From assembly GCA_002457715.1 (NCBI GenBank), contig NTKN01000005.1:1-41125 (forward strand): a stretch of 41,125 nucleotides of DNA, written 5' to 3'. The notes beneath the pieces were generated by a model that did no database searches, was not told the origin of the DNA, and worked only from the letters and a program-made list of their open reading frames with translations. The stretch comes from Cryomorphaceae bacterium MED-G14 (GTDB lineage: Bacteria > Bacteroidota > Bacteroidia > Flavobacteriales > Flavobacteriaceae). Within the stretch, counting starts at the first letter, position 1. Each line of letters begins with the position of its first letter. Below, in pieces: positions 1 to 41,125 of this stretch. The position numbers and the translations under genes are program-made.

Positions 1-2
1 TT

Positions 3-248
3 GATGAAAAAAAGATAATTAAACCAATTTTTCAACAGAACAAAAATAATATTTTAATTAAAGTTTTAGATTCTAATTCACCTGTTGATATCAGTATAAT
101 AGCCGATAATGGTCAGGAGATTTATTTAAATTCCTTAGAATATGAAAATTTAAATAATAAAATTTTCTCTGTGGGTTTTGATATTAATTATGTAAATATT
201 AAACTAAAGTATGACAATCAATCTTTTAAAAAAAGAATAAATTTTTAG
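3..248 (+). CDS. C-terminal fragment of a hypothetical protein (5' end outside window)
   Basis: Open frame 3 from the window start to TAG at 246-248 (DEKKIIKPIFQQNKNNILIKVLDSNSPVDIS...KKRINF*), followed by an intrinsic terminator. Confidence 0.6.
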   Translation, partial: DEKKIIKPIFQQNKNNILIKVLDSNSPVDISIIADNGQEIYLNSLEYENLNNKIFSVGFDINYVNIKLKYDNQSFKKRINF

Positions 249-267
249 TAAATATCAACCTTTTTTG

Positions 268-295
268 AACCCTGTTTTTAACAGGGTTTTTTTTT
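268..295 (+). terminator. Intrinsic terminator
   Basis: AACCCTG / CAGGGTT inverted repeat followed by a T-run. Confidence 0.8.
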
Positions 296-353
296 GATTA
301 TTATCAATCAAAAAAATCACAAATAAACTTTCATTTAGTTTAATTTAGAGTGT

Positions 354-361
354 TATATTTG
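354..361 (+). promoter_or_regulatory. Candidate Bacteroidota -7 element (TAnnTTTG) for tRNA-Val
   Basis: TATATTTG about 35 nt upstream of the tRNA 5' end. Confidence 0.5.
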
Positions 362-396
362 CTCATCAATTAAATAAAAATTAGTTGAATTATTAA

Positions 397-471
397 GGGC
401 GCTTAGCTCAGTTGGTTCAGAGCACTTGGTTTACACCCAAGGGGTCGGGGGTTCGAATCCCTCAGCGCCCA
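397..471 (+). tRNA. tRNA-Val (anticodon TAC)
   Basis: GGGCGCT/AGCGCCC acceptor stem, CTTGG-TTTACAC-CCAAG anticodon arm, GGGGGTTCGAATCCCTC T-arm; no encoded CCA. Confidence 0.95.
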
Positions 472-478
472 CATTTTT

Positions 479-506
479 AACCTCAACATCTTGTTGGGTT
501 TTTTTA
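479..506 (+). terminator. Probable terminator after tRNA-Val
   Basis: AACC(t)CAAC atctt GTTGGGTT followed by T-run. Confidence 0.6.
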
Positions 507-573
507 TTGATACTTTAAATTTTATATTCTTCTCTATCTTTTCGGTTATTTAAATAGCTTCATCCATTAATGT

Positions 574-3114
574 TTATATATTATCTAAAGATTTTATTAT
601 AAGTTTTCTTAGGTGGTTTCTATGAGCATTAGTTGAAATATTTCCATTTCTATTTCTTAAGAACTTTAATGTTTTTTCAAGATTATATATTGCCATTGAT
701 TTAACTGGAATCTTATACCTAGTTGAATTACTCCCAGAAACAATTTGAATTAGTCTTAAAATATATGTTGCTTGCAGGTTTTGTCTAAAAGTATTGATAT
801 TTCCATTTTTATCTTCCTCAAACATAACATTGTTAAGGTCAGTCATATATTCAGTCAGTGTGTATTTATTTCCATACTTTTCTGAATCAAGAATTCTTTG
901 TAATGTATTTGGGTGTAAAAGATGAGATAATACTCTAGTTTGATATCCTAAGATTTGATCATGAATTTTTGGATCTTCCGGCCCGGATCTAAAATCAAAA
1001 CCTCTTCTTTGCTTGGCTAATAAATTATAAATATCATTTGAAACGTTGAATGAACTAGGGCTAAAAATATATTTTTTTAATGCATTCATGGCTCTCTTTT
1101 GATCATTATAACTTACAGGTGTGTAGGGCTTAGTAGAACCTTTCTGACCTACGACTGACCTATCAACGTAAACTCCACCTATAAATCTCGAAATTACTGT
1201 TCCAGCTGTTGAAGATGATGAACCTAAAATGTAGTATGCTCTTCTCAGATCATCATATGTTGATCCTTGCTTTAAAAACTTTTCTTTTAATTCATTAAAT
1301 AGCCTTTTGTTTAATGTAAATCTATCAATGGAAAATTTGATTGGATCATTAGATAAATCATAAACCATAACTCTAGGATCAATTCCTCTACTTGAAGATC
1401 TCATGTCATCAGCATCATTACCAAATGCCAATTCAGGCTCATTGGATCTAGAAAGTATTTTTTCTCTTTCGTTTTCTGTTAAATTTGGTTTATAACCAAA
1501 CTCAATCACCCATTTATCATAAGGGCCTATTGTTGTGTCAGAAAATTGAGCTTGTTTATTTTTATCTAAACTTACATTTAAAGCAGGATATTCCATTACT
1601 GATGTGTTGATTGATTTACCTTTCAGTAGTTCAGGATTAGAAAGTTCATCTGGACTGTAGAGATGACTTCCCCTCATGTTGTGACTTAGACCAAGAGTGT
1701 GACCAATTTCATGCATAATCAGCCGTATCATATTATCTTCTTCTAATTTACCAAGTTTGATATCATTGTTTGAAAACTCGGGATATACAGTTTTTCCATA
1801 CAAAATATTTTCATGAGTATGTTCTCCAGCTGAACATGAATGATTTTTATCGTAAAAATATTCCTCATTAATTGGATTTAAACTCATATTTTTAGATGGA
1901 TCTTGATATAGTTTTTCATAAAATACTCTGTTTGTGAAGTGAACAAACTCTAACATTATATCTGCAGCTATTATTTCACCAGTTCTAGGATTTACCATAC
2001 TTGGACCATAACCACCAAATGGTGGATTTGGAGATGATGTCCATCTCAATACATTATATCTAATATCTCCTGCGTCCCAGTCAGCGTCATCGGGTTGAAT
2101 TTTAACTTCAATGGCATTTTTAAATCCAGCTTTTTCAAAAGCAATATTCCATTGAAGTACAGCATTTATTATTGTTTCCCTCCATTCAATCGGGGTTGAA
2201 TTTTCTATCCACCAAGTAATAGGCTTAACAGGTTCAGATAATTCTAATTCAGGATTTTTTTTAATTAATCTCCACTTATTAATCATATCCCTGTAATTAG
2301 TTGTTTTTGTGGAAGTCATATCATTTGTTTCAGTTGTAAAATAACCAGTTCTAGCATCAGCATACCTTATCTCATAATCATCATCGGGCATTTTAATAAG
2401 TGAATGAAATACTTTAATAGAAATGTTTCTAGCATCTGTAACTGCTTCACCACCACTATTTAAGTAGTTTGGATTATTATAAACATATTCAGTTTTTAGA
2501 TTAGTGTTTTCAGGATAATTTTTTATTTCTTCAATCTTTGACTTTTCCCTATCAAAATTTCCAAGACTGAATGATAATGATGATGACCCAGGTCTTCTTG
2601 GTCGTTTTATTCTAGTTAAAATTTCTGAAATAAATAACTTATCTACATCAATCAAGAAAAGTTCATTTTCTTTATCCTCACTTAGAATTTTCGTTGAAAA
2701 AAATATTGCTTCACTAATGTTAGCATCTTTAGATTTTGAAAGTGGACTAGTAGGATCAAAGTAAAAATTAGTATTTGGAGAAATAAACTCAATCTTATTG
2801 AAGTATCTTTTCAAATAAAAAATAGCTTCATTTTGATAAGATCCCCTATATCTGCCTGCCTCAGTCACACCATCTGCGATTTGAGAAAAATAGATAAATT
2901 CTTTATTAAATTGTTCTTTTTTGATAACCATCTTCAACTTTCCATCAATTGAATCTTGAAAAATTGTAAAAAGGCCATCAATTTTATTACTTGACTTCGT
3001 TAAATCTTTTATTGATTTGACTTTACTTTCTTTTTGTTGTTCTTTTTTGTTCTGTGCATAATTATTTAATGTTAAAAACAAAAAAATAATAAGTAGTGAA
3101 ATTTTTCTAATCAT
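574..3114 (-). CDS. Secreted zinc-dependent metalloprotease (metzincin-like, DUF5117/DUF4953 type)
   Basis: Signal peptide; HEIGHTLGLSHNMRGS (HExxHxxGxxH) zinc motif. Confidence 0.88.
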   Translation of the reverse strand: MIRKISLLIIFLFLTLNNYAQNKKEQQKESKVKSIKDLTKSSNKIDGLFTIFQDSIDGKLKMVIKKEQFNKEFIYFSQIADGVTEAGRYRGSYQNEAIFYLKRYFNKIEFISPNTNFYFDPTSPLSKSKDANISEAIFFSTKILSEDKENELFLIDVDKLFISEILTRIKRPRRPGSSSLSFSLGNFDREKSKIEEIKNYPENTNLKTEYVYNNPNYLNSGGEAVTDARNISIKVFHSLIKMPDDDYEIRYADARTGYFTTETNDMTSTKTTNYRDMINKWRLIKKNPELELSEPVKPITWWIENSTPIEWRETIINAVLQWNIAFEKAGFKNAIEVKIQPDDADWDAGDIRYNVLRWTSSPNPPFGGYGPSMVNPRTGEIIAADIMLEFVHFTNRVFYEKLYQDPSKNMSLNPINEEYFYDKNHSCSAGEHTHENILYGKTVYPEFSNNDIKLGKLEEDNMIRLIMHEIGHTLGLSHNMRGSHLYSPDELSNPELLKGKSINTSVMEYPALNVSLDKNKQAQFSDTTIGPYDKWVIEFGYKPNLTENEREKILSRSNEPELAFGNDADDMRSSSRGIDPRVMVYDLSNDPIKFSIDRFTLNKRLFNELKEKFLKQGSTYDDLRRAYYILGSSSSTAGTVISRFIGGVYVDRSVVGQKGSTKPYTPVSYNDQKRAMNALKKYIFSPSSFNVSNDIYNLLAKQRRGFDFRSGPEDPKIHDQILGYQTRVLSHLLHPNTLQRILDSEKYGNKYTLTEYMTDLNNVMFEEDKNGNINTFRQNLQATYILRLIQIVSGSNSTRYKIPVKSMAIYNLEKTLKFLRNRNGNISTNAHRNHLRKLIIKSLDNI

Positions 3115-3160
3115 ATTAAAATTATTTAGTTAAAATATATTATTGTAATAATTTTGAAAA

Positions 3161-4348
3161 TCAGTTTGAATACATAAACTGAGTTTCTATTGACACTCCA
3201 AAACGAGATTCTAACTCTCCAATATTTTTTTTATAATATTCAGTTTTAGGTGGAACACTAAAATTATTCCAAAAAACTTTATTATATGGTATTTTATACA
3301 AAGACATGTCTTTTTGTTCCATATCATCAAATTTATCAAAATTTTGTTTTTGTTGAATCATCTCGGTTACAATTAGTTCATGTCTGAAAGATACTGGATA
3401 ATATTCTCTTACTTTTTGACCGGAGTTAATCATTGTTTTTTTAACATTTTCTGGGAGTTTTCTGGCTCCAACCCATTCTCTGTTATGATAACTTAAATAT
3501 AATTTTCCTAAATTATTTTTTTTATATATCCACAATGCTTTTTGAGATCTTCCAATATTTGGTTTCCAATCATACTCAATTTGATATATTTTGTAAGTAT
3601 CGAAACCAACTACCAAACTAATTTTGTCCATATTTTCGTTTATTCCCTCAAAAAATAGTACATCTTCATTATCATATGTTGAGTTTTTAACTTTTTTCCA
3701 TTTAAAACTTTTTACTCTTATGCCTTTTCTTAGTGGGTTATTCCATTCAGTGTATTGAAGTGGATGAAATTTAGCTTCATTTTTTACAAATCGATAGTCA
3801 GCAGATTTTCTTTGATTTTCAATAGTAGATTTTACTATGTATGAATTAGGCCCTCTATCAATTACTTTAATAAATTGTTCAATTAAAAAAGCACATTTAT
3901 TTTCCTCAACATCCCATCTTCTGTATAATAAATTTAATTGATGATTTTCACTAATAGTATTTGTTTTTAATAGTTTCAAAGCTTTTTCAATATAATTTAT
4001 AGGAGCTTTAACTATCACTTCGTCAAGTTGAGTCAGTTGTTCAGACAGTCTAACTATTTTTACTTTTTTATTAATATAATCTTTTACTTTTATTTTAAAG
4101 GTTTTGTATCCAATTGAAGATATTTCTAGAGAATCTTCAAGTTCATTTGATGAAACTACAAAGGAGAAGGTTCCTTCCATTGTTGATGTTGTACCAATAT
4201 TTTTTTTTATTATTCCAACTGCAGCAAATGGAATTTCATAGTCATTATCATCTTTAATTGATCCATCTATTAATAAATTTTGAGCATTTAAAAAATTAAA
4301 GGCCAAAAAATAAAGAATTAAACTATATAAACTACTTTTAAAAATCAT
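3161..4348 (-). CDS. Carboxypeptidase-like regulatory domain-containing protein
   Basis: Signal peptide plus N-terminal CarboxypepD_reg-like repeat (GSIKDDNDYEIPFAAVGIIKKNIGTTSTMEGTFSF). Confidence 0.75.
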   Translation of the reverse strand: MIFKSSLYSLILYFLAFNFLNAQNLLIDGSIKDDNDYEIPFAAVGIIKKNIGTTSTMEGTFSFVVSSNELEDSLEISSIGYKTFKIKVKDYINKKVKIVRLSEQLTQLDEVIVKAPINYIEKALKLLKTNTISENHQLNLLYRRWDVEENKCAFLIEQFIKVIDRGPNSYIVKSTIENQRKSADYRFVKNEAKFHPLQYTEWNNPLRKGIRVKSFKWKKVKNSTYDNEDVLFFEGINENMDKISLVVGFDTYKIYQIEYDWKPNIGRSQKALWIYKKNNLGKLYLSYHNREWVGARKLPENVKKTMINSGQKVREYYPVSFRHELIVTEMIQQKQNFDKFDDMEQKDMSLYKIPYNKVFWNNFSVPPKTEYYKKNIGELESRFGVSIETQFMYSN

Positions 4349-4390
4349 AGCAAATACAATATTAATGAATATTATAAAAATTAAAGTATA

Positions 4391-4834
4391 ATGAAAAAAT
4401 ATAAATTAATTACAATTTATATTTTAGGTTTTCTATATATCTATGTAGGAATCAGTCATTTTACAAACTTTGAATTTTTTATAATTATAATGCCTGAGTT
4501 TATTCCATATCATCTCTTTTTTATTTACCTAACAGGATTTTTAGAAATAATTTTTGGTCTAATGATATTTTTTAAAAGTTCAAGATTTTATGGTGCTTGG
4601 GGTATATTTTTTCTTTTAATTTTAGTTTTCCCAGCAAATATTCATTTATTTATGTCTAGTCAAGTACATGAAATATTATCCATAACAAAACAGGATGCTT
4701 TAATAAGATTACCATTTCAAATCCCATTAATAATTCTTGCATATTGGCACTCTAAAGAATCTAATTCAAGATTTTTTAATATATTAAGTGCTTTAATTTT
4801 TATTCCAACAATTGTTTATTTCTTAACACTATAA
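4391..4834 (+). CDS. DoxX-like integral membrane protein
   Basis: About 4 TM helices, 'YVGISHF' and 'GFLEIIFGLMIF' pattern. Confidence 0.6.
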   Translation: MKKYKLITIYILGFLYIYVGISHFTNFEFFIIIMPEFIPYHLFFIYLTGFLEIIFGLMIFFKSSRFYGAWGIFFLLILVFPANIHLFMSSQVHEILSITKQDALIRLPFQIPLIILAYWHSKESNSRFFNILSALIFIPTIVYFLTL

Positions 4835-4844
4835 ATTACGTACT

Positions 4845-5783
4845 ATGTTTAGATTAGTTTCGATACTTTTAATTTTTTTAAGCTACAGTATTTTTTCACA
4901 AAAAAAATTTATAAATGTAGACTCAATTATTAAAATTGATAATTATGATGTAATTAAAGATATTCAGTATGGTGAAGCTGAAAGAAATGTTTTAGATCTT
5001 TGGATTGCAAACAAAAATAAAAATTCCCCTCTTATGATTTTTATTCATGGAGGTGGGTTTGGCTCCGGTAGTAAAGAATCTGCTTATTCAAAAAATAATT
5101 TTAAAAGGGTCGAGAAGCTGATAGAAAATGGTGTTTCTTTTGCTACAATTAACTATAGATTTAAAAATAATAATGACGGAATCTTAACAAGTTTAAATGA
5201 TGCTAAAAGAGCATTGCAATTTCTTCGTTATAAAAGCGATAAATATAAAATTGATAAATCAAAAATTGGTATAATGGGCTCTTCTGCAGGAGCTACAACA
5301 TCAATGTGGTTAGGTTTTTTTGATGATATGGCAAAATTAAATAGTGATGATCCGATAGATAGGGAATCTACTCGTGTATCCTTAGTAATAGGTATTGCTG
5401 CTGCACATACCATGGACTTAGACAAGTGGAAAGAGATGGCAAATATTGATCAGGATTATATGGATAAATTAATATTACAATACATTGGAAAATTTGATAA
5501 AGAGAAATGGCTTGATAATAATTTCAAAAAGGAATATATTAAAAAAATTGATTTTTTTGATCAAATGGATAAGAATGATCCTCCTTTTTTTATTGTTAAT
5601 TTTGGAAAAAATCGAAAACCCAAAAATATAGCTGATTTTCATCACCATCCTTTACATGCTAAAGAACTAAAAATTAAAGCTGAGTCTCTTAATATGGAAA
5701 ATGTTATTTATGCTACTGGAATTGGGCTTTTTGATAAATCTAAAAAAGGAATGAATGAATTTATTTTTGAAAAACTTAAATAA
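4845..5783 (+). CDS. Alpha/beta hydrolase (esterase/lipase family)
   Basis: HGGGFGSG oxyanion motif, GSSAGA nucleophile elbow, signal peptide. Confidence 0.85.
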   Translation: MFRLVSILLIFLSYSIFSQKKFINVDSIIKIDNYDVIKDIQYGEAERNVLDLWIANKNKNSPLMIFIHGGGFGSGSKESAYSKNNFKRVEKLIENGVSFATINYRFKNNNDGILTSLNDAKRALQFLRYKSDKYKIDKSKIGIMGSSAGATTSMWLGFFDDMAKLNSDDPIDRESTRVSLVIGIAAAHTMDLDKWKEMANIDQDYMDKLILQYIGKFDKEKWLDNNFKKEYIKKIDFFDQMDKNDPPFFIVNFGKNRKPKNIADFHHHPLHAKELKIKAESLNMENVIYATGIGLFDKSKKGMNEFIFEKLK

Positions 5784-6722
5784 TTAATTTTTTTTTATTC
5801 CAATAAACATTGGAACTCTTTTTTTATAATTATAGTATTTAGGATACTTCTTGGAGCTAATTTCTTCACTGAACCTTGCACTATTATAAAATAATATTAT
5901 TAGCAATAAGCAACCTGAAATTGACCAGTTTATTAATTGACCTGTTGCAGAAATTGAGAACAGATAAAAACATATCCAGATCATCTGTTCACTGGCAAAA
6001 TTAGGATGCCTTGAGAGCGACCAAAGACCTTTTGAAATAAAACCATCCCTATACATTCCATCTAGTTTTTCACCATTTTTAATTTTTCTATACTTTTCAG
6101 ATTGAAAATTATATTGTTGTTGATCAGCAATAGTTTCTAAAAATATGAAAACTAACATTAAAAAAGATATGATATAATCATATATATTTAGTGGATAATT
6201 GGAACCTTGCCAAGCAGATAGAATAGGTAACGAAAATAAAAATATCAGTCCCATTTGGTAGAAACTTATAAAAAGTAAATTAAACAACGACCAATTAAAA
6301 TTAGATTTGAATAATGTTAAAGACTTACGAACTTCCTTCCACCTATAATCTTCCTCACCTTGCCAAAAATAAATGCTATAGCCTCCCCTCCGTGAAAAAT
6401 TATATGTTAACCTTAAACCCCATATTGTAACCAAAATTGACATTATTGTCATCCTATTATTAAAATTTGATGAAAGAGTAAAATACCAAACAATAAAAAT
6501 GGGTACCAAGCTCCAAACCTTGTCAATTTGACTATAATTTTTTGTAAATTCTCCTAATAGAAAACAGATCGATGAAATAATTATGTAAGATTTAAAAATA
6601 AATTTTACACTTATTAACTGAACTTCAGTGAAGTTAAAGTTAAAAATATCATAGTATGTCGAAATAAAAATTATTAAAAAAAAAGTAGATATTATTGTAA
6701 TTATTTTCTTTAACATATTCAC
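5784..6722 (-). CDS. DUF1295 family membrane protein (steroid 5-alpha-reductase-like)
   Basis: Multiple TM; 'YRDGFISKGLWSLSRHPNFASEQMIW' signature. Confidence 0.85.
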   Translation of the reverse strand: MNMLKKIITIISTFFLIIFISTYYDIFNFNFTEVQLISVKFIFKSYIIISSICFLLGEFTKNYSQIDKVWSLVPIFIVWYFTLSSNFNNRMTIMSILVTIWGLRLTYNFSRRGGYSIYFWQGEEDYRWKEVRKSLTLFKSNFNWSLFNLLFISFYQMGLIFLFSLPILSAWQGSNYPLNIYDYIISFLMLVFIFLETIADQQQYNFQSEKYRKIKNGEKLDGMYRDGFISKGLWSLSRHPNFASEQMIWICFYLFSISATGQLINWSISGCLLLIILFYNSARFSEEISSKKYPKYYNYKKRVPMFIGIKKN

Positions 6723-6745
6723 AATTTAATTAATAATTTTTTAAA

Positions 6746-8227
6746 TTGAATTTAATTATTGAATTAGAAGGATTAATGAAAAAAAATAATTGTGCAAATT
6801 TATCATTAACAGAGTTTATTCCAAACGATCAAAATCCTTGGGATGAGAAGAAAATTTTATTTCTTTTTAGAAGATTGGAATTTGGTATAGACAAGAGTAA
6901 AATAAATACTTATTTAAATTATTCTCCACAAGATTTAATTGATAAAATTATTGATGATGCTAAAAATTTGATTGTATCGCCTGATCCAGGGTGGAAGGAT
7001 TGGAATTCAACAGATTTTAATAATTCTGGCAAGAATCGTGGAGCATTTTTTAGAGATCACCAAAGATTAATTTTTGATGATTTTTTAAATAATGGATTTA
7101 GGGAAAGGTTAACCTTGTTTTGGAGTAATCATTTTGTAACAGAATATTACATGTATAATCACCCAGCTTATGCATTTAGATATTACAATAACATTCAAAA
7201 AAATGTTTTAGGAAATTTTAAAGAATTTGTACGTGAAATAGGATTAGACGATGCGATGTTAATGTATTTGAATGGTTTTGAAAATAAGAATTCTAAACCT
7301 AACGAAAATTATTCCAGAGAATTGTATGAACTTTTTACCCTTGGCGAGGGTAATGGTTACACACAAGAAGATATAACCGAAACTTCTAGAGCATTGACTG
7401 GATTCAACTCCAGGACAAATCAAGGACCAATTAGTTTTAATGATAGGTGGTATGATGATGGAGAAAAAACAATTTTTGGAAGAACTGGCAATTGGAACTA
7501 TGATGACGTAATCGAAATTCTTTTTGAAGAAAAGAAAGAATTAATTGGAAAATTTATCTGTACTAAACTTTATAAATATTTTATTAATCCAAGTGTAAAT
7601 GAGCAGGTTGTTTCTGATTTGTCAAATTATTTCATTGAAAATAATTTCTCACTTGAGTTGTTATATAAAAAAATTTTTAAAAGTGAACATTTTTTTGATT
7701 CTTATAATAATAATGTTATTGTAAAGAGTCCAGTTGATTTGTTGTGTAGTTTGTTTAAACAATTAAAGTTTGAAGTCCCTGAAAATTTCAATCTTGGTAA
7801 CTATTTTATTTATAAATCCAAAGATATGGGACAAGAGGTTTTAAACCCAGTTGATGTTGCTGGTTGGCAAGGAAATCACGATTGGATTTCAACTGGTTCT
7901 CTTCCTATGAGATGGGATTTTATCGATGATATTTTATGGAAATTTTGGCAAAAAGATAAGCTTCAGTATCAAAAATTTTTAAAAAGTATTGTTGGAGAAA
8001 ATGAAACCAATCCTCAAACCATCGTAAAAAAAGTTATTGATTTTATGTTTTGTGACTATGATATTAAAGAAGAAGACTTATTAGATGCCACAGAAGTATT
8101 TAAATCAGAAGTGCCTGACATATATTACCAAGATGGTACATGGAATATAAATGATGACACTGTTCCACAGCAAACTTATCGTTTAATAGGTTTTTTGACT
8201 AAATTACCTGAATATCAATTGAAATGA
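6746..8227 (+). CDS. DUF1800 domain-containing protein
   Basis: 'LTLFWSNHFVTE', 'NYSRELYELFTLGEGNGYTQEDITETSRALTGF' family signatures; paired with DUF1501. Confidence 0.9.
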   Translation: MNLIIELEGLMKKNNCANLSLTEFIPNDQNPWDEKKILFLFRRLEFGIDKSKINTYLNYSPQDLIDKIIDDAKNLIVSPDPGWKDWNSTDFNNSGKNRGAFFRDHQRLIFDDFLNNGFRERLTLFWSNHFVTEYYMYNHPAYAFRYYNNIQKNVLGNFKEFVREIGLDDAMLMYLNGFENKNSKPNENYSRELYELFTLGEGNGYTQEDITETSRALTGFNSRTNQGPISFNDRWYDDGEKTIFGRTGNWNYDDVIEILFEEKKELIGKFICTKLYKYFINPSVNEQVVSDLSNYFIENNFSLELLYKKIFKSEHFFDSYNNNVIVKSPVDLLCSLFKQLKFEVPENFNLGNYFIYKSKDMGQEVLNPVDVAGWQGNHDWISTGSLPMRWDFIDDILWKFWQKDKLQYQKFLKSIVGENETNPQTIVKKVIDFMFCDYDIKEEDLLDATEVFKSEVPDIYYQDGTWNINDDTVPQQTYRLIGFLTKLPEYQLK

Positions 8228-9825
8228 GTAAAAATTATTTAAATTCTGATAAACATAAGCAAGAACATTCTCATTGGGATAGAAGAGGGTTTTTAAAAGT
8301 TTTAGGAATTGCTGGAGCTGGATCAATTTCATTAGCTAATTCTCATTTGTCTGTTATTAATTCAAGTTTCGTTTCAAATGCATTGAGTAATTCTATCTCT
8401 GATAGATCTCTAGTAATGATAAGATTGAAGGGTGGTAATGATGGTCTTAATACAATTATACCCTTATATGATTTTGATAATTATGTTTCAAAAAGACCAA
8501 ACATACATATACCAAATAATAATTTAATAAAACTAAGTGATGATTTTTCGATTCCCAGACATATGGATTCATTGATTCCATTCTGGAAGGAAGGTAAAAT
8601 GAAAGTTGTTCATGGTGTTGGTTATGAAAATCAAAATTTATCACACTTTACTTCATCTGATATATGGGCTACTGGAACAAGGAATAAATCTGATATGTCT
8701 ACTGGGTGGATAGGAAGATTTTATGATGAAAAATATTTTGATTATACTATTAATCCACCCGAAAAACCTTTGGCAATCCAAATTGGAAGTACCGCTAACA
8801 TGATTTTTAAAGGTGATCAAAGGTCATATGCTTTTGCAGTAGCTAATGAAAGAAGATTGGAAAAAGTTGCGGAAAGAGGCGAGTTTTTTTCAACTCAAAA
8901 TTTACCAGACTGTACACATGGCGATCAAGTTGAATTTTTAAGAAAGGTTTCAAATACTACTTACAGTTATGCTGATGTAATCAGTGATGCCTTTAAAAAA
9001 TCAAATGATTTTGATTCATACACTGACTCTAATTTAGATAAACAACTTAGATTAGTAGCAAGATTAATTAAAGGAGGCTTAGGCTCAAAAATTTATATGG
9101 TTTCTCTTGGTGGTTTTGATACTCACGGAAATCAACCTACAACTCATCAATCACTTTTAACACAATTATCAAAATCTATAGAAACATTTTACAATGATCT
9201 AAATTATGATGGTCTTGACTCGAAAGTGCTTACTATGACTTTTTCTGAATTTGGAAGAAGAGTAAGAGAAAATGGCTCAGAAGGTACTGATCATGGTTCA
9301 TCTGCTCCAGTAATGCTTTTTGGTACTGCATTGCGTGGAAGTAGTTTTATTGGAAATCATCCTAGTTTAACAGATTTGGATAGAAGAGGAAATATGAAGC
9401 ATAATGTTGATTTTAGGTCAATTTATCAAACAATTTTAAGTGACTGGCTTTGCGGAGATTCTAAATATATAAATAAAGCGATGTTAGGTGAAAATTATGA
9501 ATTGCTAGGTCTTGGTTTTAATTGTGATGATAAGGAGATGGTTGATTATGATTCTTTACTAAATTATCATCATCCAATATATTCAAGTGGCAAAGATCGT
9601 GTTCATTTGAGTTTGAGGTTAAAACAAAATCATAATATTAGTATCAATGTTTTTGATATACTTGGAAGACAGGTTTCAAGAGTTTACAACGGAGAACTCC
9701 AAAGAGGGGAGCATAATTTTAGTTTAAGTGAAAATGAATTTAGAAAACTATCTAGCGGGCAGTATTTTTATTCAATCAATATTTCAGGAGGAAAAACACT
9801 AAGTAAGTCTTTTATAGTTAGATAG
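8224..9825 (+). CDS. DUF1501 domain-containing protein with Tat-like N-terminus and T9SS-like C-terminus
   Basis: DRRGFLKVLGIAGAGS; 'GNDGLNTIIPLYD', 'TEFGRR/SEGTDHGSSAPVMLFG'-type signatures; C-terminal 'INVFDILGRQVSRVYNGELQRGEHNFSL...GQYFYSINISGGKTLSKSFIVR'. Confidence 0.9.
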   Translation: MSKNYLNSDKHKQEHSHWDRRGFLKVLGIAGAGSISLANSHLSVINSSFVSNALSNSISDRSLVMIRLKGGNDGLNTIIPLYDFDNYVSKRPNIHIPNNNLIKLSDDFSIPRHMDSLIPFWKEGKMKVVHGVGYENQNLSHFTSSDIWATGTRNKSDMSTGWIGRFYDEKYFDYTINPPEKPLAIQIGSTANMIFKGDQRSYAFAVANERRLEKVAERGEFFSTQNLPDCTHGDQVEFLRKVSNTTYSYADVISDAFKKSNDFDSYTDSNLDKQLRLVARLIKGGLGSKIYMVSLGGFDTHGNQPTTHQSLLTQLSKSIETFYNDLNYDGLDSKVLTMTFSEFGRRVRENGSEGTDHGSSAPVMLFGTALRGSSFIGNHPSLTDLDRRGNMKHNVDFRSIYQTILSDWLCGDSKYINKAMLGENYELLGLGFNCDDKEMVDYDSLLNYHHPIYSSGKDRVHLSLRLKQNHNISINVFDILGRQVSRVYNGELQRGEHNFSLSENEFRKLSSGQYFYSINISGGKTLSKSFIVR

Positions 9826-10597
9826 AAGAAAAGATTTTCTCCATTTTTTCATTTTCTTCATTTGCAAGTTCTTTATCAACCAAAATTCTTCCACTAAATT
9901 CATCAATAATAAATTTTTTTCTTGATGCAATATCTAACTGTACCTGTGGAGGAATAACAAAAAACGACCCCGCCGAGGCACCTCTTTCTACTGGAACAAC
10001 AGCAAGTCCATTTTTAACACTTGATCTGATTTTAAAATAAGATTTTAGTAGTGATTCATCTATTTTTGATTGAAATTCATTTGATTTTTTTAATAACTCG
10101 TTTTCTTCATTTTCAGTTTCCTTCATAATTGCCTCTAGTTCATTTTTTTTATGATCTAAATGAGAAACCTTACTACTTTTCAACTCATTTGTCTCTTCAA
10201 ATTTTTCATTTTTCAATTCAATTCCAGATTTTATTTCATTTATCTGTTTTTCAAGGAATTCAATTTCTAATTCTTGATATTCAATTTCTTTACTTAAAGA
10301 TTCAAAAGCTCTATTATTTCTTACATTTTTTTGTTGGTCATTATACTTTTTAATTAATGCTTTTGATTCTTCAATTTTATTTAACTTTTCTTTTATTTCA
10401 TTTTCGAATCCATCAAGTTCTGCTTTTATCTTACTTATTCTAACGTCTAGACCTGAGACTTCATCTTCTAAATCCTGAACTTCAAGTGGTAATTCACCCC
10501 TTACGCTTCTTATTTTGTCAACTCTTGAATCAATTAATTGTAAATCATACAAAGCTCTTAACCTTTCTTCGACAGAGTATTCAACTTTTTTTGCCAT
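9818..10597 (-). CDS. C4-type zinc-ribbon family coiled-coil protein (all Cys lost)
   Basis: Long coiled coil followed by 'VERGASAGSFFVIPPQVQLDIASRKKFIIDEFSGRILVDKELA'. Confidence 0.8.
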   Translation of the reverse strand: MAKKVEYSVEERLRALYDLQLIDSRVDKIRSVRGELPLEVQDLEDEVSGLDVRISKIKAELDGFENEIKEKLNKIEESKALIKKYNDQQKNVRNNRAFESLSKEIEYQELEIEFLEKQINEIKSGIELKNEKFEETNELKSSKVSHLDHKKNELEAIMKETENEENELLKKSNEFQSKIDESLLKSYFKIRSSVKNGLAVVPVERGASAGSFFVIPPQVQLDIASRKKFIIDEFSGRILVDKELANEENEKMEKIFSSI

Positions 10598-10599
10598 AA

Positions 10600-11382
10600 T
10601 TAAAAATAATTAACCGGGTTTGTATTAGTTTTAGTAATAATGCAGGCAAACTTAGGAATTTTTTTCTTAAGATAATTGAAAATCAACTCTTTTGTAAACT
10701 TCTCACTTTCATAATGACCAATATCAACTAAAAGTATTTGATTGTTCGCTTTAAAGAAATCATGATATTTTAGATCTGAAGTTATAAAACAATCTGTTTT
10801 TTTTTCAATTGCCTTTTCAATTCCAAAACTTCCAGAACCACCTAAAACTGCAACACTTTTTACTGGTTTATTTAAAAATTTACTATGTCTAATAAATGAT
10901 AATTTCATATTAGATTTAATGTAATCTATGAAAGATTTTTCATCGTAAAATTTATCAAGATTACCATACATTCCCATTCCAATACCTTCAATTAATTCAT
11001 TTGGTATTAAAAAATTTAAATTTTTAATTTTTAGTTTATTACAAATTTGATAGTTAACTCCTTTTGGATTATTATCTAGGTTAGTATGAATTGCGTAAAT
11101 ATTAATATTATTATTTATTGCTTTCAGTATTAATTTTTGAACTCTCCCTTCTGTATTAATTGCCTTAAACGGTTCAAAGATTAAGGGATGAAATGTAATT
11201 ATTAGGTTACAATCATTTCTAATAGCTTCATCTAAAACTTTATTTGTTGTATCAAGAGTGATTATTGCTTTTCTAATATCACTTTCAAAATCACCAATAA
11301 TTAATCCAACATTATCAAAATCCTCAGCATGTTCTTTTGGAGCCCAATTTTCTAATACATTAATTATTTCAATTAATTTCAT
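10600..11382 (-). CDS. Nif3-like dinuclear metal center protein (short form)
   Basis: 'EDFDNVGLIIGD', 'ITFHPLIFEPFKAI', 'AIHTNLDNNPKGVN', 'LGGSGSFGI', 'DIGHYESEKFT'. Confidence 0.92.
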   Translation of the reverse strand: MKLIEIINVLENWAPKEHAEDFDNVGLIIGDFESDIRKAIITLDTTNKVLDEAIRNDCNLIITFHPLIFEPFKAINTEGRVQKLILKAINNNINIYAIHTNLDNNPKGVNYQICNKLKIKNLNFLIPNELIEGIGMGMYGNLDKFYDEKSFIDYIKSNMKLSFIRHSKFLNKPVKSVAVLGGSGSFGIEKAIEKKTDCFITSDLKYHDFFKANNQILLVDIGHYESEKFTKELIFNYLKKKIPKFACIITKTNTNPVNYF

Positions 11383-11420
11383 AATAATTTATTATCAAAT
11401 ATAATTTATATTTTCGTCTA

Positions 11421-12422
11421 ATGTCTTTGCTGAGAAAATTGCTTTTTCCGCTTTCACTTTTGTTTAAAATTGTTCAAGAAATACGCAATTTACTTTATGA
11501 TTTAAATATCATAGGTCATACTAAGTTTAATATACCAACAGTAAGTATTGGTAATTTATCTATGGGAGGTACGGGTAAAACTCCTCTTGTTGAGTATTTG
11601 TTATCAAAACTCACAATCAAATATAAAATTGGAATACTTAGTAGAGGATATAAGAGAAAATCAAATGGATTTTTGAAGCTAAATGAATATTCAGATATTA
11701 GTTTAGTTGGTGATGAACCTTTCATAATAAAAAAAACTTTTCCTGAAAGTAATGTCTATGTTTGTGAGGATAGAGTTGTTGGAATAAAAAATATTTTAAA
11801 AAATGATGAGCTAGATGTTATAATTCTCGATGATGCATTTCAACATAGAAAACTTAAAACAAGTCTTAATATAATGTTATCAAGTTTCTCAAAACCTTTT
11901 TATAATGATTATATATTCCCTGTTGGTAATTTAAGAGAATCTCGATTGTCTTATAAAAGAGCTAATATTATTATTATCACTAAATGTCCTGCTAACTTAA
12001 ATCAAAATGAAATGAATGATATTAGATTAAAAATAAATCCATTAGATGATCAAAAAATATTCTTTACTTATATTTCATATAAAGAGTTATTATTTGGGAA
12101 TAAATCAGTAAATATTAATTCAATAGTTAATAAAGAAATACTTCTTGTAACAGGTATTGCAGAAACTGAAAACATAATTAATTTTTTGAATAGTAAAAGT
12201 ATCAAATTTAAACATCTAAAATATTCAGATCATCATAACTACTCATATGATGATATAAATAATATCTTAAAATTTTCTAAAAACTCATTAGTATTAACTA
12301 CTAAGAAAGATTATTACAAGTTAAAAGGTAAAATTAACAACCTACTTTATTTAGATATTGAGACAATATTTTTGAAAAATGAAGATGAGTTTTTGAAGGA
12401 GGTATATAAAATTTTAAATTAA
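11421..12422 (+). CDS. lpxK: Tetraacyldisaccharide 4'-kinase
   Basis: 'PTVSIGNLSMGGTGKTPLVEYL', 'ILSRGYKRKSNG', 'ILDDAFQHRKLK'. Confidence 0.93.
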   Translation: MSLLRKLLFPLSLLFKIVQEIRNLLYDLNIIGHTKFNIPTVSIGNLSMGGTGKTPLVEYLLSKLTIKYKIGILSRGYKRKSNGFLKLNEYSDISLVGDEPFIIKKTFPESNVYVCEDRVVGIKNILKNDELDVIILDDAFQHRKLKTSLNIMLSSFSKPFYNDYIFPVGNLRESRLSYKRANIIIITKCPANLNQNEMNDIRLKINPLDDQKIFFTYISYKELLFGNKSVNINSIVNKEILLVTGIAETENIINFLNSKSIKFKHLKYSDHHNYSYDDINNILKFSKNSLVLTTKKDYYKLKGKINNLLYLDIETIFLKNEDEFLKEVYKILN

Positions 12423-13330
12423 TTTATATGTTTTTGAGCCTTGTAAGATGATCTAACTAATGGTCCACTTTCAACATGAACAAATCCTTGATCAAGAGCA
12501 ATTGTTTCGTATTTTTTAAAAATTTCTGGATTTATAAAATTTTTAACTTGTAAATGTTTTTTAGATGGTTGTAGGTATTGACCAATTGTTAATACATCAA
12601 CATTGGCATTTCTTAGATCGTGAATGGTTTTTATAACCTCATCTTCTCTTTCACCAAAACCAAGCATTAGACCTGATTTTGTTCTATTAACTCCATTGTC
12701 TTTCAAATATTTAAGAACATCCAAGCTTCTTGAGTATCTAGCTTGAATTCTAACCTCTCTTGTTAATCTTTCAACTGTTTCGATGTTGTGTGAAATAACT
12801 TCAGGCTTAACTGCAATAATTCTATCTAAATGTTTTTCAATTCCCTGAAAATCTGGAATTAAAGTTTCTAAAGTAATTCCAGGATTAAGTCTTCTGATAC
12901 TTTTTATTGTTTCAGTCCAAATAATTGATCCCATATCTGTTAAATCATCTCTATCAACTGATGTAATAACAGCATGTTTAATTTTCATAATTTGAATGGA
13001 CTTTGCAACTTTTTCTGGCTCTTCCCAATCAACAGAGTCTGGTCTTCCAGTTTTGACTCCACAAAACCCACATGATCTGGTACAAATATTTCCCAATATC
13101 ATGAAAGTTGCAGTACCCTCTCCCCAACATTCACCCATATTAGGACAACTACCAGATGAACAAATTGTATTTAATTTATATTTATCAACAAGTGATCTCA
13201 GATTTGAGTATTTTTTTCCTACAGGTAACTTTACTCTAATCCAATTTGGTTTTTTTTTGAAGGATTGAATTGAATTTAAGCTTTCAATTTTTTTTGAAGA
13301 TTTTACGCTTTTTAAGACTTGAGTTTCCAA
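12419..13330 (-). CDS. lipA: Lipoyl synthase (radical SAM)
   Basis: 'CSSGSCPNMGECWGEGTATFMILGNICTRSCGFCGVKTGRP'. Confidence 0.97.
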   Translation of the reverse strand: METQVLKSVKSSKKIESLNSIQSFKKKPNWIRVKLPVGKKYSNLRSLVDKYKLNTICSSGSCPNMGECWGEGTATFMILGNICTRSCGFCGVKTGRPDSVDWEEPEKVAKSIQIMKIKHAVITSVDRDDLTDMGSIIWTETIKSIRRLNPGITLETLIPDFQGIEKHLDRIIAVKPEVISHNIETVERLTREVRIQARYSRSLDVLKYLKDNGVNRTKSGLMLGFGEREDEVIKTIHDLRNANVDVLTIGQYLQPSKKHLQVKNFINPEIFKKYETIALDQGFVHVESGPLVRSSYKAQKHIN

Positions 13331-13347
13331 TTCAAAAGTTATAACAA

Positions 13348-13355
13348 CAAATATA
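13348..13355 (-). promoter_or_regulatory. Candidate lipA promoter -7 element
   Basis: Minus-strand TATATTTG with an upstream ATTG 17 nt away, 17 nt before the lipA ATG. Confidence 0.5.
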
Positions 13356-13366
13356 CCATTATATAA

Positions 13367-14578
13367 TTATATCAATGTTATATACCAAATAGAAAAAAAT
13401 AATAAAAATATAATTCCAGAGATTGAATATACTTTCATCCATTTTGATAGCCTATATTTTTTTGGCATTAAATCACTTGATACGAGTATGTAGTTTATGA
13501 TTGCATATAGAGGTGCTGTAATAAAAGATAATACAGTTGCAATTTTCACAAGACCACCCATTTCGGACATAAAAAAAATAAAAATTAAAATTGTTCCTGT
13601 TGATAAAATTACTAACCAACTGTTATAATCATTGAATCTATTAAATTTTAATAGATCAAGTGTTTTGCTCATTGCTCGTGGTGAAGCATCCAAGCAAGTA
13701 ATGGTTGTACTAAACATTGTAGTAAAAGCAGCAATTGCAATAAATACCATCATGTTTTCACCAAGGTTTGAAGTATATAATTTTATAAGCTGTGAAGCAA
13801 AAACACCGCCAGAGTCAGAAAACTTTTCTCCTGATTGGTACATAACATAAGTTCCTAATCCAACAAAACATAAACCCAAAAAAACAGTAGTTAAATAACC
13901 TACATTAAAATCAAATTTTACTATACTAAAATCAATTTTTTTATCAATTTTCATTTTTTCTCTAGTCCAAATGGATTGCCATATAGATATGTCTAAAGGT
14001 GCTGGCATCCAACCCATAAATGCAGCTAAAAAAATAATACCATCAATATTATCAGGGATGATTTGTGTAAAGTTTAAAATCGAATTACTATTAAAAGATG
14101 CGGATGATAGTGCAATAACCGTTGATATTCCGAGCAGTAATATAATAAACTTCATTAAATTATCTAGGAGCTTGTATTTACCAATTATTAATAGTAGAAC
14201 AGAAAAAATAACTATAATTATTGCCCAATAAGTAATATTTTCAGTAATTCCAAATAATTCCATTGCAAGTCCAGCAGTGACAATTGTGACTGCTGCTTGA
14301 ATTGTAAAGATTGTAACAAGAGAGAGAATAAGATAAATGATTAATACACCTTTATTTATTTTTAAATAACCATCTAAGAGTGTTTCTCTTGTAGCATGTG
14401 TGTATTTAGCACCAAAAAAGAAAAAAGGATATTTAAAAAAATTGCACAGAATTAATGCCCATAACAGACCAAAACCAAATTCAGCGCCAGATTTGGTTGA
14501 TTGTACTAAATGAGATACACCTATTGCAGCACCTGCAAAAAGTAAACCTGGTCCTAATTTTTTTATATAAGATATCAT
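13367..14578 (-). CDS. NRAMP-family divalent metal transporter-like protein (non-canonical TM1 motif)
   Basis: About 11 TM; 'KLGPGLLFAGAAIGVSHLVQSTKSGAEFGFGLLW', 'AAFMGWMPAPLDISIWQS'. Confidence 0.85.
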   Translation of the reverse strand: MISYIKKLGPGLLFAGAAIGVSHLVQSTKSGAEFGFGLLWALILCNFFKYPFFFFGAKYTHATRETLLDGYLKINKGVLIIYLILSLVTIFTIQAAVTIVTAGLAMELFGITENITYWAIIIVIFSVLLLIIGKYKLLDNLMKFIILLLGISTVIALSSASFNSNSILNFTQIIPDNIDGIIFLAAFMGWMPAPLDISIWQSIWTREKMKIDKKIDFSIVKFDFNVGYLTTVFLGLCFVGLGTYVMYQSGEKFSDSGGVFASQLIKLYTSNLGENMMVFIAIAAFTTMFSTTITCLDASPRAMSKTLDLLKFNRFNDYNSWLVILSTGTILIFIFFMSEMGGLVKIATVLSFITAPLYAIINYILVSSDLMPKKYRLSKWMKVYSISGIIFLLFFSIWYITLI

Positions 14579-15078
14579 TCAAGATCTAGTATTTGATTCA
14601 AAATTCTTTTTGCTCTGTAAATCTTGATTTTAATTGTATTGACAGGTTGATTTAACTTTTGAGATATTTGATTGATCGATAAATCTTCAATATATTTTAA
14701 TTTTATTATCTCCTTATACATTGGCTTTAATTCATCAATTTTTTCATTTACATAATTATACCTCTCTTTATTTATTAATTCTTCTTCAGGATTAAAATTG
14801 TTTTTAAAACTTTCACTTTTTATGTTTTCTATATTTTCAAACCTAATTTTTTTTTTCTTTAGGTAGTCATTAAGTTGATTTTTAGCAATAGAAACAATCC
14901 ATGTTTTAAATTTATACTGTTCATTAAAAAGATGAATTTTTTCAAATGCTTTTGAAAATGATTTGATTGTAATTTCTTCTGAAAGAAAATCATCATTACA
15001 TTTTTTCTTAAGAAAATTATAAACATAATCCCAATTTGTACTTAACAAATTGTCAAATGACAAATCATTCTTTTTCAA
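14575..15078 (-). CDS. RNA polymerase sigma factor, sigma-70/ECF family
   Basis: 'KFKTWIVSIAKNQLNDYLKKKK' region 2; 'YIEDLSINQISQKLNQPVNTIKIKIYRAKRIL' region 4. Confidence 0.92.
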   Translation of the reverse strand: MKKNDLSFDNLLSTNWDYVYNFLKKKCNDDFLSEEITIKSFSKAFEKIHLFNEQYKFKTWIVSIAKNQLNDYLKKKKIRFENIENIKSESFKNNFNPEEELINKERYNYVNEKIDELKPMYKEIIKLKYIEDLSINQISQKLNQPVNTIKIKIYRAKRILNQILDLE

Positions 15079-15090
15079 AATATCCTAAAA

Positions 15091-15300
15091 TTAATTTAAA
15101 TTAACTGATGAATTTTTACATTCATTTTCTTCCGGAAGTTTTCCACAAATACCACAAGGCTTACCATCATTCTTACTTAAAAAGGGATTGTTACTTGAAC
15201 AAGTACCAGAAAATTTTCCATTTTTTTTTAAAATAATCTTTATTGATATGCCTAAAAAAGCAAATCCAAGTAAAATGATAGTAATTATATATATTTCCAT
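15091..15300 (-). CDS. Small membrane protein with NqrM-like Cys-rich tail
   Basis: One N-terminal TM followed by 'KFSGTCSSNNPFLSKNDGKPCGICGKLP'. Confidence 0.6.
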   Translation of the reverse strand: MEIYIITIILLGFAFLGISIKIILKKNGKFSGTCSSNNPFLSKNDGKPCGICGKLPEENECKNSSVNLN

Positions 15301-16304
15301 TATAATATATTAACTTCCTCCTCTAACAATATATCAAATTTTTTTAAAACACTTTGTTTAATATTTTGAGAGAATGTGTATATGTCAACTCCTTTGGCAT
15401 TTCCTAAATTTACAATTACTAATGATTGATTTGAATGTACACTTACATTATTGTATATTATTTTTTTATAACCACAAGCTTCAATTAACCAAGCAGCTGG
15501 AATTTTTACATTACTTTCATCAATATAATAATTAGGAATAAGCTTGAAATTTAATTTTAATTTTTCAAATTTTTCTTTATTAATTATTGGATTTTTAAAA
15601 AAACTTCCTGCGTTTCCAATTACTTTATAATTTGGTAGTTTAAAGTCTCTTATTTCTTTAATGATATTAGCTATATCAATTATTGAAGGATTTGTGATCT
15701 TACGATTTTTCAATAATGATTTCACTGATTCATATTCTGAAAAAATTTGATGATTACTTTTACTTAATACAAAATTTACTTTAGTTATTGCGAATAAATT
15801 TTTTAATTTGTCCTTAAAAACTGAAGTTCTGTAATTAAAATTACATTCAGAATTAGTGAATGTTTTTTTCTTTAAGTTTTTTATAAAAATACCCTCACAG
15901 CTAACTATTGTATCTTTAACTTCTTTGCCATATGCACCAATGTTTTGAATTGGAGCACTTCCGACATTACCAGGAATTGAAATTAAATTTTCAACGCCAC
16001 CAAAATTATTATCCAAGCACCATAAAACAAAATGATCCCAATTAACACCTGCACCAACGGATACATAGACCTCGTTTTCATTTTCTTTGTATTTTTCAAT
16101 ACCTTTTATTTGTATTTTAAAAACCGGCCTTTCTATAAACGAACTCTTAAAAAGCATGTTAGTGCCTCCACCAAGAATAATAACATCTTTTTTTCTAATA
16201 TCAGGGTCAATAGCGGAAAAATCTTCAATAGAATTAATATAAAATAAATTTGAAGCATAGGATTCAACTCCGAAAGAATTAAGATCTTTTAGTGAGTATT
16301 TCAA
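15300..16304 (-). CDS. murB: UDP-N-acetylmuramate dehydrogenase
   Basis: 'ILGGGTNMLF', 'SIPGNVGSAPIQNIGAYGKEV', 'YRTSVFK', 'GNAGSFFKNP'. Confidence 0.95.
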   Translation of the reverse strand: MKYSLKDLNSFGVESYASNLFYINSIEDFSAIDPDIRKKDVIILGGGTNMLFKSSFIERPVFKIQIKGIEKYKENENEVYVSVGAGVNWDHFVLWCLDNNFGGVENLISIPGNVGSAPIQNIGAYGKEVKDTIVSCEGIFIKNLKKKTFTNSECNFNYRTSVFKDKLKNLFAITKVNFVLSKSNHQIFSEYESVKSLLKNRKITNPSIIDIANIIKEIRDFKLPNYKVIGNAGSFFKNPIINKEKFEKLKLNFKLIPNYYIDESNVKIPAAWLIEACGYKKIIYNNVSVHSNQSLVIVNLGNAKGVDIYTFSQNIKQSVLKKFDILLEEEVNIL

Positions 16305-16305
16305 A

Positions 16306-16710
16306 TTATAATTCTTCTTCTTCTTCTTCTTCTTCTTCTTCTAAAACTTCTCCTTTAATTCTTAACACAATATTTGAATTGATTGCGTTTGAGTTAATTG
16401 TTATTGCTTTAATAAAAACTCCAACTCTTTTTGTATCATATTCAACTTCAATTTCACCAAATTTACCTGGTTCTACAGGCTTTTCAGGTCTTTTTGGCAC
16501 AGTACACCCACATGATGAGGAAATTCTGTTAAAAATTAATGGTGCTTCACCAACATTAGTAAATTTAAATGTTCTTTTGCCATCAGAATCATATTCAATA
16601 ACACCATAATCAATAATTTTTTGATCAAATTTTATTTCAGCTTTGTTCTCTTGGGAAAATGAAAAACTAAATATTAAAAAAGATATAATTGATAAAATTT
16701 TTAATTGCAT
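16306..16710 (-). CDS. DUF1573 domain-containing protein with C-terminal poly-Glu tract
   Basis: 'DYGVIEYDSDGKRTFKFTNVGEAPLIFNRISSSCGCTVPKRPEKPVEPGKFGEIEVEYDT'. Confidence 0.9.
   Translation of the reverse strand: MQLKILSIISFLIFSFSFSQENKAEIKFDQKIIDYGVIEYDSDGKRTFKFTNVGEAPLIFNRISSSCGCTVPKRPEKPVEPGKFGEIEVEYDTKRVGVFIKAITINSNAINSNIVLRIKGEVLEEEEEEEEEEL
16312..16342. repeat. (TTC)10 trinucleotide microsatellite inside the 3' end of the DUF1573 gene
   Basis: 31 nt of uninterrupted TTC units; encodes E10 on the minus strand. Confidence 0.97.
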
Positions 16711-16794
16711 AACTAAATAATTATTATTAAAATTAATTATTTAAAATTCTTATACAAAAAAATAGGTTCTCTTTTAAATATCTATTGAGTTACT

Positions 16795-16802
16795 TACTTT
16801 TG
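16795..16802 (+). promoter_or_regulatory. Candidate valS promoter -7 element
   Basis: TACTTTTG (TAnnTTTG) 13 nt upstream of the ATG. Confidence 0.45.
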
Positions 16803-16815
16803 CCTAAATTCATTG

Positions 16816-19425
16816 ATGAGTACTGAAAAAACTTACAAGTCTAGAGATGTTGAGCTAAAGTGGCTCGAAAAATGGAAGAATAGTAGCAGTTACTCTTCAA
16901 ATCCTAATAATAAATCCCCCTACACAATAGTAATCCCTCCTCCAAATGTAACTGGTATTTTACATATGGGTCACATGTTAAATAATACAATTCAAGATAT
17001 ATTAATTCGAAAAGCTAGATTAGATGGATTGAATGCTTGTTGGGTTCCGGGCACTGATCATGCTTCGATAGCAACTGAAGCAAAAGTTGTTAAAAAGTTA
17101 AAAGAAAGAAATATAAATAAACACGAAATATCAAGATCAGAATTTATTAACCATGCATGGGACTGGACTAATAAACATGGTGGAATCATATTAGACCAGT
17201 TAAAAAGAATTGGATGTTCATGTGATTGGGATAGAACTAAATTCACACTTGATGATGATTTATCAGAATCTGTAATTGACATGTTTATTAAGTTATTTAA
17301 TGATGGATATATATATAGAGACAAAAAAATAGTTAATTGGGACCCTGAAGCTCGTACAACTCTTTCCAATGAAGAAGTTTTATATATTGAAAAAGAATCA
17401 AAATTATATTTTCTAAAATATAAAATTGAAAATTCTGAAGAATACATCATTGTCGCAACAACTAGACCTGAAACTATTTTCGGTGATACTGCTGTTGCAA
17501 TTAATCCAAAAGATAAAAGATATCGAAAATTAAAAGGTAAAAATCTAGTAGTTCCCATCGTAAACAGAATAATACCTGTAGTTTTTGATGAATTTGTTGA
17601 AAAAGATTTCGGAACCGGATGTCTAAAAGTTACACCTGCACACAGCGAGATGGACTTTAAAATTGGATTAAAACATAAATTAGATATTATTGACATTTTT
17701 AATGATGATGCCACATTGAATAAAAATGGACTTCATTATGATGGATTAGATAGGTTTGTAGTTAGAAAAAAAATTCTTAAAGAATTAGAAAAAAACAATC
17801 AATTAATAGAGACAAAAAAATATAAAAATAAGGTTTCAATCTCTGAAAGAACTTCTTGCATTGTTGAACCAAAATTATCAACTCAATGGTTTTTGAAAAT
17901 GAAATCTTTGTCTAAACCAGCTCTTGATGCTGTGATTAATAATGATATTAAATTTTACCCAAAAAAATATGTAAATACATATAAACACTGGATGGAAAAA
18001 GTAAGAGATTGGAATATTTCAAGGCAATTGTATTGGGGCCACAGAATCCCTGTGTTTTACTCTGATGAAAATAAATCAAAATTTGTTGTTGCAAAGTCAA
18101 AAAATGAAGCTGTTGCTAAGTTTAATGAAATGGGAGTTAATACAGAAAACACAAAAATTTTTCAAGAAAATGATGTGCTTGACACATGGTTTTCATCATG
18201 GTTATGGCCCATAAGTGTTTTTGATGGTGTAAGAAATCCAAATAATGATGATATTTCCTATTATTACCCAACATCAACTGTAGTTACTGGTCCTGATATA
18301 ATATTTTTCTGGATTGCTAGGATGGTTGTAAGTGGTTTATATTTAAGAAATAAGAAGCCCTTTGAAAATGTTTATTTTACAGGAATTGTAAGAGATAATA
18401 AACGTAGAAAAATGTCAAAGCAACTTGGTAATTCGCCAGATCCTATAGAATTAATTGAAAAATATGGTGCTGATAGTGTTAGAATAGGATTGCTGTTTTC
18501 TGCGCCTGCCGGAAATGATTTACTGTTTGACGAATCATTGTGTGTTCAAGGAAGAAATTTTACAAACAAAATATGGAACGCTTTCAGATTATTTGAAAGT
18601 TTTAAAGTATCTGACAAATTAAAACAAAATGATAGAACTATTGAGGCAATAAAATGGTTCGAATCAAAGTTAAATTTAAAATTAAATGAAATTGACTCTT
18701 GTTTTAAAAATTTTAAAATTTCAGAATCATTAATGATAATATATAAGTTAGTTTGGGATGACTTTTGTTCTGTATTTCTTGAAATAGTTAAGCCAAAGTA
18801 TGGTGAAGAGCTTTCTGAAGAATCATCGATTGTAATAAAATATTATTTTAATAAGATTTTAGTTTTAATTCATCCTTTCATGCCATTTTTGAGTGAAGAA
18901 TTGTTTGAGAAAATTAATAATCAAGATATAATTTCAGAGAATTTAAGATGGCCGAAAAAGAATGATATTGACTCAACTCTATTACAGAATTTTGATGATC
19001 TAATTCTGGTCGTTTCTAAAGTTAGAAATTTTAAAAAACATAACAATCTTGGTTTTAAAGATGAATTATCGGTTTTTCATCAGAATAAAAATATTAATGA
19101 AAGCCTTTCGTCTGTCTTTGAAAAATTAACAAATTGTAAGTTAATATACAAAGATGTTGAAACTAACGTATCAAGTTCTATAGTTATTGGAAAATTTAAA
19201 TATGGTATAGATTTTAATAAAGAGAACTCTGATGATGATATTATTGAACTTAATAAAGATTTAAATTATAATTTAGGATTCAAAAAAATATTAGAAAAGA
19301 AATTATCAAACGAAAAGTTTGTTAATAATGCACCAGAGAAAGTTGTTCAAAATGAAAGAGATAAATTGAATGATGTTTTAAAGAAAATTGATATTATAAA
19401 AGAAACACTGGATAAAATATCCTAA
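16816..19425 (+). CDS. valS: Valyl-tRNA synthetase
   Basis: 'PPPNVTGILHMGHMLNNTIQD', 'GTDHASIATE', 'RRKMSKQLGNSPDP'; ATG at 16816 preferred over TTG at 16813. Confidence 0.97.
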   Translation: MSTEKTYKSRDVELKWLEKWKNSSSYSSNPNNKSPYTIVIPPPNVTGILHMGHMLNNTIQDILIRKARLDGLNACWVPGTDHASIATEAKVVKKLKERNINKHEISRSEFINHAWDWTNKHGGIILDQLKRIGCSCDWDRTKFTLDDDLSESVIDMFIKLFNDGYIYRDKKIVNWDPEARTTLSNEEVLYIEKESKLYFLKYKIENSEEYIIVATTRPETIFGDTAVAINPKDKRYRKLKGKNLVVPIVNRIIPVVFDEFVEKDFGTGCLKVTPAHSEMDFKIGLKHKLDIIDIFNDDATLNKNGLHYDGLDRFVVRKKILKELEKNNQLIETKKYKNKVSISERTSCIVEPKLSTQWFLKMKSLSKPALDAVINNDIKFYPKKYVNTYKHWMEKVRDWNISRQLYWGHRIPVFYSDENKSKFVVAKSKNEAVAKFNEMGVNTENTKIFQENDVLDTWFSSWLWPISVFDGVRNPNNDDISYYYPTSTVVTGPDIIFFWIARMVVSGLYLRNKKPFENVYFTGIVRDNKRRKMSKQLGNSPDPIELIEKYGADSVRIGLLFSAPAGNDLLFDESLCVQGRNFTNKIWNAFRLFESFKVSDKLKQNDRTIEAIKWFESKLNLKLNEIDSCFKNFKISESLMIIYKLVWDDFCSVFLEIVKPKYGEELSEESSIVIKYYFNKILVLIHPFMPFLSEELFEKINNQDIISENLRWPKKNDIDSTLLQNFDDLILVVSKVRNFKKHNNLGFKDELSVFHQNKNINESLSSVFEKLTNCKLIYKDVETNVSSSIVIGKFKYGIDFNKENSDDDIIELNKDLNYNLGFKKILEKKLSNEKFVNNAPEKVVQNERDKLNDVLKKIDIIKETLDKIS

Positions 19426-20069
19426 GTTGCTATAATACTTTCACCTCCTTTTACTTTATCATTTAATTTCACTTTAATATTTGAATCCAAAGGGAGAAAA
19501 AGATCAACACGAGAACCAAATTTTATAAACCCAGCATCTTCACCTTGTTTTATAATTTCGTCAACTTTTGCATAATTTACAATTCTCCTTGCAAGAGCTC
19601 CAGCAATTTGCCTGTATAAAATATTACCAAACTTTTTAGTATCTAAAACTATAGTTGTTCTTTCATTTTTTTCTGATGATTTAGGGAGCCATGCTAATAA
19701 GTATTTTCCTGGATGATATTTACTAAATATTACTTTTCCACTTACAGGATATCTTGTAACATGTACGTTTAAAGGTGACATAAAAATTGAAACTTGTAAC
19801 CTTTCATCTTTAAAAAATTCTTTTTCAAAAACTTTTTCAATAATTACAATTTTTCCATCTACAGGTGATAAAATATGATCGTTATTAATTATAGTATTCC
19901 TCTTAGGATTTCTAAAAAATTGAAGGACTAAAACTAAAAGAGTTAACAATATTAATTGTATTACAGTAATAATCAAACTATCATTAAAAAAGTACTCTAA
20001 TAGGATAATATCAATGATAGTAGCTGACAGAAAGAGTATTATAATTTTATGTCCTTCTTTATGAAACAT
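19422..20069 (-). CDS. psd: Phosphatidylserine decarboxylase family protein
   Basis: 'LSPVDGKIVIIE', 'VHVTRYPVSGKV', 'GFIKFGSRVDLFLP' processing-site region. Confidence 0.92.
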   Translation of the reverse strand: MFHKEGHKIIILFLSATIIDIILLEYFFNDSLIITVIQLILLTLLVLVLQFFRNPKRNTIINNDHILSPVDGKIVIIEKVFEKEFFKDERLQVSIFMSPLNVHVTRYPVSGKVIFSKYHPGKYLLAWLPKSSEKNERTTIVLDTKKFGNILYRQIAGALARRIVNYAKVDEIIKQGEDAGFIKFGSRVDLFLPLDSNIKVKLNDKVKGGESIIAT

Positions 20070-20070
20070 T

Positions 20071-20880
20071 TTAAAATTTTAGAATGTTTAAGAAATATAA
20101 AAGATAAATAAACGGAGCGGTAAATATAAGGCTATCTAATCTATCATATAAGCCTCCATGACTTTTTAATAAATTTCCACTATCCTTCACTCCAGACTGT
20201 CTTTTAAATTTTGACTCAATTAAATCTCCTATTGAACCCAAAACTGAAATAAATATCCCAATCACAACAATTTCGATTAAATTTTTATATTCTATAATAT
20301 ATCCAAAAATCAATGAAATAATCATCGAAAAAAATAAACTTGCAATTAAACCTTCAATTGTTTTTTTTGGTGAAATTGATTTCATTAATTTTCTTTTTCC
20401 AAATTTGATTCCAAAAAAATATCCCGCTGAATCTGACGTCCATACTATGATCAATAAAAATAATATATATATTGGGTCGTATGAATTATTTAAAATTGGT
20501 AATTGAAATAAAAAGAATAATGACAGAGTTATATGAAATAGTAAAAGTAAAAGTGAAGGTATTTTTTTAAATCTAAATGATTTATTCATAATTAGGTTGA
20601 ATAATAAATAAATATTAGTCAAAATTGAAATACCTATCAATATGAAGATAAAATTACTTATATATTCACTTAAATATATTAGAATAAAATAAATAAATAT
20701 TCCAAGAATTGATTTTGCAATTGAAAGGTTACATATTCTTGAAAATTCACGAATTACTAAAACAGTTATAATAATACCTAATATACTAAATGAGGTTGAA
20801 TTATAGAAAAGACAAATTAAAAATATGGATGAATAAATTATTGCAATTAAACTTCTATTTAGAAAATTTTTCTTGTTCAT
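20071..20880 (-). CDS. cdsA: Phosphatidate cytidylyltransferase
   Basis: 'SVLGSIGDLIESKFKRQSGVKDSGNLLKSHGGLYDRLDSLIF'. Confidence 0.94.
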   Translation of the reverse strand: MNKKNFLNRSLIAIIYSSIFLICLFYNSTSFSILGIIITVLVIREFSRICNLSIAKSILGIFIYFILIYLSEYISNFIFILIGISILTNIYLLFNLIMNKSFRFKKIPSLLLLLFHITLSLFFLFQLPILNNSYDPIYILFLLIIVWTSDSAGYFFGIKFGKRKLMKSISPKKTIEGLIASLFFSMIISLIFGYIIEYKNLIEIVVIGIFISVLGSIGDLIESKFKRQSGVKDSGNLLKSHGGLYDRLDSLIFTAPFIYLLYFLNILKF

Positions 20881-21494
20881 AAATCTTCAAGAAGAATTAA
20901 ATAAAGATTTTTTGAGCTAGTACCATAGGTAAGAAAATTTAATTTTTCATTTTCCCCACAATTAAAATTTTTAATTGAAGTAATGTTAGAAGGTAAATTA
21001 TTTGAATATTTGATTCTAATACCCTCAAGACCCTTACTAACTGTTTCAGAAAGTTGACTTGTTTTAGCTAAGACAATTATATTTCTTGGAATATCCTTAA
21101 TTTTATATGATTTAATTTGATGGGCACTAACTAATATACTTCCATCTTTTGCTACTAAAAATTCACAATTTGTTATTAATAGATTTGAATTTAGATTCGA
21201 CTTATTTGTAATCACTTTGACAGGATTCACAAAATCCTTTAAAATTTTTTCATCAAAACATAGTATGTTTTTTTTATTCCAATCATTTTCATCTAATATT
21301 TTGATGAAAAAATCGTTACATTCTTTAATATTAGATGCATACAAAAATTTACCTCCATTATCGCTAAATTTTTTAGTGAATTTTTCTTCTATTAATTCAT
21401 CTTTTCTTGGCAAATACTTGTAGTCGTCATCAGCTTTTTTATTTTTGTGTTGATTTTTATTCTTGCCAAGAAGGAATTTAATAAAATTTTTCAA
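20877..21494 (-). CDS. LUD domain-containing protein (LutC/YkgG-like)
   Basis: 'ITNCEFLVAKDGSILVS' motif; located between ftsH and cdsA. Confidence 0.8.
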   Translation of the reverse strand: MKNFIKFLLGKNKNQHKNKKADDDYKYLPRKDELIEEKFTKKFSDNGGKFLYASNIKECNDFFIKILDENDWNKKNILCFDEKILKDFVNPVKVITNKSNLNSNLLITNCEFLVAKDGSILVSAHQIKSYKIKDIPRNIIVLAKTSQLSETVSKGLEGIRIKYSNNLPSNITSIKNFNCGENEKLNFLTYGTSSKNLYLILLEDL

Positions 21495-21552
21495 CTAGTA
21501 AGTTTTGTATAAAGATAAATTATACAAAGCAAAAAGCAAGGTTATTAAAATA

Positions 21553-23475
21553 TTACTTTTTTATTTTAATTTCTTGAAAAGGTCTCTCACCAAAAATTCG
21601 AACCAAATCTTCTTTAAATATTACTTCTTTTTCTAGTAAATAATTAGCTAATTCAGTTAACTTTTTTTTATGCTTTTTTAAAAGAGAAATAGCTCTTTTA
21701 AATTGGGCTTCAATAATATTAGAAATTTCTTTATCAATGACTTGTGCAGTTGTGTCACTGTATGGTTTGGTAAAACTATAATCATTTTCACCAGTGGAAT
21801 CGTAATAAGTTAAATTACCAATCTTATCATTCAAACCATACACAGTTACCATTGACCTGGCTTGTTTTGTAACTTTTTCTAAATCACTTAAAGCGCCAGT
21901 CGATATTTTGTCAAAAATAACCTTTTCAGCTGCTCTCCCACCGAGAGCTGCACACATTTCATCTAAAATTTGTTCAGTACTAACAATTTGTCTCTCCTCA
22001 GGTAAATACCAAGCAGCTCCTAAAGATTTTCCTCTTGGAACTATTGTAACTTTGACTAATGGAGCTGCATGTTCGAGCATCCAACTGACAGTAGCATGTC
22101 CTGCTTCATGAAAGGCAATTGTTTCTTTCTCCTTAGCACTTATAATTTTATTTTTCTTTTCCAATCCTCCAACAATTCTATCGACTGCATCTAAAAAATC
22201 TTGTTTACCTACCGATTTTTTGGATTTTCTTGCAGCAATTAATGCTGCTTCATTGCAAACATTTGCAATATCTGCTCCAGAAAACCCAGGTGTTTGTTTT
22301 GACAAAAATTCTACATCTAAATCTTTTGATTTTTTTAGTGGTTTTAAATGAACATCAAAGATTTCTTTTCTTTCCTTCACATCAGGAAGATCAACATATA
22401 TTTGTCTGTCAAATCTACCGGCTCTCATTAATGCTTTGTCTAATACATCTGCTCGGTTAGTGGCAGCCATAACAATTACATTTGTGTTCGTACCAAAACC
22501 ATCCATTTCAGTTAATAACTGGTTTAATGTATTTTCTCTTTCATCGTTGGATCCAGTTATATTACTTTTACCCCTAGCTCTACCAATAGCATCTATTTCA
22601 TCTATAAAAATAATTGCTGGTGATTTATCTTTAGCTTGTTTGAAGAGGTCTCTGACTCTGGAGGCTCCTACACCAACAAACATTTCAACAAAGTCTGATC
22701 CTGACAATGAAAAAAATGGAACTTTAGCCTCACCTGCTACTGCTTTAGCAAGTAAAGTTTTTCCAGTCCCTGGTAAACCAACTAGTAAAGCTCCTTTGGG
22801 TATTTTACCACCTAATTTTGTGTATTTTGTAGGATTTTTTAAAAAGTCAACAATTTCCTTCACTTCTTCTTTTGCACCTTCTAAACCTGCAACATCTTTA
22901 AAAGTAGTTTTGATATCGCTTTTTTCATCAAATAGTTTAGCCTTTGATTTACCTATACTAAAAATTTGAGAACCACCACCTGCACCTCCGCCTGACATTC
23001 TTTTCATAAAAAATATCCATAGTCCAATTAATATGATTAATGGGAGAAATCCAATCAATACATCAAGCCATTTACTTTCAACAGTTTTAAATTCATAATT
23101 AAATAAAATACCCTTGGATTCGGCATCTTCAAGCCTTCTTTGAAATAACTCTAAATCACCTACTTCGAAGCTGTAGTGAGGACCATAAGTGTTTCTTTGT
23201 CCTAGGAAATTACTTTTAGAAACATCTTTGTGTACTTCATTTAGTAAAGCATTATCTGTCAGTGTTACTTCAGCAAGGGTCTTATTGATTATTGTAATTT
23301 TTGAAACTTCACTTGCGTTAAGGTATTTTTCAAAAGCTGAAATATTAATTTTTTTGGTTCCACCAAAATTATCACTATTACCAAGGTATGTGAAAATTAT
23401 AAAAATTGATATAATTAGTCCATACATCCAATAAGATGAATTTTTTGGTTGCTTTATATTATTTTTTTTATTCAT
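21553..23475 (-). CDS. ftsH: ATP-dependent zinc metalloprotease FtsH
   Basis: 'GLPGTGKTLLAKAVAGEA', 'SRH' region 'NRADVLDKALMRAGRFDRQI', 'HEAGH'. Confidence 0.98.
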   Translation of the reverse strand: MNKKNNIKQPKNSSYWMYGLIISIFIIFTYLGNSDNFGGTKKINISAFEKYLNASEVSKITIINKTLAEVTLTDNALLNEVHKDVSKSNFLGQRNTYGPHYSFEVGDLELFQRRLEDAESKGILFNYEFKTVESKWLDVLIGFLPLIILIGLWIFFMKRMSGGGAGGGSQIFSIGKSKAKLFDEKSDIKTTFKDVAGLEGAKEEVKEIVDFLKNPTKYTKLGGKIPKGALLVGLPGTGKTLLAKAVAGEAKVPFFSLSGSDFVEMFVGVGASRVRDLFKQAKDKSPAIIFIDEIDAIGRARGKSNITGSNDERENTLNQLLTEMDGFGTNTNVIVMAATNRADVLDKALMRAGRFDRQIYVDLPDVKERKEIFDVHLKPLKKSKDLDVEFLSKQTPGFSGADIANVCNEAALIAARKSKKSVGKQDFLDAVDRIVGGLEKKNKIISAKEKETIAFHEAGHATVSWMLEHAAPLVKVTIVPRGKSLGAAWYLPEERQIVSTEQILDEMCAALGGRAAEKVIFDKISTGALSDLEKVTKQARSMVTVYGLNDKIGNLTYYDSTGENDYSFTKPYSDTTAQVIDKEISNIIEAQFKRAISLLKKHKKKLTELANYLLEKEVIFKEDLVRIFGERPFQEIKIKK

Positions 23476-23830
23476 TTAAATTATCTATTCTAATTATTTT
23501 AGCATCAGACCACAATTCTTCAAGATTGTATATTTCTCTAAATTCTTTTTTAAATATATGAACTACTACGTCAACATAATCTAACAATACCCAGTTTTTA
23601 TTTTCAAGACCTTCAGTTTGAAAAGGTTTTTCTCTAATATTTTTACTCAATGTTTTTTTTATAGAGTTTGATATCGCATTTACCTGTGTATTTGATTTAC
23701 AATCACAAATAACAAAGTATTTGCAAACAACATTATCAAGCTCAGTAAAATCTAAAACACAAATATTTTCACCTTTAACATTTTCTATACCTTTGACAAT
23801 GTTTGTTACAGTAATATCTGTACTTTGCAT
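23468..23830 (-). CDS. rsfS: Ribosome silencing factor
   Basis: 'ICVLDFTELDNVVCKYFVICDCKSNTQVNAIS', 'WVLLDYVDVVVHIFKKEFREIYNLEELW'. Confidence 0.93.
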   Translation of the reverse strand: MQSTDITVTNIVKGIENVKGENICVLDFTELDNVVCKYFVICDCKSNTQVNAISNSIKKTLSKNIREKPFQTEGLENKNWVLLDYVDVVVHIFKKEFREIYNLEELWSDAKIIRIDNLNE

Positions 23831-23845
23831 TAAAATCTTATTCTG

Positions 23846-24568
23846 TTGAAGTTAATCAAACTTAATGCCATCGATTCAACTAATGAATATATAAAAAAAA
23901 ATAGAGATTTTTTTTCTAAAAAAGAGTTGTGTGTGATAACATTCAATCAAACTGAAGGTAAAGGTCAAAGAGGAAATACCTGGGTTAGTGAACCAGGGAG
24001 TAATTTGTGTATTTCTTTATATTTCAGTGATTTAAATATTAATATTAAAGATCTGTTTAACATAAATATGTTAGTAAGTTTAAATATTATTGACATTTTA
24101 GATTCATTATTTATTAAAAATTTAAAAATAAAGTGGCCAAACGACATTTTGGCAGAAAATAAAAAAATATCAGGAATTTTGATTGAAACATTTTCAAAAA
24201 ATAAGATGATTAAAGATATAATTATAGGAATTGGGATTAATGTTAATCAAATTGATTTTAACGATTTAATGAATGCAACCTCTATGTCATCAATTATGAA
24301 TAAGAAATATGATTTGAATATTTTGTATAAGTTGTTTTTAGAAAAATTTAAAAGTTTTTCTAATGAGTTAAAAAATATAAATAGTTCTGAGACAAAATTA
24401 AATTATTTAAACTATCTGTTTGGCAAGAATTCAATCAATAAATTTGAAGTCAATAATTTAGTTTTTGATGCTAAAATCTCTGGTGTAAATAAAAAAGGAG
24501 AGCTTATTCTTGATATTGATGGAATTATTAAAGAGTTTAATAATCAGGAAATAAAACTTATATATTGA
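23846..24568 (+). CDS. birA: Biotin--[acetyl-CoA-carboxylase] ligase (no HTH domain), TTG start
   Basis: 'DSTNEYIKKN', 'EGKGQRGNTWVSEPGSNLCISL', 'KWPNDILAENKKISGILIE'. Confidence 0.92.
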   Translation: MKLIKLNAIDSTNEYIKKNRDFFSKKELCVITFNQTEGKGQRGNTWVSEPGSNLCISLYFSDLNINIKDLFNINMLVSLNIIDILDSLFIKNLKIKWPNDILAENKKISGILIETFSKNKMIKDIIIGIGINVNQIDFNDLMNATSMSSIMNKKYDLNILYKLFLEKFKSFSNELKNINSSETKLNYLNYLFGKNSINKFEVNNLVFDAKISGVNKKGELILDIDGIIKEFNNQEIKLIY

Positions 24569-24962
24569 AATCTACTTGACTAATTTTTTTTGTAATTTCA
24601 TCAGTAAATTTAGTTATGGGATTTTTAATTATCATTTCCATCATTGAAGAGAATTCTCCATTAAATTCTATATTAATTTCTGAATTTTTTTCATCAATTT
24701 TTTTTACTAAAAAACTAAAGTGAAAAATCATTTTTGGGTTTGATGAGAGAAGTTTTATTGATTTTTCATTATCATTTGGTTCAAGCTTTAATTCAATTGA
24801 AGGTAAACCTCCAATTTTAACGCAAAAAATCTGATTATCAATAATTTTAAAATCTTTTATTTCGTCCCCTAGAATTAGTTCATAATTATTTATATCAGAA
24901 ATGTAGTTATAGATTTTATCACAAGTAAAATTTAGATTATTTGTTTTTTTGCTAATTCTCAT
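24558..24962 (-). CDS. SRPBCC-like small protein (orotate PRTase-associated)
   Basis: Size and beta-rich sequence; position directly after pyrE. Confidence 0.55.
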   Translation of the reverse strand: MRISKKTNNLNFTCDKIYNYISDINNYELILGDEIKDFKIIDNQIFCVKIGGLPSIELKLEPNDNEKSIKLLSSNPKMIFHFSFLVKKIDEKNSEINIEFNGEFSSMMEMIIKNPITKFTDEITKKISQVDFNI

Positions 24963-24963
24963 T

Positions 24964-25605
24964 TTAATAATTCCATTCTTTGGGGTTTTCTCTCCACTTC
25001 TTAAGCATTTCTAAATCATTACCGCTAGCATAGTCAAGATTTACTGCCTCTTCAATAAGATAGTTATATGAACTCAGAGAATAATTTGTAATTTTTTTAT
25101 TATTAAAGTTGTTTATAGCCTCATCAAATCCGTATGTAAATATACTAGTAAGACCAACTAAATCTAAATTATTTGTAATTATTGAATTACAAGCTTTTAG
25201 GCTACTCATTCCAGTACTTATGAGATCTTCAATAACTAAAACTTTTTGTGATTCATAAAAACTTCCCTCAATATCATTTTTTCTGCCATGATCTTTTTTA
25301 CTTGATCTAACATAAATAAATGGTTTATTCAATTGGTTAGCTACTAACATACCAATACCAATTGCACCTGTAGCAACACCAGCAATAACATCAATATTTT
25401 CAAACTCTTTTTTAATTAATTTACATAGCTCATTACAAATATATTTCCTAGTTTCTATATCAGATAAAATTAATCTGTTATCACAATAAATAGGTGATTT
25501 TATTCCTGAAGCCCAAACAAATGGATTTTTTGGATTCAATTTTATTGCATTAATTTGTAATAGTCTTTTTGAAGTTTCTGTTGCTGTTTGATCACATAAA
25601 ATCAC
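24964..25605 (-). CDS. pyrE: Orotate phosphoribosyltransferase (GTG start inferred, shorter than ORF track)
   Basis: 'LLQINAIKLNPKNPFVWASGIKSPIYCDNR', PRPP motif 'VLVIEDLISTGMSS'; family N-terminus starts near (V/M)ILCDQTATETS. Confidence 0.92.
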   Translation of the reverse strand: MILCDQTATETSKRLLQINAIKLNPKNPFVWASGIKSPIYCDNRLILSDIETRKYICNELCKLIKKEFENIDVIAGVATGAIGIGMLVANQLNKPFIYVRSSKKDHGRKNDIEGSFYESQKVLVIEDLISTGMSSLKACNSIITNNLDLVGLTSIFTYGFDEAINNFNNKKITNYSLSSYNYLIEEAVNLDYASGNDLEMLKKWRENPKEWNY

Positions 25606-25612
25606 ATCACAA

Positions 25613-26209
25613 ATGTATAAAGTTTTTGCTAATCGACTTCCAATTGTTTTAACATCTAAAGCAAAATATTTAAGTAATGAAAATACTTTTTTGTTGTCTA
25701 GCTTAGAAATTGATGAAATTTTAAAAAAATTAAGAAAACACAAAAAGATTTATCTTTTTTTCCCAAAGAAGAAAGATTTAATCAAAAAGTTTAAATCAAA
25801 AATTAAAACTATTCATGCTTCTGGAGGTATAGTTAAAAATAAAAAAAGTGAAATATTATTCATATTTAGGAGAGGAAAATGGGATTTACCAAAGGGAAAA
25901 TCTGACAAAGGTGAAACAAAAAAACAAACTGCTTTGAGGGAAGTTAAAGAAGAAACTGGAGTTAAAGAATTAGTTATAAATAAATTTTTTAGAACATCAT
26001 TTCATCTTGTAAGAAATAATAAAAAATATTATCTAAAAGAAACTACTTGGTATTTAATGAACTCAAATTATGAAGGAGATTTAACGCCCCAAATAGATGA
26101 AGGAATTAAATCTGTAAAGTGGAAAAATCTCAAACAAGTAAAAAAAATTAAGGAAAAAACTTTTAAAAATATTTCAATTATTTTAGATGATTATTTGAAA
26201 GAATTTTAG
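25613..26209 (+). CDS. NUDIX hydrolase family protein
   Basis: Nudix box 'GKSDKGETKKQTALREVKEETGV' (Gx5Ex7REUxEE). Confidence 0.93.
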   Translation: MYKVFANRLPIVLTSKAKYLSNENTFLLSSLEIDEILKKLRKHKKIYLFFPKKKDLIKKFKSKIKTIHASGGIVKNKKSEILFIFRRGKWDLPKGKSDKGETKKQTALREVKEETGVKELVINKFFRTSFHLVRNNKKYYLKETTWYLMNSNYEGDLTPQIDEGIKSVKWKNLKQVKKIKEKTFKNISIILDDYLKEF

Positions 26210-26654
26210 AAATACTATTTGGGACTAGTTTATTGTATTCACCATTATTACTTATAAGTTCTCTTACAATTGAACTACTTATAAATGAGGATTTTGCTGA
26301 CGTTAATAAAAAAATTGTTTCAATTTCTGAAAGCATTCTATTAGTTCTAGCAATTGCTTTTTCAAATTCAAAATCACCATTATTTCTAACACCTCTAACA
26401 ATAAAATTTGCTCCAACCTTTTTACAAAAATCAATAGTTAATCCATCATAACTTTGAACTGAAACTTTAGGGTTATCCTTAACAATACTTTCAATCATAT
26501 CAATTCTTTGATCAATATTAAACATAGTTCTTTTGTCTCCATTAATTCCAATGCCAATTATTATTTCATCGAAAATTAGTTTACTCCTGTTTAAAATATC
26601 CAAATGACCCAATGTAAATGGATCAAATGTCCCTGGAAATATTGCTTTTTTCAT
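26178..26654 (-). CDS. coaD: Phosphopantetheine adenylyltransferase
   Basis: 'AIFPGTFDPFTLGHLDIL', 'FIVRGVRNNGDFEFE', 'FISSSIVRE'. Confidence 0.97.
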   Translation of the reverse strand: MKKAIFPGTFDPFTLGHLDILNRSKLIFDEIIIGIGINGDKRTMFNIDQRIDMIESIVKDNPKVSVQSYDGLTIDFCKKVGANFIVRGVRNNGDFEFEKAIARTNRMLSEIETIFLLTSAKSSFISSSIVRELISNNGEYNKLVPNSISKILSNNHLK

Positions 26655-26669
26655 TCAATCAAATTTAAA

Positions 26670-27644
26670 TTATTTCAAAGTGTTTTGTATTATTTCAGTA
26701 AATAATTCTGTCATATTTAAATTATTCAATCTTAATTGTTTGGGAAATATACTATGTTCAGTCATTCCTGGAATTGTATTTATTTCAAGAAAATAAGGTA
26801 ATTGGTTCTCTACTATAAAATCAATTCTTGAAAATCCAGATAGTTTTAATATTTCATATATCTTTTTTGCTTCTTTTTTTAATTTATTTTCTAAATCTAA
26901 ATTAATATTTGCCGGTGTTACTTCTTTATGTTTACCTTCATATTTAGCTTCATAATCAAAAAAATCATTCTCAGATATTAATTCAGAAACAGCTAATACT
27001 TTTATTTCTTTATCAAAATTTGTTACGCCTATAGAAAATTCTCTGCCATCAATAAATCTTTCTATAATAATTTCATTATCAATTTTAAATATATCAACAA
27101 TGAATTTGTTTAATTCATCTTTATTATAAGCTTTGTAAACTCCATAACTACTTCCAGAATTGTTAGCTTTAACAAACATTGGAAAATTTAGTTTGTTGAT
27201 TATTTTATATAAATCATAACTTTTATCCTTTTCTAGTAAAAAAGATTTTGCAGTATTGATAGAATGGGCACTAACAAAGTCAATACATTTCTTTTTATTG
27301 AATGTTAATTCAGCTGTTTTTGAATTAGGTCCAGTAAATGGAATTTTTAATTCTTCAAAATACTTTTGTAGTATACCATTTTCACCTGGATCACCGTGAA
27401 TAATAATGAATACTGAATCAAAACTTATTACATTTCCATTTACGTTAACAGTAAAGTCATCTTTATTAACATTAAATTCATTATTATACTCATTTATATA
27501 AATCCATTTTTCTTTTGATATTACTATTTTAAAAACATTATACAGTTCATAGTTAATTGTTCTCATGACAAAAGCTCCACTGTTAAGTGAGATATTATGT
27601 TCTAGTGAGTATCCACCCATTATAACTGCAATATTTTTTTTCAC
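26670..27644 (-). CDS. ddl: D-alanine--D-alanine ligase
   Basis: ATP-grasp; 'GDPGENGILQKYFEELKIPFTGPNSKTAELTFNKKKC', 'FLEINTIPGMTEHSIFP'. Confidence 0.96.
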   Translation of the reverse strand: MKKNIAVIMGGYSLEHNISLNSGAFVMRTINYELYNVFKIVISKEKWIYINEYNNEFNVNKDDFTVNVNGNVISFDSVFIIIHGDPGENGILQKYFEELKIPFTGPNSKTAELTFNKKKCIDFVSAHSINTAKSFLLEKDKSYDLYKIINKLNFPMFVKANNSGSSYGVYKAYNKDELNKFIVDIFKIDNEIIIERFIDGREFSIGVTNFDKEIKVLAVSELISENDFFDYEAKYEGKHKEVTPANINLDLENKLKKEAKKIYEILKLSGFSRIDFIVENQLPYFLEINTIPGMTEHSIFPKQLRLNNLNMTELFTEIIQNTLK

Positions 27645-27684
27645 GAATATTAAAATTTTAGCAAATTAAAGATACTTATTTATA

Positions 27685-27692
27685 TATATTTG
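27685..27692 (+). promoter_or_regulatory. Candidate -7 element for the PASTA/rluD operon
   Basis: TATATTTG 14 nt upstream of the ATG at 27707. Confidence 0.45.
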
Positions 27693-27706
27693 TTTTTCAA
27701 TTTTTT

Positions 27707-28252
27707 ATGAAATTCCTTTACAGTAAAATATTTATAAAGCAAGTTTTTATTGCTGTTATTATATTTTCTTTAGTAGTGTTATTTTCTATTATTTTTTTAT
27801 TTTTTTACACCAAACAAACGAGTAAAATATCAGTACCAAATTTGATTGGACTACAATTATCTGATGTAGAAAAAATTGTGGTAGAAAATAAGTTGAGATA
27901 TGAAGTTATAGATTCATCTTTTTTTAACCCTGATTTCGATAAAAATACAGTGTTGGATCAAATTCCAAAATCTAATAAAAATGTCAAAAAGAACAGAAAA
28001 ATTTATTTAACAATAAATCCAACTAGTTATGGTAATGTTATTCTTCCAAACTTAATTCAGCTCACAAAAAGAAATGCCGAGTCTACACTTTTGGCTTTAG
28101 ATTTAGAATTAGGTAATATTTCTTATGAAGATAATATTGGAAAAGATATGGTTCTAAAAGTTTTGTACTTAGAAAATGAATTAAAGCAAGGAGATATAAT
28201 TCCAAAAAAATCAAAAATTGATTTTGTTTTAGGTAATGGTTTAAATAAGTAG
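27707..28252 (+). CDS. PASTA domain-containing membrane protein
   Basis: One TM plus two PASTA repeats ('ISVPNLIGLQLSDVEKIVVENKLRYEVIDS', 'VILPNLIQLTKRNAESTLLALDLELGNI'). Confidence 0.88.
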   Translation: MKFLYSKIFIKQVFIAVIIFSLVVLFSIIFLFFYTKQTSKISVPNLIGLQLSDVEKIVVENKLRYEVIDSSFFNPDFDKNTVLDQIPKSNKNVKKNRKIYLTINPTSYGNVILPNLIQLTKRNAESTLLALDLELGNISYEDNIGKDMVLKVLYLENELKQGDIIPKKSKIDFVLGNGLNK

Positions 28253-28255
28253 TAT

Positions 28256-29266
28256 TTGCAAGAATCTCAATTAAATGACGAACTATATGAGCACTTTTCC
28301 TTCAAAGTAGATAAAGGGCAAGAACCATTGAGGATTGATAAATTTTTAATCAACAGAATTGAAAATGCATCAAGAAATAAAATCCAAATAGCTGCAAAAA
28401 ATGGATTTATTTACGCAAATGATAATCCTGTTAAACAAAACTATAAAGTAAAACCAGGTGATGAAGTAAAAGTAATGTTTACACATCCACCTTATGAAAA
28501 TCTTCTTGAACCAGAAAAGATAGAATTTGAAATTATTTTTGAAGATAAAGATGTCTTAGTTGTCAATAAGCCACCAAATTTAGTGGTTCATCCTGGCCAT
28601 GGAAACTATACTGGAACACTTTTAAATGGTGTTTTATATCACGTTAATGAATTACCTGAAAACAGTAGTGGAAGACCAGGTTTAGTTCATAGAATTGATA
28701 AAGATACAAGCGGGTTATTAGTCGTAGCTAAAACTGAAATTGCTATGAGAAACTTATCAGAACAATTTTTTTTAAAGCAAACTGAAAGAAAATACATAGC
28801 TCTAACATGGGGAAGTTTTACTGAAAATCATGGAACAGTTGATAATTATTTATCAAGAGATAAAAAAAACAGAATGATAATGTCTGTCACTGAGGATGAA
28901 AATTATGGTAAAAGAGCTATAACCCACTACAGAGTATTACAGGACTTTAACTATGTGAGTCTAATAGAATGTCAGTTAGAGACTGGTAGAACACATCAGA
29001 TTAGAGCTCATATGAAATACTTGGGTAATCCTATATTTAATGACGAAAGGTATGGTGGAAATAAAATAATTAAAGGAACAATATTTACTAAGTATAAACA
29101 GTTTGTAGAAAATTGTTTTAAAATACTTCCAAGGCAAGCTCTTCATGCTCAATCACTAGGTTTTAATCATCCTCGAACAAATAAACAAATGAAGTTTGAA
29201 AGTCAGTTGCCTGAAGATATTAGTTTATGTTTAGAAAAGTGGAAAAATTATTCAAAAAATAATTAA
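28256..29266 (+). CDS. rluD: RluA-family pseudouridine synthase (TTG start)
   Basis: S4-like N-terminus; 'GRPGLVHRIDKDTSGLLVVAKT', 'LETGRTHQIRAHMKYLGNPIFNDERYGG'. Confidence 0.92.
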   Translation: MQESQLNDELYEHFSFKVDKGQEPLRIDKFLINRIENASRNKIQIAAKNGFIYANDNPVKQNYKVKPGDEVKVMFTHPPYENLLEPEKIEFEIIFEDKDVLVVNKPPNLVVHPGHGNYTGTLLNGVLYHVNELPENSSGRPGLVHRIDKDTSGLLVVAKTEIAMRNLSEQFFLKQTERKYIALTWGSFTENHGTVDNYLSRDKKNRMIMSVTEDENYGKRAITHYRVLQDFNYVSLIECQLETGRTHQIRAHMKYLGNPIFNDERYGGNKIIKGTIFTKYKQFVENCFKILPRQALHAQSLGFNHPRTNKQMKFESQLPEDISLCLEKWKNYSKNN

Positions 29267-29274
29267 TTTTAAGT

Positions 29275-30036
29275 ATGAAAATTTTAATATCACCTGCCAA
29301 GTCTCTAGATTTTAAAAGTGAAATAGAGGCTTTTAGTTGTTCACAACCTAAATTTTTAAAACAAGCAGAAGTTATTAATAGTGTATTAAAAGAAAAATCA
29401 CCTTCTGACTTAAAAAATTTACAAAATATTTCTGAAAAACTTGCGGATTTAAATTGGAGAAGAAATAATGAATTTAATTTAGAACACAACAATAATAATT
29501 CAAGGCCAGCTTTATTTGCTTTTAATGGTGATGTTTATGATGGGATAGATGCAAAATCATTAACTGTAGATAAGGTTAATACACTTCAGAATCAGTTAAG
29601 GATACTTTCTGGTTTGTATGGAATGCTAAAACCCTTAGATCTCATTCAACCATATCGTTTGGAAATGGGTACAAAACTTACGGTGAATGGATCAAAAAAT
29701 CTTTATGATTTTTGGGCAGATTCTATTACTAAAGAACTTTTTGATGAGCTTGAAGAAGATTCTATAATTCTAAACTTGGCAAGTAATGAATATTTTAATG
29801 CTATTAACAAGAAAATTATTGACTGTAATATAATATCTCCTGTTTTTAAAGATTTTAAAAATGGTAAACTAAAAGTAATTTCTATCTATGCAAAAAAAGC
29901 ACGGGGACTAATGGTTAGATATTTAGTTGATAATAATATCACAAAATATGAGGAAATATTGTCATTTAATTCTGCAGGCTACACTTTTAGTGATGAACAT
30001 ACTGAAAATGCCAATAGTCCAGTTTTTATTAGATAA
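29275..30036 (+). CDS. yaaA: Peroxide stress protein YaaA (DUF328)
   Basis: 'MKILISPAKSLDF', 'FNGDVYDGIDAKSL', 'LSGLYGMLKPLDLIQPYRLEMGTKL'. Confidence 0.95.
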   Translation: MKILISPAKSLDFKSEIEAFSCSQPKFLKQAEVINSVLKEKSPSDLKNLQNISEKLADLNWRRNNEFNLEHNNNNSRPALFAFNGDVYDGIDAKSLTVDKVNTLQNQLRILSGLYGMLKPLDLIQPYRLEMGTKLTVNGSKNLYDFWADSITKELFDELEEDSIILNLASNEYFNAINKKIIDCNIISPVFKDFKNGKLKVISIYAKKARGLMVRYLVDNNITKYEEILSFNSAGYTFSDEHTENANSPVFIR

Positions 30037-30038
30037 TT

Positions 30039-30800
30039 TTATCTCAAATCCTCAATAAACTTTTTAGTTGCTTTTATACCACCGCTCTTTAAAGAATTAA
30101 TATAAGCTGATCCTATAATTACTCCATCACTATTTTCAGTTGCAACTCTACATGTTTCTTGATTACTAATTCCAAAGCCAACTAATAATGGGGCTTTCAA
30201 ATTCATTTTATTAATTCTTTTAAAATAATTTACAGTTTCATCTCCAAATATTTCTTGTGCACCAGTAGTACTAAAACTACTTACCATATAAATAAAACCT
30301 TCAGAAATTTCATCAATAAATCGGATTCTTTCCTCAGATGTTTGAGGTGTAATTAAGAACATATTTTGTAAATTATATTTTTTAAAAATACTTTGATACT
30401 GATCATGATAAATATCTACTGGTAAATCAGGAATAATCAATCCATCAATTTGACATTCTTTACATTTTAAACAAAACTCTTCAATTCCAAACTGGATTAT
30501 GGGATTTAAATATCCCATTATTATTACAGGCAATTCAGTAACTGATCTTAGATCTTTCATTTGTTCAAACAAAATATTTGTATTCATACCATTTGATAAT
30601 GCTATCGTTGAACTTTCTTGAATAGTGGGTCCATCAGCTAATGGATCACTAAATGGTAAACCAATTTCAATCATATCAACACCTGAGTTGTCGAGTTCTT
30701 TGATAATAGTCATTGTGTCCTGTAATTTTGGGAAACCTGCCGTAAAGTAAATTGATAAAATATTTTTTTTATTTATAAATGTCTCATTAATTCTATTCAT
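30039..30800 (-). CDS. trpA: Tryptophan synthase alpha subunit
   Basis: 'MIEIGLPFSDPLADGPTIQESSTIAL'. Confidence 0.97.
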   Translation of the reverse strand: MNRINETFINKKNILSIYFTAGFPKLQDTMTIIKELDNSGVDMIEIGLPFSDPLADGPTIQESSTIALSNGMNTNILFEQMKDLRSVTELPVIIMGYLNPIIQFGIEEFCLKCKECQIDGLIIPDLPVDIYHDQYQSIFKKYNLQNMFLITPQTSEERIRFIDEISEGFIYMVSSFSTTGAQEIFGDETVNYFKRINKMNLKAPLLVGFGISNQETCRVATENSDGVIIGSAYINSLKSGGIKATKKFIEDLR

Positions 30801-30803
30801 AAA

Positions 30804-31988
30804 TCACAATTTAAAATATTCAATATATGTATCTAAGTCTTTATCTCCTCTTCCTGAACAGTTAAATACTATTGTATCATTAGGTTTAAATTTTTTCTTG
30901 TCTAAAACTGCAAAAGCGTGTGATGTTTCTATTGCTGGAATTATACCCTCAGTTTGAGATAAAATCAGTCCCCATTTCATAGCATCTTGATCATTAATTG
31001 AAATAAATTCTCCTCTTTTTGACTCAAATAAGTTTGCATGCATTGGACCAATACCTGGGTAGTCTAGACCAGCTGAAATTGAATAGGGTTCTGTTATTTG
31101 TCCATCATTTGATTGCATTAATAAGGTTTTCGAACCATGAATAATACCTGTCTTACCTAAAATGGAGGTAGCTGCACTTTCTCCTGTATCTATTCCCTTA
31201 CCTGCTGCTTCAACACAAATTATTTTAACATCATAATTGTCTAGAAATGGATAAAAAAGTCCAGCTGCATTACTTCCTCCACCAACACAAGCTATAACAT
31301 AATCTGGTGTAGACTTATTTTCAATTTCCTGAAGCTGATTTATAGTTTCTTCACCAATAACAGATTGAAATCTAGCAACCATGTCTGGATATGGATGAGG
31401 TCCTACTACAGATCCAATTATATAGTGAGTATTTACTGGATTATTGATCCAATCCCTGATAGCTTCATTAGTTGCGTCTTTAAGGGTTTTACTGCCAGAG
31501 GTTGCAGGTCTAACTTCAGCACCTAACATTTTCATTCTAGCCACGTTTGGCGCCTGTCTTTTAATATCAACTTCACCCATATATATAATACATTTAATAC
31601 CCATTAATGCACAAACTGTTGCAGTTGCGACACCATGCTGACCAGCTCCAGTTTCTGCAATAATTCTTTTTTTTTCAAGTTTTTTGGCTAGTAAAATTTG
31701 CCCAATAGTATTATTTATTTTGTGTGCTCCAGTATGACATAAATCCTCTCTTTTAAGATATATTTTAGTATTATATTTTTCTGATAATCTTTTTGCAAAG
31801 TACAGTGGAGTAGGTCTTCCAACGTAGTCCTTTAAAAGTTTATTAAATTCATTTTTAAAACTTTTTGAAGAAGAAATTTTTAAATAATTATTTCTTAATT
31901 CTTCAATATTAGGATACAGCATTTCTGGTATAAATGCTCCGCCAAACTCACCATAAAAACCTTTTGAATCTACATTATGTGTTTTCAT
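30804..31988 (-). CDS. trpB: Tryptophan synthase beta subunit
   Basis: '[27 protein letters not shown]', '[13 protein letters not shown]'. Confidence 0.98.
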
Positions 31989-32593
31989 TTTTTTATTGAT
32001 TTTATAAATTTTTTTACTTTATTAATATCTTTTAAACCTGGTTTAATTTCAAATTTAGAATTAAGATCAACACCAATTAAATTTGGTAATTGATTCTTTA
32101 GTTTTTTTATACTACTAATTAATTCTGAATTAATTCCACCACTAAGAATAAAATCTTTTTTATGATTGTAATTCAAAAGTAGGTCCCAGTTAAATTTTTT
32201 TCCTGATCCACCATAATATTCAGTGAAAGTATCAAAAAGAAAGTATTTACAATATTTACTATATTTCTCAATGTCATTTAGATCAAATCTATTATCAATT
32301 CTGAAAGCTTTAATAACATGACATAAATTACTAAGTTCATTACAAAATTCCTCATCTTCATTGCCATGTAATTGCACATATTCAAATTGATATATATTGA
32401 TTAATTCTTTAATAACATCTAACGATTCATCAACAAAAACAGCAACATATTTTTTTTCTGATTTTGGTAGAACAGCAGAACTAAAGAATCTAGATGATTT
32501 TTTATAGAAAATTATTCCCATGAAATCTAAATCAAGTTTCATTAATTGATTTATATTGTCACCATTATTTAAACCACAGACTTTGATAATCAT
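31985..32593 (-). CDS. trpF: Phosphoribosylanthranilate isomerase
   Basis: '[11 protein letters not shown]', '[13 protein letters not shown]', '[16 protein letters not shown]'. Confidence 0.93.
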
Positions 32594-33372
32594 TTCGTTT
32601 CTTCTATAAATTTTTTTAAACTCGCTCCTGGATTTTCAGATTTCATAAATCTTTCTCCAATTAAAAAACCATCAAAACCTTCATTCATTAAGTTTTTAAT
32701 GTCTCTTGGATTTTCAATACCACTTTCTGAGATTTTAACTATTTCGGATGGTATATGTTTAGATATCTTTATACTGTTATTAATATCAACTTGAAAACTT
32801 TTTAAATCTCTATTATTTACACCTATTATATCAATGTTTTTTAAATCACATTTTTGCAATTCATCAATTGAATGAATTTCAGTTAATACATTTAATCCTA
32901 ATTCTTTAGCTATTCTTGAAAAATTAGAAATTTGCTTTTTAGTTAGTATAGCTGCTATAAGTAAAATTGCATCGGCACCAATCGATCGAGACTCAATGAT
33001 TTGAAACTCATCAATAATAAAATCCTTTCTCAACAATGGAATATTACAGGACTCTTTAACAATTTTTAAATCTTTTTTTGACCCACCAAAAAAATACATA
33101 TCTGTTAAAACCGAAATACCTACTGCGCCATGTTTTTCATATCCTGAAACGATGTCTTTAGTTTTTGAAGTAAAATTAATTTCTTTCTTGGAAGGAGATT
33201 TTCTTTTATGTTCAGCAATTATTGAGATTTGGTTTTGCAAGATATTTTTTGAAAGGCTTTTTGTAGGTATACCAAAATAATCGCTTTTCTCAAGAGATGA
33301 ATAAGATTGTAAGTTTTTTAGCTGATTTACCTCGGCCATTTTTCTCTCAACTATTTTATCTAAAATATTCAT
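32590..33372 (-). CDS. trpC: Indole-3-glycerol phosphate synthase
   Basis: 'IIAEHKRKSPSKKEIN', 'LLRKDFIIDEFQIIESRSIGADAILLI', 'SESGIENPRDI'. Confidence 0.96.
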   Translation of the reverse strand: MNILDKIVERKMAEVNQLKNLQSYSSLEKSDYFGIPTKSLSKNILQNQISIIAEHKRKSPSKKEINFTSKTKDIVSGYEKHGAVGISVLTDMYFFGGSKKDLKIVKESCNIPLLRKDFIIDEFQIIESRSIGADAILLIAAILTKKQISNFSRIAKELGLNVLTEIHSIDELQKCDLKNIDIIGVNNRDLKSFQVDINNSIKISKHIPSEIVKISESGIENPRDIKNLMNEGFDGFLIGERFMKSENPGASLKKFIEETK

Positions 33373-34364
33373 TTACTTATGCTTAAAAGTTTATTAAATG
33401 AATTGAGACCTTTTTTGCTTTCCAGTGATTCCCTAGCAATACTTAAACACTCTGTTATATTTTTTGATGATATAGTTTTTATTGCTAATGCAGCATTAGC
33501 TAGGATAACATTTTTTTGCGCTTCTGTACAATTATCATTCAAAACATCCATAAAAATTTTTGCTGAGCTGGCTATATCATAACCTCCCTCGATTTGATTT
33601 TGTTTTAATTTTTTTAAGTTAAAATAACTAGAGTCTAAAATTTGTTCACTATTGTTATTGATTAATTTAAATTCATTGGTCAATGATACTTCATCATATC
33701 CATCCAGAGAATATAATACAGAGAAGTTTTTATCTGTATTTCTAAAAATATGACCATATAATCTTGCCAGGTCTAAGCTATATACACCAGTTATTTGATT
33801 TTTTGGTTGACACGGGTTAACAAGTGGTCCCAATACATTAAAAAAAGTTTTAAAACCTAGACTTCTTCTTACTGGAGCAACATTTTTCATTGCAGGATGA
33901 AATAGTGGAGCATGTAAAAAAGTGATATTAGATTTATCAATACATTTTCTTAAAAAATCATAATCATTTGAAAATTTAATACCTAGAAACTCTAATACAT
34001 TACTAGAGCCACATCCTGAAGAAACACCATAGTTGCCATGTTTAGTTACTGTATATCCAGCTCCAGCTACTATAAATGATGAAATAGTTGAAATATTGAA
34101 AGTATTTTTTCCATCTCCACCTGTTCCGCATAAATCTATTGAATTTAATTCATCAAAATCAATTTTAAGACATAGGTCAAATAATGCATCTCTAAATCCT
34201 TCAATTTCTTCAACACAAGGCATTCTCATTTTGTATACCGTCAAAAATGAAGCAATTAATGAATCATCATATTTTTTTGTAGAAATTTCTAACAAAACAG
34301 ATTTTGACTCATCATATGTAAGAGTCTCATTTTCAAAAAGTTTTTCTAACAAATTTTTCATCAT
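33369..34364 (-). CDS. trpD: Anthranilate phosphoribosyltransferase
   Basis: 'LCGTGGDGKNTFNISTISSFIVAGAGYTVTKHGNYGVSSGCGSSNVLE'. Confidence 0.97.
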   Translation of the reverse strand: MMKNLLEKLFENETLTYDESKSVLLEISTKKYDDSLIASFLTVYKMRMPCVEEIEGFRDALFDLCLKIDFDELNSIDLCGTGGDGKNTFNISTISSFIVAGAGYTVTKHGNYGVSSGCGSSNVLEFLGIKFSNDYDFLRKCIDKSNITFLHAPLFHPAMKNVAPVRRSLGFKTFFNVLGPLVNPCQPKNQITGVYSLDLARLYGHIFRNTDKNFSVLYSLDGYDEVSLTNEFKLINNNSEQILDSSYFNLKKLKQNQIEGGYDIASSAKIFMDVLNDNCTEAQKNVILANAALAIKTISSKNITECLSIARESLESKKGLNSFNKLLSISK

Positions 34365-34924
34365 GTATTAACCCAATTTTTTAAAAGTATTTTACCGTGT
34401 TCAGTAAGAATAGATTCAGGATGAAATTGAACACCCCACAACTTAAATTTTTTATGTTTAAATGCCATTACATTTTCATCATAATCATGAGCTAAAAGTT
34501 CAAATTCATCATTTAACTCTTTAACTACCCAAGAATGGTATCTGCCTACTTTGAGAGTCTTGGGAATTGATGTAAAAAGAACATCATCCTTCACAACTTT
34601 AATTTCAGTTGAAATTCCATGAAAAACATTATCTAAGTTCAATAAATCACAGCCTAATGTTTCTGCTATTGCTTGATGTCCAAGGCATACTCCCAAAAAA
34701 TTTTTTGTTTTATAATAATTAGATATGATTGATTTTAATAATCCAGCTTCATCAGGAATTCCTGGTCCTGGTGATAATAAAATTTTGTCAAAATTATTAA
34801 CATGATTAATGTCAATCATATCATTTCTAAATACTTCAACTTTACAATCTAAATCCTCCAGATAGTGTACTAGATTGTAAGTAAATGAGTCGTAATTATC
34901 AATAACTAAAATTTTATTTTTCAT
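34361..34924 (-). CDS. trpG: Anthranilate synthase component II (glutamine amidotransferase)
   Basis: 'VIDNYDSFTYNLVHYLEDL', 'LSPGPGIPDEAG', 'GVCLGHQAIAE', 'GVQFHPESILTEHG'. Confidence 0.97.
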   Translation of the reverse strand: MKNKILVIDNYDSFTYNLVHYLEDLDCKVEVFRNDMIDINHVNNFDKILLSPGPGIPDEAGLLKSIISNYYKTKNFLGVCLGHQAIAETLGCDLLNLDNVFHGISTEIKVVKDDVLFTSIPKTLKVGRYHSWVVKELNDEFELLAHDYDENVMAFKHKKFKLWGVQFHPESILTEHGKILLKNWVNT

Positions 34925-36315
34925 TTTAATTCTGCTTTTTCAATTGATTTCATTAATGCTCCAACTTTATTGTATACTTCATTTAATTCATTTTTTGGAA
35001 CAGATTTCGAGACTACTCCAGCACCAGCTTGAAAATACAATGATTGGTTTTTTGATAAAAATGATCTTATAATAATTGCATGGTTAAAGTTCCCTTCAGT
35101 ATCAATCATTCCAATTGCTCCACCATAGAATTGTCTTTTTGATGTCTCATAGTGATTTATTAATTCCATTGCTTTGTACTTAGGTGCACCTGTCAAAGTT
35201 CCAGCTGGAAATGTATTACCAATTATTTCCTTAGATTTTGATTTAAGAGTACCTGTAACCTTTGATACCAAATGAATTACATGAGAGTAAAACTGAATTT
35301 CTCTGTCTTTTTCCACAACAACATCTTTACATGATCTACTTAAATCATTTCTTGCAAGATCCACAAGCATCATGTGTTCACTATTTTCTTTATCATCCTT
35401 TAATAATTCCTTAGCTTTTTCTCTATCAAAATTATCATCTCCTGTTCTCTTAAATGTTCCTGCAATAGGATGAATTTCTGCCTTTTGATTAGTAATAACT
35501 AATTGAGCTTCAGGTGAACTTCCAAAGATTTTAAATTTACCATAGTCAAAATAAAATAGATATGGTGATGGATTTATAGATCTTAAATTTCTGTAAACAT
35601 TAAAATCATCACCTTGAAAGGGTTGTACAAATTTTCTTGACAAAACTATTTGAAATACATCCCCTCGCATACAATGAGAAATACCGTTTTTAGCCAGTTT
35701 TATAAATTCTTTATCAGTTAGATTTGATTTAATATCTCCAATTTTTTTAAAATTGAAATTAGAAATAGCTTTATTAAATATTAATTTTTCAATCTTATTT
35801 ATTTCATCATTATCATTTGAAAAAGAAATAATTGTTGAATGATTATTAAAAGTATTTACAACGATAATATTTTCATATAAACAGTATAGTATTTCAGGTA
35901 TACTATCTCCATAATTTTCATTTTGGAGTTTAATATTTTCGAAGTAGTTAATTGAATCATAACTCATATACCCGTAAATTCCTTTGCTCTGGAATTTATC
36001 ATTTTTAAATTCAGTGGAAAATTCAAACGAACCAATGAATTCATTAAGTTTTTCTAAAACCGATTCATTATCATTAATTACTTCTGTGATAGATTCTTTA
36101 TCAGGATATTTTGTTATAATATTATTATTTTCTACCTGAAATTTTGCTATTGGTTTGAAGCATATATAAGCGTAACTATTATCTTTTGAGCTGTAATCAC
36201 TGCTTTCTAGTAATATAGAATTTGCATAATTGTCTCTTATCTTTAAATAAATACTTACAGGTGTTAATGTATCTGTAATTACTTCTTTTCTATTTTCATT
36301 TAATTTAAACCTCAT
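34921..36315 (-). CDS. trpE: Anthranilate synthase component I; start corrected to ATG at 36315 (MRFKLNENRK...)
   Basis: 'PAGTLTGAPKYKAMELI', 'GAIGMIDTEGNFNHAIIIRSF', 'QAGAGVVSKSVP'. The ORF-track start at 36345 is a TTG inside the terminator hairpin. Confidence 0.96.
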   Translation of the reverse strand: MRFKLNENRKEVITDTLTPVSIYLKIRDNYANSILLESSDYSSKDNSYAYICFKPIAKFQVENNNIITKYPDKESITEVINDNESVLEKLNEFIGSFEFSTEFKNDKFQSKGIYGYMSYDSINYFENIKLQNENYGDSIPEILYCLYENIIVVNTFNNHSTIISFSNDNDEINKIEKLIFNKAISNFNFKKIGDIKSNLTDKEFIKLAKNGISHCMRGDVFQIVLSRKFVQPFQGDDFNVYRNLRSINPSPYLFYFDYGKFKIFGSSPEAQLVITNQKAEIHPIAGTFKRTGDDNFDREKAKELLKDDKENSEHMMLVDLARNDLSRSCKDVVVEKDREIQFYSHVIHLVSKVTGTLKSKSKEIIGNTFPAGTLTGAPKYKAMELINHYETSKRQFYGGAIGMIDTEGNFNHAIIIRSFLSKNQSLYFQAGAGVVSKSVPKNELNEVYNKVGALMKSIEKAELK

Positions 36316-36320
36316 ATAAT

Positions 36321-36350
36321 AAAAAAAGGCTTGTCGCAATGACAAGCCTT
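36321..36350 (-). terminator. Putative trp attenuator: intrinsic terminator between leader ORF and trpE
   Basis: Minus strand AAGGCTTGTC-ATTGC-GACAAGCC TTTTTTT: perfect 10-bp stem, 5-nt loop, U7 tract, 5 nt before trpE ATG. Confidence 0.9.
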
Positions 36351-36371
36351 AAATATTTTAAAATTTTAAAC

Positions 36372-36431
36372 TTATAGCGACAGGAGCTTAAACTTTAATA
36401 AGTGCCACCAAAATTTAAAACTGTTATTCAT
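36372..36431 (-). CDS. trpL: Putative trp operon leader peptide MNNSFKFWWHLLKFKLLSL*
   Basis: 20-codon ORF with tandem TGG TGG, 21 nt upstream of the terminator hairpin of the trp operon; absent from supplied ORF track. Confidence 0.85.
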   Translation of the reverse strand: MNNSFKFWWHLLKFKLLSL

Positions 36432-36435
36432 ATCT

Positions 36436-36443
36436 CAAATATA
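36436..36443 (-). promoter_or_regulatory. Candidate trp promoter -7 element (TATATTTG)
   Basis: Minus strand TATATTTG-AGAT-ATG; matches TAnnTTTG; no clear -33 TTG. Confidence 0.45.
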
Positions 36444-36515
36444 GAAACTTTTTTTAAAAAAAAACCACTGAAAAAAGTTTTAATACTTAATTTAACAGAC
36501 TTAAATTTTTAAATA

Positions 36516-36833
36516 ATGAATTTGAATATCCAAGATTGGAAAACAAATAAAGAGTCAAGCTCAAAAAATATATGTTTAGATGTAAGAACTCATGAAGAAT
36601 TTAATGAAGGATATATTTATAATTCCATAAATATAGATTTTTATAAATCAATGGAATTTATGAAGTTTTTGGAAAAAAGTTCAAAGGATGAAAATTATTA
36701 TGTTTATTGTAGATCAGGTAAAAGAAGTTATGCGGCATGTAAGATAATGAAAGAATTTGGTTTTAATAATGTCTTTAATCTTGATGGTGGTTTTTTAAAA
36801 TGGGTTGAATGTGGTTTTGAAGTAAATGAATAG
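36516..36833 (+). CDS. Rhodanese-like domain-containing protein
   Basis: 'LDVRTHEEFNEGYIYNSINID', 'YCRSGKRSYAACKIMKEFGF'. Confidence 0.93.
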   Translation: MNLNIQDWKTNKESSSKNICLDVRTHEEFNEGYIYNSINIDFYKSMEFMKFLEKSSKDENYYVYCRSGKRSYAACKIMKEFGFNNVFNLDGGFLKWVECGFEVNE

Positions 36834-37044
36834 TTTAAGATATAGATTAGAGAAATATGGCTTCAGAGTTTGCTCAAGATTAGCAGATTTTTTAGGAATT
36901 AAATCAAAGCACGTTAGACTAGCCTTTATATATAGTAGTTTTTTTGGACTTGGTATAGGATTTTTTATATATCTAGTTCTAGCTTTTTGGATGAGACTTA
37001 AAGATATAGTATATTCGAAAAGATCTTCAGTTTTTGACTTATGA
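36826..37044 (+). CDS. PspC-domain small membrane protein
   Basis: 'RLADFLGIKSKHVRLAFIYSSFFGLGIGFFIYLVLAFWMRLKD'. Confidence 0.8.
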   Translation: MNSLRYRLEKYGFRVCSRLADFLGIKSKHVRLAFIYSSFFGLGIGFFIYLVLAFWMRLKDIVYSKRSSVFDL

Positions 37045-37066
37045 TCATTTAATCAAATTATCATTT

Positions 37067-38596
37067 ATGAAAAAAATATTTCTCCTCAGTTTTTTTAGTC
37101 TTTTTACATTGCCTGTTTTTTCACAGGAAAAAGGTTTAGACCAAAAAATTGATGAGGCATTTCAGCCAATTTCTGATTTTTTTAATGAATTAGTTTTTTT
37201 TTCGATTGGAGATAACCCTTTTGTAATATACCTTCTTGTTGGTAGTGCATTATTTTTTACCTTATATTTTGGTTTTCCAAATATTAAATATTTTTTGATT
37301 TCAATCAATGTTGTTAGAGGAAAGTATGATGATATTGAAAAAGAGAATAACAAAACTGATGATGGTGAGGTTTCGCATTTCCAAGCCTTGGCAACTGCTG
37401 TTTCTGGAACTGTTGGAAATGGTAATATTGCTGGTGTTGCTTTAGCAATTGCTCTCGGGGGCCCGGGAGCTACATTTTGGATGATTATTTGTGGATTACT
37501 TGGGATGTCAACAAAATTTGTCGAGTGTACGTTAGGAGTTCATTATAGAGATGTTGATAAAAATGGAATAGTTTATGGCGGACCAATGTATTATCTAAAA
37601 AAGGGTTTGAAAGAGAGGGGTTTTGAAATTTTAGGAAAGATCTCTGCAGTTATTTTTGCTGTTTGTTGTATTGGTGGTTCGTTTGGTGGAGGCAACGCTG
37701 CACAATCAAATACAGCGACACTAGCAATAAAACAATTAATTGGCCTTGAGAGTACGAGTGCTGGAGCTATCATAGGACTTGTTATGGCAATTATTGTTGG
37801 TTTAATAATAATTGGCGGAATAAAAAGAATTGCATCCGTAACTGAAAAAGTTGTGCCATTTATGGCTGTACTTTATATAATAGCATGTGTTTATATTATT
37901 TCAATTAATTTCTCTCTTATTGATGATGCTATTTCGTTAATAATTACGGAAGCATTTAATCCTAGTGCAATAGGAGTTGGAGGTGTAATTGGAGTATTAA
38001 TGGTTGGGTTTAGAAGAGCAGCATTTTCTAATGAAGCTGGAGCTGGCTCAGCTTCAATAGCACATTCTGCCGTAAAAACCAAGTATGCGGCATCTGAAGG
38101 ACTTGTTGCATTATTAGAACCATTTATTGATACTGTCGTAATATGTACGATGACTGCTCTTGTAATAATTATTTTTAATTTTGGAGGATATTTTGATTAT
38201 GGTGGGGATGGCTTAGGAAGTATTTATATACAAGGTGAGGCATTTGAAGGTCCTGAAATAACAGCTAGAGCTTTTGCAGAATATATTCCTTATTCTGATG
38301 TGTTTTTAACTACTGCAATTGTATTGTTTGCTGTTTCAACTATGATTTCATGGTCTTACTATGGAATTCAGTCTTGGAAGTTTTTATTTGGTAGAGGGAA
38401 AGTTGCAGATTTAGCATACAAATTAACTTTTTTAACTTTTATTATTATAGGTTCAGCAGCAAGTATGAATTCTATTTGGGCTTTTTCTGATGCTATGATT
38501 TTTGCAATGGTATTTCCAAACATGATTGGATTATTCTTTTTATTTCCAATTGTAAAAGATCAATTAAAAAAATATTTAAACGTTATTAATAAATAA
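37067..38596 (+). CDS. Sodium:alanine symporter (AGCS) family protein; start corrected to ATG 37067
   Basis: 'FQALATAVSGTVGNGNIAGVALAIALGGPGATFWMI', 'FRRAAFSNEAGAGSASIAHSA'; signal-peptide-like MKKIFLLSFFSLFTLPVFSQ. Confidence 0.95.
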   Translation: MKKIFLLSFFSLFTLPVFSQEKGLDQKIDEAFQPISDFFNELVFFSIGDNPFVIYLLVGSALFFTLYFGFPNIKYFLISINVVRGKYDDIEKENNKTDDGEVSHFQALATAVSGTVGNGNIAGVALAIALGGPGATFWMIICGLLGMSTKFVECTLGVHYRDVDKNGIVYGGPMYYLKKGLKERGFEILGKISAVIFAVCCIGGSFGGGNAAQSNTATLAIKQLIGLESTSAGAIIGLVMAIIVGLIIIGGIKRIASVTEKVVPFMAVLYIIACVYIISINFSLIDDAISLIITEAFNPSAIGVGGVIGVLMVGFRRAAFSNEAGAGSASIAHSAVKTKYAASEGLVALLEPFIDTVVICTMTALVIIIFNFGGYFDYGGDGLGSIYIQGEAFEGPEITARAFAEYIPYSDVFLTTAIVLFAVSTMISWSYYGIQSWKFLFGRGKVADLAYKLTFLTFIIIGSAASMNSIWAFSDAMIFAMVFPNMIGLFFLFPIVKDQLKKYLNVINK

Positions 38597-38620
38597 GAAT
38601 TTGGCATTTTTTTTGTTTTT

Positions 38621-39796
38621 ATGAAAAATATGAATAATAACCAAACCAAAATAAACCATAGTTATAATGAAGATTCAATTAGTTTGATAAAAGAAAGTGC
38701 TATGGACTTTTCTCTTCAATATATTAAACCCTACGTGATGGACTGGGACGAAAACCAACATTTTCCCAAAGAAGTTTTACACAAGGCAGGTGAGTATGGT
38801 TTTATGGGCATGCTAGTCCCAGAAAATTATGGTGGTTCTGGACTGGGCTATCACGAATATGTAAGTTCAATTGTAGAAATATCTAAAATTGATCCTTCCA
38901 TTGGTTTATCAATTGCTGCACATAATTCACTTTGTGCAAATCACATATTTAAATTTGGAAATGAAGATCAAAGAAATAAATGGCTCCCAGGATTGGCTAC
39001 TGGAAAATATATAGGTGCATGGGGTTTAACAGAACCAAACACTGGATCAGATGCAAGTAAAATGGCATCAACTGCTGTAAAAAAAGGAAACAAGTGGGTT
39101 TTAAATGGTACAAAAAACTTTATAACCCATGGTAAGTCTGGTGACATAGCGGTTGTAATTTTCAGAACAGGCCCAGTAGGGGAAAAAAATAACACCACTG
39201 CTTTCGTTATTGAAAGAGGGAGTCGAGGATTTGAATCTGGTAAGAAGGAAAATAAACTTGGAATGAGAGCATCAGAAACAGCAGAAATGATTTTTCAGGA
39301 TTGTATAATAGATGATTCTAACAGACTAGGTGAAGTTGGTTCCGGTTTTAAACAATCTATGAGAATTCTTGACGGCGGAAGAATCTCAATTGCAGCTCTT
39401 TCATTAGGGATTGCAAAAGGAGCCTACGAGGCAGCGCTTAAATATTCAAATGAAAGAATTCAGTTTGGTAAAACTATAAGTTCATTTCAAGCTATTTCAT
39501 TTAAGCTTGCTGAAATGGCAACTGAAATTGAAGCAGCTGATTTACTTATTCGAAGTGCCTCAGATAAAATAAATAACTCAAAACCTGTAACACTCGAAAG
39601 TGCCATGTGTAAACTATTTTCATCTGAATTATGTGTTAAAGTATCAAATGATGCAGTTCAAATTTTTGGAGGTTATGGATATATCAAAGATTTTCCGGTA
39701 GAAAAATATCTCAGAGACTCAAAACTTTGTACCATTGGTGAGGGAACTAGTGAAATACAAAAACTAGTAATTTCAAGAAAAATATTATCTAAATAA
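38621..39796 (+). CDS. Acyl-CoA dehydrogenase
   Basis: 'GAWGLTEPNTGSDASKMASTAVKKG', 'QIFGGYGYIKDFPVEKYLRDSKLCTIGEGTSEIQKLVISR'. Confidence 0.97.
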   Translation: MKNMNNNQTKINHSYNEDSISLIKESAMDFSLQYIKPYVMDWDENQHFPKEVLHKAGEYGFMGMLVPENYGGSGLGYHEYVSSIVEISKIDPSIGLSIAAHNSLCANHIFKFGNEDQRNKWLPGLATGKYIGAWGLTEPNTGSDASKMASTAVKKGNKWVLNGTKNFITHGKSGDIAVVIFRTGPVGEKNNTTAFVIERGSRGFESGKKENKLGMRASETAEMIFQDCIIDDSNRLGEVGSGFKQSMRILDGGRISIAALSLGIAKGAYEAALKYSNERIQFGKTISSFQAISFKLAEMATEIEAADLLIRSASDKINNSKPVTLESAMCKLFSSELCVKVSNDAVQIFGGYGYIKDFPVEKYLRDSKLCTIGEGTSEIQKLVISRKILSK

Positions 39797-39818
39797 TATT
39801 TTTTTTCATTTTTATTTA

Positions 39819-39826
39819 TAGATTTG
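39819..39826 (+). promoter_or_regulatory. Candidate rpsU promoter -7 element
   Basis: TAGATTTG (TAnnTTTG) 19 nt upstream of ATG. Confidence 0.45.
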
Positions 39827-39845
39827 CGAATCTAAATTAATTCAA

Positions 39846-40040
39846 ATGCTAATTATACCTGTTAAAGAAGGAGAAAGTATAGACAAAGCCCTTAAAAGAT
39901 TTAAAAGAAAGTTTGATAAAACTGGCGCCCTTAAATCATTAAGAGAAAGACAAGCCTACACTAAACCCTCTGTTAAAAACAGAAATAAATTTATCAAGGC
40001 AGCCCACATCCAAAAGCTAATAGATAAAGAGAACCAATAA
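39846..40040 (+). CDS. rpsU: 30S ribosomal protein S21
   Basis: 'IPVKEGESIDKALKRFKRKFDKTGALKSLRERQAYTKPSVKNR'. Confidence 0.97.
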   Translation: MLIIPVKEGESIDKALKRFKRKFDKTGALKSLRERQAYTKPSVKNRNKFIKAAHIQKLIDKENQ

Positions 40041-40070
40041 AAGAACTAAATTTGTTTAGATAATATTGTT

Positions 40071-40940
40071 ATGTATCTAAATGATTTTAAAAACTTTATT
40101 GAATTAGAAAAAAAATATTCAAAAAATACAGTTGTTGCTTATATAAAAGATTTGGTTGAGTTCCAATCTTTTCTTCAATCATTTAATGTTTTTTTAAATG
40201 ATAAATTAGACTATTTCTATATTAGAAAGTGGATTGTAAAACTATCAGAGAACGGTTTATCAAAAAGATCAATTAACAGAAAAACTACGTCTTTAAAATC
40301 ATACTTTAATTTTTTAATTTCGATAAATAAATTAAAAAAATCTCCTCTTAAAGCTCACAAAAATTTAAAAATTGAACAAAAAGTTATAGTTCCTTTTAAT
40401 GAAAAAGAATTAGATAAAGTTTTTAAAATTTTTAATAAAAACAATTCTAACAAAAACTATCGGGATTTTTTATTAATTGAAATTCTATATTCAACTGGTT
40501 TGCGTCGTGATGAAATTATAAATTTAAAATGTAAAAATATTTTTTTTGATAAAGGGTTGATAAAAGTTTTAGGTAAAAGAAATAAAGAAAGATTAGTCCC
40601 TGTCCTCCCTACTTTACTAAATAAAATGAAAATTTACATGAAGAAAAATCCAACTAATATTTATTTCTTTCAATCAAGAAATGGAAATATAATAAGTCCA
40701 TCAACAGTTTACAGAATTGTAAAAAAATATTTTAGTTCCGTATCAACCAAAAATAAAATTAGTCCTCATGTTTTGAGACACACATTTGCTACACATTTAA
40801 TAAATAATGGGGCTGATATTAATGCTGTTAAAGAAATTTTAGGCCATTCTTCTTTAGCTTCCACTCAAATATATGCTAAAATTAAGATTCCCAAGATGTT
40901 AAATGATTATATGTTAAATCATCCGAGAGAAAAGACCTAA
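40071..40940 (+). CDS. Tyrosine recombinase XerC/XerD-like
   Basis: 'YSTGLRRDEIINL', 'HVLRHTFATHLINNGADINAVKEILGHSSLASTQIYAKI' catalytic R-HxxR-H-Y. Confidence 0.93.
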   Translation: MYLNDFKNFIELEKKYSKNTVVAYIKDLVEFQSFLQSFNVFLNDKLDYFYIRKWIVKLSENGLSKRSINRKTTSLKSYFNFLISINKLKKSPLKAHKNLKIEQKVIVPFNEKELDKVFKIFNKNNSNKNYRDFLLIEILYSTGLRRDEIINLKCKNIFFDKGLIKVLGKRNKERLVPVLPTLLNKMKIYMKKNPTNIYFFQSRNGNIISPSTVYRIVKKYFSSVSTKNKISPHVLRHTFATHLINNGADINAVKEILGHSSLASTQIYAKIKIPKMLNDYMLNHPREKT

Positions 40941-40980
40941 AATAAAATCTATATTTTTTTTTTAGAAAAAAATAAATAAA

Positions 40981-40988
40981 TACATTTG
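40981..40988 (+). promoter_or_regulatory. Candidate -7 element for the tRNA-Thr/Tyr cluster
   Basis: TACATTTG 14 nt upstream of tRNA-Thr. Confidence 0.5.
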
Positions 40989-41002
40989 CGATCGCTAAAA
41001 TT

Positions 41003-41076
41003 GCCGATGTAGCTCAGCTGGCTAGAGCAGCTGATTTGTAATCAGCAGGTCGTGGGTTCGAGTCCCTCCATCGGCT
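41003..41076 (+). tRNA. tRNA-Thr (anticodon TGT)
   Basis: GCCGATG/CATCGGC acceptor stem; CTGAT-TTGTA-ATCAG anticodon arm. Confidence 0.95.
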
Positions 41077-41085
41077 CAGATTTTA

Positions 41086-41125
41086 GGGGAGATACTCAAG
41101 CGGCCAACGAGGACAGACTGTAAAT
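41086..41125 (+). tRNA. tRNA-Tyr (anticodon GTA), truncated by window end
   Basis: GGGGAGATACTCAAGCGGCCAACGAGGACAGACTGTAAAT: class II D-arm and CTGTAAA anticodon loop. Confidence 0.8.

Follow-up and report, generated by a model that had tools for sequence, protein, structure and literature searches.

A probable trp attenuator related to Bacteroid-trp in a flavobacterium, with a predicted antiterminator directed at the terminator loop and 3' arm

Main finding

A stretch of 41,125 nt from Cryomorphaceae bacterium MED-G14 (contig NTKN01000005.1, hereafter the window) was analysed with respect to the short region that precedes trpE on the minus strand. This region is very probably a ribosome-mediated transcription attenuator of trpEGDCFBA, a divergent relative of the Bacteroid-trp RNA class (Rfam RF01692), in which the antiterminator is formed with the loop and the 3' arm of the terminator. 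Ribosome-mediated trp attenuation had been proposed in a preliminary description of the same DNA and is retained here as the best reading, as a short ORF, its Trp codons and a terminator are conserved before trpE and an antiterminator covaries with its target. The preliminary description left undecided whether the class was already catalogued; for the Bacteroidetes it is, under RF01692.

Leader ORF, terminator and trp operon

The leader peptide ORF (MNNSFKFWWHLLKFKLLSL, followed by a stop codon) occupies positions 36431-36372 on the minus strand and comprises 19 codons, with the tandem Trp control codons TGG TGG at 36410-36405. Its start, the WW and its length are kept in the close relatives L033-L036, and the ORF is predicted to be translated. 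Downstream on the same strand lies an intrinsic terminator hairpin, AAGGCTTGTC-ATTGC-GACAAGCCTT (36350-36326), with a perfect 10-bp stem and a 5-nt loop (AUUGC). Its U-tract runs to 36321, and the trpE ATG at 36315 is found 5 nt beyond it. The preliminary description had listed the minus-strand ORF with its tandem Trp codons, the perfect hairpin, the U-tract and the spacing to trpE; every element was present as described. It had also objected that the supplied ORF track opens trpE at a TTG inside the terminator stem. The track does so, at 36345, and the relatives back the ATG at 36315 as the true start.

The trpE gene (36315-34921, minus strand) carries the Pfam domains Anth_synt_I_N and Chorismate_bind. 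It is followed on the minus strand by the ORFs of trpG, trpD, trpC, trpF, trpB and trpA (34924-30039; Pfam GATase, Glycos_transf_3, IGPS, PRAI, PALP and Trp_syntA), so that an intact operon in the order trpEGDCFBA, as judged by Pfam, stands downstream of the leader. On the other side a divergent gene with a rhodanese domain (36516-36830, plus strand) was found, and the leader sits between this gene and the trp operon.

The arrangement of leader and terminator is far beyond chance. Two terminator-like sites, representing one hairpin read on both strands, were detected in the window against 0.2 expected. The combination of a WW mini-ORF and a strong terminator occurs once in the real window and in none of 40 dinucleotide-preserving shuffles of the whole window, and folding of the leader gave z = -5.1 relative to shuffles.

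Predicted transcript start

A predicted -7 promoter box, TATATTTG (consensus TAnnTTTG), is located at 36443-36436 on the minus strand and ends 4 nt before the leader ATG. It falls outside the interval 36321-36431 of the preliminary description, which takes in the leader and the terminator. In Flavobacterium psychrophilum the TAnnTTTG box is positioned at -12 to -5 (PMC9723704). By this rule the +1 of the window transcript would be placed at 36431, on the start codon itself. The box, or a one-base variant of it, ends exactly 4 nt before an ATG or GTG in all 11 distinct leaders of the same genus, and in the wider family the spacing between box and start varies, with peaks at 5 and at 17-19 nt. 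The leader ORF is thus predicted to be leaderless in this genus, beginning with the first base of the transcript. The trpL of Sinorhizobium meliloti, which belongs to an unrelated phylum and likewise contains a Trp leader ORF, is reportedly leaderless; the leaderless start proposed here comes from promoter spacing only.

Relationship to Bacteroid-trp

Bacteroid-trp was described by Weinberg and colleagues in 2010 (PMC2864571), and its occurrence before the trp operon is mentioned in a paper on F. psychrophilum (PMC6414381). The window leader is a divergent member or relative of this catalogued class, and the class itself is not new. The preliminary description had named RF00513 (Trp_leader) as the Rfam family to search; this family was absent from the matches up to E 5, and RF01692 proved to be the correct one. 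The leader lies upstream of trp biosynthesis genes in the Bacteroidetes, as members of RF01692 do, and the genome belongs to a flavobacterial family by whole-genome kinship.

Against RF01692 the window copy aligns to the whole model (1-131) and scores 26.4 bits (cut-off 49; E 0.94 in a 501-base search), which is below the curated cut-off. At E 0.1, 130 of 150 sampled same-family genomes match the model and 97 pass the cut-off; at this threshold no match was reported in the window's own genome. A second model, R1, was built from 60 leaders of other genera (alignment A1), most of them RF01692 matches, which were extended through the terminator. R1 finds the window leader at 36447-36318 with 64.6 bits (E 9.1e-12), the next best hit on the minus strand of the window reaching 16.3 bits, and its scores for leaders from same-genus genomes reach 65 bits. 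Since R1 was built without the genus and nevertheless finds it, the window leader is considered homologous to the class although its score stays under the curated cut-off, a threshold for detection. The secondary matches of R1 within the genus turned out to be gene ends with ordinary terminators, and no further trp leaders were found among them.

The window copy has in common with Bacteroid-trp its place before trpE, an ORF with Trp codons and the terminator 5' arm AAGGCUUGUC. It differs in being shorter, in reading WWH for WWW and in having a different hairpin. The Trp codons do lie in the 5' arm of a strong hairpin, yet many of the RF01692 consensus pairs are non-standard in the alignment. 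Rfam Phe_leader also matched at the same place (23.2 bits, cut-off 55); this was rejected as a chance match, the ORF containing two separate Phe codons besides WW and standing before trpE.

Two further arrangements were observed in other families. A Bacteroid-trp leader above the cut-off in a distant family (L176, genome G421) precedes an apparent trpB rather than trpE, and its GUCGUA could base-pair with UGCGAC, which belongs to the loop and arm of the terminator. In the genome of another family (L061), trpE is preceded by two tandem trp leaders (minus strand, 3213-3073 and 3064-2916); both contain Trp codons, and each has a separate terminator.

Conservation across relatives

Conservation in relatives had been proposed beforehand as a check, and it bore the reading out: same-genus and same-family genomes keep the short ORF with its Trp codons, and the terminator, upstream of trpE. 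WW or WWW was found in 153 of the 161 fetched loci, where the WW scan itself requires TGGTGG; the same-genus loci were located by TrpE alone and have the same arrangement before trpE. Across the family, WW or WWW is retained while the remaining peptide drifts. The terminator stem is conserved in 60 relatives, with compensatory changes at seven of its ten pairs, and the terminator loop UCACGA is highly conserved across the family. RNAalifold, run on the family alignment, returned only the terminator.

Pairing of the leader with the terminator

The RF01692 model stops at the terminator 5' arm and contains neither the terminator nor an antiterminator, and because it ends there it cannot show what opposes termination. 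From the comparison of leaders, the terminator loop and the beginning of the 3' arm are probably bound by a leader element located about 18 nt downstream of the last Trp codon, a mechanism absent from the Rfam model. In the window the putative antiterminator element UGUCGC (36382-36377, minus strand) begins 22 nt past the last Trp codon, within the final codons of the leader ORF. Its target GCGACA (36337-36332, minus strand) consists of the last 2 nt of the loop and the first 4 nt of the terminator 3' arm.

The best contiguous pairing of the terminator with the leader stretch beyond the Trp codons was determined for 140 distinct leaders and involves, on average, 4.2 nt of the loop, 2.3 nt of the 3' arm and 0.5 nt of the 5' arm. 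The commonest pair is UCGUGA with UCACGA. Elsewhere both partners have changed together. The window and its closest relatives have UGUCGC/GCGACA (CUGUCGC/GCGACAG in L034), and other species of the same genus have ACAUUGA/UCAAUGU. Further such pairs are seen in L114 (UUGUCGCAA/UUGCGACAA), L156 (UGCGAUGAU/GUCAUCGCG), L059 (GAGAAGCG/UGCUUCUC) and the second leader of L061 (UGUGGG/CCCACA). Most weight is given to these independent lineages, because related sequences inflate covariation tests. Pairing of this kind was absent in a few loci (L138, L148 and L152), and in many relatives it displaces just part of the terminator stem.

Complementarity between leader and target had a mean of 16.9, compared with 15.4 when targets were swapped among loci (sd 0.14; maximum of 200 swaps 15.85) and 10.9 with shuffled leaders. 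For the 27 loci with divergent loops the mean was 16.1 against 12.5 after swapping, a value as high being reached in 0 of 1000 permutations. In a structure-blind alignment the antiterminator helix is 89% paired and four of its seven pairs have changed on both sides; its covariation score was reached by 0 of 500 shuffles, and versions of the helix slid along the alignment are 7-56% paired.

These values bear on the first of four rival explanations, that attenuation here is classical, with the leader pairing to the terminator 5' arm and the match to loop and 3' arm being incidental. It is the textbook design, the his and phe leaders in this genus employ it, and it probably occurs in one distant trp leader (L197, below). 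For Bacteroid-trp leaders, however, the 5'-arm pairing known from E. coli trp showed no excess: complementarity to that arm scored 10.3, compared with 11.1 for shuffled leaders. In 123 of 140 loci most of the best helix falls on the 3' side, and it is the loop-side pairing that covaries. We regard classical attenuation of this operon as quite unlikely.

A separate observation concerns L197 (genome G464), an RF01692 match in which UCAAAGUC is complementary to the terminator 5' arm GACUUUGA. Its sequence suggests an apparently classical design and thus a switch of design within the Bacteroid-trp class.

Geometry and folding energies

Across loci the element starts 17-19 nt (interquartile range) past the last Trp codon, despite a shifting stop codon that may fall before, in or after the element depending on the locus. 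Generic ribosome footprints were used rather than those of a Bacteroidetes ribosome. On this basis, a ribosome at the stop codon overlaps the element in 131 of 137 loci. A ribosome at the last Trp codon does not reach the element, which is partly due to the construction of the search. In the window the element is likewise clear of a ribosome stalled at the Trp codons and within the footprint of one at the stop codon.

To represent the stalled state, the nucleotides beneath a ribosome at the last Trp codon were left out and the 3' arm was transcribed as far as 6 nt; the resulting energies are equilibrium proxies. With a half-made terminator and a stalled ribosome, the antiterminator was favoured in 131 of 137 loci, or 132 of 140 by another count, compared with 10 of 137 when no ribosome was present, and it was favoured in 10% when the leaders in the stalled state were dinucleotide-shuffled. 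For the window, the antiterminator reaches -13.9 kcal/mol and the terminator -8.8 kcal/mol once 6 nt of the 3' arm are out, and the advantage holds until 8 nt are out. When complete, the terminator (-18.3 kcal/mol) is better than the antiterminator (-16.1 kcal/mol) by about 2 kcal/mol. The switch would therefore have to be kinetic, because the finished terminator beats the antiterminator.

In the minimum free energy fold of the unoccupied window leader, UGUCGC is paired with GUGGCA, the second Trp codon plus flanking bases. It is exactly this pairing that a ribosome waiting on the Trp codons would release, since GUGGCA includes the second of them. For relatives, a proposed anti-antiterminator helix (UUACG with CGUGA) is 70% paired with weak covariation, and slid controls covary similarly. 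As judged by comparison and folding only, the antiterminator is exclusive of the terminator and is exposed when a ribosome stalls on the Trp codons.

The pairing could instead be a pseudoknot that makes termination stronger, for instance because it holds the loop of the terminator. In many relatives loop bases predominate in the helix (mean 4.2 nt, compared with 2.3 nt from the 3' arm), which would let most of the stem coexist with it. In the window, on the other hand, four of the six target bases belong to the 3' arm and the stem cannot fully form, the element is hidden without a stalled ribosome, and a stall at the Trp codons would raise termination in starvation, the wrong sign for a biosynthetic operon. 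We give the pseudoknot an even smaller chance than classical attenuation.

Proposed mechanism

Anatomy, conservation, covariation of the pairing and geometry are evident from the sequences; beyond these we infer Trp sensing, antitermination, a translated ORF with a leaderless start, the direction and extent of regulation and the kinetic order of folding. In attenuation by a block of loop and 3' arm, transcription would start at or beside the leader ATG. With abundant Trp-tRNA, the ribosome would clear the Trp codons and reach the stop codon, where its footprint would cover UGUCGC; after its release, the refolded Trp-codon region (GUGGCA) would hold the element. With UGUCGC covered or held, the terminator hairpin would form and transcription would end just before trpE. 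If Trp-tRNA runs short, the ribosome would wait at UGG UGG and open the hairpin that holds UGUCGC, leaving the element free beyond its footprint. As the loop and the first bases of the 3' arm emerge from RNA polymerase, UGUCGC would pair with GCGACA and block nucleation of the terminator stem, and RNA polymerase would continue into trpE.

Two further explanations are the least probable. The terminated leader RNA or its peptide might act in trans, similar to rnTrpL and peTrpL of S. meliloti, with the conserved loop as a seed. A trans-acting trp leader peptide is known in that species (PMC7298713), and the family as a whole strongly conserves the loop UCACGA. In divergent lineages, however, the loop changes together with the leader element, which is unexpected for fixed targets in trans, and such a role and attenuation are not exclusive of each other; as a replacement for attenuation it is scarcely credible. 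Equally improbable is an untranslated ORF with only a terminator, or a leader controlled by a protein or ligand, as WW or WWW is kept in a peptide that otherwise drifts, and the spacing between the Trp codons and the element is constant.

Comparison with other attenuators

The preliminary description likened the leader to enterobacterial trpL. This holds for the Trp codons, the terminator and attenuation as such, and it fails for the antiterminator, which uses the terminator loop and 3' arm and not the 5' arm. The enterobacterial leader (RF00513, E. coli trpL) and the present one both have tandem Trp codons, alternative hairpins and a terminator before trpE. The antiterminator of E. coli trp (2:3) uses the 5' arm of the terminator, whereas here the predicted target is the terminator loop and 3' arm. 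Actinobacterial trp attenuators, compared here by description, have leader peptides with double or triple UGG, a terminator and an antiterminator (Seliverstov 2005, PMC1262725); they are GC-rich and described as classical.

The closest comparison is offered by other amino acid operons of the same genus. The hisG leaders (L206-L209) encode HNHH or HIHH peptides followed by terminators, and their element CUCAAGCG pairs with the terminator 5' arm CGUUUGAG. The pheA leaders (L212-L223) encode Phe/Tyr-rich peptides, also with terminators, and their element CAGGAUUUU pairs with the terminator 5' arm AAAGUCCUG. Peptides rich in control codons and intrinsic terminators are shared with the trp leader, and the hisG and pheA elements lie about 13-20 nt past the codons. 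They are classical, using the 5' arm, unlike the trp leader of the same genus. The recovery of the classical design in his and phe leaders by the same method argues against a search artefact as the source of the trp result. At the gathering cut-off, no Rfam family matched the hisG and pheA leaders scanned; structured 5' elements are reported to precede both genes in flavobacteria (PMC9723704).

Significance

Rfam has listed Bacteroid-trp since 2010, the structure given there ends before the terminator, and no published mechanism for the class was found in the openly readable literature. The antiterminator design based on the loop and 3' arm appears to be undescribed in that literature and differs from the textbook attenuator. 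On balance, we lean towards the wider view that the Bacteroid-trp class as a whole represents a distinct attenuator design with a block of loop and 3' arm, used beside classical his and phe leaders in the same cells and leaderless in the small-genome genus.

The covarying element would provide Bacteroid-trp with a concrete switch and set the class apart from the textbook trp attenuator. Dependence on ribosome position would imply that the leading ribosome stays close behind RNA polymerase, which bears on the coupling of transcription and translation in the Bacteroidetes. The curated RF01692 model misses streamlined marine lineages, and its extension through the terminator recovers them.
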